In this document: positions 1 to 64,000 of the stretch, piece by piece
How positions within the stretch are numbered: position 1 is the stretch's first letter
How the letters are laid out: every line of letters starts with the position of its first letter
Assembly (NCBI RefSeq): GCF_024347615.1
Contig: NZ_AP025508.1
Span: 1,116,001 to 1,180,000, forward strand
Source of the DNA: Vibrio splendidus
GTDB lineage: Bacteria; Pseudomonadota; Gammaproteobacteria; Enterobacterales; Vibrionaceae
DNA length: 64,000 nucleotides
Direction of reading: 5' to 3'
Made by a program: the position numbers and the translations under genes
Notes under the pieces: generated by a model
What the model was told of the DNA's origin: nothing
Database searches by the model: none
The model's input: only the letters and a program-made list of their open reading frames with translations

Positions 1-1352
1 TTTGTGACGGTACCCATAAACAGTTTACGGCTGAGCAAGTGGGCCAAGAAGGCCCTGATGTTCATATCCAAGCGGCAACGCCCGATCTCTCACCTGCGGC
101 TTCTGCAACCAAAGAGGAGCCCACGGTTGAGTTCATTCATCAATTAGCACGAGATGGCTTATCCAAAGTGGGCCACCATGGGCCAATGACTTCAATGGGC
201 GTCCCAAGATATCTATTACCTCACTGGGATGATATTCAAGTGATGGTTGCACAAATGGCGACCAAACCGTTATTGGAACATGTGCCCGTCGGTACTGAGC
301 TTATTATTGGGCCAAAAGCGAAAAAGCCGCTTAAATTGAACATCTCTTTATTTGTGTCTGATATGAGTTTTGGGTCGTTATCTGAAGAAGCGAAAATTTC
401 TTTAGCGACAGGCGCGGAGCTGGCGGGGACGGGAATTTGCTCGGGTGAGGGCGGAATGTTACCCGAAGAGCAAGCGGCCAATTCTCGCTACTTTTATGAA
501 TTAGCCAGCGCACAATTTGGTTACGATGAATCTAAGCTCAAAAATGTCCAAGCCTTCCATTTTAAAGGTGGGCAGGGTGCTAAAACCGGAACAGGCGGTC
601 ACCTACCGGGTGCGAAGAACATTGGCAAGATAGCAGAGGTGCGCGGTATTGAAGCGGGTACCGCCGCGATTTCCCCACCCACCTTTGTTGATCTAAAAAC
701 CGTCGAGGATTTCAAAAATTTCGCCGACCGGGTTCGAGAGGTGACAGGCGGGATCCCAATTGGCTTCAAGTTGAGTGCCAATCATATTGAAGAGGATATT
801 CAGTTCGCATTGGATGCCAGTGCCGATTACATCATCTTGGATGGTCGAGGCGGTGGTACTGGGGCGGCGCCAGAAATGTTCCGTGACCATATTAGTGTGC
901 CGACCATTCCAGCGCTTGCCCGTGCCAGAGCCTATCTAGACAAGCAAGGCGTAAGTGACAGAGTCACCTTAATCATTACTGGTGGGCTTCGTGTTCCAAT
1001 GGACTTCGTAAAAGCGATGGCGCTTGGTGCAGATGGTGTCGCTATCTCGAACAGTGCCATGCAGTCGATAGGTTGTGTTGCTGCCCGAATGTGCAACACC
1101 AATAATTGCCCGGCGGGTATCGCGACTCAAAAAGCCGATTTACGCCAACGGTTAAATGTAGAAAAGGCATCGAACCAATTGAAGAACTTTTTCGAAGCCT
1201 CGACTGAATTGATGCAAGTGATGGCGAGAGCGTGTGGTCATGATCATTTGAATCAGTTTAACCCTCACGATTTAGCGACGTGGAATCGCGAAATGGCCGA
1301 ACTATCTGGAGTCGCTTACTCTGGTGTCAGTTCACTAAATCAACTTAAGTAA
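1..1352 (+). CDS. CDGSH-type Fe-S / FMN-binding glutamate synthase-like protein (5' partial)
   Basis: The gene runs off the left edge. From the GTG at 39 onward it encodes a GltB-type FMN-binding barrel like the synthase domain of glutamate synthase. It has the glycine-rich phosphate-binding stretches of that fold and, near the C-terminus, cysteines in GCVAARMCNTNNCPAG, i.e. C-X5-C-X4-C, the 3Fe-4S ligand pattern of glutamate synthases. The frame is open upstream to base 3 and reads CDGTHKQFTAEQV, which is the tail of a CDGSH iron-sulfur motif, so the GTG at 39 is very unlikely to be the start and the protein is a CDGSH-GltS fusion. It lacks the glutamine amidotransferase domain, so it is not a full glutamate synthase; the substrate is unknown. 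A strong terminator follows. Confidence 0.85.
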   Translation, partial: CDGTHKQFTAEQVGQEGPDVHIQAATPDLSPAASATKEEPTVEFIHQLARDGLSKVGHHGPMTSMGVPRYLLPHWDDIQVMVAQMATKPLLEHVPVGTELIIGPKAKKPLKLNISLFVSDMSFGSLSEEAKISLATGAELAGTGICSGEGGMLPEEQAANSRYFYELASAQFGYDESKLKNVQAFHFKGGQGAKTGTGGHLPGAKNIGKIAEVRGIEAGTAAISPPTFVDLKTVEDFKNFADRVREVTGGIPIGFKLSANHIEEDIQFALDASADYIILDGRGGGTGAAPEMFRDHISVPTIPALARARAYLDKQGVSDRVTLIITGGLRVPMDFVKAMALGADGVAISNSAMQSIGCVAARMCNTNNCPAGIATQKADLRQRLNVEKASNQLKNFFEASTELMQVMARACGHDHLNQFNPHDLATWNREMAELSGVAYSGVSSLNQLK

Positions 1353-1366
1353 ATAGTATTTCGATA

Positions 1367-1405
1367 AAGCACACTCACTGTATTTTGGGTGTGCTTATTT
1401 TTGTC
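1367..1405 (+). terminator. Rho-independent terminator after the GltS-like gene
   Basis: AAGCACACTC (1367-1376) pairs with GGGTGTGCTT (1387-1396) with one G-T pair, and a T-rich run follows. Confidence 0.8.
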
Positions 1406-1492
1406 TGTGTAATGCTAACCTATGTTTAACCTTTCGTAATTAACTGCTTTATAAGTGTTTTTAAATTATTTCCTATTTTTTGAAAATATCGG

Positions 1493-1523
1493 TTTACCTC
1501 AAGTTAACTTAAGGTTTTATCAT
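1493..1523 (+). promoter_or_regulatory. SoxR-type operator/promoter of the FMN reductase gene
   Basis: CCTCAAGTTAACTTAAGG at 1497-1514 differs by one base from the enterobacterial soxS SoxR box. It is flanked by TTTACC (1493-1498) and TATCAT (1518-1523) with a 19-bp spacer. An over-long spacer with the operator between -35 and -10 is the hallmark of MerR-family promoters. It lies about 155 bases before the FMN reductase start, in the 325-base gap after the GltS-like gene, and a soxR gene is 2.9 kb away. Confidence 0.8.
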
Positions 1524-1677
1524 AGTCCTCAATCTAAAAACACAATCTATCACCTTGTCGCCTAGTGCAGGTTTTGATGTTATCAAACAGACGTTACGAA
1601 TCTTCAGTTATGAACTTTGAGCTCCGTAATTGAAGTCATGAGTGCATAAAGGTGAGAAAAATGAACAGGGGTCAACA

Positions 1678-2199
1678 ATGAAAGTATTAGCGATTGGCGC
1701 GACCAACAGTAAAGCATCGATTAACCAACAATTGGCAGCGTACACCGCAAGCTTAGTTGAGGGCGCACAAGTAGAGGTGCTCGATCTTAATGATTTCGAG
1801 ATGCCCATTTACAGTGAAGACAGAGAAAAAGAGTCTGGCGTTCATCAACACGCGCAGCGCTTTTTTAGCAAGATTGGCGAAGCAGATGCTGTGGTCATCT
1901 CTTTTGCAGAGTACAACGGTTCATACACCGCAGCCTTTAAGAATGTGTTTGATTGGACATCACGAATCGACATGAAAGTGTACCAAGGCAAACCTGTTGT
2001 GATGCTCTCCACATCACCAGGCCCAGGTGGCGCAAGCTCTGTGTTGTCGTCTGCGGTACATTCTGCACCTTACTTTGATGCTGATGTGAAGGGCTCGATG
2101 TCGGTACCAAGTTTCTACGACAACTTTAATGTAGAAACGGGAGAGATCATCAATGCCGAAATAGCAGAGAACTTGAAATCGATCATGAGTCAGATCTAA
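1678..2199 (+). CDS. NAD(P)H-dependent FMN reductase family protein
   Basis: A 173-residue flavodoxin-like protein of the NADPH-dependent FMN reductase family (chromate/azo/quinone reductase type). The N-terminus MKVLAIGATNSKAS has the phosphate-binding loop after the first strand; a second conserved stretch is STSPGPGGASS near residue 115. The ATG at 1678 is chosen because AGGGG lies just upstream and the family motif begins at once; an earlier in-frame ATG at 1642 would add 12 residues unlike the family. It stands alone between two terminators. The SoxR-type promoter upstream suggests induction by redox-cycling compounds, which fits non-enteric SoxR regulons that control small reductases. 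The natural substrate cannot be told. Confidence 0.85.
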   Translation: MKVLAIGATNSKASINQQLAAYTASLVEGAQVEVLDLNDFEMPIYSEDREKESGVHQHAQRFFSKIGEADAVVISFAEYNGSYTAAFKNVFDWTSRIDMKVYQGKPVVMLSTSPGPGGASSVLSSAVHSAPYFDADVKGSMSVPSFYDNFNVETGEIINAEIAENLKSIMSQI

Positions 2200-2269
2200 C
2201 TGCTTCAGTGAGTGAGATAATTAATAAATCGGTGCGCAGATAAATAGATAAAAAAATAGATACATACAA

Positions 2270-2295
2270 AAATGGCCATCAAGCGATGGCCATTT
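2270..2295. terminator. Bidirectional terminator between convergent genes
   Basis: A perfect 11-bp stem AAATGGCCATC / GATGGCCATTT with a 4-base loop, A-rich on the left and T-rich on the right. It serves the FMN reductase (+) and the enoyl-CoA hydratase (-). Confidence 0.8.
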
Positions 2296-2309
2296 AATTG
2301 CGTCATTGT

Positions 2310-3122
2310 CTATTGTGATAACTCTGCTGCGGTGTCAACGAAGATACCTTGAATGTCTTTCGCTTCACGCTCAGTTTGACCACCGTGTTTTAGAAACGCA
2401 CCAATAATTGCTGCGGTTTTTTGCTCTTTTGCGCGCTCTAAGAAGTAACGCAGTTCTAGCTCAGCGCCCGCTTGCTCATCTTTGATTGAGGCTGCGATGA
2501 TCTCTTTGTACATCACGATATCACGTACTTCTAATTGACTGATCACACCGAGTGTCGCTGCTAAGAAATCCTCTAGCTCAGCCTTTGGTACGAACTGCGT
2601 AATGATGTTACGGCTTTCTGCTTGCTGAGCCGTAAAATCGTTACCAAGCAGCAAAGCTTGTAGCGCTTTGTTTTTGCCCATGAGTCTTGCGAATTGTACT
2701 GCGCCTTGGCCACCCGTTGGGATGTTTACATGAATTTCTGGTTGTGCGAACGCTGAGTTTTCAGTGCCGTAAGCAAGGTCACACGCCATTACAAATTCAT
2801 TACCGCCCCCGCGAGCTACGCCATCAACCACCGCGACAGAGACTTGTTTCATCGCTTTAATGTTCTCAATCATGTGGTTGAATTCAATCGAACCGGCTTG
2901 TCCACCTTGTGTACCGTTGATCACATTGAGATCTAGGTGAGCCAGAAAGAAGCTCTCATGTAATGATTTAAAGACCACAACCTTAGTATCACGATCATCT
3001 TTCAATGAAAGTACAAAGGCATTGATCTCGTTGATCAAGTCGAAAGTCAGCACATTCACTGGTGGGTTGTTGATTGATACCGTTGCGATGCCATTTTGGT
3101 TAGTCACAGATAGTAGTGTCAT
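2310..3122 (-). CDS. Enoyl-CoA hydratase/isomerase family protein
   Basis: A 270-residue crotonase-fold protein. Visible family features are the N-terminal TVSINNPPVNVLT strand, the FFLAHLDLNVI oxyanion-hole segment, the GVARGGGNEFVMACDLAY segment with a glutamate at the catalytic position, and the PEIHVNIPTGGQG second catalytic region. Such enzymes hydrate or isomerise acyl-CoA thioesters; the exact substrate cannot be inferred. It is monocistronic and divergent from a LysR gene across about 130 bases, the usual arrangement in which the regulator controls its neighbour. GGGG-type Shine-Dalgarno bases are weak; the ATG at 3122 is the only sensible start. Confidence 0.85.
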   Translation of the reverse strand: MTLLSVTNQNGIATVSINNPPVNVLTFDLINEINAFVLSLKDDRDTKVVVFKSLHESFFLAHLDLNVINGTQGGQAGSIEFNHMIENIKAMKQVSVAVVDGVARGGGNEFVMACDLAYGTENSAFAQPEIHVNIPTGGQGAVQFARLMGKNKALQALLLGNDFTAQQAESRNIITQFVPKAELEDFLAATLGVISQLEVRDIVMYKEIIAASIKDEQAGAELELRYFLERAKEQKTAAIIGAFLKHGGQTEREAKDIQGIFVDTAAELSQ

Positions 3123-3252
3123 GGGGTGTTCCTCTATTAGGTCGGGACTGGATGTTGTCTCCGTTATGTGCAGCTACTATAGATTTGTAATAAGATGAGA
3201 AAAACAGTCATATTGGCACTTGATTGGTGCTTTAAATGCAACAAAGGGCGTT

Positions 3253-4212
3253 ATGGATATATCGAGTCGTTTATTATTGTTACTTGAAGTGGTTGAGCTG
3301 GGTTCGTTTGTCAAAGTGGCGGAGCAAAGAAACGTCGACCGTTCCGTTATCTCTAAACAGATCAGCCGTCTTGAGGAAGAGCTTGATGTTCGGTTATTGA
3401 ATCGCACTACTCGTTCGTTATCTCTGACAGCCGCAGGCAATGAGATGGTCAATCAAGCACATCAGCTTCGTGCACTGTTGAACGATACTCGACGCTTGGC
3501 GCAAAACTATCATGCAGAGCCTCGAGGATTATTAAGAATCACCAGCTCTACTATGTTTGGTCGACAATATGTTCAGCAGGCGATAGCGGTTTTCCAGAAG
3601 CAGTATCCAGATGTTGATTTTGAATTGAGACTCGAAGATCGAATCGTCGATATGGTTAAGGAAGGGTTTGATATTGGCTTCCGTATAGGTAAGCCCAAAA
3701 ACTCTAGCCTAATCAGCCGTAAGATAGCCAGAAGTCGATTGTTGATTGTCGCTTCACCTGAGTTCATTGCTCAGCATGGCGAGATCAACACCATCGAAAA
3801 GCTGGAGTCATTACCTGCGACTATCTATGCCGCTCCGGGTTTGTTGATTGATAAGTTTTCTTATGTCGATCAAGAGGGGCAAGCGCAGCATTTTCAGCTT
3901 AATGCCGCTTATAAAGTGAATGACGTTGAGATGATTTCCAAGAGCGCTTTAACCGGCAGTACTCTCGCCGTCGTCACGGCGCAGATGATTGAAGATGAAG
4001 TGCTCAGTGGAGAGTTGGTGCCTATTATGACTCACTTAAACTTGGATGACTTTGGCACTTTCTATGCGGTGTACCCACATCGAGATGCACCCATAAAAAC
4101 CAAGCTCTTCATTGATACATTGAAAACCATTGTCGGTGAAGATAAACCTGTGTGGGAGCAAGGCATTCCCGGGTTTGACGACATGTATGGTAATCAGAGA
4201 ACAAAATCATAG
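3253..4212 (+). CDS. LysR-family transcriptional regulator
   Basis: 319 residues with an N-terminal winged helix-turn-helix (about 18-60: AEQRNVDRSVISKQISRLEEEL) and a type 2 periplasmic-binding-like effector domain, including the GFDIGFRIG and LTGSTLAVV stretches typical of the CrgA/AaeR-like branch. The start at 3253 (MDISSRL) follows AAAGGG at a good distance; an ATG at 3220 has no visible ribosome site. It is divergent from the enoyl-CoA hydratase gene and probably regulates it. The inducer is unknown. Confidence 0.85.
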   Translation: MDISSRLLLLLEVVELGSFVKVAEQRNVDRSVISKQISRLEEELDVRLLNRTTRSLSLTAAGNEMVNQAHQLRALLNDTRRLAQNYHAEPRGLLRITSSTMFGRQYVQQAIAVFQKQYPDVDFELRLEDRIVDMVKEGFDIGFRIGKPKNSSLISRKIARSRLLIVASPEFIAQHGEINTIEKLESLPATIYAAPGLLIDKFSYVDQEGQAQHFQLNAAYKVNDVEMISKSALTGSTLAVVTAQMIEDEVLSGELVPIMTHLNLDDFGTFYAVYPHRDAPIKTKLFIDTLKTIVGEDKPVWEQGIPGFDDMYGNQRTKS

Positions 4213-4288
4213 CTCAGAGAATTAATACGTTAGGTTTCTTTGTTCAGCGTATTTTGTAACCTAGCCCAAACCTAAATTTGAACCAAAA

Positions 4289-4306
4289 CTTCAAGTTAAA
4301 GTGAAC
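4289..4306 (+). promoter_or_regulatory. SoxR-box-like palindrome upstream of soxR
   Basis: CTTCAAGTTAAAGTGAAC matches 13 of 18 bases of the SoxR box and ends 58 bases before the soxR start; TATTAT and TATACT follow at once. The match is much weaker than the site at 1497, and no good -35 at a 19-bp distance is seen. Confidence 0.45.
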
Positions 4307-4364
4307 TCTATTATACTGGTCATTATCAGGACGAAAAGGCTATTCAAACAGGAAGAGAAAGATC

Positions 4365-4805
4365 ATGAGAAACATCGTATACCTCAGTATCGGCCAGTTG
4401 GCAGAGCGCAGTGGCGTGGCTCCTTCGGCGTTACGTTTTTACGAAACCAAGGGGTTGATTGCTTCAATTCGTACTAACGGAAATCAGCGTCGATATCAGT
4501 CGGCGATGTTGAGACGAATTGCTTTGATACAAGTCGCGCAGTCGATAGGCTTCACGCTGGAAGAGATAACCGAAGAGTTATCGACACTGCCGATGAACCA
4601 TACCGCGACTAAGCGAGATTGGGAGCGCGTTGCTAAGAAGTGGCAGGGGCAACTCGACAGTAAAATGGCGCAGATTAAATCGCTACAAGAGAACTTAACC
4701 GGCTGTATCGGTTGCGGGTGTTTGAGTATGCAGAAATGCCACTTGTTGAACCCTGAAGATATTTTGCATGATCAAGGGCAGGGCGCACAACGGATCGTTG
4801 AGTAG
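4365..4805 (+). CDS. soxR: Redox-sensitive transcriptional activator SoxR
   Basis: A 146-residue MerR-family protein. The winged helix-turn-helix opens with LSIGQLAERSGVAPSALRFY, followed by the MerR dimerisation helix. C-terminal cysteines C114, C117, C119 and C125 (CIGCGCLSMQKC) form the exact [2Fe-2S] ligand pattern of SoxR, whose oxidation or nitrosylation switches on promoters with 19-20 bp spacers. There is no soxS nearby, as is usual outside enterobacteria, where SoxR acts directly on its targets; the near-consensus site at 1497 is an obvious one. It is convergent with chbG. Confidence 0.95.
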   Translation: MRNIVYLSIGQLAERSGVAPSALRFYETKGLIASIRTNGNQRRYQSAMLRRIALIQVAQSIGFTLEEITEELSTLPMNHTATKRDWERVAKKWQGQLDSKMAQIKSLQENLTGCIGCGCLSMQKCHLLNPEDILHDQGQGAQRIVE

Positions 4806-4822
4806 CCCTGAATTAATGTATC

Positions 4823-5590
4823 TTATCTGAGATCGTCGAATCCAATGCACTCAATCTGATGGTCAGCCAACCACTGTTTTAGCGCAGGGCTAGTGAGAAG
4901 TTGATGCTCTTCGACGCGTTTATCACTATAGCTTGATAGGGACTTAAGCTGTTCACTTGCCACTGATGAAGGGTGGCACATTAACTCAAGCACACCGTCA
5001 GGCATCATAGCTTGGTAGCTCAGCAATAAATCTTGCAGGCCATTAAGCGATACGCCTTCGTCAAAGAAACGCATATCGAAAGCGTCTGGCGTTGGCACTC
5101 TCAGTGCATCTTGGCCACTTAGGATGTTATCGATTCTTCTAACTGGCAGACCAATGCGATTCACTGTGCGGGTAAACGCTGCTTTTAGAGGTTTAAACAC
5201 ACCACCAAAGTGATGGCTGTCGATATGGTTAATCTTTAAACCGGCATCGACAGCGGCTTGATATTGCGCGTTGAGTTCGAGCATCACCTCACCTTCATCC
5301 ACATCTGATTTATCGAACAGGGTGACGTTGCTAAAGAAGTGTCCGTGTTCGTCGACTAAGCTCGGAACCTGCTCTGGTGAAGTCAGTGGTTTGCCTGCGG
5401 TGACCGTAAAGTGCAAGCCAACTTCAGGGACTAAACCTTGATGATAGAGCTCAATCGCGTGCTGTTTACCCGGTTGATTCATCATGATGGTGGTCGACTT
5501 AACCAACCCCGCCTTGAAGCAGTCAACGATGCCGTGGTTCACGCTCTCAGTGAGGCCGAAATCATCGGCGTTGAGTATCAATTTCATCAT
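4823..5590 (-). CDS. chbG: ChbG/YdjC-family carbohydrate deacetylase (chitooligosaccharide deacetylase)
   Basis: 255 residues of the YdjC/ChbG fold. The N-terminal LNADDFGLT gives the metal-binding aspartates and the HIDSHHFGG motif gives the histidines. In E. coli ChbG removes one acetyl group from chitobiose or chitobiose-6-phosphate so that ChbF (GH4) can hydrolyse it. Here it sits downstream of a GH4 6-phospho-beta-glucosidase gene on the same strand, which supports the same role, although no chitobiose PTS genes are in view. The two genes are separated by a tandem repeat array. ATGATG gives two adjacent possible starts. Confidence 0.85.
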   Translation of the reverse strand: MMKLILNADDFGLTESVNHGIVDCFKAGLVKSTTIMMNQPGKQHAIELYHQGLVPEVGLHFTVTAGKPLTSPEQVPSLVDEHGHFFSNVTLFDKSDVDEGEVMLELNAQYQAAVDAGLKINHIDSHHFGGVFKPLKAAFTRTVNRIGLPVRRIDNILSGQDALRVPTPDAFDMRFFDEGVSLNGLQDLLLSYQAMMPDGVLELMCHPSSVASEQLKSLSSYSDKRVEEHQLLTSPALKQWLADHQIECIGFDDLR

Positions 5591-5644
5591 GACCTATTAT
5601 TAAAAGATTTGGATTCAATATCTTGAATTAGCTCTGCTGTCATT

Positions 5645-5755
5645 GAGCTCATTAGCTTGTTATCACCGAGCTTATTAACTGTTATCACCGAGCTTATTAA
5701 CTGTTATCACTGAGCTCGTTAGCTGTTATCACCGAGCTTATTAGCTGCTAACAAA
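5645..5755. repeat. Tandem array, five copies of a 22-bp unit
   Basis: Units begin at 5645 (23 bp), 5668, 5690, 5712 and 5734. The consensus is GAGCTTATTAACTGTTATCACC with T/C and A/G variants; the last copy is degenerate. It fills most of the gap between the GH4 gene and chbG. Confidence 0.9.
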
Positions 5756-5763
5756 ATGCCACA

Positions 5764-7092
5764 TTAAGCGAGTCGATGAGCGAACGCAGGCATGAAGTCT
5801 AAGTTCTCGCGAATGGTTTCTTGCAAAGCCTCGTCGATATGCGAACCACTATCGACGATAGGGTTTAAGATCAGAGCACGTTTTGCTGTTGCAGTGTCCC
5901 CCGTCATCGCCGCTTTAACGGTCAAGGTTTCAAACTCTTTCATCTGCTGAATCAAGCGCAGCGTATCGCTATCAAAAGGTTCAACGTTCAGTGGCAGGAT
6001 TGCACTGCTGGTGATTACCGAACTTACTTCTACCGCACAGTCATCAGGTAATCCTTGAATCGCACCATTGTTGCGAGTGTTAACGTGCATGATAGAACGT
6101 TTGTTATTGTGAATACTGCTCATCAGCTCACAGGCCGCTTCAGAGTAGTAAGCACCGCCTCGTTCTTCTAACAATTTAGGCTTGGTATCGAGCATGGGAT
6201 CTTTGTAGATCTCTAACAACTGTTGTTCAACCTTGGCAACTAAGTCTGCGCGATTGGTGCTGTTTTCAGACGCAGCAAACTCTTTGTCTAAGATGTCTCT
6301 GGATTGGTAGTAGTAACGTAGGTAAGCACAAGGAACGATGTTCAGAGAACGAATCAATTCAGCGTCCCACTCAAAAGGAGGAATGTTCTTTGGCATCATT
6401 TGATCGTTACCACCAAGGAGTTGTTCGATGAGTTCTGCCAACTTGTCTTCACCTTTATGAAGCACCTTACGAGCCCACACTAGATGGTTTAAGCCAGCGA
6501 TCTGCATCGTGACATCTTTACGCTCTGCACCGAGCATTTTCGCCGCGCCTAGCTCCATATTGACGGGAACGTTACATAGACCAACGGTTTTAATGGTTGA
6601 GTGCTTAATCAGTGCTTCCGTTACCATGCCTGATGGGTTGGTGAAGTTGAGTAACCACGCATTCGGACACAGTTCTTCCATCTCTTTCGCTATATCGAGT
6701 GCAATCGGAATGGTTCGGCACGCATTAGAGAAGCCACCCAAGCCATTGGTCTCTTGGCCGATCATGCGATACTTCAGAGCAATCCTTTCGTCACGTAATC
6801 TTGCTTCCATTCTTCCTGCGCGAAATTGTGAGCAGACAAAATTAGCGTCTTTCAGGGCTGATTTTCGATCTGTGGTGAGGTGAACATTAATCTCACAGCC
6901 TGCTTTGTTTATCATTCGCTTGGTGAGCGCCGCGATTATCTCTGCTTTTTCCATGCCTTGTTCGATATCGACCAACCACAGATCAGAGATAGGTAATTCG
7001 TGATGGCGCTTGAGCAGTCCTTCAATGAGCTCTGGGGTGTAGCTTGAGCCACCACCAATCACGGTTACTTTGAGTTTTTGTTTCTGTTGCAT
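5764..7092 (-). CDS. Glycoside hydrolase family 4, 6-phospho-beta-glucosidase type
   Basis: 442 residues. GH4 enzymes use NAD+ and a divalent metal to oxidise and eliminate at the sugar. Visible are the Rossmann loop VTVIGGGSSYTPE, the NFTNPSG stretch, the metal-binding GLCNVP cysteine and the LNHLVW histidine, all characteristic of the family. The substrate is likely a phosphorylated beta-disaccharide such as chitobiose- or cellobiose-6-phosphate, judged from the adjacent chbG. An ATG at 7104 adds MVNS; GGTGA before the ATG at 7092 favours the shorter form. A LysR gene is divergent from it and is its probable regulator. Confidence 0.88.
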   Translation of the reverse strand: MQQKQKLKVTVIGGGSSYTPELIEGLLKRHHELPISDLWLVDIEQGMEKAEIIAALTKRMINKAGCEINVHLTTDRKSALKDANFVCSQFRAGRMEARLRDERIALKYRMIGQETNGLGGFSNACRTIPIALDIAKEMEELCPNAWLLNFTNPSGMVTEALIKHSTIKTVGLCNVPVNMELGAAKMLGAERKDVTMQIAGLNHLVWARKVLHKGEDKLAELIEQLLGGNDQMMPKNIPPFEWDAELIRSLNIVPCAYLRYYYQSRDILDKEFAASENSTNRADLVAKVEQQLLEIYKDPMLDTKPKLLEERGGAYYSEAACELMSSIHNNKRSIMHVNTRNNGAIQGLPDDCAVEVSSVITSSAILPLNVEPFDSDTLRLIQQMKEFETLTVKAAMTGDTATAKRALILNPIVDSGSHIDEALQETIRENLDFMPAFAHRLA

Positions 7093-7196
7093 GCTGTTCA
7101 CCATTTTATGTTGTAGATTACTTGGTTTAATTTATATGATGGTTACATACACCGACAAACCAGTTATGACGACTTATGAATTAGTGGGGTTAATGC

Positions 7197-8081
7197 ATGG
7201 GGCTATTCGAAAATCGCCAACAAACATTGTCACTGCTGCACACCTTTAGTGTTGCGGCTAAACATTTAAGTTTTACACTTGCCGCCGATGAGCTCTTCTT
7301 AACTCAGGGAGGGGTCAGCCATCGGATCAAAAAACTCGAACAACAAATGAAGTTCAACCTGTTTGTGCGCAAGACAAGAAAGCTCGAACTGACGCCAGAA
7401 GGTCAGCGCGTGTTATCCATGTTGAACGTCTCGTTTGAGTCTATCTTTTCCGAACTCATGGATATTCAAACGGGTGAGCTAAGCGGGGAGTTATATATCG
7501 CGACATCGCCTTATTTCGCTTCCTCGTGGTTGATGCCGCGCTTGCCAGAGTTTAGACGCTTGTATCCGAATCTAAGCATCAAACTGCAAACCAAACAGAG
7601 CCAATCAGACTTCCAGTTTGAACCTTATGACGTGGCAATTTTCTATAGCGAAGGCCATTACCCAAACCATTATAGCGAGCGATTATTCAGTGGAGTAAGA
7701 ACCCCTGTGTGTAGCCCTGAATACGCGAAACGCTTCAAACTAGACCAAGGCATTCAACACTTAGATGACGTTCGTTTCATCCACAGTGGCGATATTACAG
7801 CGTGGCAACGTTGGTTGTATGAAGCTCAAAGTGATACCAACTGCGCGCTTCAGTGTGACTATTACAGCGATAACCGCTTGGCGATGGATGCGGCGATATT
7901 ATCGATGGGGCTGGCATTAGGGCGGTTAGAGTTTATGACACCGCAGATTGAACAAGGCTTGTTGGTCGCGCCTCTTATGAGCATTGAATCGGGCAAAGGG
8001 TATGATTTAGTGTGTCCGAAAGGCATGGAGCAACGAACTAAGTTTCAGGTGTTTGCTCAATGGGTTAAGCAACAGTTGTGA
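7197..8081 (+). CDS. LysR-family regulator (GcvA-like), probable regulator of the GH4 gene
   Basis: 294 residues. The N-terminal helix-turn-helix (about 21-50: AADELFLTQGGVSHRIKKLE) matches the GcvA/AmpR-like branch, in which the recognition helix contains Q-G/A-VSH. The effector domain is ordinary in length. It is divergent from the GH4 gene with a shared gap of about 100 bases, so it most likely controls that gene and chbG. The effector is unknown. Confidence 0.83.
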   Translation: MGLFENRQQTLSLLHTFSVAAKHLSFTLAADELFLTQGGVSHRIKKLEQQMKFNLFVRKTRKLELTPEGQRVLSMLNVSFESIFSELMDIQTGELSGELYIATSPYFASSWLMPRLPEFRRLYPNLSIKLQTKQSQSDFQFEPYDVAIFYSEGHYPNHYSERLFSGVRTPVCSPEYAKRFKLDQGIQHLDDVRFIHSGDITAWQRWLYEAQSDTNCALQCDYYSDNRLAMDAAILSMGLALGRLEFMTPQIEQGLLVAPLMSIESGKGYDLVCPKGMEQRTKFQVFAQWVKQQL

Positions 8082-8157
8082 CCGAATAGCATGCCTAGAC
8101 AAACACGAATTATAAGTCTAGTTTAGGTGGTTCTTTCAATAAAAGAAGAGGTTAGTT

Positions 8158-8538
8158 ATGTTCAGCCATGTTTTTCTCGGTACCGAAGATATTGAACGCG
8201 CGAAGGCTTTTTATGACCCAATCATGAAAGTGCTTGGTTATAGCGAAGGTTCTGTTGACCCTAAAGGGCGCTGTGTTTACGTTAGCCAAACGGGTGTGTT
8301 GGGCTTAACGAAGCCGATTGATGGTCAGCCTGCGACTCACGGCAACGGCATGACGGTGGGTTTTCTTGCGTCTTCTCCTGAAGTTGTAGATGAGTGGCAT
8401 CGGATTGGCGTCGAAAATGGCGGTACCAGCATTGAAAACGGGCCCGGAGCGAGAGGTTCTGACGAGCGTCGCTTGTACATGGCTTATTTGCGAGATCCTG
8501 ATGGAAACAAGATCTGTGCAACTCACTTTATGCCATAG
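8158..8538 (+). CDS. VOC-family (glyoxalase/bleomycin-resistance fold) protein
   Basis: A single vicinal-oxygen-chelate domain of 126 residues with paired beta-alpha-beta-beta-beta units: the N-terminal FSHVFLGTEDIERAKAFY segment and the C-terminal LRDPDGNKICATH end, the usual VOC signature. Metal ligands would be H4 and the histidine/glutamate of the second repeat. The function cannot be assigned. The Shine-Dalgarno is AGAGG before the ATG. The stop codon lies inside the first unit of a 17-bp tandem array. Confidence 0.8.
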   Translation: MFSHVFLGTEDIERAKAFYDPIMKVLGYSEGSVDPKGRCVYVSQTGVLGLTKPIDGQPATHGNGMTVGFLASSPEVVDEWHRIGVENGGTSIENGPGARGSDERRLYMAYLRDPDGNKICATHFMP

Positions 8539-8611
8539 TTCGCTTTATGTCATAGTTTACGTTATGCCACAGTTCGCCTTATGTCATCGTTCAAAATATG
8601 CCACAGTGGCG
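8528..8611. repeat. Tandem array, five copies of a 17-bp unit
   Basis: Units start at 8528, 8545, 8562, 8579 and 8596, read TTATGYCAYAGTTYRCS, and alternate between GCC and GTC forms. The first unit contains the TAG stop of the VOC gene. Confidence 0.85.
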
Positions 8612-8710
8612 TATAATTAGAGTGTGTTGATAGTTTGGAGTTAGTTTATCGCTGCTCTGAACTAACCTGTTATTTTAAAAACCTGCTGACTATTGCAAAG
8701 GACTTGCTAG

Positions 8711-9112
8711 ATGAAACCGAATGAACTGTTTTATGAAAGCTTTGAGCGCTGCCGGATTGACCAAGAATTTTTGGAGAGCTTTCTGGCGGATTTTTGCGAG
8801 CATAATCCAAGGTTTTCAGAACGTTTTGAAAAGATAGGGTTAGAGCAGCAAACCAAGATGCTTAAAGCCTCGATCATTCTTATCTATAATTCTTCTGGTC
8901 TGCCGAGCGTACGTAACTCAGTAAAGAAATTGGGTAAAAGGCATAAAGACTTAGGACTGGATATTTCCGAGATTGAGCTCAACGAGTGGTTTAATTCGTT
9001 ACTCAATACGGTTAAAAAATACGATCCTCACTATGATGAAAGCGTTGAACAAGCTTGGACAGAAACTCTCGAAGCTGGCTTAACTATCATGAAGAAAGAG
9101 TGCGTAGTCTGA
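8711..9112 (+). CDS. Single-domain globin-like protein
   Basis: 133 residues with a globin pattern: an A/B-helix segment FYESFERCRIDQEFLESF, a CD phenylalanine in PRFSERFE, and KKLGKRHKDLGL with H78 in the position of the proximal haem ligand. The length suits a bacterial single-domain globin without a reductase domain. Possible roles are oxygen or nitric-oxide binding; nothing in the context decides. It is monocistronic with a strong terminator. Confidence 0.7.
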   Translation: MKPNELFYESFERCRIDQEFLESFLADFCEHNPRFSERFEKIGLEQQTKMLKASIILIYNSSGLPSVRNSVKKLGKRHKDLGLDISEIELNEWFNSLLNTVKKYDPHYDESVEQAWTETLEAGLTIMKKECVV

Positions 9113-9126
9113 ACCAAAATGTGTAC

Positions 9127-9159
9127 AAAGTAAGCCACGAATCATATGTGGCTTACTTT
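9127..9159. terminator. Bidirectional terminator
   Basis: A perfect 12-bp stem AAAGTAAGCCAC (9127-9138) / GTGGCTTACTTT (9148-9159) between the convergent globin and outer-membrane protein genes. Confidence 0.85.
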
Positions 9160-9178
9160 AGTGTTATCCGTGACTAGA

Positions 9179-9739
9179 TTAGAAGGTAAAGCCGGTTTGA
9201 ATACCCAATGCTGAATCCTTGGTGTACCAACTACTTGAACCACCGAACTCATACCAATCAAACCCTACGCGAGTCAGTAGCTTAGAGTTGCCAAAGATCG
9301 GCTTTGCTGACTTGTATTCTGCGCCGATACCGTAAGTTAAGCCAAAATCACCATGAGACCCTTTGTGGACTTCATTATTATCGCTAGATAGGAAAACCAG
9401 TTTGGTATCTGAGTGTGCGTAAAAAGCGCCCGCCTTACCATAAACAGCGAAGTTTTCGCTGAAGCTGTGCTTATACATAGGTGTTAATGAAAGCATTAAA
9501 GAATCGAACTCTTGCTTTGTTTGAAGATCCTTTTCATCAGTGCTAATAACAAGCAACGTTGATTCAACATACCACTTGCTTTGCATGGTTTGGCTACCAA
9601 ATGTGAATTGGCCACCGACATCGCCATCATCCATCCCGAAACCGCCTAGTGCATACATTTCATTTGATGCAAAAGCTGAAGTTGATGCGATGCCGGTAAC
9701 TGAGGCAATCGTAAGAGCCGCTAAGATTAATTTTTTCAT
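9179..9739 (-). CDS. Outer-membrane beta-barrel protein
   Basis: 186 residues. A signal peptide (MKKLILAALTIASVTGIAS, predicted cut after AFA) is followed by alternating aromatic/polar beta strands, and the chain ends in GIQTGFTF, a terminal phenylalanine as recognised by the BAM machinery. The length suggests an eight-stranded barrel like OmpX/OmpW-sized proteins; no family was recognised. The start at 9739 is chosen because the signal peptide begins there and GTGGAAAC lies upstream; an ATG at 9805 would add 22 residues without a ribosome site. Confidence 0.75.
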   Translation of the reverse strand: MKKLILAALTIASVTGIASTSAFASNEMYALGGFGMDDGDVGGQFTFGSQTMQSKWYVESTLLVISTDEKDLQTKQEFDSLMLSLTPMYKHSFSENFAVYGKAGAFYAHSDTKLVFLSSDNNEVHKGSHGDFGLTYGIGAEYKSAKPIFGNSKLLTRVGFDWYEFGGSSSWYTKDSALGIQTGFTF

Positions 9740-10105
9740 TGTTTCCACTCTGGTTTGTAAATTTCGGGAGAGGATTCTAGCGATATTTTCAAAATAAAAA
9801 AACACTGTTCGAATAGGGCGGGAAGGATTAAATGAAGATTAAATACCTCAAGATATAAACCTGTATTTCCATGAACTAAAATTACAATTTTTTAGATAGA
9901 TTAAATGAACGATGTGCAGGCGTTACTCTATGATTTTATGGGCTTTCCTTGAGGGAGGGCGGTGCATGTTTCACGAAGAAAAACCTCTGGCAATAGAGAG
10001 CACCACCAGAGGTATGAATCATTTGAGGCGTACGTTTTAATAGAAATTAAATCCAAATGAGCAATATTGGGTTGGCCTAGGTTCTAACACGTTACGATAA
10101 TTGGA
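9740..10105. other. Intergenic region with one terminator
   Basis: 366 bases, AT-rich. It holds the promoter of the barrel gene on its left and a minus-strand terminator at 9976-10013. No supported gene. Confidence 0.6.
9976..10013 (-). terminator. Minus-strand terminator after the 10.1-kb outer-membrane protein gene
   Basis: ACCTCTGG (9983-9990) pairs with CCAGAGGT (10006-10013). On the minus strand the stem is followed by TTTTTCTTC. It lies about 90 bases past the stop codon. Confidence 0.6.
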
Positions 10106-10876
10106 TTAAAAGTGAGCAGCCCAACCAATCAGGAACCCTTGCGATGCGGTATCGTATTCAAAGGTCCCCTTGTTTTCGTAATCAACCCAAGTCGATTTGT
10201 AGGCAACATTTAAGTCAGACCAACTGTTTATCTGGTATCGCACGCCAGTTAACAGAGACGAGGTAAAGTCGGTGTCACTGCCAAGCCCTGCATCAATGGT
10301 TGCGTGAAATTTCCAATCCTTATTGATCTGCGTTATCCATCTCACACCTATTTGGTAATCAACCCAATCTTCATCGAGTGATCGGTCTGTACTTAGCTTG
10401 CCACCTGAACCGTAAAGCTTGGCATCAATGTCGTTATCCCACCAACGAAGCCCAAACAGATAATCAATCGTGCCAAAATCGTATTGGTAGCGCTTAAACC
10501 CCTTCACATCTAAAACACCTTGTCGGATATCAAGATTGCCTTTTAATACCTCTAGGTTGCTACCTAACACTGAGTTTGTTTTTCCGCTTAACTTCATGAA
10601 GCTGTAGTCAATGTAATAGCCCCACTGATTGTCATAGATACCCTCTAAACGCACCATTGCGGTCATATCAAGATGATCCATGATGAATGCAGGATCAACA
10701 TCGACATCAGCAGACAAATCACTAATGGTGCTGTCTCCACGGATGTTGAGTGCGAGCGCGTAAATTTCGAAGCTATGTTGCCACTTTTTTGTATCCGCTT
10801 GTGCGCTTGCTTCCTGAGCATTTACGGTTGAACTTGCAGCTAATGCTGATGCGAGTAGGTAACGCCATTTAGCCAT
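10106..10876 (-). CDS. Outer-membrane beta-barrel protein
   Basis: 256 residues. The signal peptide MAKWRYLLASALAASSTVNAQ ends in an A-Q-type cleavage site; the mature part is rich in Trp/Tyr/Asp beta strands and ends in GWAAHF, a barrel-type terminal phenylalanine. No known family was recognised with certainty. The ATG at 10876 has AAGGAT seven bases upstream; the in-frame ATG at 10909 is less likely. It is divergent from the DUF4345/sulfatase pair, so a shared function with the sulfatase is possible but not shown. Confidence 0.75.
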   Translation of the reverse strand: MAKWRYLLASALAASSTVNAQEASAQADTKKWQHSFEIYALALNIRGDSTISDLSADVDVDPAFIMDHLDMTAMVRLEGIYDNQWGYYIDYSFMKLSGKTNSVLGSNLEVLKGNLDIRQGVLDVKGFKRYQYDFGTIDYLFGLRWWDNDIDAKLYGSGGKLSTDRSLDEDWVDYQIGVRWITQINKDWKFHATIDAGLGSDTDFTSSLLTGVRYQINSWSDLNVAYKSTWVDYENKGTFEYDTASQGFLIGWAAHF

Positions 10877-11015
10877 ATTGATATCCTTATCTTCGATGTG
10901 AAATAGCACGAATGTGAATGTGTGTTTTAACTATCCATTTTTCACATATGCAACTTGTATATTGCTGATTGTAGACTATGTTTTTTGAAAAGAGCCAAAT
11001 TAAAAGAGTAAGGAT

Positions 11016-11405
11016 ATGAAGCCACAAAGCATTTTTTTGTTCGTTGCTGTTTTGGGTTTAACACCGATTGCGTTGTCGTACGGTTATGCCCCCGTTGTCT
11101 CCCTTGATTATCTTTTCGGAATTGATGCTAGCCCTATCAATGTCACTCATATTTTTCGTGCCGTAATGGGGTTGTACCTAGCGTTGGCTCTGTTTTGGAT
11201 AGCAGGGGCGCTACTAAAGAAATACCGACTGCCAGCACTCTACAGTTTGGTGGTCTTCATGTTGGGTTTGGCTGCTGGCCGAGTCATTAGCTTGTTGATA
11301 GATGGCATGCCCCACTGGCTACTTGTCGTTTATCTACTATTGGAGCTTGGATTTGGTTTGGTAGGAATAAAAATGGTTCACAAAGAGCAATCTGAAACAG
11401 TATAA
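11016..11405 (+). CDS. DUF4345-like small membrane protein
   Basis: 129 residues with four hydrophobic segments (about 5-22, 47-66, 73-92 and 98-118) and no signal peptide, resembling the DUF4345 family. The sulfatase gene starts 10 bases after its stop, so the two are surely co-transcribed. The role is unknown; it might be a membrane accessory to the sulfatase. Confidence 0.75.
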   Translation: MKPQSIFLFVAVLGLTPIALSYGYAPVVSLDYLFGIDASPINVTHIFRAVMGLYLALALFWIAGALLKKYRLPALYSLVVFMLGLAAGRVISLLIDGMPHWLLVVYLLLELGFGLVGIKMVHKEQSETV

Positions 11406-11414
11406 GGACATTCT

Positions 11415-12917
11415 ATGAAAAGGATTTTCCACCTTGTTGTTCTGAGTGTGTTGAGCAGCTTTTCGCTATCAGCATGGTCAGCCCAAGAGCAACCGAATAT
11501 TTTTGTTATCTTCACGGATGATATTGGGATCTCAAACCTGAGTGCTTATCACAATGGTGTGATGAGTAGTGAAACACCAAACATCGATAGTATTGCTGAA
11601 AAGGGCATGCTACTGACCGATTATTACGCTCAACCCTCTTGTACGGCGGGTCGTTCTGCATTCTTAACGGGTCAACTCCCTGTTCGAACAGGCATGCACT
11701 CAGTTGGGTTACCGGGTGGCCCAGTTGGTTTAAGTGCCGACACGCCAACGCTTCCTGAGATTCTTAAAACCATGGGTTATGTTACGGGTCAGTTTGGTAA
11801 AAACCATCTTGGTGATCGAGATGAATTCCTACCGACAATGCACGGTTTTGATGAGTATTGGGGTTGGTTGTATCACTTGAATGCAATGGAATACACAGAA
11901 GATCCAGATTGGCCAAAAGATGGATCTTTGGATGCCTTTGCACCTCGTAATGTCATTTACGCAAGATCAGATGGCAAAGGTGGTCAAACGATCGAAGATG
12001 ATGGTGCATTGTCGATCGAGCGTATGCGTACACTCGATGATGAAGTGAATAAACACGCGATCAACTTCATCGAAAGGGCGGTTGAAGCGGATAAGCCATT
12101 CTTTACTTGGTACTGTCCATCACGTGGTCACGTTTGGACACACCTGTCACCTGAATACGAAGCCATGCTTGGCCAAAACGGTTGGGGACTTCAAGAAGTG
12201 GTCATGAAAGATCTTGATGACCATGTTGGTGAGATGATGGCGAAAATGGAAGAACTCGGTATTGCCGATAACACCATCATCATTTTCACTGCGGATAATG
12301 GTCCTGAGATCATGACGTGGCCAGATGGTGGTATGACACCATTCCATGGCGAAAAAGGCACAACTTGGGAAGGCGGCGTTCGCGCTCCTGCACTTGTGAG
12401 CTGGCCGGGTAAAATTCCTGCAGGTACTGTAGGCAATGGCATCTTTGATGGTATGGACTGGTTACCCACTCTGGTTGCTGCGGCTGGTGGTCCAACGGAT
12501 CTTAAAGAGAAAATGCTGAAAGGTCACGATGGCTTTAAAGCGCACCTTGATGGTTACAACCAAGTGGATATGCTGACAGAGAAAGGCGAGTCTAATCGTA
12601 AAGAGATCTACTACTACGAACGAGACAAGCTACAAGCGGTTCGTATTGGCGATTGGAAGGCGCACTTTGTGGTCCAAAATCATGGCTGGAGTGGTCCGAA
12701 AGAGGAGCTAAACGCACCGTTACTCTTTAACTTACGTCGTGACCCGTATGAGCGAGCGGCAGAAGAGTCGGGCATGTACTTGAAATGGATGGGGCAGAAA
12801 ATGTGGGCATTTGGTCCTGCACAAGCTGCTGTCCAACAACATCTAGCAACCTTCCAAGAGTGGCCCCCAGTGACACCAGATTTACCAGCTGAGAAAACAG
12901 GTGGTGTAGGTAACTAA
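11415..12917 (+). CDS. Secreted type I sulfatase (arylsulfatase family)
   Basis: 500 residues with a signal peptide (first 22 residues, cut near AWSA-Q). The alkaline-phosphatase-like sulfatase fold opens with FVIFTDDIG (metal-binding aspartates 35 and 36). The active-site signature is C76-T-A-G-R80, so C76 should become formylglycine. Downstream are GKNHLGD and TADNGPEIMTWPDGG-type metal-binding stretches. It hydrolyses sulfate esters, probably of marine polysaccharides or aryl sulfates. No formylglycine-generating enzyme or anSME gene is in the window, so maturation would need one elsewhere. It is co-transcribed with the DUF4345 gene. Confidence 0.9.
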   Translation: MKRIFHLVVLSVLSSFSLSAWSAQEQPNIFVIFTDDIGISNLSAYHNGVMSSETPNIDSIAEKGMLLTDYYAQPSCTAGRSAFLTGQLPVRTGMHSVGLPGGPVGLSADTPTLPEILKTMGYVTGQFGKNHLGDRDEFLPTMHGFDEYWGWLYHLNAMEYTEDPDWPKDGSLDAFAPRNVIYARSDGKGGQTIEDDGALSIERMRTLDDEVNKHAINFIERAVEADKPFFTWYCPSRGHVWTHLSPEYEAMLGQNGWGLQEVVMKDLDDHVGEMMAKMEELGIADNTIIIFTADNGPEIMTWPDGGMTPFHGEKGTTWEGGVRAPALVSWPGKIPAGTVGNGIFDGMDWLPTLVAAAGGPTDLKEKMLKGHDGFKAHLDGYNQVDMLTEKGESNRKEIYYYERDKLQAVRIGDWKAHFVVQNHGWSGPKEELNAPLLFNLRRDPYERAAEESGMYLKWMGQKMWAFGPAQAAVQQHLATFQEWPPVTPDLPAEKTGGVGN

Positions 12918-12966
12918 TACGCACTTGTCTCAAGTAGTTGGGGCAGAAAAGGCTGAGTAGAAATAC

Positions 12967-13012
12967 AAAATCCCGTTGGAGACTCTAATCGTCGCCAACG
13001 GGATTTTTTGTA
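12967..13012. terminator. Bidirectional terminator after the sulfatase
   Basis: AAAATCCCGTTGG (12967-12979) pairs with CCAACGGGATTTT (12995-13007), followed by more T. The stem can extend through flanking TACAAA/TTTGTA. Confidence 0.85.
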
Positions 13013-13066
13013 TTTTGGTTGTTTAAAAGCCTGTTTTAAGCATGCAAACAAAGGCTGAAGAAAACG

Positions 13067-14098
13067 CTATTTTACTTTCAACGTAGTGTTACGTTCTACA
13101 AATTGAACCGGCACCATTAATTTTACTAAGCTGGTGTCTTGCTCTTGAATCTGGCTAACGACAATCTTCACGGACTCACGTGCAAGGCGTCGGAAATCCT
13201 GCTTGAAAGTGGTCAATTGGTAGTTCAGCCACTGAGTTTGTGGGATGTCATCAAACCCAATCACTTGTAGATCTTCTGGGATACGGAGCGCGAACTCTAA
13301 ACGAGCGACGTCCATCACTGCCATAGCGAGATTGTCCGTCGCACAAAATATGGCTTCAGGATGAGAAGCTTCTTTGAACATGGCTCTGATGATCTCGAGT
13401 GAATCAAGGTAATCGTAGTCAGCTTCAATCACGCGAGCCTGTTTGCCAGTTAAGTCTTCAAATTCTGTGCAGAAACCCACTTGGCGCTCGCCATTGGTAA
13501 ATGTCGGGACGTTACCTGTGAGGTAAGTGGCTGATTTGATACCAAGTTTATGAAAGTGCTGAGCAGCAAATTGACCTGCAGCGTAGTTGTCGCTTACCAC
13601 ATGGCTACTCTTAGTCCCTTCAACAACCCGCGCGAACTGAACGATAGGGATGTCGAACTCTTCACACTCTTCATAAAGTGACTTATTAAAAGTCGCAGAA
13701 GCGGCAATCACGCCATCAACTCGGTATTGGAAGATATTAGGGATAGAGTGGTTATCGTTTCCATCAACTTGCCAAGGAATCAATACCGCAGAGTACCCCT
13801 GTTTTTGTAGCTCAGTAGAGATAAGCTGCAGTGTTTTCATGTGAATAGGGTAGTCGGCATCTGGGAAAACTAAGCCAATCAATTTGGATTCATTTGTCGT
13901 CAGACTGCGGGCAAAGGCATTGGGACGATAATTCAACGATTTTGCTGCATCGAACACTTTCTGCTTGGTCTTTTCAGACACTGAACTGCCCGGTACAAAT
14001 ACGCGAGATACAGTTGATTGAGAAACGCCAGCAAGCTTAGCGACATCTTTAGAGGTGACGGTTGGCTTTGACGCCGTGGAGTGTTTTGGAGAGTTCAT
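13067..14098 (-). CDS. LacI-family transcriptional regulator
   Basis: 343 residues. A LacI helix-turn-helix with hinge occupies residues 13-60 (TSKDVAKLAGVSQSTVSRVF), followed by the periplasmic-binding-like effector domain (LIGLVFPDADYP to QVIGFDDIPQTQWL). The start at 14098 (MNSPKH) is preferred; the longer frame would need a GTG and add residues foreign to the family. A palindromic operator with TACGTACTCA lies at 14144-14159 just upstream, and near-identical sites lie in the MFS/symporter divergent promoter, so it probably represses itself and both operons. The effector is unknown. Confidence 0.9.
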   Translation of the reverse strand: MNSPKHSTASKPTVTSKDVAKLAGVSQSTVSRVFVPGSSVSEKTKQKVFDAAKSLNYRPNAFARSLTTNESKLIGLVFPDADYPIHMKTLQLISTELQKQGYSAVLIPWQVDGNDNHSIPNIFQYRVDGVIAASATFNKSLYEECEEFDIPIVQFARVVEGTKSSHVVSDNYAAGQFAAQHFHKLGIKSATYLTGNVPTFTNGERQVGFCTEFEDLTGKQARVIEADYDYLDSLEIIRAMFKEASHPEAIFCATDNLAMAVMDVARLEFALRIPEDLQVIGFDDIPQTQWLNYQLTTFKQDFRRLARESVKIVVSQIQEQDTSLVKLMVPVQFVERNTTLKVK

Positions 14099-14143
14099 AG
14101 ACCATACTTTTGAACCAAATTGACTGTGCACAGAGTAACATGA

Positions 14144-14159
14144 TTAGGTACGTACTCAT
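14144..14159. promoter_or_regulatory. Putative LacI-family operator O1 (autoregulation)
   Basis: TTAGGTACGTACTCAT, 46 bases before the lacI-type start codon. It shares the core TRGGTACGYACTCA with sites at 18274 and 18477. Confidence 0.7.
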
Positions 14160-14285
14160 AAAGTAATGCCAAGGAATGATATGAAAAATAAGGAATAATG
14201 GTTATTTTGAATTCTATGTTGGGTACAACCCATTAACTGTGTCGCTACAAATGTCGCTACAAAAATGTAGCTTTAAATAAATAGT

Positions 14286-14317
14286 GACAAAAAAGCTCTG
14301 CGTAAGAGCAGAGCTTT
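14286..14317 (-). terminator. Minus-strand terminator of the porin gene
   Basis: A 10-bp stem AAAGCTCTGC (14292-14301) / GCAGAGCTTT (14308-14317). On the minus strand it is followed by a run of six T. Confidence 0.8.
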
Positions 14318-14362
14318 AGATTTCGAATTTACCCATAAAATGAGCAACATGCCGATACATCG

Positions 14363-15457
14363 TTAGAAGTAGTAACGGATACCTGCAGCGAATTGGTCAT
14401 CGTTGTTTTCGTATTTCACACCATTGTATGAATCTTTACCGTTGTCGAATTGGTACTCCGTCCATACTAAGAACTTGTTCTTCTTAAAGTGGTACTCAAG
14501 GCCAGGGATAATAAGCTGACGTTCGTAGCCATTTGCGTTGTCGTCTGTGTCCGTTAAGTAGTTAACGTTAAAGGTTGGACGTAGACCATTTTCAAAGTGG
14601 TAGTAGGTGAAGAATTCAGCACCACGGTGGTCGTAGAATTCAGATTGGCTGGTGGTCTCCCAGTTTGAACCTTGGCTGTAAGTGAAACCAACAAATAATC
14701 CATCATTAGTGTAGTTCACACCTAATAAACCTATGCGTTGTGTGTCGCCATCTTTGATGTTTTGAACTGTGCTATCCACATCATCAAACTCATTCTGATG
14801 GTACGCTAAGCCAATCGTTAGGCCATCCATAACGGTGTACAGCGTTGAAGCACCGATACCGTTTTTCAGCGTAACAGTATCTGAATTCGTTTGGTTGAAT
14901 CTTGTTGATACAGCGACATCTTCACGAGTTGTTTGGTAAGTGAAGCCGTATTTCCAGTTGTCGTTAATGCTGTTGCGGTAAGTTATCGAGTTTTCAGCAC
15001 GGCCTGTGCCTGATGAAATACCCCAGTCAGATAGGTTGTAGTAACCAGAACCACGTGAACCAAACACACGACCCATATCGGTAAACCAAGCCACATCGTA
15101 GAAGGTAGACCACTGCTTAGTACCTGCTGCGATCTTGCCGTATTTCTCGTGCTCTACGCCTGCGTATAGAAGTCGGTCGTAAATGTTATCGCCGTTAGCG
15201 CCCGAGTTATAACCCCATTCGGCATGGCCAAAGCCAGTCCAATCGTTGTCTAGTCCCATTTGACCTTTAAGGCCGAAACGAGAACTACCACTGTTCCATT
15301 CGCCATTATGATCGCCACCTTTGTCTTGGTAACGAACGTCGAAACGACCGTCTAAAGTAAGGCTATCGCCCGCGTCATTGGTAAAAGTGTGTGCAGCAAA
15401 AGCTGAACCTGATGTAAGTGCCGTCAGGATCACTGCAGAAAGTATCGACTTGTTCAT
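14363..15457 (-). CDS. Gram-negative general porin (OmpC/OmpU-like)
   Basis: 364 residues. A clear signal peptide ends AFA-A, the N-terminal strand reads GDSLTLDGRFDVRY, and the chain ends GIRYYF, as in trimeric 16-stranded porins. The GSSRFGLKGQ and AGVEHEKYGKIAAG stretches are typical. It lies downstream of the SnoaL-like and MFS genes on the same strand and upstream of the lacI gene, with its own terminator, so it is probably the outer-membrane entry for that pathway's substrate. Confidence 0.88.
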   Translation of the reverse strand: MNKSILSAVILTALTSGSAFAAHTFTNDAGDSLTLDGRFDVRYQDKGGDHNGEWNSGSSRFGLKGQMGLDNDWTGFGHAEWGYNSGANGDNIYDRLLYAGVEHEKYGKIAAGTKQWSTFYDVAWFTDMGRVFGSRGSGYYNLSDWGISSGTGRAENSITYRNSINDNWKYGFTYQTTREDVAVSTRFNQTNSDTVTLKNGIGASTLYTVMDGLTIGLAYHQNEFDDVDSTVQNIKDGDTQRIGLLGVNYTNDGLFVGFTYSQGSNWETTSQSEFYDHRGAEFFTYYHFENGLRPTFNVNYLTDTDDNANGYERQLIIPGLEYHFKKNKFLVWTEYQFDNGKDSYNGVKYENNDDQFAAGIRYYF

Positions 15458-15580
15458 TGTTGTTCTCTTTATTCAGGCCGCAGAAAGCCACCGTGCTTTC
15501 AAGCCCGTTATATAGGTAATGGTTTGGCAGGGTGTGCCCATCCGTGAGGCACAAGTTGGTTATCTTGGGTGGAGCAAGTT

Positions 15581-15644
15581 GCCGAGGGCGAGAAGGAGCC
15601 CTCGGCAGTCATGCCTGCCTAGCGTAGGTAAGGACTAGGTAGGC
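15581..15644 (-). other. Two intercistronic hairpins before the porin gene
   Basis: GCCGAGGGC / GCCCTCGGC (15581-15589 and 15598-15606) is a perfect 9-bp stem. GCCTGCCTAG / CTAGGTAGGC (15613-15622 and 15635-15644) pairs with one G-T. Neither is followed by a T run on the minus strand, so they look like mRNA-stability or processing structures between the SnoaL-like and porin genes. Confidence 0.6.
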
Positions 15645-15656
15645 AATAGGACATGG

Positions 15657-16673
15657 TTACAGCGTTGGGTTCATGATAGATGAAGTGCGCTCGAACACGT
15701 CCAGACCTTGCTGTTGTAGCCAGTAAGGAAGGTCGATAAGAACCCAGTTCTCAGACAGTTTGTCACCGTCGCGGTAGTAAACGTCAACCACTTGCATGTT
15801 TGCACGTACTTCGCCGCCAGTCATACCTAGGAAGCCACCTGTTGGTGTGTTTGATAGGTTTGGCCAACCGAAGAAACAAGAGAAGTTACCTTCAGCGAAA
15901 CGACAAACGTGACCGTTGAACTTCTTATCTTTCAGGTTGTTACGGAAAGGAAGTTGGTGCTGTTGTTGGTAGCGAGGAATTGTGTAAGACGCGCCGATAC
16001 CACATGGGCCGTACCAAATCATGTCTTTTGACCAGCTCTTAGCTAGTACTTCTGGTGGACAACCCATTGCGCCGCTGTCGTTAAGAGCAGACAGGTCATC
16101 AACCATCTTGTTTACTAGAGCAAGTGTCGCAACGCCTTCTTCTGGAGCCGCGTCTTCGAATAGCAGACCATCGTGATTGCGTGGGCCAGGGTAAACAAAG
16201 TGCTTACCTGTTGATGGTGGAAGTGGGTAGCAACCCGCTTGGTCCATCATGCCTAGAAGATCTAGGAACAGGCCTGTCTTTGTGATTTTGCCATCAACCA
16301 CACAGTTAAATTCTGCGTAGCGAATGTTCATGATCTTGCCAGTAGGGCGCATGCCTAGGTATTCAGCGTCGAACAGACCCATGAAGTGACCCATGCTCAT
16401 TACCCAAATTTCATCTGGGTTAACTTCGTTGTTACCACCGATGAAGATATCTTGACGACGCTGCATGCGTGTCATTGATTTCATCATTGGAGCCCAGAAT
16501 ACGTCAGCCGCAGCTTGAGCGCCTTCTTGCTCGCGGAATGGGTAAACACCGCGCCATAAGTAATCTTCAGACGTGTGTGCTTTCAAAACTTCAGCAACGT
16601 TTTCGTGAGTAGCGTTTTCCATTGCGTCAAAGTAGTCACGAACAATGTGTTTAGCTTCTTGATATTTAGACAT
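15657..16673 (-). CDS. NTF2/SnoaL-like protein with two tandem domains
   Basis: 338 residues, no signal peptide. Two NTF2-like alpha+beta cones seem to follow each other: residues 1-150 (YFDAMENAT...DYLWRGVYPF...GKIMNIRYAEFNCVVDGKI) and 190-330 (ALNDSGAMGC...DMIWYGPCGIGASYTIPRY...VDVYYRDGDKLSENWVLIDLPYW). It resembles polyketide-cyclase SnoaL relatives in catabolic operons. The reaction is unknown; a dehydratase, isomerase or hydrolase role on an imported compound is a guess. It is in an operon with the MFS gene upstream. Confidence 0.75.
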   Translation of the reverse strand: MSKYQEAKHIVRDYFDAMENATHENVAEVLKAHTSEDYLWRGVYPFREQEGAQAAADVFWAPMMKSMTRMQRRQDIFIGGNNEVNPDEIWVMSMGHFMGLFDAEYLGMRPTGKIMNIRYAEFNCVVDGKITKTGLFLDLLGMMDQAGCYPLPPSTGKHFVYPGPRNHDGLLFEDAAPEEGVATLALVNKMVDDLSALNDSGAMGCPPEVLAKSWSKDMIWYGPCGIGASYTIPRYQQQHQLPFRNNLKDKKFNGHVCRFAEGNFSCFFGWPNLSNTPTGGFLGMTGGEVRANMQVVDVYYRDGDKLSENWVLIDLPYWLQQQGLDVFERTSSIMNPTL

Positions 16674-16735
16674 AATTAATTCTCGTTTTGTTGTCGAGTC
16701 AACATTCGGAACAGGACTCGATTTGGATTTTGTTA

Positions 16736-16755
16736 CCGGCTGACTTATCAGCCGG
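16736..16755 (-). other. Intercistronic hairpin between MFS and SnoaL-like genes
   Basis: CCGGCTGA / TCAGCCGG with loop CTTA, perfect 8-bp stem, no following T run. Confidence 0.55.
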
Positions 16756-16776
16756 ATTGATGTTTATTTCGTATCT

Positions 16777-16827
16777 TTAGAGGTCTTCAACTTTTAGAGG
16801 TTTTCAACTTCTAGAGTTTTTCAACTA
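16777..16827. repeat. Tandem array, three copies of a 17-bp unit
   Basis: Units at 16777, 16794 and 16811 read YTAGAGKTYTTCAACTW. They lie directly after the MFS stop codon. Confidence 0.8.
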
Positions 16828-16834
16828 AAGGGGA

Positions 16835-18130
16835 TTAAGCTTTTGCTGTTTCCGCTTTTTTGCTCTTGTCGAAAATGCCGCCTTTCAATGTTTCTGGTAG
16901 AGATAGCCACAGTAGACCAGCCAGAATCCATACGATTGGTGAACCCCACATTGCTGTTGCTAGGTCGCTGCGCTCTTGGATGAATACCAACACCATTGGA
17001 GCCCACATGCCGATGATACGACCACCGTGGAACAGAGCTGCACCGAAGCTACGTAGGTGAGCTGGGAACAACTCAGAGAAGTAGCCACCCCATACCGCAG
17101 AGGCAGACAGACCGAAGTTGTAGATAAGACCTAAGATAGCCAGCATGTTTAGGCTGCCGATCATCACGTCGCTTGGTGCTACGAAGAAGACTGAAGCCAT
17201 AACACCCGCAAGAATGAAACCAAACGCGTTCACTTTACGGCCGTATTTGTCGGCGATTGCACCCCACACCCAAGCCCCGAATAGAGAACCGAATGCTGAG
17301 ATAGAGAAAATGATGCCGATAGTTGAACCGTCGAATTGGCGAACTTCTTTCAGGTACGTTGTCACGAAGCCTGAGAAGAATTGGTAGCCATAGAAGTTAA
17401 GGCCAGCCAATAGTAGACAAGTGATGGTTAGCTTGCGGTAAGGTGCGCTTAGCATTTCACCCCAAGAACCTTTTTTCGCTGGTTTATTCGATGCTTCAGC
17501 CGCGGCTTGATCTTCTTCACCGTAAGCGATCACTTTCTTGTCGCTAGGCAGGATGAAGATCATCAGTGCAGCAGCAACTAGAGGAGGAATACCACCCACC
17601 CACATTAGGCTCTGCCAAGGTGCATCGATGCTAGAAATGAACGCCGCGTATGCACCCATTGCCATTAGGGCAACCGAGAACATCGAAGAAGCGAATGCCG
17701 TTAACTTACCGCGAACGCTTGGTGTGAATAGGCCGATCATCAGGCTTACTGCTACGGTGAAGTAACCACCTAAAGAAATACCGATGATGAAACGCATTGC
17801 TGCCCACATCGCGTAGTCAGTAAACATCATGTTGATGATGGTTGCGCCACCGTTAAGTGCAGTGATGACAATAAGAGTCGATTTCTTACCAAAGTTTGAT
17901 GCCACCCATGCACAGCTCAGAGCACCAATAAGTGCACCAACCGACTGCCATGTATAGAACTGAGCGGTATCCGCCAAGTTAATACCATCATACGCATCAA
18001 CGATGTATGGGCGTACGTAGTCAATAATTACAAAGTTATAACAATAGAAAAAGTAGCCAACTAGAATTGCAAGATAAGCAGCTACCCTTTGAATCATAGG
18101 AACTTCGCTCATGTGTTTTTTAGTAGTCAT
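16835..18130 (-). CDS. MFS transporter
   Basis: 431 residues with twelve hydrophobic helices in two halves. The loop 2-3 motif is seen as GALSCAWVASNFGKKSTL and the equivalent in the second half as GAWVWGAIADKYGRK. A cytoplasmic central loop (about 205-230) is rich in E, A and K. It resembles sugar-acid or aromatic-acid:H+ symporters of the AAHS/sialate type. It is first in a minus-strand operon with the SnoaL-like gene and then the porin, and a putative LacI operator lies about 150 bases upstream. The substrate is unknown. Confidence 0.87.
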   Translation of the reverse strand: MTTKKHMSEVPMIQRVAAYLAILVGYFFYCYNFVIIDYVRPYIVDAYDGINLADTAQFYTWQSVGALIGALSCAWVASNFGKKSTLIVITALNGGATIINMMFTDYAMWAAMRFIIGISLGGYFTVAVSLMIGLFTPSVRGKLTAFASSMFSVALMAMGAYAAFISSIDAPWQSLMWVGGIPPLVAAALMIFILPSDKKVIAYGEEDQAAAEASNKPAKKGSWGEMLSAPYRKLTITCLLLAGLNFYGYQFFSGFVTTYLKEVRQFDGSTIGIIFSISAFGSLFGAWVWGAIADKYGRKVNAFGFILAGVMASVFFVAPSDVMIGSLNMLAILGLIYNFGLSASAVWGGYFSELFPAHLRSFGAALFHGGRIIGMWAPMVLVFIQERSDLATAMWGSPIVWILAGLLWLSLPETLKGGIFDKSKKAETAKA

Positions 18131-18478
18131 GACCGATAAACCTTTATTTTTTATAGGGTGTTTTTAGTTTCGATTATTGTGTGGCGTTTATTGAATATCA
18201 CCACACCATCTTCATTTCGGGAGAGATAATAGAATTTTTGTGGTTATTAGATCCGTGATCAAAGTCAATTTTAAAATGAGTGCGTACCCATTTTATGCAT
18301 TTTAGTGATCTTGATCTCATTAGATCGTTGTTTTGGGACTTTTTGGCCATTTAGAGTGTTTAATTATCTATCTTAGTGACAATACTCACACTTATTGTGG
18401 GTTTTTGAGGGAAAATATACATTTTTGAGTACTATTGTCGGCGAATGAATTGCGAAATATAATAAACGGAATCTAAAA
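18131..18478. other. Divergent promoter region of the MFS and symporter operons
   Basis: 348 bases, AT-rich, with no gene. It contains one whole LacI-type operator (18274-18293) and the beginning of another at 18477. A TGAGTAC half-site lies near 18426. Confidence 0.6.
18274..18293. promoter_or_regulatory. Putative LacI-family operator O2
   Basis: AAATGAGTGCGTACCCATTT, an imperfect palindrome whose reverse complement carries TGGGTACGCACTCA, close to the lacI-proximal site. Confidence 0.72.
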
Positions 18479-18496
18479 ATGGTTACGTACTCAAGT
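18477..18496. promoter_or_regulatory. Putative LacI-family operator O3 overlapping a start codon
   Basis: AAATGGTTACGTACTCAAGT, nearly the same as the reverse complement of O2. The ATG of the symporter gene (18479) is inside it. Confidence 0.65.
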
Positions 18497-20020
18497 TTTG
18501 TGGTTATTGCTCTTTATGTACTAACTACTCTATTTATCAGTTACTTAGTGAATAAGCGTTATAGCGTTGGTGGCGATTTCTCAACGGGCGGAAAACAATT
18601 TGGTTGGTTTACGGCAGGTGTGTCGATTCTTGCCACCTACATCAGCGCAATGACGTTCGTGGGCATGCCGGGCTGGGTTTATAGCTCAGGCATGGAAGCG
18701 ATGAGCGTCCATTTGAATTATCCAATAGTGATCTTTTTCGCTGTGGTTTTCTTTGTCCCGGTGTTTTACAAACTCGGCCTGACTTCGATTTATGAATACC
18801 TAGAGCACCGCTTTGGCGTTGTTGCTCGCACGATCAACTCTATCGTGTTTATTGTGGTTCAGTGTATTTCGGCTGGGGTAATTTTGTATGCAGTTGCACT
18901 GATCTTGGTGCAAGTGTTGCCGGTGAGTATCTCCGAGGCGATCATCTACATCAGTTTGTTTACCGCTTTGTATACTTATGCGGGGGGGATCTCAACCGTC
19001 ATATGGACAGACATGTTGCAGTCGGCGGTATTGATCATCGGCAGTATTGCTATTTTTGCCTTATTGCTAATGAAGATTGATGCAGGTGAGGTGTTGTCTC
19101 CTGAACATCTAAACATCATCAATCTCGATTTCGACTTGGGAGTTGATACTACATTGTGGGCGGGTGTGGTTGCCGTGAGCTTCTTACATCTAAGTGTGTA
19201 TGGTACTAACCAACTGATTATTCAAAGAACGTTGGCAACAAAGAACGTAAAGACAGCACAAAAATCGATGCTGCTTTGTGGTTACGGCGCGTTCTTTATT
19301 TATCTGTTTTTCTCGGTAATGGGCGTTCTATTGAGTGTCTTTTATCAAGAGCAAAGCTTTGAAAACAGCAACGAAGTAATTCTCGATTTTGTGTTTAACC
19401 ATACCAACCCAATCATTGTTGGTTTGGTGATTTCCGCACTCTCAGCAGCAGCGATGTCGACCTTGGATTCGACTTATAACTCAATGGCGACAGTCGCAAC
19501 GTTCGATTTCTATAAGCGCTTTTTCCGTAAGAAAGCCTCTGATGCACATTACGAATCGGTAGCCCGAAAAATGAGCCTTGTTGCTGCAGCGTCGGTTGTT
19601 GTTCCTGCATTACTGGCGGTTTCTAATGAATCAGTGCTTAAAACTATTGCGAGCCTGACCTCCATTTTTGTCGGTATTCGTCTTGGCTCTTTCATCCTGG
19701 GTTTGTTCTTCAAACAAGCTAATGAGAAAGGGGTGATTGCAGGCAGTATCGGCAGTGTGGCCGTCGTATTCATCGCTAAATACAGCGGCATAGCTTGGCC
19801 TTGGTTTGCCTTGATTGGCACCGTGGTTTTCTTGGTGTTAGGCGTTGTTGTGAGTCGTTTCTGGGGAGAAGTAACCGAGCAACAAAATGAATTTATAGCC
19901 AAACAAAAGCATTTGTTTGCAAAGCCTACCGCGAGTCATTACGGCTTGTTGGTGTTCGCTGTTGTGACGATTGCTGCTTGTACTGTTATCCCTGATTGGC
20001 TTTATGCCGCTCTTTCTTAA
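18479..20020 (+). CDS. Sodium:solute symporter (SSS family)
   Basis: 513 residues with about 13 hydrophobic helices. The core motifs of the SSS family are visible: GGKQFGWFTAGVSILATYISAMTFVG (helix 2 region), YEYLEHRFG, the helix 8 stretch ALSAAAMSTLDSTYNS. It imports a small organic solute with Na+. The serine dehydratase gene follows in the same direction 26 bases later, so a serine or related amino-acid substrate is plausible. A LacI-type operator covers the start codon. Confidence 0.87.
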   Translation: MVTYSSFVVIALYVLTTLFISYLVNKRYSVGGDFSTGGKQFGWFTAGVSILATYISAMTFVGMPGWVYSSGMEAMSVHLNYPIVIFFAVVFFVPVFYKLGLTSIYEYLEHRFGVVARTINSIVFIVVQCISAGVILYAVALILVQVLPVSISEAIIYISLFTALYTYAGGISTVIWTDMLQSAVLIIGSIAIFALLLMKIDAGEVLSPEHLNIINLDFDLGVDTTLWAGVVAVSFLHLSVYGTNQLIIQRTLATKNVKTAQKSMLLCGYGAFFIYLFFSVMGVLLSVFYQEQSFENSNEVILDFVFNHTNPIIVGLVISALSAAAMSTLDSTYNSMATVATFDFYKRFFRKKASDAHYESVARKMSLVAAASVVVPALLAVSNESVLKTIASLTSIFVGIRLGSFILGLFFKQANEKGVIAGSIGSVAVVFIAKYSGIAWPWFALIGTVVFLVLGVVVSRFWGEVTEQQNEFIAKQKHLFAKPTASHYGLLVFAVVTIAACTVIPDWLYAALS

Positions 20021-20046
20021 TTGACCGATTTTTTACTGGTATATCT

Positions 20047-21417
20047 ATGTTATCGATCTTTGATATCTACAAAATTGGTGTTGGGCCATCGAGCTCTCAC
20101 ACCAACGGCCCAATGATTGCGGGTTTTCATTTCACACAATTAATCGCTGATAGAATCGCAGATGTGACGCGTGTTCAGGTGGATTTATACGGTTCTTTGT
20201 CATTGACTGGCATAGGTCACCACACCGACGGAGCAACCATCTTGGGTTTGCTTGGAAATAAGCCAGACACGATTAAGAACACCAGCGCTAATGAAGCGAT
20301 GCGTCTTGCTATCAACAGTGGTGAAATGCAACTGAGTGGCAGTCACACCATTGGCTTTAATTACCAAACCGACATGTTGTTCCACGAAGACAATCTGCCT
20401 CTACATGAAAATGGCATGATGATTACCGCGTTTGACCAAAGTGGAAGCGTAATTGTTGATGAAACTTACTATTCGATTGGCGGCGGTTTTATCGCAACCG
20501 CGGATGAACTGCAGAATGGCACTCAAACCCAAGCCGTAGAAGTCCCTTTCCCATTCAAAAATGCCGATGAAATGCTGAGAAAAGCAGAAGACAGCGGCAT
20601 GAGCTTGGGTGGCATGATTCTGAAAAATGAATCGGCTTTCCAAGGCGAGGATGTTATCTCAGAAAAGGCCGATCAAATCTGGCGAGTGATGACTCGTTGT
20701 ATGGAGCGTGGCTTTGAAACCGAAGGCATTCTTGATGGTGGTTTGAACGTGACTCGTCGTGCGCCAAACTTGTTGAAGAAGCTTGAAGCGAATGCGGCCG
20801 TTGAAAACGATCCAATGGAAATCATGGATTGGATTAACTTGTTCGCCTTTGCGGTGAGTGAAGAAAATGCGGCTGGTGGCCAAGTGGTGACATCACCCAC
20901 TAATGGTGCCGCGGGCGTTATTCCAGCCGTATTGATGTATTACCATCGCTTCATTAAAGAATTGGATACTAAGCAGTTAAAAGACTTCTTAGCTGTATCG
21001 GGCGCGATTGGTATTTTGTACAAAACCAACGCTTCTATTTCTGGTGCGGAAGTAGGGTGCCAAGGTGAAGTGGGCGTATCGTCTTCTATGGCGGCAGCGG
21101 GTTTAACGGCACTACGCGGCGGCAGTAACGAGCAGATTTGTATTGCAGCAGAGATTGCGATGGAACACTCATTGGGTATGACATGTGACCCGATTGGTGG
21201 CTTGGTACAAGTGCCATGTATTGAACGAAATGCGATGGGCTCGATGAAAGCGATTAATGCTTCGCGAATGGCACTCAAACATAACAGCAAAAGCCTGATT
21301 TCATTGGACAAAGTGATCGCCACTATGTATCAGACAGGTAAAGACATGAATAAGAAGTATCGTGAAACGTCTCTAGGTGGTTTGGCGCTGATTCATTTAG
21401 CTCACCCTTGTGAATAA
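20047..21417 (+). CDS. sdaA: L-serine ammonia-lyase (L-serine dehydratase), single-chain iron-sulfur type
   Basis: 456 residues. The beta domain begins MLSIFDIYKIGVGPSSSHT, the exact family opening, and the alpha domain carries GGQVVTSPTNGAAGVIPA and cysteines in SGAEVGCQGEVG, MTCDPIGG and VPCIERN that hold the 4Fe-4S cluster. It deaminates L-serine to pyruvate and ammonia. The start at 20047 is used because the family N-terminus begins there, although the Shine-Dalgarno is weak; the frame is open upstream into the symporter gene. It is coupled to the symporter, and a strong terminator ends the operon. Confidence 0.93.
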   Translation: MLSIFDIYKIGVGPSSSHTNGPMIAGFHFTQLIADRIADVTRVQVDLYGSLSLTGIGHHTDGATILGLLGNKPDTIKNTSANEAMRLAINSGEMQLSGSHTIGFNYQTDMLFHEDNLPLHENGMMITAFDQSGSVIVDETYYSIGGGFIATADELQNGTQTQAVEVPFPFKNADEMLRKAEDSGMSLGGMILKNESAFQGEDVISEKADQIWRVMTRCMERGFETEGILDGGLNVTRRAPNLLKKLEANAAVENDPMEIMDWINLFAFAVSEENAAGGQVVTSPTNGAAGVIPAVLMYYHRFIKELDTKQLKDFLAVSGAIGILYKTNASISGAEVGCQGEVGVSSSMAAAGLTALRGGSNEQICIAAEIAMEHSLGMTCDPIGGLVQVPCIERNAMGSMKAINASRMALKHNSKSLISLDKVIATMYQTGKDMNKKYRETSLGGLALIHLAHPCE

Positions 21418-21452
21418 CAAGCGTAAATAAACGATATCTGTTTCAAAATAAC

Positions 21453-21503
21453 AAAGCCCAGCCCCTAAGTTTTAGAAATCTAGGGAGCTGGGCTTTTATT
21501 TTG
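21453..21503 (+). terminator. Terminator after sdaA
   Basis: AAAGCCCAGC (21453-21462) / GCTGGGCTTT (21487-21496), with an inner CCCTA/TAGGG pairing, followed by TTATTTTG. Confidence 0.85.
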
Positions 21504-21534
21504 CTTAAAGAAAAGGGCTGTCAGGAGAAGTGAA

Positions 21535-22020
21535 CTAGTCCCTAAGAGGCAACTTATAGCTGTTTTTCAACTCTTTAACCGAGATATTCGACTGAATCGC
21601 ACTCACGCCTTTGACTCGTCTGATCGAGCTAATACGCTCAAAGTACTCTTCTAAATCTTTCGCTAGCACTTGAATCATATAGTCGGCACCACCTGCAATG
21701 CAGTGACACATAGGAATCCAATCGGTTACTTCGACAAACTCTTCGAACGGTTCCGTGTTTTCAACCTCGTGGTTGCCCAGTGTCACTAGCGTAAAGCCTG
21801 CAACATGAAAGCCTAATTTCTTGCGATTCAGCTTAGCGGCGTAACCATCGATATAGCCCGTCTCTTCCATGCGTTTCCAACGGCGCCAGCATGGGGTTTC
21901 GCTGAGGTTAACCTTTTCCGCGAGCTTGCTGTTGCTCATGCGTCCGTCTTGTTGGATATGTTCTAAGATGGCGATATCTGTGTCATCTAACACTTCTTTG
22001 GTGGATTCTTTCTGTTTCAT
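21535..22020 (-). CDS. Lrp/AsnC-family transcriptional regulator
   Basis: 161 residues. The helix-turn-helix (about 14-55: LDDTDIAILEHIQQDGRMSNSKLAEKVNLSETPCWRRWKRME) is followed by the alpha-beta RAM domain (VAGFTLVTLGNHE, CHCIAGGADYMIQV). It is divergent from a LysE-type exporter, the standard pairing in which the regulator senses an amino acid and induces its export. Convergent with sdaA. Confidence 0.9.
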   Translation of the reverse strand: MKQKESTKEVLDDTDIAILEHIQQDGRMSNSKLAEKVNLSETPCWRRWKRMEETGYIDGYAAKLNRKKLGFHVAGFTLVTLGNHEVENTEPFEEFVEVTDWIPMCHCIAGGADYMIQVLAKDLEEYFERISSIRRVKGVSAIQSNISVKELKNSYKLPLRD

Positions 22021-22142
22021 GGTGTTTTTAGAAAAGTCTTGCTCAAGTTTGGATTAATATTAGCCTATATAGCAATTTAATTCCTAGTCGAATCTGTAAA
22101 CTCTCTCCGTATAAATACTTTACTTATTAGGAGTGAGAGGAA

Positions 22143-22742
22143 ATGAGCTCTCAATTAATGCTGGCGTTCTTGCTATTTTCAACATCAATTGCAATTACCC
22201 CTGGGGCAGGCAATATCGCATTACTTGGGATTTCAAGTCGTTATGGGTTTGCTGCGACTTTACCTTTTATCTCTGGAAACGCTGTTGGCATCATCATCGT
22301 ACTGGCCGGTTCCAGTGTCGGTTTGGTGAGCCTATTTACCCTTTATCCAGAGCTATACAACATTTTGAAATACGCTGGTGCGGCTTATTTGCTGTTCATG
22401 GCGTGGTCGATTGCTAACATGCAAATCGAAGAAAGCACCACAGATAAACGTTCAGGTTTTATGTCAGGTGTGTTGGTGCAGGTGTTAAATCCTAAAGGTT
22501 GGATAGCGTCATTAACCGTGTTTTCGCAATTCATTACTCCGAATGCAGATTACTTGATTCAAGTAGTGACCATTATCGCGGGTATGGTGATTACCGGTGT
22601 GCCGTGCATGTTGGTGTGGGCGTATTGCGGCACCATGCTGAAAAAATTACTGCAATCACCAAAACAGATGATGTTTGTGAACCGTTGCTTGGGTGGAAGC
22701 TTAGCGATGGTGGTTGCCTTTATGCTTTATCAACCAGCATAA
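22143..22742 (+). CDS. LysE/RhtB-family amino-acid exporter
   Basis: 199 residues with six hydrophobic helices. The N-terminal TPGAGNIALLGISSRYGFAA is the RhtB/LysE signature region, and VQVLNPKGWIASLTVFSQF is the second conserved stretch. It probably exports a neutral amino acid or derivative. AGGAGTGAGAGG precedes the ATG. The divergent Lrp-type gene is its probable activator. Confidence 0.9.
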   Translation: MSSQLMLAFLLFSTSIAITPGAGNIALLGISSRYGFAATLPFISGNAVGIIIVLAGSSVGLVSLFTLYPELYNILKYAGAAYLLFMAWSIANMQIEESTTDKRSGFMSGVLVQVLNPKGWIASLTVFSQFITPNADYLIQVVTIIAGMVITGVPCMLVWAYCGTMLKKLLQSPKQMMFVNRCLGGSLAMVVAFMLYQPA

Positions 22743-22754
22743 AGCGTCTCCACA

Positions 22755-22790
22755 AATAAAAAAAACCACTCCTAAATCCATAGGAGTGGT
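22755..22790 (-). terminator. Minus-strand terminator downstream of ahpF
   Basis: ACCACTCCTA (22765-22774) / TAGGAGTGGT (22781-22790). On the minus strand it runs into at least seven T. It lies about 125 bases after the ahpF stop. Confidence 0.75.
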
Positions 22791-22879
22791 GTCTAAAAGT
22801 CGACTAAGTCGTTAACAGTAAAGAATTAAGTTAACAAATATTTAAGGAACTTGAGTTAAAAGCATTTATGCCTAGAAGC

Positions 22880-22907
22880 TTTTAAGTTTTAAGTTTTAAG
22901 TTTTAGG
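22880..22907. repeat. Heptamer tandem repeat (TTTTAAG)x4
   Basis: Four units, the last reading TTTTAGG, between ahpF and its terminator. Confidence 0.8.
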
Positions 22908-22915
22908 TTTAAAGG

Positions 22916-24508
22916 TTAAGCCGTTTCAGCCTCTTTAACTGGAGCTGAGTTACGGATTAGGTGGTCAAATGCGCCTAAACTTGCTTTCGCACCTTCACCC
23001 ATCGCAATGATGATCTGTTTGTAAGGTACGGTTGTTACATCACCCGCCGCAAACACACCTTTCATCGATGTTGCGCCATGAGCGTTAATTTCAATTTCAC
23101 CGCGTGGTGACAGCTCAACTTTCGAACCCTTCAACCATTCGCTGTTTGGCATTAGGCCGATTTGAACAAAGATACCCGCGAGTTCGATCTGTTTAAGTTC
23201 ATCCGTATTGCGGTCTTTGTATTCCAGACCGGTTACACGGTTTCCATCACCAATCACTTGTGTGGTTTGTGCCATCTTGATGATTTCGATGTTTGGTGTT
23301 GCGTTTGCTTTGTCGATAAGCACTTGGTCGGCACGCAATGTGTCTGCAAATTCAAGTACGGTTACGTGTTCAACGATACCCGCTAAATCAATTGCCGCTT
23401 CAATGCCTGAGTTACCACCACCAATAACCGCTGTTTTCTTACCTTTGAATAAAGGGCCGTCACAGTGTGGGCAGTAAGCGACGCCTTTGTTGCGGTAGTC
23501 TTGCTCACCCGGAACGTTCATTTCACGCCAGCGAGCACCAGTACTTGTGATAACCGTGCGAGATCGTAATGTTGCGCCGCTCTCTAGCTCAACGTGGATG
23601 TAACCGTCTTCTGTGTCTTCGGCTGCGATGATGTTCGCAGCGCGCTGCTCAGTCATTATCTCAACACCGTACTCTTTTACGTGCTCTTCAAGGCTAGCGA
23701 CTAGCTTAGGACCTGTCGTCGCTTTCACGGAGATAAAGTTCTCAATCGCCATCGTATCCATCACTTGGCCACCGAATCGGTCTGCAACCACACCGGTACG
23801 AATGCCTTTACGTGCTGCGTAGATAGCCGCTGAAGATCCCGCAGGGCCACCACCGACAACCAATACATCAAACGGTGCTTGTTCGTTTAGGTTGGCCGCT
23901 TTCTTTTCTGCTGCGCCTGAATCGACTTTGTTGAGGATTTCTGCCAGAGACATACGACCTTGACCAAATAGCTCACCATTAACGAACACGCTTGGTACTG
24001 CCATGATGTCGCGAGACTTCACTTCGTCTTGGAATGCTGCGCCATCAATCATCGTTGTCTTAACCAGAGGGTTAATCGCCGACATCATGTTGAAGGCTTG
24101 AACCACCTCTGGACAGTTTTGGCACGATAGAGAGATGAAAATTTCTACATTAAGCTCTTGATCGAGTTCTTTAATTTGCTCGATTACGTCCGCTTCAAGC
24201 TTGATAGGGTGACCACCACTATGAAGCAGTGCTAGAACCAGTGACGTAAATTCGTGACCCATTGGCAAACCGGCAAAACCGATCGCGGTGCCTTTCTCTT
24301 GGTTTACTACCTGCATGATAGGGCGGCGAGTGCTTGCGCTATCATCTCGAACTACTTCAATTTTGTCGGTGAGAGAGGCGATATCATTCGCCAGATCTTG
24401 AAGTTTGTTCGCGGTGTCGCTGTCATCTAGGCTAAGGACTAACTGAACATTGGTTTTTAGGTTTTCTAGGTATGCTTTTAGCTGCTGCTTCATTGCTTGA
24501 TCTAACAT
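22916..24508 (-). CDS. ahpF: Alkyl hydroperoxide reductase subunit F
   Basis: 530 residues, the usual AhpF length. The N-terminal tandem thioredoxin-like domain carries the CQNC redox pair, followed by an FAD-binding domain ([19 protein letters not shown]), a CPHCDGP redox pair, the NAD-binding [14 protein letters not shown] loop and the C-terminal FAD motif GVFAAGDVT. It passes electrons from NADH to AhpC. The start [11 protein letters not shown] at 24508 has AGCAGGC upstream; the longer reading frame adds 30 unrelated residues. It lies downstream of ahpC on the same strand. Confidence 0.97.
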
Positions 24509-24627
24509 AATCGTGCCTGCTCTTAAATTCTGTGTCTTGGTATTGACCAATACCTTCTTGCTGAAAAAGGAAAATAAAAAGGGGGCGCAAGTCGGCAAAT
24601 ATTGTGGTGTTGATGTTTTGAAAGGGT

Positions 24628-24666
24628 GGCGCGCAACTGCCCTTTAGGAGGGGGCCGAAGCGCGCC
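24628..24666 (-). other. GC-rich hairpin between ahpC and ahpF
   Basis: GGCGCGC (24628-24634) / GCGCGCC (24660-24666), with an inner CCCTTTAGGAGGGGG-type fold, no following T run. Probably an attenuating or stabilising structure in the ahpCF transcript. Confidence 0.6.
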
Positions 24667-24735
24667 TGTAGAACTGTTTAACTGTTCTGTTTTACTTGCT
24701 ATTTCTTAGCTGTTCTTGTTTGAACTAGGCTTAGA

Positions 24736-25293
24736 TTAAATCTTGCCTACTAGGTCTAGAGATGGCGCTAGAGTCTCTTCGCCTTCTTTCCATTTAGCTG
24801 GGCAAACTTCACCTGGGTGAGCGGCTACGTATTGCGCTGCTTTAACCTTGCGTAGTAGGTCTTCAGCGTCACGGCCGATACCTTCAGCAGTGATTTCCAT
24901 TGCTTGGATAACGCCTTCAGGGTCGATTAGGAACGTTGCACGGTCTGCAAGGCCCTGACCTTCACGCATAACGTTGAAGTTATTTGTGATGTTGCCTGTT
25001 TGGTCGCCTACCATGAAGTATTCGATAGTGCCGATTTTGTCAGAAGTATCGTGCCATGCTTTGTGAGAGAAGTGCGTATCAGTTGATACTGAGTAAACTT
25101 CTACGCCGCGAGATTGAAGCTCTGCGTATTTGTCTTGTAGGTCAACTAGCTCAGTTGGACATACAAACGTGAAGTCTGCTGGGTAGAAGAAGAATACAGC
25201 CCACTTGCCTTTAACGTCTTGCTCAGTGATTTCTACGAATTCGCCGTTTTTGAATGCTGTTGCGTTGAATGGTTTGATTTCTGTGTTGATCAT
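24736..25293 (-). CDS. ahpC: Alkyl hydroperoxide reductase subunit C (typical 2-Cys peroxiredoxin)
   Basis: 185 residues. The peroxidatic cysteine is C45 in [10 protein letters not shown] and the resolving cysteine is C164 in GEVCPAKW; the C-terminal tail contains the YF-less LDLVGKI end of bacterial AhpC. It reduces hydrogen peroxide and organic peroxides with AhpF. A well-matched OxyR-type binding site lies 86-122 bases upstream. Confidence 0.97.
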
Positions 25294-25378
25294 GATTCGA
25301 CTCTCTTTCTAATTTGTAGTGTTTAACGCTATCCCGCGTCGATGGAGATATATTGCATTCGCACCGAAAATTAGTGAA

Positions 25379-25415
25379 ATCGGACATTTCTATAGATTCA
25401 ATAGGCAAATCCTAT
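25379..25415 (-). promoter_or_regulatory. OxyR-type binding site upstream of ahpC
   Basis: Four ATAG/CTAT elements with the canonical spacing: ATCG-N7-CTAT (25379-25393), N7 (25394-25400), ATAG-N7-CTAT (25401-25415), with one mismatch among 16 core bases. Toward ahpC there is an AT-rich possible -10 near 25347. Confidence 0.7.
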
Positions 25416-25629
25416 CTTCGAAAGGAAAGGACTATCGGTAAAAGCTATCAACAAAAACGATTAACAAAAGCCATCAAACATCAGCACCCCCAATTTGAGT
25501 AGCTATGCTTTTTAGGTTGTTCTCTATTTAGGTAAGCAGTATTTGGTTCAGTATCTATGTAGGTAAGGGGAAGTACGGTTTCTTTACGCGAGTTGAGTTG
25601 AGTTGTTATACCAATCTGTAAATAACAAA

Positions 25630-25660
25630 AAATTATCATTAATATAATTTATGATAATTT
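25630..25660. promoter_or_regulatory. Inverted repeat upstream of the VOC gene
   Basis: AAATTATCAT (25630-25639) and ATGATAATTT (25651-25660), perfect 10-bp arms around 11 AT-only bases, 100 bases before the VOC start. Confidence 0.45.
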
Positions 25661-25759
25661 CAGTTAATCGTCACATCTCCATATACTCTCTCCATCGAAA
25701 CGAAACATCGAAGCCAGTCTTCGAAACGCACAGAATTAAAAACGAATTTGGAGCAAGTT

Positions 25760-26251
25760 ATGAAAATGAATCACGTAGGCATCATGGTTGGCGATATGGA
25801 CAAAGCCGTTGAGTTTTATACGAAAGCTCTGGGTCTAAGAATCGTAATGAACAACACTAAGGTTGTGGAAGAGCGTGAATCAGCAATCGGCCGTATGTGT
25901 ATCGCAGTATTTGGCGAAGGCTTCAAAGGCTTCAACATTGCACACCTAGTAACATCTGATGGCATCGGTGTTGAGTTGTTCGAAATGAAAGATCGCCAAG
26001 AGCGTCACGAAGTAGACTTCTCTCGTCTAGGCATCTTCCACTTCTGTCTACAGCTTCCAAAAGAGCAGTTTCATTCAGCGATTAAGCGCGTTGAAGAGTT
26101 TGGCGGTAAGGTTCGTATGGACATCATGCGTTACCACCCAGAAGACGAACTAAAACAAGCGCAAATGGTTTACCTAGAAGACCCGTTTGGCAACCTATTC
26201 GAATTTTACTCGCACACATACGAAGACACCTACGCGACTGATTACGAGTAA
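25760..26251 (+). CDS. VOC-family protein
   Basis: 163 residues of vicinal-oxygen-chelate fold: the N-terminal MNHVGIMVGDMDKAVEFYTKALGLRI with the first metal histidine, and the C-terminal LEDPFGNLFEFYSH with the glutamate ligand; HFCLQL supplies the second-repeat histidine. It may be a lyase, dioxygenase or resistance protein; the context does not decide. GGAG lies six bases before the ATG at 25760; the TTG at 25748 is not used. Confidence 0.82.
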   Translation: MKMNHVGIMVGDMDKAVEFYTKALGLRIVMNNTKVVEERESAIGRMCIAVFGEGFKGFNIAHLVTSDGIGVELFEMKDRQERHEVDFSRLGIFHFCLQLPKEQFHSAIKRVEEFGGKVRMDIMRYHPEDELKQAQMVYLEDPFGNLFEFYSHTYEDTYATDYE

Positions 26252-26296
26252 TAGCGTTACTGCCTTCCATAGGTAGAAAAACCGAAACACCCCCTA

Positions 26297-26329
26297 AAGA
26301 GGATTGGTAGCGATACCAATCCTTTTTTT
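26297..26329 (+). terminator. Terminator after the VOC gene
   Basis: GGATTGGTA (26301-26309) / TACCAATCC (26314-26322), flanked by AAAGA and TTTTTTT. Member of the recurrent GGATTGGTA family. Confidence 0.85.
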
Positions 26330-26496
26330 GTGTCTGTAGGGCTAAATTTGGGAACATCGGATAAACTATCGGTTGCACTAAAACAAGCCGACATTGTTGC
26401 TCTATAGTGCAACGTTGGACTGATTGAAAACTTAACTGATTGATAAATATGATGTTAAACCATTGGCATATATGTTGCTCTATTGCCTTTATGTAA

Positions 26497-26508
26497 ATTG
26501 TATACAAT
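26497..26508. promoter_or_regulatory. Perfect 12-bp palindrome ATTGTATACAAT before the permease gene
   Basis: It ends 23 bases before the start codon. The sequence is of the type bound by GntR-family repressors of nucleobase catabolism; no such regulator is adjacent. Confidence 0.5.
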
Positions 26509-26531
26509 AAAAAATACATAAAGGAAGTCAC

Positions 26532-27908
26532 ATGGAACAGAACAGTGAATTGATCTACGGATTAGACGATCGACCATCAGTCAAAGCAGCCAGTTACGCG
26601 GCGCTGCAGCATGTATTAGCCAGCTTTGTTGGAATTATCACACCCACGCTCATTATTGGCGGTGTTTTAGGGTTGGGTGAACACATCCCTTATTTGATCA
26701 GCATGGCACTGATGGTGTCTGGGGTTGGCACTTTTATACAAGCTAGAAAAATAGGGCCAGTTGGCGCAGGGATGATCTGTGTCCAAGGGACCAGCTTTGC
26801 GTTCTTAGGTTCTGTGTTAGGTGCGGGTTTTCTTGTTAAAGCAAATGGAGGTGGGCCGGATGAAATGCTCGCCACCATTTTTGGTGTCTGCTTCTTTGGT
26901 GCATTTGTCGAAATAGTCCTATCGCGCTTTATCGAAAAACTCAAAGTAGTGATCACGCCCGTTGTGACCGGAATCGTTATCACGACGATTGGTGTCTCTT
27001 TGATTAAAGTTGGCGTCACTGATATCGCTGGTGGTGTTGGCGCAGAAGGTTTTGGTTCTGGAAGCAACCTGATGTTGGGTGCGATTGTGCTCGGAACCAT
27101 AGTGGCACTTAACCTAAGCAACAACACCATGGTAAGGCTGTCGTCGATTTTAGTCGGATTGGTTGTAGGGTGGGGTGTTGCTATTCTGATGGGCAAAGCG
27201 CCGATGGTTTCTTTTGCATCTCAACCGCTATTGAGTATCCCTGTCCCATTTAAATATGGCTTTGCTTTTGATTGGCAAGCCTTTCTCCCTATTGCTTTTA
27301 TCTACTTGATTACCGTTATTGAAACAACCGGTGACCTGACTGCCAACAGCATGTTCTCAGGACAGCCAGTTAAGGGGCCAAAATACATCAATCGACTCAA
27401 GGCGGGCGTGCTAGGTGACGGCGTAAACTCGCTTATTGCAGCAGTATTCAACACTTTTCCAAACACGACTTTCAGCCAGAACAATGGTGTGATCCATTTT
27501 ACTGGGATTGCGAGTCGCTACATTGGCTACTTCATTGCGGCGATTCTTTTTCTATTAGGCATATTTCCCATCTTAGGCGCGGTATTGATGACGATTCCAA
27601 AACCTGTGTTGGGTGGGGCGACATTAGTCATGTTCGGTACGGTTGCTGCGGCGGGCATCAAGATTATCGCTAGTGAGAAGCTGGATCGTCGCAGAATCAT
27701 GACGATTGCCATCTCATTAGGTTTAGGACTGGGGGTAATGCTGGTACCGGATTTATTGAAAGAAGCCCCCAAGCTAGTGCAAAGCATATTTGGCTCACCA
27801 GTCACGATGTCGGGTGTTGCTGCTCTTTTGATTACCGGGTTGATGTCTTTGGTTCCAGAAAACAAAACCAAGCCTGTGGCAAGTTCGGTACAAACCAGTA
27901 AAGCGTAA
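26532..27908 (+). CDS. Nucleobase:cation symporter-2 family permease (xanthine/uracil type)
   Basis: 458 residues, about 14 hydrophobic segments. The NCS2 motifs are clear: LQHVLASFVGIITPTL near the N-terminus, PIAFIYLITVIETTGDLTA in helix 8, and QNNGVIHFTGIASRYIG, which matches the QN-x-G-x4-T motif of XanP/XanQ-like xanthine permeases better than uracil permeases. It imports purines or pyrimidines with protons. AAGGAAG precedes the ATG. A palindrome ATTGTATACAAT lies in its promoter. Confidence 0.88.
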   Translation: MEQNSELIYGLDDRPSVKAASYAALQHVLASFVGIITPTLIIGGVLGLGEHIPYLISMALMVSGVGTFIQARKIGPVGAGMICVQGTSFAFLGSVLGAGFLVKANGGGPDEMLATIFGVCFFGAFVEIVLSRFIEKLKVVITPVVTGIVITTIGVSLIKVGVTDIAGGVGAEGFGSGSNLMLGAIVLGTIVALNLSNNTMVRLSSILVGLVVGWGVAILMGKAPMVSFASQPLLSIPVPFKYGFAFDWQAFLPIAFIYLITVIETTGDLTANSMFSGQPVKGPKYINRLKAGVLGDGVNSLIAAVFNTFPNTTFSQNNGVIHFTGIASRYIGYFIAAILFLLGIFPILGAVLMTIPKPVLGGATLVMFGTVAAAGIKIIASEKLDRRRIMTIAISLGLGLGVMLVPDLLKEAPKLVQSIFGSPVTMSGVAALLITGLMSLVPENKTKPVASSVQTSKA

Positions 27909-27986
27909 CTTATACAGCCGAGAAGAAGCGTAGGTGACTGATTACGGACAATTGCGCTTAAGGCAGAAAAGTCGAAACACCTCTTA

Positions 27987-28020
27987 AAGAGGATTGGTAT
28001 AGATACCAATCTTCTTTTTT
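27987..28020. terminator. Terminator between permease and LysR genes
   Basis: AAAGAGGATTGGTAT pairs with ATACCAATCTTCTTT around a two-base centre; T run follows. It serves the + strand gene and possibly the convergent LysR gene. Confidence 0.8.
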
Positions 28021-28100
28021 GGGTTGGTTATGATAGACATGGTTCGACTTATACATCGTCATCAGCTAAATACCTTCTGCTGACGTACGAGATACAAAAA

Positions 28101-28997
28101 CTAAAGAGCAGTTCCGAAATGCTCAGTGAGGAAATCCAAAAACACTCGAACCTTGCTCGGAACTAGCTGGCGGTTTTGATAGATTGCGTATGTGCTGGTT
28201 TCATAGTTACATGGGCTAAACGTAAACTCAGGAAGCAATTGTACCAATTTACCTATTTTAAGTTCTTCTTCAATAGCCCATTGTGGGAGCAGGGCAATAC
28301 CACCACCGTTCGATATCAATTGCTTTTGCCCGTTTACTGAATCGACTTCCATGTAATAAGGTATGTCGATTTTTTGCGGCTTACTATCCAATACAAACCA
28401 ATCGTGCCAACCCTTATAGCCATAAACCAAGCAGTCGTGTTTTGCCAAACCTTCAACGTGTTGAGGAGCCTTGTTTCTTCTTAAATAGCCGGGGCTGGCG
28501 CAAAGCACAAAGTTGTTTTGGACGAGCTTCTTAGCGATCAAATTCGAATCAGGCAATCGACCGCTGCGGATAGCGATATCGACATTTTCCTCGATTAAAT
28601 CGACCACTCTTTCTGTGATTTCAATTTCAACGTTTACCTCAGGAAAGGCAGCCCGAAAGATAGGAATAAGTGGCAAGATTTTGCTCTCTCCAAACGCAAC
28701 GGTGGTGCTTATCTTGAGGCTTCCTCTTGGTGAGTGATGCAATGCGTTGACGACTCGTTTCGCTTCATCAAACTCGCCCGTAATTCGCTTGGAATATTGA
28801 TAGAACAATTGACCTGCTTCAGTGACCCCTATGTTGCGTGTCGAGCGCTCTAACAGTCGCACATTGAGTTCTTCTTCCAACGCCGAGAGCTGTCGTGAGA
28901 TAGAAGAGGGCTGAATATCAAAAATCCGACTGGCTTTGGAGATACTTCCTTGTTCAACCACGCAGTTGAAATAGGCAAGACGATTGAAAAGGCTCAT
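28101..28997 (-). CDS. LysR-family transcriptional regulator
   Basis: 298 residues. Helix-turn-helix about 15-45 (GSISKASRIFDIQPSSISRQLSALEEEL); effector domain with NVDIAIRSGRLPDSNLIAKKL, the CrgA/DmlR-like branch. It is divergent from a short-chain dehydrogenase gene across about 220 bases, which it most likely controls. Confidence 0.85.
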   Translation of the reverse strand: MSLFNRLAYFNCVVEQGSISKASRIFDIQPSSISRQLSALEEELNVRLLERSTRNIGVTEAGQLFYQYSKRITGEFDEAKRVVNALHHSPRGSLKISTTVAFGESKILPLIPIFRAAFPEVNVEIEITERVVDLIEENVDIAIRSGRLPDSNLIAKKLVQNNFVLCASPGYLRRNKAPQHVEGLAKHDCLVYGYKGWHDWFVLDSKPQKIDIPYYMEVDSVNGQKQLISNGGGIALLPQWAIEEELKIGKLVQLLPEFTFSPCNYETSTYAIYQNRQLVPSKVRVFLDFLTEHFGTAL

Positions 28998-29214
28998 GTG
29001 TATTCCTCGTTAAATGACGGTTTCAGTTCTTTCAAAATGCAGCCTTCTAAACAAGATGGTTGGCGCCGCAGTATGGTGACATTGATGCTTTAACTGTCAC
29101 TAAATGTTAGCTTAATTGCTTTTAAAGCAAAACTGAATTGCTTCTCGGCAGATTCAAACCTTAGGTTGTTGTCTTTATGATTCTCCACATCATTACCAAC
29201 AACGAGCAATAATC

Positions 29215-29925
29215 ATGAATGCAATTAAAACAGCCACTATCGCAGCCTGCTTTTCGGTAACAGCCCAACATTTGATAGAGAAGCTCATTACGAGCGGAAC
29301 CCGTGTCGTCGCTTTTGGGCGTATCGGAGATGAAGCAAGAGCAAAAAGCTTAGAAGATAAGTATTCAGGTCATCTGACCGTGTTACTTGGAGACCTTACG
29401 GATGAAGTGCAAAGCCAAGCGCTTGCTGCTAAGGCTTCAAAAATCTTAGGTCATATCGATGCTCACTTTCATTGCTCTGGCATTTATATCTGGAGTCATT
29501 GGACTGATGTGGAAGTGAGTAAAATGTCTGACTTATGGAACGCGAACTTTATGACGGCGTTTGTCTTCGGAAGAGAAATTTTTAAATTAATGAAGTCGCA
29601 AGGGAAAGGTTCAATGATGTTCGTTTCCGCTCGTGATACAGCACGTAACATACACGCAGGATTCGGACCTTACATGGCATCTAAAATAGCATTGAATGCT
29701 TTGGTCGAAAGCTTAGCTGCAGAGGCGGCTTCATCTAATGTTCAAGTGAATGCGGTGTTGCCGACCATTGTTGATACTGAAGTAAATCGACAAGCACTTC
29801 CTGAGGCTGACCACTCTACTTGGGTAGATCCTGTAGATTTGGCAGATTTGATGATGGAGTTGACCCAACCGAATAAAACTTATCTAAGTGGTTCTCTAAT
29901 AACCGTTAACAACAAGATGCATTAA
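29215..29925 (+). CDS. Short-chain dehydrogenase/reductase-like protein with an atypical cofactor loop
   Basis: 236 residues. The SDR catalytic region is present: S in FVSARDT and YMASK (Y-x3-K). The normal N-terminal TG-x3-G-x-G dinucleotide loop is replaced by ATIAACFSVTAQHLIEKL, lacking all glycines, and the usual NNAG is replaced by HFHCSGIY. It may therefore bind cofactor in a changed way or be non-catalytic. It is divergent from a LysR gene. Confidence 0.8.
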   Translation: MNAIKTATIAACFSVTAQHLIEKLITSGTRVVAFGRIGDEARAKSLEDKYSGHLTVLLGDLTDEVQSQALAAKASKILGHIDAHFHCSGIYIWSHWTDVEVSKMSDLWNANFMTAFVFGREIFKLMKSQGKGSMMFVSARDTARNIHAGFGPYMASKIALNALVESLAAEAASSNVQVNAVLPTIVDTEVNRQALPEADHSTWVDPVDLADLMMELTQPNKTYLSGSLITVNNKMH

Positions 29926-29991
29926 TCATAGGTTAGTAAGTTTGGATAGCATTGCCCTATCTGCAACAAACTAACAACCGAATCACCCCTA

Positions 29992-30025
29992 AAGAGGATT
30001 GGTCGAGATACCAATCCCTTTTTTG
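29992..30025 (+). terminator. Terminator after the SDR gene
   Basis: GGATTGGT (29996-30003) / ACCAATCC (30010-30017), then CTTTTTTG. Member of the GGATTGGTA family, with the shared leader CACCCCTAAAGA. Confidence 0.8.
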
Positions 30026-30122
30026 TTTGGATTTTTTGGAACAGTAGCTTATCTATATGCGGGTGATTGAGAAATGTACAAATTTAAGACGTTGTTAAAG
30101 TTGACGTTTTGACGATAAAACC

Positions 30123-30172
30123 TTTCATGAATATGACGGAAGAAAGTGTCGTTCATGAAAACATTCCGTCAT
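30123..30172. promoter_or_regulatory. Interlocked inverted repeats upstream of the RlpA-like gene
   Basis: Arms A TTTCATGA (30123-30130) and A' TCATGAAA (30153-30160) interleave with arms B ATGACGGAA (30133-30141) and B' TTCCGTCAT (30164-30172). All are perfect. The order A-B-A'-B' is that of a pseudoknot or of two overlapping operators. Confidence 0.5.
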
Positions 30173-30253
30173 CATACCGAATGGTAGCCTTGGCTGAGCA
30201 GTCACTATACTCAGCATTATATTGCTAACCAACAACAACGAAAATAGAGAAAC

Positions 30254-30706
30254 ATGCAGAGATTAGCGCATACAAATTACATGAAAAAATTACATATTAT
30301 CTTTACCGCTCTTATCCTTATGATATTAGCCGGATGCACCTCAACGTCGGCTGTCGGCAGTTCTAAAACAAAGGAATATGCCAAGTCACATGCTCTTGTT
30401 GGTAAAGCTTCTTGGTATGGCGATAAATTCCATGGAAGGCTCACAGCAAGTGGTGAGACGTATAATATGAATGCGAATACTGCGGCTCATAAAACCTTGC
30501 CATTCGGGACTATCGTGAGAGTGACCAATACAGACAATAACAAGTATGTTGATGTGAAAATTAATGATCGAGGCCCTTATGTAAAAGGCAGAGTGATCGA
30601 CCTGTCGCACAAGGCATTTGCAAAAATCGGCAACGTTAAACAAGGCACCGTGCCTGTTAAAATCGAGATTGTTGATGATAGTAATACCTTTCGATATAAA
30701 CACTAG
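30254..30706 (+). CDS. RlpA-like lipoprotein (double-psi beta-barrel)
   Basis: 150 residues. A lipoprotein signal with lipobox LAGC is followed by a double-psi beta-barrel domain: GKASWYGDKFHGRLTASGE, KTLPFGTIVRVTN, VKINDRGPYVKGRVIDLS. The aspartate in NDRGP and the GxASxYG segment match RlpA septal lytic transglycosylases. It lacks the SPOR domain of full RlpA, so it is a short relative acting in the periplasm or at the inner face of the outer membrane. An internal ATG at 30281 would also give a working signal, but only the ATG at 30254 has purines upstream. Confidence 0.83.
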   Translation: MQRLAHTNYMKKLHIIFTALILMILAGCTSTSAVGSSKTKEYAKSHALVGKASWYGDKFHGRLTASGETYNMNANTAAHKTLPFGTIVRVTNTDNNKYVDVKINDRGPYVKGRVIDLSHKAFAKIGNVKQGTVPVKIEIVDDSNTFRYKH

Positions 30707-31081
30707 AATCCCCTCCTAACCTCCCCTTGGTGTACATCTACGATCCCTTACCAGTAGTGGGAAAGGGGAGGAACAGAATCTGGAACTCGATGAATGAATA
30801 GCATATTTAGCATTGAGAAGGTAGTTCACTTGAGTGAACCTGAAAGGGTTGGCAAAGATGCCAACCCTTTTTTGTTTTGGAACCACTCTTAACTTTGTTT
30901 CAAGTAGTAATAAATAGATGATTAATATCAGATAATTGCACTAGATAAAGTTACATTCATTTTTATCGCGATGTGATCAATACATCATATGGTTGCATTG
31001 AAAATCTATATATTGCTTTATGAGTAAGTGTCAGCCTACTTTGAAAACAATAATAATATTAACCGTTAGGTATAGATCGAA
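30707..31081. other. Intergenic region
   Basis: 375 bases. It holds a GC-rich inverted repeat CCTCCCCTT (30720-30728) / AAGGGGAGG (30763-30771) without a T run, a terminator at 30843, and an AT-rich promoter stretch before the lipoprotein gene. No gene seen. Confidence 0.6.
30843..30873 (+). terminator. Terminator of the GGGTTGGCA family
   Basis: AAAGGGTTGGCA / TGCCAACCCTTT around AAGA, then TTT. It is about 140 bases past the RlpA-like gene. Confidence 0.8.
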
Positions 31082-32521
31082 ATGAAAATGAAAAAGCTTG
31101 TGCTTTGCGGGCTTGCTGCTGGCTTAGTTGGTTGCGGTGGGAGTAGTGGTAGCAGCAGTGACAACAGTGGAGGGGATTCCAATATTTCCACAGTTTCAGG
31201 GAAGGTTATTGATGGTTATATAATTGGGGCGATGGTTTATCTCGACTTAAATTTTAATAACGAGCTAGACGCCAATGAACCTAATGTTGTCACTAAAGAA
31301 CAGGGCGATTTTAGTTTAGATATACCATTAACTTATCGTGAGTGCGCGCAATACGTTCCAATTGTGGTAGATGTTCCAGAAGGTGCTATCGATACTGATT
31401 TTCCTGATACGCCAATTGAAGACGCTTACACGATGGTGATACCTCCTCAATATGCGTTGAGTACAGATGAACAGCTATACAACTTAACACCATTAACCTC
31501 TGTGGTTTGGAATGAAGTAGAAAAAGAGCTACGCGAAAGCACTTCTCAGGAGCTTTCTTGTGAGTCTTTGTTAGAAGAACAAGAGCTGAGAGACGACATT
31601 GCTGAACGCTTAACGGAGCAAGAACTTCACGTTGCACGTCGCTACAACATCACAGTAGATGAATTGTATGGTGATTATATTGAGTCTGGTAATGATGAAG
31701 TACATCAAATCGCTCAAGATATTGTTCCCGGATTACAAAAGTCATATGCAGATACACGTGAACTAATCAATCAATACCCAGAAGCAGACTTTGCTTGGGT
31801 CGAATACTTCATGGGCAAATGGGATAGTTCTAATAACAACTATAAGGATGTCTGGTATCGCTACCAATTCGTGCAAATGTCTAATGGTAACCTAGAGTCA
31901 GAAACTCATGAGATGTCAGGTGATCTTAATAATAAAGTTCAGCTACATGATAAGAATACTATGGAAACAACGGTTCGAGACGGTGTAAATATTGAGAAAA
32001 CGGTATCGATGGAAATTGCGGGTAATGCCTATGGTTGTTCTGTAAGTGAGTGGCTTGAAACGATCTCTGAGGATTCGTCAGGTGTTCGTAACACTGTCTA
32101 TGGTCAAGCTGGAGACTGGAGTGATTGTAGCAGCCTTATTTTAAGTAATACTTTCACGGTTCAGGCTTTAGTCACTAAAGATTATGATGGTTCTGACCTT
32201 ATTAGTTATTCAGAGCATAGTTATGACGATGGTAACGATAGTGGGTTCAGTCACTTGATTGGTGTGACCGACACCATTACAGCATCTGACTTAACTTCAG
32301 TTCGTAATGTGATTGATACCGACTTCTATAGTGAGGAAGGGCACGGTGCAGATTTCTGGTCTCGTGTAATGAATGAGTTTGGTGAAAATCCAACTCAAGT
32401 AATGACAAGCCATAATAGTGATGGGGGCTGGGAACGTCTCACAAATTATAAAGATGGCACCCATAAAACGGAATGTGGTACGTCTGAAACTGATTTGTCA
32501 GAGGCTAACTGTTCAAGTTAA
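31082..32521 (+). CDS. Secreted lipoprotein of unknown function
   Basis: 479 residues. A lipoprotein signal ends LVGCGG (lipobox cysteine about residue 18), followed by a Ser/Gly/Asp linker and then VSGKVIDGYIIGAMVYLDLNFNNELDANEPN, a carboxypeptidase-regulatory-like beta domain often seen near the N-terminus of surface lipoproteins. The rest is acidic, rich in E/D/S/N with four cysteines in the C-terminal half, and not recognised. An internal ATG at 31088 is a possible start. A terminator follows. Confidence 0.75.
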   Translation: MKMKKLVLCGLAAGLVGCGGSSGSSSDNSGGDSNISTVSGKVIDGYIIGAMVYLDLNFNNELDANEPNVVTKEQGDFSLDIPLTYRECAQYVPIVVDVPEGAIDTDFPDTPIEDAYTMVIPPQYALSTDEQLYNLTPLTSVVWNEVEKELRESTSQELSCESLLEEQELRDDIAERLTEQELHVARRYNITVDELYGDYIESGNDEVHQIAQDIVPGLQKSYADTRELINQYPEADFAWVEYFMGKWDSSNNNYKDVWYRYQFVQMSNGNLESETHEMSGDLNNKVQLHDKNTMETTVRDGVNIEKTVSMEIAGNAYGCSVSEWLETISEDSSGVRNTVYGQAGDWSDCSSLILSNTFTVQALVTKDYDGSDLISYSEHSYDDGNDSGFSHLIGVTDTITASDLTSVRNVIDTDFYSEEGHGADFWSRVMNEFGENPTQVMTSHNSDGGWERLTNYKDGTHKTECGTSETDLSEANCSS

Positions 32522-32878
32522 ACCTACTCTGCCGTTTGAGACGCAATAACATAAAAATCTATCAAGGCTGCTTTTGCAGCCTTTTTTAATCCTTTCTATC
32601 ATCAGTTTTTAATAAGATTATCTAATTCTAACAATTGGAGTTGATGGTTTTATATCCAGAAAAATTAATGGTTGAAATATTGCTTCATTAAGTATCATTG
32701 AAATAATGAAAAGCTAACCTAATCTAAGTTGAGTTATGGTGTGATTAACAGTGAAAGCCTAGAGAAAATTACATTTCCTTACCAACTGAAGTAAATCTGA
32801 AATATTAGTGACACGGTTCTGAAATTTTTGATGGCTAGCTTATGGGGTTCTAAAACGAATCCAAATAAGGAAATACCC
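32522..32878. other. Intergenic region before the interrupted pyrophosphatase gene
   Basis: 357 bases, AT-rich. It contains the terminator at 32564 and presumably the original pyrophosphatase promoter; AAGGAAA precedes the GTG at 32879. No gene seen. Confidence 0.6.
32564..32587 (+). terminator. Terminator after the lipoprotein gene
   Basis: AAGGCTGC (32564-32571) / GCAGCCTT (32576-32583) with TTTT loop and a following T run. Confidence 0.85.
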
Positions 32879-32888
32879 GTGAAGCTAA

Positions 32889-32897
32889 CACCTGTCG
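32889..32897. repeat. Left target-site duplication CACCTGTCG
   Basis: Nine bases, identical to 34220-34228; IS10 is known to duplicate 9 bp. Confidence 0.9.
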
Positions 32898-34219
32898 CTT
32901 GCGAATCCCCTCATAATCAGGCATAAAAACAATGAGGTAGACGCGCATCGCCGTCTTTGATCTAATGAATATCGCTGAACACACATTTCGAACAAGTGGG
33001 TTAACAATGCGCGACATTCAGATTCTACAACAAACCATACAAAACCAATGCCCCTCCATTCACAAAAAACGCGTTAGTTCTCTGATACTTGCTACAAAAA
33101 GTGTACTTGACGGCTCAGACTTAACGCTGACTAAACTAGGTCGCAAACTGGAAACTAATACCACGGTAAAACATGCGATTAAACGCGTTGATAGACTGCT
33201 TGGAAATCGCCAACTACATCGTGAAAAAGACCTAATTTATAAATGGCATGCCTACTTAATAACGGGCGTCAACTCATGCCCTGTGATCCTTGTGGATTGG
33301 TCTGATGTTCGTGAACAACTTCGTTATATGACGTTAAGAGCATCCGTTGCACTTGATGGTCGAGCCATCACTATCTTTGAACAAGTTTTTGAGTATGGCC
33401 AATATAATTCACCGAAAAGTCACCAAACATTCCTCGATAAATTGCAGAGTATTTTACCCAGTAAAACCAGTCCAATCATCGTTTCTGATGCGGGTTTTCG
33501 AAATACTTGGTTCCGACAAGTTCAAGAGAAAGGCTGGTTTTGGTTAGGTCGTGTCCGAGGTGAAGTATCAATCAAACAACCTCATAAACCTTGGGTCTCA
33601 AATAAAACCTTTTATCCAACCGCTGTCCATAAACCCAAATATCTTGGCCACTGCTTACTAGCAAAGAGATCACCGATATCTTGTGAAGCCTATGTTTATA
33701 AGGGATTAGAAAAAGGCCGAAAAGCCCAGCGCCATAGTAGAACCAGCCAAAAACACTCCGCTACACATCTCTACCAGCGCAGTGCGAAGGAGCCGTGGCT
33801 ACTCGCGACGAATGTCCCTAGACATATCTTAAATGAAGTACAAATTACCAATCTGTACGCCAAGCGTATGCAGATAGAACAGGCATTCCGCGATCTAAAG
33901 AGTAGCGCCTATGGGATCGCACTTCGTCACAACAGAACTCGCTGTACTAAGCGATTAGATATCCTGCTTCTTATTGCGTTGCTCGCTGAAATCTTGATGT
34001 GGTGGAATGGCCTAATTGCAGTACAGGCCAAATGGCATTTTGACTTCCAAGCCAACAGCATTAAACACCGCCGAGTTCTATCTATACCTCGTCTAGGGAG
34101 AGAGGTACGAAATCATCGGCGATATCAAATTAATGAATCCCAATATCAATGGGGAATGTTCGAATATCAAAGGCTCACACACAACGCAGGACTAGGGAAA
34201 TTATGAGGGGATCCGTCAG
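32898..34219 (+). mobile_element. IS10-like insertion sequence (IS4 family), 1322 bp
   Basis: The ends are 20-bp imperfect inverted repeats: left CTTGCGAATCCCCTCATAAT, right (reverse complement) CTGACGGATCCCCTCATAAT, 17 of 20 identical and very close to the IS10 ends. The flanks are exact 9-bp duplications. The length compares with 1329 bp for IS10. As in IS10, one GATC (Dam) site lies about 62 bp from the left end where the transposase promoter should be, and another lies in the right terminal repeat but not the left. Confidence 0.95.
33007..34206 (+). CDS. IS10-like transposase
   Basis: 399 residues, compared with 402 in IS10, and recognisably homologous throughout from MRDIQILQQ to the end AGLGKL. 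The catalytic residues are D97 (VILVDWSD), D161 (IIVSDAGF) and E291, the last within YAKRMQIEQAFRDLK, an exact Y-x2-R-x3-E-x6-K IS4-family signature. The start at 33007 matches the IS10 protein; an ATG at 32965 would add 14 residues. The gene appears intact, so the element may be active. Confidence 0.95.
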   Translation: MRDIQILQQTIQNQCPSIHKKRVSSLILATKSVLDGSDLTLTKLGRKLETNTTVKHAIKRVDRLLGNRQLHREKDLIYKWHAYLITGVNSCPVILVDWSDVREQLRYMTLRASVALDGRAITIFEQVFEYGQYNSPKSHQTFLDKLQSILPSKTSPIIVSDAGFRNTWFRQVQEKGWFWLGRVRGEVSIKQPHKPWVSNKTFYPTAVHKPKYLGHCLLAKRSPISCEAYVYKGLEKGRKAQRHSRTSQKHSATHLYQRSAKEPWLLATNVPRHILNEVQITNLYAKRMQIEQAFRDLKSSAYGIALRHNRTRCTKRLDILLLIALLAEILMWWNGLIAVQAKWHFDFQANSIKHRRVLSIPRLGREVRNHRRYQINESQYQWGMFEYQRLTHNAGLGKL

Positions 34220-34228
34220 CACCTGTCG
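34220..34228. repeat. Right target-site duplication CACCTGTCG
   Basis: Identical to 32889-32897. Removing the element and one copy restores the pyrophosphatase frame. Confidence 0.9.
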
Positions 34229-35223
34229 TTGCCGCCGTAATCATGTCTTTCAGTTCAGCAAGTTTTGCTTTTAGCTTGCAACAATCTGCCAATGAAAACA
34301 GTGAAGATCTCGTATGGACAGGGCACCTAAGCCCAGACAGCGACACGGTAATGTCTGCGATGCTCGCGGCTCATATCTATGGCGGTACAGCGACAGTACC
34401 AGAGCCTATCAATCCAGAATCCACCTTCATCTTGAACTACTGTAATGCTGAATCACCACGCGTAGAGACAGATTACTCTTCATATCGAGTGGGGCTGGTG
34501 GACTTCAACCAAGTCACTCAGCTAGCGCCAACCATTGACCAAGCATCCATTGTGGCAGTGGTCGATCATCACGCCATTGGTGGCTCTCCAATTAACACAC
34601 CACAAATCGTCGAGATGGATATTCGAGGCTGGGGATCGGCAGCGACAATTTTGGCTGATAACGCTGAAAAGCTGGATGTGACACTACCTAAGCACCTTGC
34701 TTGTGTAGGCTTAGGCGCAATTCTCTCTGATACCGTGGTATTCCAATCATCAACCACTACTGAGCATGATCGTGAGTACGCAGAGAAGCTGGCGAAGGTT
34801 GCAGGTATTTCAGATATTGAAGATTTCGGCCAACAGATGCTGATTGCTAAGTCGGATCTCAGTCACCTTTCTTCTGAAACCATTTTGACGCTGGATTACA
34901 AAAACTTTAAATACGGTGGCAAACAGGTGGGTATCGGTGTGGCTGAAACGCTAACGGCTCAACAACTGATTGACCGTAAAGACGATCTTTTAGCAGCAAT
35001 GAAGACTTACAAAGAAGAGAACGGCTTAGATCATCTTTTCTTCTCTATCACAGACACTAAGAACAAAGAAGCTAATTTATTGTGGGTGGATGAAAGCGAC
35101 TATCAAGTCATCAAATCGGCTTTCAATGCTGAACCAACAAGCGACATGCTGACGTTAGAAGGCGTCACTTCACGCAAGCGTCAGATTGGCCCTGCGGTAC
35201 AAAAAGCAATTGAGAGCTTGTAG

Positions 35224-35576
35224 AGAGTAAGAGCCGTTACTTTATAAATAAGTAGTGAAGGGATTGGTAGAGATACCAATCCCTTTTTGTTTTTGGGTGT
35301 GCTGAATTAGATTTGGATAAAATTGAGTTACGTTTTTTCTCATTTGACAAAGTTTATGGATAACCCGGATCTAACATAGCCCTTTATGATACGAATCCCA
35401 AAGGACATTCACGACCAACCACGTGAAGAGTTAGACTTAGAGCAGCCTTAAACAAGTAACCAATCCTAATCGCGGCCTTCCATTATCGGTAAGTTAGTAT
35501 TCATAGATCGAACTAATAATACAGTGTTTTATTGTTTATAGTAAATCCCAGACAGAATGACTAACAGGACAATGAA
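35224..35576. other. Intergenic region after the pyrophosphatase gene
   Basis: 353 bases. It contains a terminator at 35258; otherwise AT-rich with nothing recognised. Confidence 0.6.
35258..35290 (+). terminator. Terminator after the pyrophosphatase gene
   Basis: AAGGGATTGGTA / TACCAATCCCTT around GAGA, then TTTGTTTTT. It is repeated identically at 36978. Confidence 0.85.
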
Positions 35577-36029
35577 ATGACCTCAATCAAAACCATTGGT
35601 TTAACAGCTATCGCACTTACACTTATGACAATTACTGGCTGTACCAGTTTAAAGGTAAAGGCTGCGAACGTATTCGTGTCTGACCCAATTATCACACACG
35701 CAGACCACGACCAACTTACCGAAGCCAGTTCGAAAATCGATGGTATCCGTTATACATCAATGACGACGACGATCATCACGACCAAAGCAGCAAAGCGCAC
35801 AAATGGAGTTGCTCGCGTAGACATCGAGGCTGATGGAATCGAAGAGGTGCAATCAAAATGGCATGGTGAAGAACATGTTTGTCAGATGTACCACGATCGT
35901 ATGAACAATCCAGAAACTGAGGGCCTGTCAGACATCGTCGGCAATGGATTGGCGCTGAACTACCAGATCGCTATTCGTGGTGTTGATGGTCAGTCCTATA
36001 CTTGTTCTGGGCATGTAGATCCCCAATAA
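35577..36029 (+). CDS. Small lipoprotein of unknown function
   Basis: 150 residues. The signal ends MTITGC (lipobox), predicted lipidated C22. The remainder has a long Thr-rich strand (YTSMTTTIITTKAAKRT) and three more cysteines in the second half, of which CQMYHD and YTCSGH could pair. Not recognised. It stands alone between two copies of the pyrophosphatase 3' end and may be a passenger gene. Confidence 0.7.
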   Translation: MTSIKTIGLTAIALTLMTITGCTSLKVKAANVFVSDPIITHADHDQLTEASSKIDGIRYTSMTTTIITTKAAKRTNGVARVDIEADGIEEVQSKWHGEEHVCQMYHDRMNNPETEGLSDIVGNGLALNYQIAIRGVDGQSYTCSGHVDPQ

Positions 36030-36409
36030 CAAAAAATAACACTGCGCTTTACTGGGTCAATTTCAAATTTGGAAACGAATTTTTTTATCGCTGTTTGGTG
36101 AGCAATGTGCCTGTTTTTCACATTAGCTAGTTGTATTACTCGTGCCATACCTAATGAAACGTTTGGGACACTTTCGAGAAAGGAAGTGCCAAAGGTAAAA
36201 ATTCATCCTACGAAGCTTCTGGACATAAATGAGTTTCGAAGAACCAAGTATTAGCAAATCACGAATTAGCATAAGTATGGAAAGTCACTAAGCTCACTGT
36301 TCAGTATTGTTTTTACACAAATCTGACATTGATGAATGCCATAAGCTATCGATATAAACATCAATATATTGTGTTATTATATCCGTATTTATACTTATTA
36401 GGACTTTCT
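36030..36409. other. Intergenic region
   Basis: 380 bases. It has an imperfect inverted repeat around CACTTTCGAGAAAGGAAGTG (near 36168-36189) and AT-rich sequence before a small gene. No other feature supported. Confidence 0.5.
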
Positions 36410-36613
36410 ATGTTGATTCACGAATTTTCGAATAAGGACGTTACTGCTGAGCATGTAATTTTAGCTCAAGCAATACTAGCAGGGACTGCTCAAGGTGATA
36501 AAAGTAAAGCACAGCGCTTTATGATTTTTGTAAATGAGATTCCAGATGCGCCGACTGTGCAAAACCTGATTCCACGCTTTAGTCAATTTATGAAGCGCTT
36601 TAAAGCCAGCTGA
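36410..36613 (+). CDS. Small protein of unknown function (67 residues)
   Basis: The ATG at 36410 has AGGA seven bases upstream; the longer frame from 36329 adds an implausible 27 residues. It is soluble, with no signal, and mixed helix: MLIHEFSNKDVTAEHVILAQ, a basic tail ending FMKRFKAS. Not recognised. It lies in the segment between the duplicated pyrophosphatase ends, upstream of the SAP/nuclease gene; a functional link is only a possibility. Confidence 0.55.
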   Translation: MLIHEFSNKDVTAEHVILAQAILAGTAQGDKSKAQRFMIFVNEIPDAPTVQNLIPRFSQFMKRFKAS

Positions 36614-36713
36614 CATTCAGAATACGTTACACAGGGATGTGTAATTAAGATCACCAATTCCCCCCTAACCACTACCTACTTTTAAACTCTATCTGACCCT
36701 ATGCTCGCTCTAT

Positions 36714-37014
36714 GACGATCTTTTAGCAGCAATGAAGACTTACAAAGAAGAGAACGGGCTAGACCATCTGTTCTTCTCCATCACCGACACTAAGAACAAA
36801 GAAGCAAACTTACGGTGGGTAGATGAAAGCGACTATCAAGTTATCAGACCAGCTTTCAACGCTGAACCAACAAGCGACATGCTGTCACTTCGCGCAAGCG
36901 TCAGATTGGCTCTGCGGTACAAAAAGCAATTGAGAGTTTGTAGAGAGTAAGAGCCGTTACTTTATAAATAAGTAGCGAAGGGATTGGTAGAGATACCAAT
37001 CCCTTTTTGTTTTT
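36714..37014 (+). pseudogene. Diverged, frameshifted duplicate of the pyrophosphatase 3' end plus terminator
   Basis: Aligns with 34981-35294. About 20 substitutions in 297 aligned bases, mostly silent in the first half, and a 13-base deletion that breaks the frame just before the SRKRQ substrate motif. The stop codon, downstream leader and terminator are all retained. No 5' part of the gene is present. Confidence 0.9.
36978..37014 (+). terminator. Terminator of the duplicated pyrophosphatase end
   Basis: Same stem as at 35258 (AAGGGATTGGTA / TACCAATCCCTT), followed by TTTGTTTTTTT. Confidence 0.85.
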
Positions 37015-37199
37015 TTACTAACCACGATAATGATTGATAAAGAGAATAAGTTGGCGGATCAAGACGGTTATCGATGATTGTTCGGTTATTTGATACTAAA
37101 CTGGTGACATAGTTAACAAATTAGTATTGACTGATATACCTACAATAAATGCGGAGTTATTATCCATCGATTACTCTATGTATTTCAGCAGGCTATTTC

Positions 37200-39038
37200 A
37201 TGAAATTAAATCAGGTTCTAACCCATACAAATCAAGTTGAACGCTCAAAATTCGTTAACTGTATAGACAAGTTATGTCAAGACATCAAAGATGACCCTGA
37301 TTTAGCAAAACAACTTGATAAAATTGATGGGCAGCTTAAAGCTGCGTCAGGCAATGAAATAACGCAACTGTTTAGCCTAATCCAAACCTTTTTCAAAAAG
37401 CACCTCAAAGAACAAATTGCGGTTGGTGGGCCTCAAGTCGCTTTGCTCATTAATATACTCGTAAGAGATGGTAATTGTATTGCAACCATTCCTTGGATTG
37501 AGAGTCTTTACGCAAGAGAATACAAAGAAATTAATGATTTAAGCTTAAGTCTTATCAAAGAAATTGAAGATAATGATTCAATCGATTTTGAGCGCTTGAA
37601 TCGTTTAGATATCTATCGTGAATGCATGAAGACAGCGTTTGATAATGATCTAAAATCTAACCGCACTGCAAAAATATCTGAAGATGAAAGAAGCATCTTA
37701 AATGTATTAGCTGAAAGGTTAGCGCTTTCAAGAGAAGAAATTCATGCTATTGAACATTCAGTGGATCCAATTCCAGAACTAGGGATTGAAAACTCGCTTG
37801 AGTACCTACGTGAAAATGGAATCATCCTTATCAATAGACGCCGCGCTGAGGTTATGGTTGCCGATGAGGTGATCGAATCTTTACATGATGTTCTAGGAAA
37901 GGAATTACACGATAAGTATGTACTTCGTATTTTAAGGTCTTTCTCTGACGCTGATCTATCCAACATACTTAAGAACCATGGGTATAAAATTCGAGGGGTT
38001 GAGCGACAGGATAAAATAACAACTATTGTACATTCAGGTTTATCCATCAGAAGTATTTTGATGACAGATTTGCATAGTGAAGATGCAACCCAGAACCAAC
38101 GTAAAGAGCGCATCAAGCAACTTATTGAAGATATGGATTTGGATATTTCAAGAATTGGTACAAGGCTTCAAGACCGTATCGATGTGATGATTGAATACTT
38201 AAGAGCATCAGAAGACGAAGAGTTTAATTTACTTAGTGTAAGTGGTTATAAAGAGTTGTTAGAGGCTTTGTCTCGGACTGATCTTAGTGTTGAAGATAGA
38301 ATCCGTGCTGACTTTGAGATTGAGAATAAGGAAACCTTGGACCCTGAACGCTTAAAAGCTCTCAGTATTACACCATTAGATATTCTTTATCTTTACAGTA
38401 ACGATGAAATAAAAACTATTCGAAATGATATGAACTTGCCGAGACGCGGCAATCCAAGAAGTCAGATCATTGAGAGCTTTGCTAGCGCAAATGATCGCTT
38501 AATTGAAAATTATCATCTCTTAGCTTGTCGTGACCTTCAAGGACTACAATCTGCAGGGATTGATATCAAAGAAGCAGATATCGGTGTTAAATTTGAAGAA
38601 GCAACTCGTTCAATCTTAGAGCAGCTAGGAATGAACGTAGATGAAGATTTGAGAAAAGATATCAATACAGCAAAAGACAAAGCTGACATCATTATCTCGT
38701 TGGAAAATGATGATGTTATTATTGGTGAAGCAAAGTCATTTAAGAACGGGCAATTCTCGAAATATTCTTCGACTTCTCGTCAAGTTAAGGCATACGTTAA
38801 GCGTTGTGAAGCCAACGGGCACAGAGTTGCTCAAGTATTGATTGTTGCTCCAAAGTTCTCCGAAGATTTTATCGATGCAGCTGACATGGATACAGATATC
38901 AATATTTCTTTGTTAGAAGCCGAGGGCTTGCAGAAAATATTGGCAGCATTTAAACAACGTAGAAACCCTAATTTCTCTCCTAAGCTATTAACAAAGGGAG
39001 GGTTACTTAAAGCAGATTTGATTTCTAAATCTATTTAG
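37200..39038 (+). CDS. Putative PD-(D/E)XK nuclease with two SAP-like motifs; candidate defence protein
   Basis: 612 residues, no signal or membrane segment. The C-terminal restriction-endonuclease-like domain (about 460-585) shows E466/E467 (VKFEEATRSILEQLG), D496 (DKADIIIS) and E510-x-K512 (VIIGEAKS), the spacing of a PD-(D/E)XK active site, followed by a QVKAYVKRCEANG helix and a VLIVAP strand as in Mrr-like enzymes. Two helix-extended-loop-helix stretches resemble SAP DNA-binding motifs: 248-277 (FSDADLSNILKNHGYKIRG) and 399-427 (YSNDEIKTIRNDMNLPRRG). The N-terminal 230 residues are helical and unrecognised. AGCAGGC precedes the ATG at 37200; an ATG at 37149 is less likely. Alone on its strand, no methylase or helicase beside it. 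Confidence 0.75.
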   Translation: MKLNQVLTHTNQVERSKFVNCIDKLCQDIKDDPDLAKQLDKIDGQLKAASGNEITQLFSLIQTFFKKHLKEQIAVGGPQVALLINILVRDGNCIATIPWIESLYAREYKEINDLSLSLIKEIEDNDSIDFERLNRLDIYRECMKTAFDNDLKSNRTAKISEDERSILNVLAERLALSREEIHAIEHSVDPIPELGIENSLEYLRENGIILINRRRAEVMVADEVIESLHDVLGKELHDKYVLRILRSFSDADLSNILKNHGYKIRGVERQDKITTIVHSGLSIRSILMTDLHSEDATQNQRKERIKQLIEDMDLDISRIGTRLQDRIDVMIEYLRASEDEEFNLLSVSGYKELLEALSRTDLSVEDRIRADFEIENKETLDPERLKALSITPLDILYLYSNDEIKTIRNDMNLPRRGNPRSQIIESFASANDRLIENYHLLACRDLQGLQSAGIDIKEADIGVKFEEATRSILEQLGMNVDEDLRKDINTAKDKADIIISLENDDVIIGEAKSFKNGQFSKYSSTSRQVKAYVKRCEANGHRVAQVLIVAPKFSEDFIDAADMDTDINISLLEAEGLQKILAAFKQRRNPNFSPKLLTKGGLLKADLISKSI

Positions 39039-39081
39039 GTAATTTCTTTGAGGTAGTAATCAAAATCGAGCTAGGGTCTTC

Positions 39082-39993
39082 TTAGCTCGATAAGTCCTTA
39101 AACGTATAAGCGTTATTCGATTCCAACCACTCTTTTACGGCTCGGTTAAAAGTGACCAACTTCTGCGGTGTTACTCTTCTTTGAGCATAGATAAGGCTTA
39201 GCTTTTGGGCTTTTATCGACCATTCTGGGAACACGTGAATAAGCTCACCTTGTTTGAGCAGCTCTTCAACTTGATAGAACGGCAAGCTGGCGACGCCTAT
39301 CCCTTGCATCGCCAACTCTAAAATTGAACTGTAAGTATTCGAGCTAACACTTCCGGTTACTTCAACATGGTAGGTTTGCTCGCCATTGATCAACTCCAGC
39401 TGATTCCAACGTTCATTTTGACTGTTAAGAATGAAGCTGCATTTATGGATGTCTTTGGTGGTGGCGAGTGGGTAAGTTGATGCGTAATCCGCACTGCAAA
39501 CGAGAACATTGCGGATATGCCCAAGATCGTTGGCAATCACATCATTAGGCAGTTCATCGTAAGCTCGGAAAGCAATGTCAAAGTCGCCAGACTCTATCTT
39601 CTTTTTCATCGGCCCAAAGTCGAGAATCAAATCCACTTTTGGATACTCTTGCTTGAAAGTAGGGATGATATGACGACAAAGCGCACGCCCAAACTCTATC
39701 GGGGCGGTAATTTTCAAATCGCCTGCCACTTCCTGAGTCATGTCTAAGACACGCATTTCCGCTTCGGTTGCTAATAGTTGAATTTGCTTCGCTTTCGCAT
39801 ACAACTCTTCACCCACTTCCGTGAGGCTGATAGAACGAGTCGTTCTGTGAAACAGCTTAGAATTCAATGTTTCTTCGAGTCGTTGTACATGCCGAGACAC
39901 CAAACCTTTTGACACATCCAATACTTCAGCGGCCTTGGTGAAGCTTTGCTCTTCGGCGACAGTCAAGAAGGTCTGCATATAAATCAAATTCAT
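39082..39993 (-). CDS. LysR-family transcriptional regulator
   Basis: 303 residues from MNLIYMQTFL; helix-turn-helix 16-45 (SFTKAAEVLDVSKGLVSRHVQRLEE). The effector domain has the CrgA-like SGDFDIAFRAYDELP. Starts at 39993, 39996 or 40005 are possible; GGTG six bases before 39993 favours that one. It is divergent from the SMP-30-like gene and probably regulates it. The last 90 bases of this gene are duplicated at 45293-45382. Confidence 0.85.
   Translation of the reverse strand: MNLIYMQTFLTVAEEQSFTKAAEVLDVSKGLVSRHVQRLEETLNSKLFHRTTRSISLTEVGEELYAKAKQIQLLATEAEMRVLDMTQEVAGDLKITAPIEFGRALCRHIIPTFKQEYPKVDLILDFGPMKKKIESGDFDIAFRAYDELPNDVIANDLGHIRNVLVCSADYASTYPLATTKDIHKCSFILNSQNERWNQLELINGEQTYHVEVTGSVSSNTYSSILELAMQGIGVASLPFYQVEELLKQGELIHVFPEWSIKAQKLSLIYAQRRVTPQKLVTFNRAVKEWLESNNAYTFKDLSS
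39103..39192. repeat. Direct repeat A, copy 1 (3' end of the LysR gene)
   Basis: 90 bases matching 45293-45382 with about six mismatches. Functional copy. Confidence 0.9.
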
Positions 39994-40092
39994 CATTAAC
40001 ACCATTTAGTAAACAGTGAAGTCATTTTGTACTGTTTTTCTCACTCCTTCAAGAAACTAAGATTCAAAACGTAAACAGAAAGGAGAAGAACA

Positions 40093-40977
40093 ATGAACAA
40101 ATTACTACTTATTACCGCTGCAATGGCTGCTTCTATGAATGTTTCAGCTGCCTCTGTTGTAGAAAGCAACCCAACATTGGTTGGAGACTCATTTGGCTTT
40201 GTTGAAGGCCCAACATGGGATGTGAAACATCAACGTTTCTTGTTTAGCGATATTCCAAATAACACAACCTATTCTTACGATCTTAACGGCAAGTTGAGCG
40301 TTTTTGATGACAATTCTGGCTATGCTAATGGCCTCGATATTGATGCCAAAGGCAACCTTTGGGCGGCCCGCCATGATAGAAAGCTGTCGTACCGTGAGGG
40401 CAACGGAGAGAAAGTAATTGTCGCTGCAACGTATAACGGCAAGCTGCTTAATAGCCCTAACGATTTAACCGTTAACAGCGATGGCAGCGTGTGGTTTACC
40501 GATCCTCCGTTTGGTATCCAAGGTTACGGCCCAGCAAAGGCAGAACCAGAGCAACCGGTTAATGGCGTTTATCGTTATTTAGATGGTGATCTAAAGTTGA
40601 TCACTGGAGAGTTCAAGTTACCAAACGGCATCGCTTTTTCTTCTGATGAATCTTCGTTATACGTTGCCGACACATCTGATGGCTGGGTATACCGATTTGA
40701 TGTTGATGGACAGTCACTCAGCAATAAGACTCAGTTTGCCCAGGTGAAGGCGGAGTCTGGCTCTGAACCTATGGTTGATGGCGTCGCTGTTGATGTCGAT
40801 GACAACCTATTTGTTGCAGCGCACGGTGGCGTGGGTGTGTTCGATAAAGACGGTAAGCAAATAGACTTCATTGCTATCGATGCGGGCCATATCAGCAACC
40901 TAGAAATTGGCGGGAAACAGCAAGACTTACTGATGGTAACGGCATACAACAAAGTGTTGGTGTTCAAGCTTAAGTAA
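40093..40977 (+). CDS. Exported SMP-30/gluconolactonase-like beta-propeller protein
   Basis: 294 residues with a signal peptide (MNKLLLITAAMAASMNVSA). Six-bladed propeller features and metal ligands are visible: E in FGFVEGPTWD, N in NSPNDLTVNSDG, D in YVADTSDGW, and LPNGIAFSSDE. Such proteins are calcium- or zinc-dependent lactonases; the substrate is unknown. AGGAGAAG lies before the ATG. It is divergent from a LysR gene and ends at a terminator. Confidence 0.87.
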   Translation: MNKLLLITAAMAASMNVSAASVVESNPTLVGDSFGFVEGPTWDVKHQRFLFSDIPNNTTYSYDLNGKLSVFDDNSGYANGLDIDAKGNLWAARHDRKLSYREGNGEKVIVAATYNGKLLNSPNDLTVNSDGSVWFTDPPFGIQGYGPAKAEPEQPVNGVYRYLDGDLKLITGEFKLPNGIAFSSDESSLYVADTSDGWVYRFDVDGQSLSNKTQFAQVKAESGSEPMVDGVAVDVDDNLFVAAHGGVGVFDKDGKQIDFIAIDAGHISNLEIGGKQQDLLMVTAYNKVLVFKLK

Positions 40978-40999
40978 CGCATTACACAAACGAAAACAA

Positions 41000-41033
41000 A
41001 AAGGGACGGGTAGAAATACCGGTCCCTTTTCTA
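41000..41033 (+). terminator. Terminator after the SMP-30-like gene
   Basis: AAAAGGGACGGGTA / TACCGGTCCCTTTT around GAAA with one mismatch, followed by C and T-rich sequence. Confidence 0.75.
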
Positions 41034-41066
41034 ATTTGAATATGTCGAAAGTGGATTAGCTCGATG

Positions 41067-41172
41067 CGCAGTAATGATGCTGCCGACGATTAAGGCTTAG
41101 GCTGATTGGCTTCTACATCAAGCGCCGTTTGATTTGACCTACTGAAATACTTCTTCCATTTTATTGGCATCA
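41067..41172 (-). pseudogene. Direct repeat B, copy 1: truncated 3' end of an EamA transporter gene
   Basis: 106 bases identical to 45399-45504 except three positions. Only the last ~27 codons of the EamA reading frame and its downstream bases are present. It is a remnant left beside the dipeptidase gene. Confidence 0.9.
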
Positions 41173-41204
41173 AATCAGCTTTCAAAACTGAACTAACAAG
41201 TGAC
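41168..41204 (+). pseudogene. 37-base scrap of the pyrophosphatase 3' region
   Basis: CATCAAATCAGCTTTC... matches 35109-35145 of the pyrophosphatase gene with about five mismatches in 37. It abuts the EamA remnant, sharing CATCA at the junction, and ends three bases before the dipeptidase stop codon. Confidence 0.6.
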
Positions 41205-41207
41205 GAC

Positions 41208-42452
41208 TTACCAATTGGCTTGATAAACACGCATTAGGTTTTCACCTAAGAAGCCTTTGATATCTTCTTCAGACCAATCGTATTTGTCTTCTAATACTCG
41301 AGCAACACCCCAAATATCACCGCCACCTGCATTTTGAGTTGGAGCGCCAAAACCTTTCTCCGGCGGGTATTTGTCTACAACACCAATGAAGGCTTTTAAG
41401 AAGTCACCGTACATGTGCGAATAGTCAGAACCATAACAAGTATGTTCGCGTCCTACTAACTCACCCACATACTGAACATGTTCCGCAATGTCACTCATGG
41501 TGGCTGTACCTTCTGCATTTAAGAACAGTCCAACGCCATTAGTACAAGCCACACCATCACTGGCAGCAATGGCTCTAATCGCGTCATCCGAAAGGTTACG
41601 ACCGGTGTCATATAAGCCTTTGGCATTTGAATGTGAGGCAATAACAGGTTTTGTTGAAATTTTTGCAGCGTCGATACATGCTTGATCCGATGAATGAGAG
41701 CAATCGATAACGACGCCTTGTTCGTTTGCATACTTAACAAACTTAGATCCTAAATCAGAAACACCAAGATTTTTATCACTTTGACCGCCACCAGCGAGTG
41801 CGTTGTCATTATTGTAAGTAAAGTTCATGACCATAATTCCATTATCACGTGACCATTCGACTTTACTCATGTCATCGATAATATAATCGGCGCCTTGTGT
41901 GTTATAGATAATGGACATTTTGCCATCCTGTTTGGCTTTGCGGATTGCCTCTACACTGTCAGCCTTAACCAAACCTAATTTTTTTGACTCTGCGTCTGTT
42001 TTATCTAGTGTCGTTTGGAAGGATTCATCATTAACACCTTCAAATGCCCACACGGTTGTAGACATAACATCGATTTGATTGTCTCTGTTTTTCGCTACTG
42101 CTTGTGCATATTTTTCCTCTTTAATGCCTTGAATACCTACGCCAGATGGCATCAAAGAATTAATCACAATCGCATCTTTATATTTTGCTTTTATCGCGAC
42201 ATCTTGCTTGCGTTCTTCATCAGTTCTTCCTGCGTCAAAAAATGCGGCAATATATGCAGCACGTTTGTCTATCTCAGCTTGAGATTTACCGCGAGGGCTC
42301 CACAGTTTCGACTTCACATCAACGTCAGAGACAAAACCTGCATCCGTATTCCATCCACCTTCAACATGCTCGTGAGAATGACCAATATCATGAGCTAACG
42401 CTGATGATGAAAGAAGTGCAGTAATTAAAATGACTAAGTTTTTATGCTTCAT
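41208..42452 (-). CDS. Secreted M19 (renal dipeptidase-like) peptidase family protein
   Basis: 414 residues with a signal peptide (cut at ALA-H) and a His-rich mature start (HDIGHSHEH). The M19 barrel motifs VVIDCSHSSDQ, PVIASHSNAKGLYDTGRNLSDD, CYGSDYSHM and FLGENLMRVY are present. The usual N-terminal HxD zinc motif (DGHND in the family) is replaced by VINSLMPSG, and the SDFDG aspartate region reads SDYSH, so metal binding is probably altered. It may cleave dipeptides or another amide, or be inactive. It is divergent from an AraC-type gene. Confidence 0.8.
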   Translation of the reverse strand: MKHKNLVILITALLSSSALAHDIGHSHEHVEGGWNTDAGFVSDVDVKSKLWSPRGKSQAEIDKRAAYIAAFFDAGRTDEERKQDVAIKAKYKDAIVINSLMPSGVGIQGIKEEKYAQAVAKNRDNQIDVMSTTVWAFEGVNDESFQTTLDKTDAESKKLGLVKADSVEAIRKAKQDGKMSIIYNTQGADYIIDDMSKVEWSRDNGIMVMNFTYNNDNALAGGGQSDKNLGVSDLGSKFVKYANEQGVVIDCSHSSDQACIDAAKISTKPVIASHSNAKGLYDTGRNLSDDAIRAIAASDGVACTNGVGLFLNAEGTATMSDIAEHVQYVGELVGREHTCYGSDYSHMYGDFLKAFIGVVDKYPPEKGFGAPTQNAGGGDIWGVARVLEDKYDWSEEDIKGFLGENLMRVYQANW

Positions 42453-42596
42453 TTTGCCCCCTAGGGTGTGATTTCACAATTCGATGATGATTCTGTCATT
42501 GTGAAAGTTTATATGCTTACTTCGTTGTGAATAAGAATATGCTGTCTTACACTAAAAAATATACCATTTTGGGACAGCAAGATTAGATTGAAAACT

Positions 42597-43619
42597 ATGA
42601 GCAACAATAAACAATATCTATCTTTAGTGGAGTATTCACAATTTAGTACCTTTCTCGAAGCGTTAGAAATGACACATTGGGATATTTACGCCATGTTAGA
42701 TAAAGCACTGTTTCCAAAAAGCTTTAATTTACATGAAGGCGATGGAGTGATACTTACAGAGAGGGTCTACTCTGTCTTTAACTTACTAGAAGATCAGTTG
42801 ACTGAGGCAAAACTGGTTCAGTTTCTCAGCGTTGTAGCGCAAAAAAATGCGGAAAAAATCCTGCAAGCCTTGCCACTTGACGATATTTCCAACGTTGAGG
42901 GGGTTGTAACCTGTTTCATCAATGAGACTTTCCGCAGTGCACCCGATAGCCAATTTTCATTGTTAGATACATTGGGAAACAAATGGTTAGTGCGTCATAC
43001 GCTCCCTCACAATGAAAACTTATCAATCATTGAATGTTACCTCTTGAAGTTGTTTCAGGAACTTATAAGCGCAACGACGCAAGTAGTTTGGCAACCCAAA
43101 CGAATATTTCTGCAATCTCCCCATAATCAAGAGAAGACACATAAACGTTGTAAGACACTTTTTAATAACAATGGATTGCAACTAATAAGTGAACGTGGCG
43201 TGACTGGCATTGAATTACCAGAGGATACTCTAAAAACCAATATCAACTTCTATCACCCTCGATACGCATTCACACAAACAGAAGCTGATCTAGGTAAGAA
43301 TATGCGAACTATTTCGGCGGCATTACGTTACGTTTTACCTCATTACTTATCAGGAGGAAGGCCAAGTTTGGATTTTTCGGCTGAGATTTGTGGGTTGCAT
43401 AGTCGGACATTAAAGAGACGTCTACGTAAAGAAGGGGTTACTTATACGGCGTTATTGGATGAGCTTATAATAAGCTTAGCCAAAGATGCATTATTACATT
43501 CAGACCAGAACATTACCGACATAAGCATTAGTCTTGGATACGACCACCCAAACCATTTCAGTCGTATGTTTAAACGCTTAACAGGGTTAAGCCCTAGGCA
43601 CTATCGCAATTCGCATTGA
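42597..43619 (+). CDS. AraC-family transcriptional regulator
   Basis: 340 residues. An N-terminal domain of the OruR/ArgR-like (Arabinose_bd-like) type is followed by two C-terminal helix-turn-helix units (about 265-338: LHSRTLKRRLRKEGVTY and ITDISISLGYDHPNHFSRMFKRLTG). The ATG at 42597 is taken; the longer frame needs a TTG. It is divergent from the M19 gene, which it probably activates. Confidence 0.85.
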   Translation: MSNNKQYLSLVEYSQFSTFLEALEMTHWDIYAMLDKALFPKSFNLHEGDGVILTERVYSVFNLLEDQLTEAKLVQFLSVVAQKNAEKILQALPLDDISNVEGVVTCFINETFRSAPDSQFSLLDTLGNKWLVRHTLPHNENLSIIECYLLKLFQELISATTQVVWQPKRIFLQSPHNQEKTHKRCKTLFNNNGLQLISERGVTGIELPEDTLKTNINFYHPRYAFTQTEADLGKNMRTISAALRYVLPHYLSGGRPSLDFSAEICGLHSRTLKRRLRKEGVTYTALLDELIISLAKDALLHSDQNITDISISLGYDHPNHFSRMFKRLTGLSPRHYRNSH

Positions 43620-43649
43620 TACATATACTCGTCTTGAAACTTACAAACT

Positions 43650-44549
43650 CTATTTTTTATTTTGATAGAAATGGTCTGAAAGAAAATTTATAAAGGAGCG
43701 AATACTCTGAGGTTGATGGTCGACATCTTTATAAATCATATACATAGGTAATTTGGCATGTTGATATTGTTCCAATACTAATTTTAGCGTATTTAATTTC
43801 AGTTCTTCTTCTATCATCCATCTAGGCATTGCCGTTACACCCAGGCCAAGCTTTGCCATCTTCACCAACATCTCAGGGTTATCACTCTTAATGCATTCAT
43901 GTACTTTGATTTTTAGCTCTTCTTTTCCATCATCGAATCGCCACACATTTGATGGTTTCACCAAAGAATAGGTGAGGCATTTGTGCTGGTTCAAATCACT
44001 TGCTTTAACAATCGATGGGTGGTTGGTCAAATAGTCAGGGGACGCAAAGTAGACAAGCTCATTGTCCATTAACCACTTGGCTTTTAACCCTGAATCTTTG
44101 AGGTAACTAGCTCGTATTGCTATATCAATATCGTCTTCAACTAAATTAATCAACTTGTCTGATACGGATACATCAACGGTTAAATTCGGGTTCAAGTTCA
44201 TAAATTCATTGAGCGGTGACGAAAGTAATTTCACACTAAATGCACTGGGAACAGAAAGCTTTAATGTACCAGAGACTAGTGTTTGCTCTTTCCTGAGTTG
44301 AGATTCAAATGTACTTAGCTCTTCCGTCAACCTTGTTGCTAATTTCAAATATTGTCTGCCACTGTTTGTAAGACTGATCGCGCGAGCATGACGATGAAAC
44401 AAAGTAATACCAATATCACCCTCTAACCAAGCGATCTTCTTGCTAACAGCACTTTGAGTAATATTGAGTTCATTTGCAGCCGCCGTAAATGTGCCGTGAA
44501 AAGCAACACGGGTGAAAATAGTTAGGCATTGAATTTTGTCCACAGTCAT
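43650..44549 (-). CDS. LysR-family transcriptional regulator
   Basis: 299 residues. Helix-turn-helix about 20-50 (TFTAAANELNITQSAVSKKIAWLE); CrgA-like effector domain with DDIDIAIRASYLKDSGLKAKWL. It is divergent from the DoxX gene and likely controls it. ATTCC-N5-GGAAT begins at its start codon. Confidence 0.85.
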   Translation of the reverse strand: MTVDKIQCLTIFTRVAFHGTFTAAANELNITQSAVSKKIAWLEGDIGITLFHRHARAISLTNSGRQYLKLATRLTEELSTFESQLRKEQTLVSGTLKLSVPSAFSVKLLSSPLNEFMNLNPNLTVDVSVSDKLINLVEDDIDIAIRASYLKDSGLKAKWLMDNELVYFASPDYLTNHPSIVKASDLNQHKCLTYSLVKPSNVWRFDDGKEELKIKVHECIKSDNPEMLVKMAKLGLGVTAMPRWMIEEELKLNTLKLVLEQYQHAKLPMYMIYKDVDHQPQSIRSFINFLSDHFYQNKK

Positions 44550-44562
44550 TCCTAATGGGAAT
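44548..44562. promoter_or_regulatory. Inverted repeat ATTCC-N5-GGAAT at the LysR/DoxX divergent promoter
   Basis: The same arms recur as half-sites at 44576-44580 (ATTCC) and 44601-44605 (GGAAT), consistent with LysR-type binding. Confidence 0.45.
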
Positions 44563-44645
44563 CATAACAAGTCAAATTCCAGTCTACTACTTATCTATTT
44601 GGAATGCTTAAATGAGTTCTACTAAATTGATGCGGAGATAAAAAT

Positions 44646-44999
44646 ATGATGATTGTTCAAGGGTTGCTGATTGTATTCTTTCTATTTGCAAGTTCCATTA
44701 AAATACTGGGATGGGTAAAAGCCATATTCGAACCGCAGCTAGCATTCTTTCATAAGTATGGCCTCAATCGAGCTGCAATGTTTGCTGTTGGGTTAGTTGA
44801 AATGACCGGCGCCTTAGGAATGCTAGTGGGTATGATCACAGAGGATTTGTTAGTAAGTGCTCTTGGTGCGAGTTTAATTACACTCACTTCAATCGGCGCA
44901 ATGTTCTTTCATTTCAAATTTGACACATGGAAAGACGCTATTCCTTCGATGGTAACATTGCTGCTTTCCCTATTGTTGCTTTCACCGTTACTCATATAA
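44646..44999 (+). CDS. DoxX-family membrane protein
   Basis: 117 residues with four hydrophobic helices (about 2-20, 43-62, 67-87 and 97-116). FFLFASSIKILGW, FFHKYGLNRAAMFAVGLVEMTGALGML and AMFFHF match DoxX-like proteins. GGAGA precedes the ATG. It is divergent from a LysR gene. The role is probably redox or small-molecule related at the inner membrane, but this family is poorly defined. Confidence 0.8.
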   Translation: MMIVQGLLIVFFLFASSIKILGWVKAIFEPQLAFFHKYGLNRAAMFAVGLVEMTGALGMLVGMITEDLLVSALGASLITLTSIGAMFFHFKFDTWKDAIPSMVTLLLSLLLLSPLLI

Positions 45000-45421
45000 T
45001 TGTTCACTGTTAGCATGAGGAAAAGTAAGCTAAATGACTCGTTGGTGAAACGGCAAGGAAATGAATGCCTTTCGTGACATGTGCAGTTGCCCATTCAGCG
45101 CCAAAGAAGGTCCTCCCCCTCGGTCGTCAATCTAGAGGGGGGTGATGGACTCAACTTGAGGGAGAGGGTGTTTCAAAATCGACGAGTACACGTCAGCCTA
45201 TTAGCTATTGAAAGCATTGTGATTGAGTCTGATATTAATGGCACGCTCTGAAGCGCTCCAATTGAAAGATTTAGCGTTCTAAAAAATCACAGCGTATAAG
45301 TGTTGTTCTATTCCAACCACTCTTTCACCGCTCGGTTAAAAGTGACCAACTTCTGCGGTGTTACTCTTCTTTGAGCATAGATGCAGTTGATCCAAATACG
45401 CAGTAATGATGCTGCCGACGA
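45000..45421. other. Gene-free junction with duplicated gene ends
   Basis: 422 bases. A GC-rich inverted repeat around CCTCCCCCTC/GAGGGGGG lies near 45112-45141. The right part is made of repeat A copy 2 (45293-45382) fused through 16 bases to repeat B copy 2 (from 45399). No intact gene. Confidence 0.7.
45293..45382 (-). pseudogene. Direct repeat A, copy 2: truncated 3' end of the 39-kb LysR gene
   Basis: 90 bases matching 39103-39192 with about six mismatches. Only the C-terminal codons remain; it stops at GAGCATAGAT and continues into unrelated bases before the EamA gene. Confidence 0.9.
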
Positions 45422-45504
45422 TTAAGGCTTAGGCTGATTGGCTTCTACATCAAGCGCCGTTTGATTTGACCTGCTGAAGTACTTTTTCCATTTTATTGGC
45501 ATCA
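45399..45504. repeat. Direct repeat B, copy 2 (3' end of the intact EamA gene)
   Basis: 106 bases, three differences from 41067-41172. This is the functional copy. Confidence 0.9.
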
Positions 45505-46315
45505 TAGGAATGACGATCAGGCTGATGCCGACAAGGGTCAACATGTCTGGAATCTCATCAAACCACATCACGCCAAATAGGGGCACAAACACCAACCCCG
45601 AATATTCTGTGAGAGCAATTTGGTTTGCTGGCGCTTTTTTATAAGCGACCACCACAAGGGCATGGTACCCCAGAACGAATAGGTTGATTGCCATAATCCA
45701 CCCAACATGACGCCATTCAATCGCCGCCCATGCAGGCAGAGCAAGAGCCAACGCCAGCGGTAGAGTCATCACACTGGTCCAAAATAGTGTCGAGATAATG
45801 TGTTGTTCTGCGTGAAGACGTTTAATCAAAATATTGCCGACACCCATCGCGAGCGCACTGCCTAAGCCCGCAATAGCGGCCCAGTGAAATTGCTCTGGAC
45901 GCAACACGATTAACACACCCACGAAGCCAATCAGTGTCGCGACCACTTTTGATGATGTCGGCTTCTCTTTCAGTAAAACAATAGAAAGCGGGAGCATAAG
46001 AATGGGCCCAACATAGAACATCGCATTTGCAGTCGCCAAGGTGAGGTGTGTGATGGCAATCATTGCGCAGCCGCTTCCCATTAGGATGAACTGAGCCCGC
46101 AAAAAATTGATGCGACAACCACCTTGCATGCGCGTCTCTTTGGGTAGCTTTAGCCAAAAAGGGAGCAGCAACATCACGCTCAATAGCTGGCGGATAAACA
46201 CATATTGGAACGTGGGCACTTCACCGTTCAGCACTTTTAGTGAGACGTCTGAAAAGGAGGCGAGCAGGTTGGCGAATACTAAGAGCAAAATCGCGTGGTT
46301 GGTGGCTTTGGTCAT
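45422..46315 (-). CDS. EamA-family (drug/metabolite) transporter
   Basis: 297 residues with ten hydrophobic helices in two EamA repeats; features include FIRQLLSVMLLLPFWLKLP, FYVGPILMLPLSIVLLKEKPTSSKVVATLIGFVGVLIVLRP and the second-half ALTEYSGLVFVPLFGVMWFDEIPD. It exports or imports a small metabolite; the substrate is unknown. Its 3' end is duplicated at 41067. Confidence 0.87.
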   Translation of the reverse strand: MTKATNHAILLLVFANLLASFSDVSLKVLNGEVPTFQYVFIRQLLSVMLLLPFWLKLPKETRMQGGCRINFLRAQFILMGSGCAMIAITHLTLATANAMFYVGPILMLPLSIVLLKEKPTSSKVVATLIGFVGVLIVLRPEQFHWAAIAGLGSALAMGVGNILIKRLHAEQHIISTLFWTSVMTLPLALALALPAWAAIEWRHVGWIMAINLFVLGYHALVVVAYKKAPANQIALTEYSGLVFVPLFGVMWFDEIPDMLTLVGISLIVIPMMPIKWKKYFSRSNQTALDVEANQPKP

Positions 46316-46451
46316 ACAGAAACGGCGCTACATATTTGTCATACAATTATGGGCGCACATAATACATGAGAATCGAAAATATGTAAGAACAAAAAACCAA
46401 GTAAGAACAATGTCGTTCGATGCTTAGTGATATGGGGTGCGAGATCTGCTA

Positions 46452-47471
46452 TTACGACCTGAGTTCAGTAGGAGAGTGCCCAGTCCAATTTTTGAATGCT
46501 CGACTGAATGCGCTCGAGTCTGAAAAGCCAAGTTCGTGAGCCACATAGGTAATGTTGCCGTCGTTTTGATTCAGTAACGTCATGCTCAGCTCAAGTCGGT
46601 ATTTATCGAACAAACGACGAAAGCTCACACCTTGTTGTTTAAGCTTACGATTCAGGGTTCGAGGGCTGATGTGAAGATTATTCGCTACGCTATCTAGGTT
46701 GGTGTCTTTCACCGCGAGCACCTTGAACGTTTCATTCACTTTGTAGATTAGGTTGGTTTTTAACGTTTTTTCCACCTGTTGATCGGCGATTCGTACTAAC
46801 TCTGCATGAAAGTCAGCTTGGAATTGGCGAGGTTTCGCCTGGACAAGATCGTTAGGAAATAGAAGGTAGCGGGCGGGGAAGCCCTCTTTCATTTCAACAT
46901 TAAAGACACGCTCATAGATGCTCAAGAACTCATCACCGATGGTGTTCTTGTGGATGTGAATGGCGAGCTTTTGATTCGGCGCATTAAGGTATCTGCGAAC
47001 GAGCTTGATCATAATACTGAAATAGAGCCCCAAGCTGATGTGTGTCATCAGTGTGGTTTCGTCAATGTACTCGGGTGTGACGCCCCAAAGCTCGACTTCA
47101 CCATTTTCTGTTTCACGGCTGAATATTTTCAGTAGCGGATGTATATGAATGGAATATCGACTCAGTAGTTGGCAAAAGCTGGCGAGATCTGGCGCGGTGA
47201 GCATGGCCATTACCGGCGCGCCCATTTCAAGCTCATCGAAGTAGCGAGCGGACTCATCAAATAGGTCGATCAGTTCATGATCAAAGCGTTGGTAGATGTT
47301 GGTGATGGCGGTTTGAAGCTGATAAGCCGAGATCGATTCGGCGGAGCAAAGTTGTTTATAGACCTCTGCTCCCGACCAGATATCGCTGCTGTCTCCAATT
47401 CTAGCCTGAATAGCAGAATCTAAAGTTTTAAACCAAAATATGGGCAATTGAGTACTAAAACTTTCCACCAT
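46452..47471 (-). CDS. AraC-family transcriptional regulator
   Basis: 339 residues. The N-terminal ligand-binding domain is of the OruR/Arabinose_bd-like class (EMGAPVMAMLTAPDLASFCQLLSRYS). The C-terminal DNA-binding domain has LDSVANNLHISPRTLNRKLKQQGVSFRRL and ITYVAHELGFSDSSAFSRAFKNWTGHSP. GGGAG precedes the ATG. It is the last gene of a minus-strand cluster after the amidase and DUF2860 genes, about 100 bases behind the latter, and may regulate them. Confidence 0.87.
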   Translation of the reverse strand: MVESFSTQLPIFWFKTLDSAIQARIGDSSDIWSGAEVYKQLCSAESISAYQLQTAITNIYQRFDHELIDLFDESARYFDELEMGAPVMAMLTAPDLASFCQLLSRYSIHIHPLLKIFSRETENGEVELWGVTPEYIDETTLMTHISLGLYFSIMIKLVRRYLNAPNQKLAIHIHKNTIGDEFLSIYERVFNVEMKEGFPARYLLFPNDLVQAKPRQFQADFHAELVRIADQQVEKTLKTNLIYKVNETFKVLAVKDTNLDSVANNLHISPRTLNRKLKQQGVSFRRLFDKYRLELSMTLLNQNDGNITYVAHELGFSDSSAFSRAFKNWTGHSPTELRS

Positions 47472-47575
47472 AACTCCCTGTTATTGCTGGCGATTGAAGA
47501 GTGTTCTTCTCGGTAATATGTCCAAATTAAAGGATTTGTTTACGGGTTACAAGTAATGAAAACCTCAGTTCAATC

Positions 47576-48574
47576 TTAGAATTTGTAATCAACACCGACT
47601 GAAACCACATATTGCGATGATTGGTAATACTCAATGTTTGAATTCGTTGTCTTCGCGCCGAGTAGTGACACCAAAGACCAGTTTTTTGCATCAAAGATAT
47701 TGGCGTATTCATAAGCAACGAAGGCGCCAAAGTCTTTGTCTTCACGTGTCTTATTAAAGATTGGGTTCTCTTTATCATAGCTGCGTTTTGCTGCATTGAG
47801 TGTTAAAGCAAGACCATGATTTCCGTATCTTTTCGCTAGGTTGATTTCCGCGCCAAGGCTCAAGAACGATAGTGCATCACCCTCAGAATCTGAAGAGAAA
47901 ACATTCATTGAAGGTGTGAGAATGCCTGACCCATCTTTCAAGAAGTACTGATAACCAGACTTGAGATAAAAGTACTTTCGTTCTCGAATCATCAATGCGC
48001 GTTCTTCTTCGGTTAATCCAAGCCCCTTTAGGCCGGTGTTTTCTTTTTTAACGTCTGACTCACCAGAAGCGACATCGAGATTAAAGTTCGAGCCCATTAT
48101 TCTTGAAAGCTGCATTCGAACCACAGTGCCAGTGAGGTCGGTTTCTTTCCTATTTGAGTCAACAGCATAAGGGTCATCCCATACTTCGCCTGATATCAGA
48201 GTCGGCAAGATAGAAAAATCGACCACCATTCCGCTTTCCACTTGCTGCCTATATCCAACTTCAAATGCCAACGTACCTGTGATGATGTCGTCTCTTGAGG
48301 TACCTAAGAAAAACTGTTTGTGATTCAAAGCGCCAAAGGTGTATTGCACCGAACCCAAAACAGCGACCATTCCCTCGGCTTCCGTGTTACCCGACGACAT
48401 TAAATCGGCTTGAGATTGATGGTTGCTTTGACCAACATCGAGGTTACTTGAGTTTGCGGTGAAGCCAGTTAGGAAGGTCATGTTGCCACTGAAGCCTTCG
48501 CTTGGTGCTAGAGCTGCGAATGAGTGTGGCGCAAGCGTCAGGCTTGCCAAGAATAGGAAAATAATATGTTTCAT
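47576..48574 (-). CDS. DUF2860-like outer-membrane protein
   Basis: 332 residues. The signal peptide MKHIIFLFLASLTLAPHSFA is followed by ALAPSEGFSGNMTFLTGFT and beta-barrel-like strands, ending VSVGVDYKF with a terminal phenylalanine. It matches the vibrio DUF2860 family. The start at 48574 is used because the signal peptide begins there; the longer frame would overlap the amidase gene. It follows the amidase stop by 59 bases, so the two are likely co-transcribed. Confidence 0.8.
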   Translation of the reverse strand: MKHIIFLFLASLTLAPHSFAALAPSEGFSGNMTFLTGFTANSSNLDVGQSNHQSQADLMSSGNTEAEGMVAVLGSVQYTFGALNHKQFFLGTSRDDIITGTLAFEVGYRQQVESGMVVDFSILPTLISGEVWDDPYAVDSNRKETDLTGTVVRMQLSRIMGSNFNLDVASGESDVKKENTGLKGLGLTEEERALMIRERKYFYLKSGYQYFLKDGSGILTPSMNVFSSDSEGDALSFLSLGAEINLAKRYGNHGLALTLNAAKRSYDKENPIFNKTREDKDFGAFVAYEYANIFDAKNWSLVSLLGAKTTNSNIEYYQSSQYVVSVGVDYKF

Positions 48575-48633
48575 CAAAAGACTCGTACTTAAATGGTTTT
48601 CTAAATTGAACTGTTTTGAAAGTGAATTGCTTT

Positions 48634-50205
48634 TTAAAGCGCAATCGGGGCTTTTTTGTTTGCCCAAGGCTTGGCGTGTTCTAGTTGATAGGCCAATTCA
48701 AATAGCAGGCGGTCGTTGCCTCTTGCTGCGGAAAAGTGGCTACCAACTGGAAGGTTCTGCTTGTTCCAATACAAGGGAACCGACATCGCCGGATTGCCTG
48801 CCACGTTTTCGATTGGCGTGTAGGACATTAATTTCTCTGAACGCGCCCATATTTCTTTGCCGGAGTGCGCTTTCTGGTCGAAATATGCGATATCCAAAGG
48901 AACATGGTTTGCACAAGGGGTGAGCCATATATCGATGTTTTTAAAGAACTCTCGATTGTGATTGATCGCGAAGTTTCGACATCGTTCTTGAGAGTCGATA
49001 TACAAGCTAGGAGTGGCTTTTAAGCGTGCTTGCATCGTGCGAGCTAAATAGACGACGTTATCGCTCACTTTGTCTGGCATCGACTCTAGCGGCATACCTA
49101 AGCGGTCGAATTGCTCAGCAAAGCTTGCCATCTTGTTGCCAAATACGCCCATATAGTTACGCATGAACACATCGCCATCTTGGATTGGTTGTTCAACTTC
49201 GATAACGATATGCCCAAGGCTTTCGAGCAAAGAGACCGTAGAACGAATGGCTGCAAGCGTATCTTCATCAGGAAGCCTACCGTGGATATCTTTAAGGGTG
49301 ACGCCAATCTTTATCTGACGGTTAAGAGATGCATTAACCATTCCTATTGGGGTTCGAGGAAAAGGCGTCTCAAAATCATTCTTTGTATGTTGCTCTGTGA
49401 CTGAAACAGCCAAAGCTGCGTCACGAACGGTTCTCGACATAAACGATTGATGGGTAAAACCTTCGTTTGTTGAACCGTCAGTTAGCCCTGAGATCAAAGA
49501 TTCTCGACTTGGCTTAAAACCAAAGATTCCAGTCGCCGAAGCGGGCATACGAGAAGAACCGCCACCATCAGTAGAGTGCACTAAGGGTACATAGCCAGCT
49601 GCAATCGCTGCTGCGCCACCGCCAGTCGATGAGTGAACACCTCGGCTTAGATCCCATGGGTTGCGTGTAGCGCCGTAAAGGGAGTTCTGTGTGCAGCCTA
49701 GTGTCATCATCTCGGGGATGTTCGTCATGCCAATGGTGTTCAGCCCTGCATTTTGAGTCGCTCGAATAAACCAAGAGGTCGCGTTGGGTTTTCTGCCTTG
49801 GTTTAGCTTCGAACCCAGGGTGCATTCAAGCCCAACAACATCAACGCAGTCTTTCACCAAGAAAGGCACGCCAGCAAAAGGTGAGTTCGGGTTAAACGAG
49901 TTTGCACGCTCTAGCGCTAAGTCAAAGCACTCAGAAACAACTGCATTAACTTGATCGTTGGTCTGGCGAATTTTGTAGATGGCTTCTTGTACGAATTCTT
50001 TTGGCGAGGCTTTTTTGTCTCTTATCAGGTTCGCCATCTCGGTCGCGTCCAGTGGCGAGTCAGCGGTTTGGTGATCTGAAGGCACCTTGGTTGGCGAAGT
50101 TGGCGTTGCATTCGCTAAGGTAGGCAGAGAGATAGCCGCAGCGGAAACTGCACCTTTCCCCATAACTTTGAAAAAATCTCTGCGTTTTAATTCATTGATA
50201 GTCAT
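48634..50205 (-). CDS. Exported amidase (amidase-signature family), Tat substrate
   Basis: 523 residues. The N-terminus has a twin-arginine motif, KRRDFFKVMG, before a hydrophobic stretch and an ANA cleavage site. The amidase-signature triad is seen: K in GVPFLVKDCVD, and serines in HSSTGGGAAAIAAG and STDGGGSSRMPASATGIFGFKPS. It hydrolyses an amide in the periplasm; the substrate is unknown. It is the first gene of a cluster with the DUF2860 barrel and an AraC regulator, which suggests an inducible uptake/degradation unit. Confidence 0.9.
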   Translation of the reverse strand: MTINELKRRDFFKVMGKGAVSAAAISLPTLANATPTSPTKVPSDHQTADSPLDATEMANLIRDKKASPKEFVQEAIYKIRQTNDQVNAVVSECFDLALERANSFNPNSPFAGVPFLVKDCVDVVGLECTLGSKLNQGRKPNATSWFIRATQNAGLNTIGMTNIPEMMTLGCTQNSLYGATRNPWDLSRGVHSSTGGGAAAIAAGYVPLVHSTDGGGSSRMPASATGIFGFKPSRESLISGLTDGSTNEGFTHQSFMSRTVRDAALAVSVTEQHTKNDFETPFPRTPIGMVNASLNRQIKIGVTLKDIHGRLPDEDTLAAIRSTVSLLESLGHIVIEVEQPIQDGDVFMRNYMGVFGNKMASFAEQFDRLGMPLESMPDKVSDNVVYLARTMQARLKATPSLYIDSQERCRNFAINHNREFFKNIDIWLTPCANHVPLDIAYFDQKAHSGKEIWARSEKLMSYTPIENVAGNPAMSVPLYWNKQNLPVGSHFSAARGNDRLLFELAYQLEHAKPWANKKAPIAL

Positions 50206-50391
50206 CGTTTCTATCCCAAGTTAGAAAGTCACTATCCTTGTCTCGAAACCTAGCTCGCTAGGCTTAGCGTCACTCCGTGTGCTGATTTATGGGACTAGAA
50301 TAAAGATTGGCGTGTTGGCTTGCAGTGCAAATACCGCCAATGTTCATACCATTCACGCCAACTGGTTTGTCGGGTTATGTATAGGGAGGGG

Positions 50392-51636
50392 TTATTGCTC
50401 TGCTGCTAGCCAAAAGCTCGACAGGTCTTCAAACAGATCATCATTATCTAAAATACTGAGATGGTTTTCGTTGTAACCACGAATTTGGTCGGCGTTCAAT
50501 TGAGCGGGGCGTGATAACTGGCTTGATAAATTGATGACGCCATCGTTACTGTTGGTATTAAATAGATCGCCCGAGTTATAGCCAAAGGCTAAAAAGTGGG
50601 GAATGTGAATCTTACTGTTATCAATAAATAAGTCAGCGATAAATTGGCCGTCTGGGTTTAAATCAACCCAAGCAGGCATTACCACGGGAGAGTATTCCAC
50701 CCCTTGTTTAGCTGACTCGACACCACCAAACGGCGAAGAGATGGTGGTTACGCTGCTAATAAAATCACATAACTGCCCAATGCGACACTGACGAATACTG
50801 TTAGTCACGATCAAGCCGCCCATACTGTGGGCAACAACATGCAACTGTTGGATCTTATATTCAGTCACAACTGTATGGAATAGGTTATTTAAGCCTTTCG
50901 AATTCAAAGAAAGAGATAGACCTGAAGGGTAGTTAAACACCCATATTTGGTATTTAGATTGGTCCACTTTTTCAATGAGAGGGGCGAAATCTAAAGCCGT
51001 TGAATTGATTCCATGTACGAATAGGATTGGGATTTTATTTGGGTCATATTCAGATAGAAAATAGAGCCCAGCATTATCTTCAAGTAAGAATGTTAGTGGC
51101 TGCCACATACCGAGTTTTGCATTCCCTTTTTCAAAAGGAGGATCTGATAAATCCACCACTGTGCCTATATCGACGAGGTCTAACTCTATTTTTAATAGTG
51201 AGGACAATGAACGATCAACAAACGCTCTTGGGGCATCACTCTCATTAACGGCGAGTGATACTTCGATTGTCGATTTGTCTTTGTGACCGCGCAGGTTAAC
51301 CACGCTGAATGCTTCATCAGCTTGTAGGGTTAGGTCTTGATTCTTATCTTCAAAGACGAGGAGGTAATGGATGTTATTTGAGAGTTGTAAGTGAATACTG
51401 TCGCTGTCTATGATGCCATCGTAGCCATCCACTTCGCTTTTATTGATGTCTTTGATTTGTTCAATCACCACGGCAGAGCCGGAGGCAGGTTGACTCAAGG
51501 TCACCATGTATTGATTGGTTATGGAGTCTATAGCTTCTATCTCATTAGACAGGTTTCTAAAGTTACTGCACCCTGATAGCACTGTACTGAGTAACAGCAC
51601 TGTACTGAGTAAGCGTGCAGTCAGTAATCGTCTCAT
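50392..51636 (-). CDS. Lipoprotein alpha/beta hydrolase (lipase/esterase-like)
   Basis: 414 residues. Lipoprotein signal with lipobox LSGC. The N-terminal about 190 residues are beta-rich, followed by an alpha/beta hydrolase domain: PILFVHGINSTALDF (oxyanion HG), nucleophile elbow VVAHSMGGL, and a late histidine in NENHLSILDND. It resembles membrane-anchored PGAP1/lipase-like hydrolases. The signal peptide contains an 18-bp in-frame duplication (LLSTVL twice), described separately. Confidence 0.85.
   Translation of the reverse strand: MRRLLTARLLSTVLLLSTVLSGCSNFRNLSNEIEAIDSITNQYMVTLSQPASGSAVVIEQIKDINKSEVDGYDGIIDSDSIHLQLSNNIHYLLVFEDKNQDLTLQADEAFSVVNLRGHKDKSTIEVSLAVNESDAPRAFVDRSLSSLLKIELDLVDIGTVVDLSDPPFEKGNAKLGMWQPLTFLLEDNAGLYFLSEYDPNKIPILFVHGINSTALDFAPLIEKVDQSKYQIWVFNYPSGLSLSLNSKGLNNLFHTVVTEYKIQQLHVVAHSMGGLIVTNSIRQCRIGQLCDFISSVTTISSPFGGVESAKQGVEYSPVVMPAWVDLNPDGQFIADLFIDNSKIHIPHFLAFGYNSGDLFNTNSNDGVINLSSQLSRPAQLNADQIRGYNENHLSILDNDDLFEDLSSFWLAAEQ
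51578..51613 (-). repeat. 18-bp tandem duplication inside a signal peptide
   Basis: AGCACTGTACTGAGTAAC at 51578 and AGCACTGTACTGAGTAAG at 51596; in frame, adding six hydrophobic residues. Confidence 0.9.
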
Positions 51637-51992
51637 TCCAATCTCATCCCCATATCAACAAGCTTCGTCATTCAATCAACAAATTTTATACATAAACAAA
51701 CAGCATGAATTTAATACTAGCAAGAAAACAGAGAGTTAGGTCATATGTTGTTCTTGATCATGTCCTGTTTTGATTCGAGTTTATTTATTCCATGCAGCTC
51801 GACAGCGCTATGGCTGATACCGATGTGCTATAGAGATTGTCTTTTCGATACTGATTGTTGGTATACGATTTTTACGATTCTCAATCGCTTTGATTCATGA
51901 AAATTATCGGCCATACGAAAAAAATTGAACTTTATTATTTTAGTTAAGTCGTATTGCTACGTTTACCATCACAAGACATCTGCAGTTTAGAT
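51637..51992. other. Divergent intergenic region
   Basis: 356 AT-rich bases between the lipoprotein hydrolase and the small membrane protein gene. No gene or clear regulatory palindrome seen. Confidence 0.5.
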
Positions 51993-52415
51993 ATGATCTC
52001 AAGTCGAAACACACATCAGCTAACTCGTCGCGCACTATTATTAGTGGGTTGGGTTATCTGTTTCTGTCTCGCCAGTAATATGAGTTTTATCCAAGGCTGC
52101 AAAGTAAATTATGACAACAGTGATTCTGCTATTTCTACTGCCGTGCAGGCAAACAATATTAGCGATGGTGGCGTTTTTACTGATGGGGCATCTCAATCCC
52201 AAGACGGTCAATCCGTCCAAAAATGTGAGTTATCAGAACATCTGATAAATTTTGATCACCACCAAGTCAATGATCAAGCAATATTCACGTACTTCATACT
52301 CGTTGTCGTCGTATTGTGGCTGCTAAGTACCGTCCCGTATTTCCCTCCCTTCACTGAGCCAATCCTTCACAAAGGTAGGCGCATCCATCTTAAGGTCTGT
52401 GTCTTTAAAGAATGA
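51993..52415 (+). CDS. Small membrane protein preceding scsB
   Basis: 140 residues from MISSRNTHQL; the longer frame needs a TTG at 51954. There are two hydrophobic segments (about 15-35 and 99-117) around an Asn/Ser/Asp-rich loop with two cysteines. It sits 56 bases before scsB in the same direction, the position of scsA in the Salmonella scs locus, but I see no sequence feature that proves it is ScsA. Its role is probably in the same copper or redox stress response. Confidence 0.65.
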   Translation: MISSRNTHQLTRRALLLVGWVICFCLASNMSFIQGCKVNYDNSDSAISTAVQANNISDGGVFTDGASQSQDGQSVQKCELSEHLINFDHHQVNDQAIFTYFILVVVVLWLLSTVPYFPPFTEPILHKGRRIHLKVCVFKE

Positions 52416-52471
52416 GAATAAGAGCGTTTAACTAACACTCATATTATTCATTTTTTAAGGAAAAATTAGAC

Positions 52472-54568
52472 ATGCCTAAAAGCAAAATGTCATTGCGCTT
52501 TGTTGTGCTTTGGCTATTCGTTGCGTTGTGTTCAACATTCACTGTGAACGCAAGTGCGAGCGAATCGATGACTCCTGTTACAACGGGTTGGATGCAAGAC
52601 AAGTTACATCCGTATGTAGAAACGCGCTTTGTCATGACAGGACAAATTAATAAAGAAGATAAAACCGCGGCGGGTTATCTGGAAGTGAACCTTTCTGATG
52701 AATGGAAAACTTACTGGAGAAGTCCTGGCGAAGGAGGCATTGCGCCCAAAATTAAATGGGCCGACTCTAAGAACGTTTCGCAACTGCAATGGTTTTGGAA
52801 GTTTCCTCAACGCTTCAACTTGCTCGGCATAGATACGCTAGGCTACAAGCACAACATCATCTTTCCGATGAATCTTCATATTGATGATATGAACAAACCT
52901 GTTGAGCTCCATGCAGTGCTGACGATGTCTTCATGCACCACCATATGTATTCTCACGGATTTTGACATCAACTTGGTGTTTAACCCAAGTGAGATGACCG
53001 TGAATAACGACGCGATGCTTGTCTACGCAAAAGCAATGAGCGAAGTGCCGAAAGACTCACCGCTTGTAGAGGGCACATCTACTATTTGGGATGCTCACAA
53101 GTCGCAACTTCAAGTTATTGCTACACATCAAATTGGTTGGACTGCACCCGATATAATCGTGGATGGTGATTCAGATGAAATGCAAGATGCTGAATTTGGT
53201 ATTCCTCACATTGAAATTGAAGGTAACCAAGCCATTGCGACTTATGACGTAAGCAGCTGGATGGGCACACCCGATCTCAACAACCAACACATTCGTGTAA
53301 GCATCAAAGACAAAGACTTCATCACAGAATACCCAGCCACTGTTACCAACGGCATAGTGGGTAATAGCTCTATGGTAAGTATGGTGCTTTTGGCGCTATT
53401 AGGAGGGTTGATTCTCAATATCATGCCCTGTGTATTCCCTGTACTTGGAATGAAACTGAGTGGGGTTATTTCTGCTCAAGGCATGGCAAGAAAACAGGTT
53501 AGGTTCCAATTCCTTGCGTCTGCGAGTGGCATCCTCGCATCCTTCTGGTTAATCGCCACTTTCTTGGCTGTGTTAAAAATATCAGGCAGCGTTATCGGTT
53601 GGGGAATTCAGTTCCAAAATGGTTGGTTTATCGGTGGGATGTTTATCGTCACAGCCCTTTTCAGCGCCAACATGTTAGGGCTTTTCGAGATCCGTCTTTC
53701 ATCGAATACAAATACGTGGATGGCAACCAAGGGAGACAGTAGTTACGTCGGACACTTTACTCAAGGCATGTTCGCAACGCTATTGGCTACGCCATGTTCT
53801 GCTCCATTTCTTGGTACAGCCGTTGCATTTGCTCTTGCCACGACTATCCCGACGATGTTTGGTATTTTCACCGCACTTGCCGTCGGTATGGCACTTCCAT
53901 GGATCATCGTTGCTGCATTCCCATCGATAGCTTTGGCGCTGCCTAAACCTGGGGCATGGATGAACCGTGTTAAATACCTGTTCGGCGGAATGATGCTAAT
54001 CACTAGCGTTTGGCTCTTTAGCTTGCTTCGACCTCATGTCCCTCAATTGTGGCTATACGCAATACTGGCGGTCAGTGTTTGCCTATTGCTTGTCAGGTTG
54101 GTTCAAGTGCATGGAATCAAGACTGCGGGTGCTGTTGGCTTGCTGCTGTTGAGTGTTATCTCTGCCTCGTTATTTGTCGAGAAAGCAACATCTAAAATGC
54201 TGCCACCAGAACCTGAGTGGGAAGCGTTGTCTACCGAGGTCATTGATGAGCATGTTGCGAATGGCCAAGTGGTTTTTGTTGATGTTACCGCTGATTGGTG
54301 TGTGACTTGTAAAGCAAACAAGATCGGGGTTCTCTTACAAGATCCTGTTTACAGCGTATTGACTGAAGGTGATGTAGTGCCGATGGAGGGGGATTGGACT
54401 GTACCGAGTGATAGCGTCACGTCATACCTACAAGATCACAACCGGTTCGGTGTTCCGTTCAATGTGGTTTATGGCCCTAACGCTCCTGAAGGTATTGAGC
54501 TTCCTGTCATCTTAACCAGTGATGCGGTTATGGAAGCCATTGAGAAAGCAAAAGGTGGTGACGAATGA
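52472..54568 (+). CDS. scsB: ScsB-like thiol:disulfide interchange protein (DsbD family)
   Basis: 698 residues. A signal peptide is followed by an N-terminal periplasmic domain (about 30-290, with SSCTTICIL holding a redox pair), a DsbD-type transmembrane domain (about 300-580) with conserved cysteines in NIMPCVFPVLGMK and LLATPCSAPFLG, and a C-terminal thioredoxin domain with CVTC in VTADWCVTCKANK. It carries electrons from cytoplasmic thioredoxin to periplasmic partners. scsD overlaps its end by four bases and scsC follows, which defines the Scs (suppressor of copper sensitivity) operon. Confidence 0.92.
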   Translation: MPKSKMSLRFVVLWLFVALCSTFTVNASASESMTPVTTGWMQDKLHPYVETRFVMTGQINKEDKTAAGYLEVNLSDEWKTYWRSPGEGGIAPKIKWADSKNVSQLQWFWKFPQRFNLLGIDTLGYKHNIIFPMNLHIDDMNKPVELHAVLTMSSCTTICILTDFDINLVFNPSEMTVNNDAMLVYAKAMSEVPKDSPLVEGTSTIWDAHKSQLQVIATHQIGWTAPDIIVDGDSDEMQDAEFGIPHIEIEGNQAIATYDVSSWMGTPDLNNQHIRVSIKDKDFITEYPATVTNGIVGNSSMVSMVLLALLGGLILNIMPCVFPVLGMKLSGVISAQGMARKQVRFQFLASASGILASFWLIATFLAVLKISGSVIGWGIQFQNGWFIGGMFIVTALFSANMLGLFEIRLSSNTNTWMATKGDSSYVGHFTQGMFATLLATPCSAPFLGTAVAFALATTIPTMFGIFTALAVGMALPWIIVAAFPSIALALPKPGAWMNRVKYLFGGMMLITSVWLFSLLRPHVPQLWLYAILAVSVCLLLVRLVQVHGIKTAGAVGLLLLSVISASLFVEKATSKMLPPEPEWEALSTEVIDEHVANGQVVFVDVTADWCVTCKANKIGVLLQDPVYSVLTEGDVVPMEGDWTVPSDSVTSYLQDHNRFGVPFNVVYGPNAPEGIELPVILTSDAVMEAIEKAKGGDE

Positions 54569-55092
54569 TGAGAAAAAAAGCTAAGGCAAAACCTCAGACC
54601 AAAAAGCAGAAGTTGAGATCGGCATTACTGTATACCTTGTTTGCATTGGTCGTGGTCTTTGGTGTTGATTATTGGCGAACAAAAGACGTTCCAATGCAGA
54701 ACGTTCCGCCGATGGTTGGGATGTCGTTATCCGGTAAACCGATAGATGTAATAGAGATGAGCAAGAAGGAACCGGTATTAGTTTACTTTTGGACGACGTG
54801 GTGCGTCGCCTGCAAATTTGTGACGCCAGTGGTTGATTGGTTTTCATCAAGCTATCCCGTCGTTGGTGTATCACTGACTTCGGGTAAAGATGAAAGAGTT
54901 CAACGCTATATGAATGCTAAAGGGTATAGCTACGACAACATTAATGACACTCAAGGTAAAATTGCACGCGATTGGGGAATCTCCTTAACGCCAACACTCA
55001 TTGTTATTAATGATGGAAAAGTAACAAGTGTTACTTCAGGAATTACTACGCCAATAGGTATCGCAGCCCGACTTTGGTTAGCTAAGTATTAA
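54565..55092 (+). CDS. scsD: ScsD-like membrane-anchored thioredoxin (TlpA family)
   Basis: 175 residues. A single N-terminal membrane anchor (about 20-40, LLYTLFALVVVFGVDYW) follows a Lys-rich tail; the periplasmic thioredoxin-like domain has CVAC in FWTTWCVACKFVTP and the cis-proline in LTPTLIV. It is translationally coupled to scsB by ATGA overlap. Probably passes electrons between ScsB and periplasmic substrates. Confidence 0.88.
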   Translation: MMRKKAKAKPQTKKQKLRSALLYTLFALVVVFGVDYWRTKDVPMQNVPPMVGMSLSGKPIDVIEMSKKEPVLVYFWTTWCVACKFVTPVVDWFSSSYPVVGVSLTSGKDERVQRYMNAKGYSYDNINDTQGKIARDWGISLTPTLIVINDGKVTSVTSGITTPIGIAARLWLAKY

Positions 55093-55102
55093 TGGGAAAA
55101 AT

Positions 55103-55828
55103 ATGAAATTCATTACAAAAAGCATCATCACACTATTGGTTACTCTGGCTTTCTCACCCGTCACTTTCGCAATGACAAAACAAGAAAAAATTGCCGAGAT
55201 AACGCAAATGCTAGAAACGAACGAAGGTATTATCGATTCGGTTCACGACAGTCTGGCTGCTTACATAGATCAACAAAGTAGCTTTGATAAAACGTTAGCT
55301 GAGAGTCATGACTTTATTTATAACAACCCACATCACCCTTGGTATGGTTCCGAACATCCAAAACTGACGATCGTAAATATGACTGATTTTAGTTGCCCGT
55401 GGTGCAAAAAATTAGACCCTGTTCTTCGAAAAATAGCGGATGAGTTCCCTAATGACATCAAGGTGATAAATATTTATATCCCTCTAAAGGAGAGAGATTC
55501 GCCACTGAACTCAGCAACTTTTGGACTCAATGTCTGGAACAATGACAAAGAAAAATACAAAGCAGTTGAAGAGATGTTGATCAGTAAGCCTGGCATTCAC
55601 AACGTTCGTTCGATAATGAAAGTAGCGAAGAAGAACAAAGCCACTGATTACGTTTCTTCAGACAGTCAAATAACGACTGAAGTTGCTGAAAACTATGACT
55701 TGTTTACAAAGCTGGGTGTTCGAGGTACACCAGCGATGCTCATTGATGGAACATTGCTCCCCGGTTATCTGCCATACGAAAAACTATATCAAATAGTAAA
55801 GGCTAAGCTAGAAGAGAAAAGTAAATAG
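55103..55828 (+). CDS. scsC: ScsC-like periplasmic disulfide isomerase (DsbA family)
   Basis: 241 residues. A signal peptide (cut after FA-M) is followed by an N-terminal helical extension (EKIAEITQMLETNEGII) of the kind that trimerises ScsC in Proteus. The thioredoxin fold with inserted helices carries CPWC in TDFSCPWCKK and the cis-proline loop RGTPAML. It begins 10 bases after scsD. Likely partner of ScsB in protecting thiols against copper. Confidence 0.9.
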   Translation: MKFITKSIITLLVTLAFSPVTFAMTKQEKIAEITQMLETNEGIIDSVHDSLAAYIDQQSSFDKTLAESHDFIYNNPHHPWYGSEHPKLTIVNMTDFSCPWCKKLDPVLRKIADEFPNDIKVINIYIPLKERDSPLNSATFGLNVWNNDKEKYKAVEEMLISKPGIHNVRSIMKVAKKNKATDYVSSDSQITTEVAENYDLFTKLGVRGTPAMLIDGTLLPGYLPYEKLYQIVKAKLEEKSK

Positions 55829-55869
55829 AATAATTTACAATATTTGCATTTTTTATTGATGGATAAAAA

Positions 55870-55897
55870 GAAGCCCTATTTATTAGGGCTTTTTCTT
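55870..55897 (+). terminator. Terminator of the scs operon
   Basis: AAGCCCTA (55871-55878) / TAGGGCTT (55884-55891), followed by TTTTCTTATT. Confidence 0.85.
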
Positions 55898-56300
55898 ATT
55901 TGTTTATTAACTTATAAAAATAGTTTGCAAATTAGTAAACAATGTATAACGCAGCTAGGCCAAATATTCCTAGAAAACTCAGAACACCACATGTTGAGTA
56001 CAACAACAGTCTCATTGCTAATTCCTGATTACAAAAAGTTATTAATGGTATTTTTACTTATCCAAATTATTTAATGTGCAACTTAAGGGGGAGGGGTACC
56101 AAAGTTGCATTAGAATAGCACCTCCAGATAAATGTTTATTTAACATTTAGTTAGAGCTATCTATGCTGAAATAATTCCCTTGATTCTGTATTTTTTACGA
56201 AATAATTATAGGTTGTTTATGTTTTATTTTTATAGGTTGATATTCCATTTGTGGTTTTTAGGTGGATGCCATTTGGGTGGGTAATACGTAAATGTAAATT

Positions 56301-56376
56301 AATTCATAGAGTGGAAGCTAATTCATCGAGTGAAAACCAACTCGAAAAACGGAAACTAACTCGTAGCATGGCAGTG
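56301..56376. repeat. Degenerate tandem array, four copies of a 19-bp unit
   Basis: Units at 56301, 56320, 56339 and 56358, of the form AAYTCRTMGAGTGGAARCY. The last two are the most diverged. Confidence 0.7.
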
Positions 56377-56450
56377 AATTTATATGTTTTATTGAGTGAA
56401 TTGGATATCTAAGATTTTCAATGGAAGGTGAGAACAGTTTTAGGCGATCT

Positions 56451-56495
56451 AAAAAAAAGCAAACAACCAAGTTAGTCGTCTCGGTTATTTGCTTT
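56451..56495 (-). terminator. Minus-strand terminator of the amidohydrolase gene
   Basis: AAAGCAAACAACC / GGTTATTTGCTTT with one mismatch; eight T follow on the minus strand. Confidence 0.7.
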
Positions 56496-56549
56496 AGATT
56501 TGTTGTTTTGTTGTTTTGTTGTTTGGCGTAGGACGAGCGCTTTTCGAGG

Positions 56550-57812
56550 TTAAAGCGTGTTTTTGTACACCTTACCGTCTTTCATGATCAATTTTTGTGT
56601 CTCTGTGTTAGCGACACAAGCAACACTGTCCAGTGGGTTGCCATCGATGATCAATAGGTCGGCATACGCGCCTTCAACGATCTGACCTAACTTGCCTTCT
56701 TGGTACGGGTGTTGATAAGTCGACATCTCGAACAAGCGTCCACAGTTTGATGTCGCCATGCGAAGTGCGGTGATGGTATCGAATACTTGCTCAATCGCAC
56801 CAAGTTCATTCAATTGTGTCGCGTGAACGTTGGTTTCACCTACACAGTCAGTGCCAAAAGCGATGTTCTGGATGTCGTATTTCTTAATCAGTTCTGCTGA
56901 CTTGAACATGGCTTTGCCTACGCGTTCTGTCTTGCGGTATGTCTCCTCATTCGGCAGCGGGATCTTGCGCTCTGCAATCAATGAAGAAGTAAAGTAAGAA
57001 GGAATCACCCAAATGCCTTTCTCTTTAATGATCTCGGCAATGTCGTCGTCCATGATCGTCGCGTGTTCGAAAGACATCACGCCCGCTTCTGCCGCTCGGC
57101 GCATCGCATCAGAGGTGTGGATGTGCGCAGCGACATAAGTGCCGTAATCGGAAGCGGCCTCAACTGCGGCTTTCATCTCGTCTGATGTAAATTGCAATGT
57201 GTCTAGCGGGTCGAAGGTTGAAGATGCGCCACCACCAGCCATGATCTTGATTTGTGACGCGCCCATGAATAGCTGTTCACGCACCGCTTTCAATACTTCT
57301 GAACGCCCATCGGCCACTTTCATTGAGCCTTGCTTCATCATTGGTGAGTCTTCATGGCCGTTTGCTAAACGCTCTTGTGCTTGGTTTTGACGGTAATCGG
57401 AGTGACCACAGGTTTGTGAGATAGCTGCCATTGAAGGCAGAATACGTGGGCCAGTGGCATAGCCGTTGTCGATACTGTTTTTAAGGCCAAGTGTGTTACC
57501 CGCTACATCACGAATGGTAGTAAAGCCGCGCATCAGCATCTCTTCCGAAATCTTCGCTGAGCGAATCGCCACTTCTTCGCGTGTCATGGTATCAATCACA
57601 TTGAAAGGTGCAGATAAAGTGATATGAACGTGTGCATCAATCAGGCCTGGCATGACTGTGCCACCTTGAGCATCAATCGTTTCATCGGCAATCGTTGGGT
57701 CAATCTCTCCAATCTGAGTGATCAAGTTATCTTCGATGAGGATTGATACGTTCTCGATTAAGTTGTTATCAACACCGTTAAATACGTTCGCGTTAGTGAT
57801 TAGCTTTTTCAT
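56550..57812 (-). CDS. Metal-dependent amidohydrolase (prolidase/imidazolonepropionase-like)
   Basis: 420 residues. The beta-sandwich N- and C-terminal parts flank a TIM barrel with HxH in GLIDAHVHITL, a lysine region in SQIKIMAGGGAS, histidines in VAAHIHTSDA and SFEHATIMDDD, and D in AFGTDCVG. It belongs to the Xaa-Pro/Xaa-Arg dipeptidase-like amidohydrolases of the imidazolonepropionase-related group. No signal peptide is seen. The ATG at 57812 has AAAGGTG eight bases upstream; the frame from 57860 adds 16 unlikely residues. Monocistronic. Confidence 0.88.
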   Translation of the reverse strand: MKKLITNANVFNGVDNNLIENVSILIEDNLITQIGEIDPTIADETIDAQGGTVMPGLIDAHVHITLSAPFNVIDTMTREEVAIRSAKISEEMLMRGFTTIRDVAGNTLGLKNSIDNGYATGPRILPSMAAISQTCGHSDYRQNQAQERLANGHEDSPMMKQGSMKVADGRSEVLKAVREQLFMGASQIKIMAGGGASSTFDPLDTLQFTSDEMKAAVEAASDYGTYVAAHIHTSDAMRRAAEAGVMSFEHATIMDDDIAEIIKEKGIWVIPSYFTSSLIAERKIPLPNEETYRKTERVGKAMFKSAELIKKYDIQNIAFGTDCVGETNVHATQLNELGAIEQVFDTITALRMATSNCGRLFEMSTYQHPYQEGKLGQIVEGAYADLLIIDGNPLDSVACVANTETQKLIMKDGKVYKNTL

Positions 57813-58073
57813 AGTCTGCACCTTTTGGAAATGAGTGTGTGTCGCTGATGGGGTCATCATATGGGGCGCAGCATTTGAAGAATGGCCATTTGGTGACAGT
57901 GGTGAATTGGGTGTGTTTTGCTATTGCTATAAGAGAGGCAAAGGGGGTTTTTGTCGAATCATTAATTTGAGGAATGAATGTTGGCGATGTCATGAAATGG
58001 TAAGTTTTGCTTCGATTCGAACGCTAAGATGTATTTTAAATCAAGGCTACTTATCAAATTAGAGAGAGACAGA

Positions 58074-58553
58074 ATGACTAAATCAGGCAAAGTTTACGGG
58101 TTCAACACACCACAACGTCTATTCGTAGGTTACACGTTAGCCGTGCTGGTGGACTTAGTAGTGCTTAACTTTTTCGATGAGTACTGGGACTTCGTCAACA
58201 TTGAATCTTTCACTATTTCTTTGATAGCGGCGTTGTTACTGCAGCTATTGTTGAAGCTCTCTATTGGCTTAGAGCACAAGGTAGCGGATTACTTTAAACA
58301 GAAATCTGGAACGGCACCTAAGGTGTATCGAGCGCTGTCGACATACATTATTCTTGTTGGCTCAAAATTCGTCATGCTAGAAGCGATAAACCTCATGTTC
58401 GGTGACAAGGTGAGCTTCACAGGCCCTTGGGGCGGCGTAGTTGCGTTCTTCGCTGTGGTATTTACGATTTTGATTTCAGAAGTGATCGTATCTAAGGTTT
58501 ACTTTGCGCTTGATGACAAACAAGATTCAAACTTGAACGAAAAGACAGCTTAA
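58074..58553 (+). CDS. Integral membrane protein of unknown function
   Basis: 159 residues with four hydrophobic helices (about 18-36, 47-65, 88-105 and 122-142). The start MTKSGKVYG at 58074 follows AGAGAGAC. SIGLEHKVADYFKQKSG and the FDEYWDFVNIES loop are charged. I do not recognise a function. It is followed by a GGGTTGGCA-type terminator. Confidence 0.75.
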   Translation: MTKSGKVYGFNTPQRLFVGYTLAVLVDLVVLNFFDEYWDFVNIESFTISLIAALLLQLLLKLSIGLEHKVADYFKQKSGTAPKVYRALSTYIILVGSKFVMLEAINLMFGDKVSFTGPWGGVVAFFAVVFTILISEVIVSKVYFALDDKQDSNLNEKTA

Positions 58554-58601
58554 GTATAAGTAGAATTGAACATAGAGGAGTTCGGAATGAACCCTCAATT
58601 G

Positions 58602-58634
58602 AAAAGGGTTGGCAGTGTTGCCAACCCTTTTTAG
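58602..58634 (+). terminator. Terminator of the GGGTTGGCA family
   Basis: AAAAGGGTTGGCA / TGCCAACCCTTTT around GTGT, followed by T. Confidence 0.85.
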
Positions 58635-58871
58635 TTTTGTATTAACCGCCAATCAAAGTACAAAATATCCCGCACAGAGCTCTGCCGAACTTATCTTCAG
58701 ATTAGCAAAAACCATAACAACGCCATGATTCTTTTTCGTTTGACTTAGGACGCTATGGTGTACAGGTACTTTGCCCAGAACAGGCGAAATAGAGCGCTAT
58801 CTCATTGAAATCCATAAACTGTCGTTAGTGTCGATATTTCTTTACTCAAAAAGGAATCTGCATTTTGTGTT

Positions 58872-58892
58872 ATATGTGTTTTTTACACATAT
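58872..58892. promoter_or_regulatory. Inverted repeat ATATGTGT-N5-ACACATAT in the protease leader
   Basis: Perfect 8-bp arms with a five-T centre. It resembles a degenerate CRP-type dyad (TGTG...CACA) but has a five- rather than six-base spacer. Confidence 0.4.
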
Positions 58893-58932
58893 GTTTGTGA
58901 AGGGAACACCACAAACCGATAAAGGAAATCCA

Positions 58933-60414
58933 ATGAAAGTAATCTTATCTAACCTTGGGCTTGCGATAATATGGTTCTTTTCTTCGCTCGTTAACGCACA
59001 ACTAAACCTTTCAGTTCAACCGTATCCTCCCGTTCAACCATATCTTCCGGTTATTGCCGATGAAGTGAACTATCAGTTGTCGAACCAAGAACTGGCTGAG
59101 ACATCGAGTGGTATACACACACTGCAACTTGAACACGCTGGTGCGTCATTCATTAAGCTTCACTTCAAGTCTCTTACTGTTCCGAAAGGCAGCGTGCTAC
59201 ATCTTAAGTCAAGCACCAGTGGTGAGGTTGTGGAGTACCGTGACAGCCAAATAGATTGGTTCGCTCAATCGATTTCCAGTGATTCTGTTGTCATTGAATC
59301 AATCTCCAATTCAAACGGTCAGCATGTTCAGTTTGAAATTGATTACTACATGGCAGGTAAAAGTGCAGACGAAGAGGCCTTAGCGACGCTATCGACTTGT
59401 GGCGTGAATGAACGCAAAGACGTTGCTTGTTGGGAAGACGCTCACCCAGACAAAGTAGCTTGGACAACACCTGTTGCAAGGCTACTCATTAATGGTCGCA
59501 GCTTGTGTACCGCGTGGCGTGTGGGACCAGACAATCATATGTTCACTAATAACCATTGTGTCGCAACAGAGTCTGAGTTGAGAAATACCGAGGTATGGTT
59601 TAACTATCAGCGTCGTACGTGTGATGGTTCTATGGCGACAACGGTTAAAGTGATGGGGAATAAAATACTCAGCACCGATTATGACCTGGATTACACGCTG
59701 TTTACTGTAGATGATTTTTCAAAGATAGCGTCGTTTGGTTATCTAGGGTTAGACGCAGAAGAGCCGATGTTCGGTGATGGGATTTATATTCCTCAACACG
59801 GAGCGGGTAATCCGAAAGAGCTTGCCATTGAGATCGATCAAAATGGTTCAGGGTTGTGTCAGATCGATGTGGCTTCAGCGAATGGACGAGGAGTAAATAC
59901 GGATACTGGTTATTTCTGTGACACGATTGGAGGTTCGTCTGGGTCACCTGTTCTGCGAACCGATAACAACAAAGCCATTGCCTTGCATCATTTCGGAGGC
60001 TGCGAAAACCAAGGTGTGAAAATCAGCAAGATTTGGCCATTAGTGGATTCGCATTTCAATGACGCGCTACCTAACGGCTCGGTTGGTGAGCCTAAGAATG
60101 AGATCCCAGAAGTGATTTTAGACAGTTTAGTGTCTGATATCGCACTGACTTCAGGCGACCAAAAACTGTTTGTACTTAAGGCGGCGAATCGTACTGCTGG
60201 TGTTACCGTTACGATTAAGTCTGGTGTTGGGGATGCCGACCTATACATTCGTTCTGGACAACAGCCAACCAAAGGTGACTACGACTGTCGCCCGTATCGT
60301 TCCGGTAACTTCGAGTCTTGCGATGCACTTAAGACTGATGAAGATCTCTACATTATGATTAACGCGTTCCGCAGTTTCTCAGGTGTGTCTCTTTCTGTGT
60401 CGCAATCTCAATAA
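58933..60414 (+). CDS. Secreted trypsin-like serine protease with C-terminal PPC domain
   Basis: 493 residues. The signal peptide ends near VNA-Q. The chymotrypsin-fold domain (about 175-430) has the triad H208 (FTNNHCVA), D253 (YDLDYTLF) and S336 (GGSSGSPV), with cysteines placed for disulfides. The C-terminal 90 residues form a PPC (pre-peptidase C-terminal) domain: GDADLYIRSGQQPTKGDYDCRP. The family includes lysyl endopeptidase-like and vibrio secreted proteases; specificity is not evident. AAAGGAA precedes the ATG at 58933; the longer frame from 58771 is unlikely. Confidence 0.9.
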   Translation: MKVILSNLGLAIIWFFSSLVNAQLNLSVQPYPPVQPYLPVIADEVNYQLSNQELAETSSGIHTLQLEHAGASFIKLHFKSLTVPKGSVLHLKSSTSGEVVEYRDSQIDWFAQSISSDSVVIESISNSNGQHVQFEIDYYMAGKSADEEALATLSTCGVNERKDVACWEDAHPDKVAWTTPVARLLINGRSLCTAWRVGPDNHMFTNNHCVATESELRNTEVWFNYQRRTCDGSMATTVKVMGNKILSTDYDLDYTLFTVDDFSKIASFGYLGLDAEEPMFGDGIYIPQHGAGNPKELAIEIDQNGSGLCQIDVASANGRGVNTDTGYFCDTIGGSSGSPVLRTDNNKAIALHHFGGCENQGVKISKIWPLVDSHFNDALPNGSVGEPKNEIPEVILDSLVSDIALTSGDQKLFVLKAANRTAGVTVTIKSGVGDADLYIRSGQQPTKGDYDCRPYRSGNFESCDALKTDEDLYIMINAFRSFSGVSLSVSQSQ

Positions 60415-60805
60415 TCATATTTAACTCGATAACTCTATTTATATAACGGTCATTGTCGAGCCAACGCATTAGACTAAATTAATAATAAAAAGACGAGTCA
60501 TATAGGATCGTCTTTTTTATTTTGATAATTAAACAGAATGATTAATAATTTTTAAGTTGGTTTAAATATTGACTAGTTAATGCTGGTTAAATGTAGATGT
60601 TCTTTAAAATAATCATCTTTCCCAATTAACCATTATATTTTTGAGGTGTTGTTAGTTCTAGAGGGAAGATATACCTGATGGCAAACTTTAACATTCATAA
60701 AACCAATCATTGCTTTAACCAAGATCACAAATATCAATGAGCGCTGTGTTGCATATTTTATTTTTGAGTTATTTTCCTGCCGCCAATCATAAAGGAAAAA
60801 TAATA
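60415..60805. other. Intergenic region
   Basis: 391 AT-rich bases with the terminator at 60486 and the promoter of the next gene. No gene seen. Confidence 0.5.
60486..60519 (+). terminator. Terminator after the protease gene
   Basis: AAAAGACGA / TCGTCTTTT with a 13-base loop, followed by TTATTTT. Confidence 0.8.
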
Positions 60806-61462
60806 ATGAAAAAAACAATAGCGTTAGTGTCTGTAACCGCCTGCCTAAGTCCGTTTGCTTATGCTGATAATAGTAACGTTATCACCGGTGAATCGCCTGA
60901 AGGTGTCTACGTTCAATACCAATCAACTAACCAAGTAAACGAGTCGATGAAGCAAGAGGGTTTTGCACTGCATCGCTGTGGTATTAATACGCTTCGTAAT
61001 GATATCCAAGTTAATCAAGGTTTAGATGTTCCTCACAGTCAGATCCAATGTGTCTATTCTAAACCGGGTCAATCAACGAATGATGAGTCTGAGATCATCT
61101 ATTGGCATTTGAACATTCTTTACAGCATGGAGAGTGAGAACTTCATTGCTGAGAGTGAATTTGCTGAGCATTATACCAGTGAGATCTATACCCATAGCCC
61201 TGAATACCTTCTAGACATTGGCCCACATTATTATCGTCAACGCTCGGAAGTTGAAGCTTTGGGAATGAAGGTAGGTGAATGTAACCTACAAAAAATCTAT
61301 TACTTTAGTGCGCCTACGGAAGAGTCATACTTGTCAGATATAGCATCTTGCCCTGTATATAAGGCCGACGGTGAGCTTTCTGGTAATATTACAGTGGAAA
61401 TTAATCATACCCCGGCTAATTTAGGTTACAGTGAGCGACTTGTTAATTTTTATGCAATTTAA
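60806..61462 (+). CDS. Secreted protein of unknown function
   Basis: 218 residues. A signal peptide (MKKTIALVSVTACLSPFAYA-D) is followed by a soluble acidic domain with four cysteines (LHRCG, IQCVYS, GECNL, ASCPVY) that could form two disulfides. No family is recognised. AAAGGAAAAA lies upstream of the ATG at 60806; the longer frame from 60737 has no ribosome site. It is in the same direction as the protease but is separated from it by a terminator. Confidence 0.72.
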   Translation: MKKTIALVSVTACLSPFAYADNSNVITGESPEGVYVQYQSTNQVNESMKQEGFALHRCGINTLRNDIQVNQGLDVPHSQIQCVYSKPGQSTNDESEIIYWHLNILYSMESENFIAESEFAEHYTSEIYTHSPEYLLDIGPHYYRQRSEVEALGMKVGECNLQKIYYFSAPTEESYLSDIASCPVYKADGELSGNITVEINHTPANLGYSERLVNFYAI

Positions 61463-61571
61463 TAAATGACTGTATAGTTAATAATTTAAAAATTAGAATT
61501 GACTTAGAATGCATGTTGGAATTGACGTTTATTCGCATACGCTAATTAAGCTAAGTCACATCTAATTGTGA

Positions 61572-61605
61572 AAAAGGGTTGGTATTAATACCAACCCTTT
61601 TAATT
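61572..61605. terminator. Bidirectional terminator, perfect 30-base palindrome
   Basis: AAAAGGGTTGGTATT / AATACCAACCCTTTT, between the secreted orphan (+) and iutA (-). Confidence 0.9.
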
Positions 61606-61626
61606 ATATTTTTGATGAGTACTCGG

Positions 61627-63783
61627 TTAGAACTTAACTTGGTAGTTTACGTTGTAAGTTCGGCCACGACCTTTGTAGTCATACGCTGCTGAATCGTAAT
61701 GTGACGCGTAGACGATTTGAGCACGTTGACCCCAAATGGTGGTGTAGTCTTTATTCAGTAGGTTTTGAATACCGAAACCTAAGCTCCCCACTGGAAGCTG
61801 GTAGGTACCAACTAAGTCAAAGACGGTATAGCCGTTAAGTTTGTTTTGAACGTCATCTTCGTAATCAAACATGGTTTGGTTTTGTACTTTGACAGAAAGG
61901 TCTGTGTCATACCAACCTGCCCAAGCATTGGCTTTTGAAGTGCTGGCTTCGCCCGCGGTAAAGTCTTTCCAACCGTCATCGCCTTTCACTTCTGAAATCA
62001 CGTAGTGACCTGATGCGCCTATCTGAATGTTCTCATGCACCCAGTAAGAGGCCATCGCTTCTAAACCATAGACACGCTTTTTATCGTCGATTTCTTCGAT
62101 AAGCAGTGTGTTCTTGTCGTATTTAACTGATTTATCAGATTGTGAATAGTACGCCGCGGTTTGCAGGTTAAAATCACCATTATCAAGGCGGTAACCTAAC
62201 TCAAAGCTGTTGGTTTTGATGCCAGACATTTTCGAGTCATTAACGTTGATGCTGTCGTTAAGTTTCCAGTGATCGCCAACTAGGGTGTAGTCGCCTTGTC
62301 CGTAGTATTTCGCTGGGTCAGCAAGATCAAAACCTTGTGAGAAGTTTGCCCATACTTGAGATTCGTTGGTGAGGTGGTAGATCGTACCGAGATTAAATAG
62401 ACCAACGCTGTAATCGGTTTCACCGCCAGGTACTGCGTCGGCTGTAGTGCCGTTGCCAGCTGCAATTTTCTTCTGTTGGCTGTAGCCAACAAAATCATCA
62501 ATCTTGTTAGACATGTATTGGTAGCGGAATCCACCTTCTACCGTCCAGTCATTCGTGATCGCATAATCAGATTGAACAAAGCCCGCGATAGAGCTGACTT
62601 TAACCCCAGCGTAACGGCCGACTTTCGCGTAAGTTTTGTTGATCAAGTTACCTGAATTGTTCGCAATCGTCGGATCGTAAAGCGCTTGGTTGCTGTCTAG
62701 TTGGTCTTGATACGCATCGATACCATAGACAACATTGAATTTATTGAAGCTCTTAGCCAGTGCTGTTTTTAATGCAATAACATCGGTAATTTGCTGACCA
62801 GAAGATTGGAAATAAGGTGTGTAAGTTTGGTCTTCTTTACGGTACGAAGCTTCAGCAATCAACTGATGGCCAAGGAACTGATCATCGACGTAAGAGGCGC
62901 TAAGCATAATACGTTCGGTGCCATGTTCACGGTCAGAATCAAAGCCTTTACGTACGTCAACAAAGTCGCGGCCGACAATGTACAGGCCGTAAGGTGAGTC
63001 TTGTTGGCTATCGTAATATTGTGCAAGGAAGTTGAGTTTCTTCGTGTCAGAGAGGTTCACGCCTACCGTCGTTAGGAAGTCGACCGTCTTATTGAACTGT
63101 AGTGAGCCTTGAGAAATATCAGGGGTAACGATGTCGCCATTAGCATCGAAAAAGCCTTGTGTTTCGGTGTAAACCACAGAGGTGCGCGCTTGAACTTTGT
63201 CGTTACCGCCAGAGATAGATTGACCGACTTTGTAATCGAAATCTTCTCCAGAATTAAAGCCAGTTGAGCCTCCAACAAAGGATTCAAACTCTAACTCTTC
63301 ACCTTGCGCTTTTTTGGTAATGATGTTGATCACACCGCCTGAAGCTCCTGCACCATAAATTGAAGTTGCACCAGACAGTACTTCGATTCGTTCAATGTTA
63401 AATGGGTCGATGGAGTCTAAGTGACGGCTTATTGGACGAGATGATTGCAGTGATACGCCATCAATCATAACGAGCATCTTACGGCCACGCAGATTCTGAC
63501 CATAGTTAGTACGAGCACCGCTGCTTACATCTAGAGAGGGAATGCTTGCCGATAGAATCTCGCCTAGTGATTTACCACCACGATATTCCTGTTCAATTTT
63601 ATCGGAGTCGATGTACCAAACTGTACCCGGAATGTCACTGATCGCTTTAGGAGTACGACTAGAGACAACCACCATTTTGTCTTCGGTTGTGTATTCTTGT
63701 GCTTGGGCTGTAAACACTGTACTGGCAGCGACAATCGCTAGTGCAACAGTGGAAAGCTTGAAACTTCCTTTTTCGGTTTTCAT
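61627..63783 (-). CDS. iutA: TonB-dependent ferric-siderophore receptor, IutA (aerobactin receptor)-like
   Basis: 718 residues. Signal peptide (cut near AQA-Q), TonB-box region (DKMVVVSSRTP), plug domain (LDVSSGARTNYGQNLRGRK, IDGVSLQSSRPISRHLDSIDPFNIERIEVLSGATSIYG) and a 22-strand barrel ending NVNYQVKF. Long stretches agree with the E. coli ferric-aerobactin receptor IutA as I recall it, for example IDDFVGYSQQKKIAAG and DYTTIWGQRAQ near the C-terminus. It imports a ferric hydroxamate/citrate siderophore, likely aerobactin or a relative. No siderophore synthesis or ABC-transporter gene is in view. The ATG at 63783 follows GAGAAC. Confidence 0.88.
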   Translation of the reverse strand: MKTEKGSFKLSTVALAIVAASTVFTAQAQEYTTEDKMVVVSSRTPKAISDIPGTVWYIDSDKIEQEYRGGKSLGEILSASIPSLDVSSGARTNYGQNLRGRKMLVMIDGVSLQSSRPISRHLDSIDPFNIERIEVLSGATSIYGAGASGGVINIITKKAQGEELEFESFVGGSTGFNSGEDFDYKVGQSISGGNDKVQARTSVVYTETQGFFDANGDIVTPDISQGSLQFNKTVDFLTTVGVNLSDTKKLNFLAQYYDSQQDSPYGLYIVGRDFVDVRKGFDSDREHGTERIMLSASYVDDQFLGHQLIAEASYRKEDQTYTPYFQSSGQQITDVIALKTALAKSFNKFNVVYGIDAYQDQLDSNQALYDPTIANNSGNLINKTYAKVGRYAGVKVSSIAGFVQSDYAITNDWTVEGGFRYQYMSNKIDDFVGYSQQKKIAAGNGTTADAVPGGETDYSVGLFNLGTIYHLTNESQVWANFSQGFDLADPAKYYGQGDYTLVGDHWKLNDSINVNDSKMSGIKTNSFELGYRLDNGDFNLQTAAYYSQSDKSVKYDKNTLLIEEIDDKKRVYGLEAMASYWVHENIQIGASGHYVISEVKGDDGWKDFTAGEASTSKANAWAGWYDTDLSVKVQNQTMFDYEDDVQNKLNGYTVFDLVGTYQLPVGSLGFGIQNLLNKDYTTIWGQRAQIVYASHYDSAAYDYKGRGRTYNVNYQVKF

Positions 63784-64000
63784 TTTGTTCTCAATCTTGA
63801 TCAATAAAAGGCTGCACAAAGACTCATATCTGTGCGGTGACTTTGTTGTTTTTATAAGTAATTAAGCGTTCATCTTTACTGGTCAGTAATAAATGAAGCC
63901 TCTTAAATTAGAAAAGAGGTGAACGGTGGTCATTACTTATGACCTTAAACATACTCATCTCGATATCTTCCAAGCTTGTATACGTTCACGTTCATGTCAC
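63784..64000. other. Region upstream of the IutA-like gene
   Basis: 217 bases to the window end, AT-rich, with a CCTCTT/AAGAGG hairpin near 63899-63919. No convincing Fur box and no gene start are visible. Confidence 0.5.

Follow-up and report, generated by a model that had tools for sequence, protein, structure and literature searches.

Type IIS restriction enzymes such as FokI mostly come, according to the portions of PMC4081073 drawn on here, with methylases by which the host DNA is spared, and the single-site cleavage domain of FokI is restrained by the DNA-binding part of the enzyme and acts after release and pairing. Another arrangement is that of the type IV endonucleases in which a winged helix is fused to a nuclease, DpnI, FcyTI and HhiV4I among them. 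The excerpted text of PMC11037411 gives 87% of more than 1000 such fusions as having no DNA methyltransferase within three genes on either side, and reports 6mA-sensing members in several of the fusion types, the characterised examples sensing 6mA in the Dam context. Shedu (SduA) is presented, in the part of PMC12904381 used here, as a single-gene PD-(D/E)XK nuclease that acts in defence and senses through its N-terminal part.

The gene described here lies in a 64,000-nucleotide stretch of Vibrio splendidus contig NZ_AP025508.1 (the window) and belongs to a widely spread, undescribed family of single-gene FokI-type nucleases. Circumstantial evidence supports a role of this family in defence, and we do not regard it as a categorically new system.

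The gene and its upstream element

An ATG at position 37200 of the window opens a reading frame on the + strand whose stop codon ends at 39038 (37200..39038) and which encodes 612 residues, as the preliminary description had claimed. A longer mechanical ORF of 629 residues begins at 37149; this start was ruled out in favour of that at 37200 because M1-K2-L3 is identical in 41 of 41 aligned relatives. The protein is matched from end to end by phrog_34709 of PHROGs v4 (E 3.8e-229), an entry of the same family that carries no described function. Against Pfam and PADLOC the window protein had no match better than E 0.01, and NCBIfam gave no match. Pfam matches to Med11, DUF4423, Mu Gp27 and Nif11 were all below cut-off and were discarded, and sequence matches to proteins of known structure (E 0.12, 0.66 and 2.4) were likewise discarded as evidence. 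The 2023 PADLOC-DB has no model for the nuclease, its restriction models included, and the predicted structure had no match at E <= 0.001 in a viral structure library.

The element GTGACATAGTTAACA (37104..37118, + strand) precedes the gene and is presumed to be a promoter or operator. A similar pattern stands before the gene in most, not all, Vibrio-group loci: it was found in 10 of 28 extracted upstream regions, nine of these ten in the Vibrio group, at 81-102 bp before the start codon (97 bases in genome G041), and was not found upstream in six loci of this group, L001, L005, L021, L026, L030 and L064. The exact word, searched for in 31 genomes, occurs before the nuclease gene in G000 and G041 and once in G599. 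A genome-wide regulator site was rejected, as at most one mismatch gave 17 matches in these genomes and a control word gave 16.

The cleavage domain

Comparison of the predicted structure with known folds places a FokI/Nt.BspD6I-type PD-(D/E)XK cleavage domain at residues 440-612 (38517..39035, + strand). Within residues 458-585 the model has a helix at 458-475, strands at 497-500 and 505-511, the latter holding E510, a helix at 522-538 and a strand at 542-550; this order is, in the model, that of the restriction-endonuclease core, and the fold comparison confirms it. The predicted active site is intact. Its helix glutamate E466 (38595..38597) is present in 231 of 231 relatives, its aspartate D496 (38685..38687) in 230 with one gap, and in the (D/E)xK motif E510-A511-K512 (38727..38735, all on the + strand) the glutamate is found in all 231 and the lysine in 230, again with one gap. 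The adjacent E467 is kept in 229 of the 231, a set that was fetched and picked by similarity. Both the core fold and the catalytic E, D and (D/E)xK residues of the PD-(D/E)XK superfamily are therefore present. The preliminary description had proposed these residues and a core at 460-585, and both proposals hold; its picture of a PD-(D/E)XK nuclease with a DNA-binding part of its own, alone in an accessory segment, also stands, and the predicted model supports a narrower assignment of the catalytic part as FokI/Nt.BspD6I-like.

PF09254, which we take to be the Pfam FokI cleavage domain, is a precomputed annotation of some family members; rescanning eight of these at E up to 10 recovered it in none, in a search whose HMMER filters can lose weak matches. 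Conservation is highest in this part of the protein, with a mean column identity per 20-residue block of 0.79-0.88 in residues 461-612 versus 0.48-0.80 in residues 1-440. The Foldseek alignment to 2fok_B covers 619 columns and a VIA row of 2fok_B residues 76-605, though at rmsd 22 and 15.8, and the overall layout of the model may thus resemble that of FokI. With the N-terminal model as query, FokI was a chance-level row (1fok_A, E 3.6).

The N-terminal half

The N-terminal two thirds of the protein are predicted to bind DNA. A winged-helix-like region at residues 161-234 (37680..37901, + strand) is indicated by fold matches, with the helix at 62-87 joining it. Two SAP-like stretches follow, at residues 244-279 (37929..38036) and 395-430 (38382..38489), both on the + strand. 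Of the 21 pairs of regions compared by profile, these two match one another best (36 columns in register, hhalign P = 5.8e-4, probability 29%), which gives moderate support from sequence for a repeat. The preliminary description had named both stretches, and their likeness to one another is borne out to this extent; the SAP-like label itself is one of pattern, since the window protein has no match to Pfam SAP at E up to 1, where HMMER filters can lose weak ones. Within the first stretch R246, D250, R265 and R269 are invariant, and across the N-terminal part W99, R243, R246, R265, R269, K302, K306 and R326 are identical in 231 of 231 relatives. The RDGN motif at 89-92 is nearly invariant in the same set.

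Family size and distribution

At E <= 0.001, a database search with the window protein returned at least 347 protein clusters, a profile search likewise at least 347, and a search with a diverged member as query at least 368; each of the three scored about 8000 candidates with the best 120 listed, and the true family may be larger. The best 120 of the 347 clusters share 55-92% identity with the window protein, and nearly all of them span its full length and are 610-634 residues long. Among the matches listed that bear a name, most are labelled as hypothetical or uncharacterized proteins and some as "restriction endonuclease type IV Mrr". Their hosts are mainly marine Gammaproteobacteria of the genera Vibrio, Aliivibrio, Photobacterium, Pseudoalteromonas, Shewanella, Alteromonas, Idiomarina, Rheinheimera and Marinomonas, and Kiloniella antarctica and Francisella are also listed.

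The distribution is patchy. Matches were found in 13 of 227 Vibrio genomes (nine intact copies, four broken or remnants) and, counting the window's own genome each time, in 7 of 394 genomes of an order sample, one of them a 120-residue piece, and in 3 of 369 genomes of a class sample. Francisella has matches in 5 of 17 genomes, two intact and three decayed; in Francisella adeliensis (L063, genome G414), an intact diverged member has a valyl-tRNA synthetase gene on one side and a DUF4336 gene on the other. The absence of the gene from most genomes of both genera and of both samples argues that it is not a housekeeping gene. Among 29 genome loci the gene is split into two ORFs in three (L002, L015 and L024), and the copy at L028 ends at a contig edge. 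Such decay fits a costly defence gene and also any dispensable gene. Locus L101 was dropped as evidence, its match being 24% over 135 residues. Three Pseudoalteromonas replicons of 680-843 kb, filed as plasmids, hold the nuclease gene.

Movement as a single gene

The gene travels alone. Distant loci have no neighbour genes in common, and blastn homology between loci usually stops at the stop codon or within tens of bases of it; on the upstream side it reaches at most some 170 bases past the start codon, extending further only in close relatives that share the same site. Because neighbours are unshared and homology ends so near the gene, the mobile unit appears to be the gene with its own promoter. 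The preliminary description would have been contradicted by homologues in one conserved core-genome neighbourhood, and this is not what is seen.

Horizontal spread is supported by the protein tree, a quick tree with some long branches, in which Motilimonas falls within the Vibrio clade, Colwellia pairs with an Oceanospirillaceae MAG (support 100), and the two viral copies are nested within host clades. Base composition points the same way: G+C is 36.9% in the nuclease gene (30.7% at third positions), compared with 46.3% (45.3%) and 44.5% (49.7%) in the flanking DHH/DHHA2 and LysR-type genes. With the counts for Vibrio, Francisella, order and class, the tree and the G+C values display the patchy, horizontal spread that is characteristic of anti-phage genes.

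In the window, the gene directly follows a second, incomplete DHH/DHHA2 3' end with its terminator (36714..37014, + strand), which duplicates 34981-35294 at a spacing of 1.7 kb as direct repeats D1 (91%) and D2 (97%). In genome G212 the nuclease gene stands directly behind a full-length homologue of the DHH/DHHA2 gene, and the duplicated end suggests that the nuclease gene arrived carrying it from a relative arranged in this way. A transposase-like ORF of 413 residues (32965-34206), of IS type by reading, stops 36 bases short of the DHH/DHHA2 gene. The recombined accessory setting proposed earlier agrees with this ORF, with the repeat and with the low G+C. The window ORFs, read by eye, include no methylase, helicase or NTPase adjoining the nuclease gene, again as proposed. 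The suggestion that the protein might work with a neighbouring 67-residue ORF was rejected, for tblastn against 89 loci found this ORF in the window's own genome only.

Prophage and defence-type surroundings

Some copies lie in prophage settings. On the viral contig L030 the gene sits on the opposite strand within a head-gene module, which we take to be Mu-like from its gene order, flanked by a head maturation protease (phrog_328) on one side and, on the other, by a 75-residue ORF and then a tail-completion gene (phrog_26). The copy on L031 is situated past a baseplate gene and ahead of an esterase that belongs to a phage family. A third viral contig holds a partial copy at its end. Because these contigs, from five scans that reach only close relatives, are few, and the phage collection searched yielded no copy, carriage by phages seems rare.

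Other copies stand beside defence-type genes. A same-strand gene of at least 200 residues follows within 100 bases at 12 loci, a tally that includes L065, which was left out of the annotation. At six of the 12 it is of defence type, 9-85 bases away and different each time: KAP NTPase/PDC-S20 at L007 and AAA_13/PDC-S06 at L017, both strong PADLOC matches; a double-HATPase protein at L009 and a metallophosphoesterase at L034, both weak ones; and, at two loci that the PADLOC scan left out, nSTAND at L019 and SIR2 at L035, the latter with ATP-binding, KTSC and SLATT proteins behind it. The downstream genes of L008 (11888-13207, 439 residues) and L018 (11897-13045, 382 residues) have no Pfam or PADLOC match, that of L022 belongs to the gene cluster of the L018 gene, and the remaining ones are the esterase of L031 and the DUF4336 gene of L063. 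At 9 of 11 Vibrio loci the ORF that follows runs in the opposite direction, and none of the Vibrio loci has a recognised defence gene immediately after the nuclease gene.

The five Pseudoalteromonas loci L007, L008, L009, L033 and L034 have an HNH-endonuclease gene cluster in common, in the same stretch as the nuclease gene, and their downstream genes differ, several being of defence type. This looks like a defence hotspot with the nuclease as a recurring member. Directly behind the nuclease gene at L009 (11864-15101), the two-HATPase gene is followed by an overlapping, unmatched gene of 378 residues, and these two may form a defence pair of their own.

At E <= 1e-10, 150 neighbour proteins matched 191 PADLOC models and 141 control proteins, taken from ten arbitrarily chosen stretches in carrier genomes and representing fewer genomes than the neighbour set, matched 27. 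These are counts of models rather than proteins, none matched by more than three neighbours; one protein can match dozens, so the difference is an impression and not a significance test. The defence role foreseen in the preliminary description draws its support from this genomic context, namely the patchy distribution, the mobility and the prophage or defence-type settings of some copies.

Methyltransferases and the nature of the target

Neither the window nor the neighbours of other loci suggest a methyltransferase partner: none adjoins the gene in the window and none recurs elsewhere. The C5 methylase family PF00145 accounts for 2 of 150 neighbour proteins, in a list of the 25 commonest of 173 families. 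The gene accordingly has the type IV trait of standing alone without a methyltransferase and does not have the type IIS trait of a protecting one alongside. Searches of 14 carrier genomes found dam above cut-off in 12 and no match in G614 and G414, and a Dam-methylated GATC site, cut in the fashion of DpnI, is therefore an unlikely target. As 6mA in the Dam context is to be expected in most carriers, the candidates that remain are a different modification or, as in Shedu, a DNA end or structure.

Competing explanations

The explanation that we favour, at a little better than an even chance, is that of a one-gene defence nuclease that would act against invading DNA in the manner of FokI and tell self from foreign without a methylase, a reading drawn from sequence, the structural model and analogy. 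The winged-helix-like region and the two SAP-like stretches would bind DNA and restrain the cleavage domain until a target is encountered, whereupon two cleavage domains, with a single PD-(D/E)XK site each, would pair transiently to produce a duplex break. Both the autoinhibition and the dimerisation are suggested by analogy. The enzyme would read one fixed feature absent from host DNA, most likely so since no methyltransferase accompanies it and since its DNA-binding half, more variable than the cleavage part, nonetheless retains many charged residues unchanged in distant hosts; candidates are a base modification other than that of Dam, or a DNA end or structure arising from phage or plasmid replication. 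Given that the recognition half keeps its key residues in such distant hosts, a bolder extension is conceivable, which we think less likely than not, the more so as this half varies more overall than the cleavage part: that of an innate class of FokI-type nucleases without methyltransferases, the whole family reading one universal invader mark or structure not displayed by host chromosomes.

Two variants within the favoured explanation differ in what is read; their probabilities and that of the whole are not meant to sum to one. Under a type IV variant, the winged-helix/SAP-like part would recognise a modified base and the FokI-type domain would cut nearby. The stand-alone gene, the two PF00145 proteins among 150 neighbours and the frequent lack of an adjoining methyltransferase among winged-helix fusions, as far as the excerpt of PMC11037411 goes, all agree with this variant. 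Against it, Dam-context 6mA, the mark of the characterised examples, is ruled out as the target in the 12 dam-positive carriers if dam and the nuclease are both active there; we consider this variant possible, though short of even. A Shedu-like variant, in which DNA ends or replication intermediates would relieve autoinhibition, is nearly as probable and somewhat doubtful on its own, Shedu scoring far below FokI in the fold comparison, amid many other PD-(D/E)XK rows. 

Outside the defence nuclease so framed, a gene that moves alone could encode a nuclease of DNA repair or recombination, or could be selfish and homing-like, and SAP and winged-helix modules do occur in repair proteins. Repair fits poorly with absence from most Vibrio, Francisella, order-sample and class-sample genomes, homing to one fixed site is ruled out by surroundings that differ between distant loci, and the placing of some copies in prophage or defence-type surroundings speaks against both, so that we regard this explanation as unlikely. 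Less probable still is a sequence-specific type IIS enzyme against which the host is protected by a solitary resident methyltransferase or by one encoded elsewhere. Its closest fold is FokI, itself type IIS, the 2fok_B alignments span most of the protein and two neighbour proteins are C5 methylases; against this stand the missing linked methyltransferase in the window, the lack of a recurrent one among neighbours and the chance-level score of FokI for the N-terminal model.

Comparison with known systems

A FokI-type cleavage domain without a methylase implies that self and non-self must be discriminated in a different way. If the family does act in defence, it would be a small, portable single-gene system missing from the 2023 PADLOC-DB, and its reader of a mark or structure could serve as a DNA-sensing module. 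Among known enzymes FokI (PDB 1FOK, 2FOK) is the closest in fold, a likeness that the fold comparison establishes for the cleavage domain and not beyond it, and unlike FokI the nuclease has no recurrent methyltransferase partner beside its gene. The cleavage fold is also like that of the nicking endonuclease Nt.BspD6I (PDB 2EWF and others) and of R.BspD6I2 (2P14); the latter is, by title, the smaller of the two subunits in a heterodimeric enzyme, whereas no second subunit recurs beside the nuclease gene. The winged-helix fusion type IV endonucleases, as described in part in PMC11037411, likewise combine a winged helix with a nuclease and usually stand alone, but the present protein differs in its FokI-like cutting domain, its pair of SAP-like stretches and the dam-positive genomes of most of the carriers searched. 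Like Shedu, finally, it is a one-gene PD-(D/E)XK protein with an N-terminal part.
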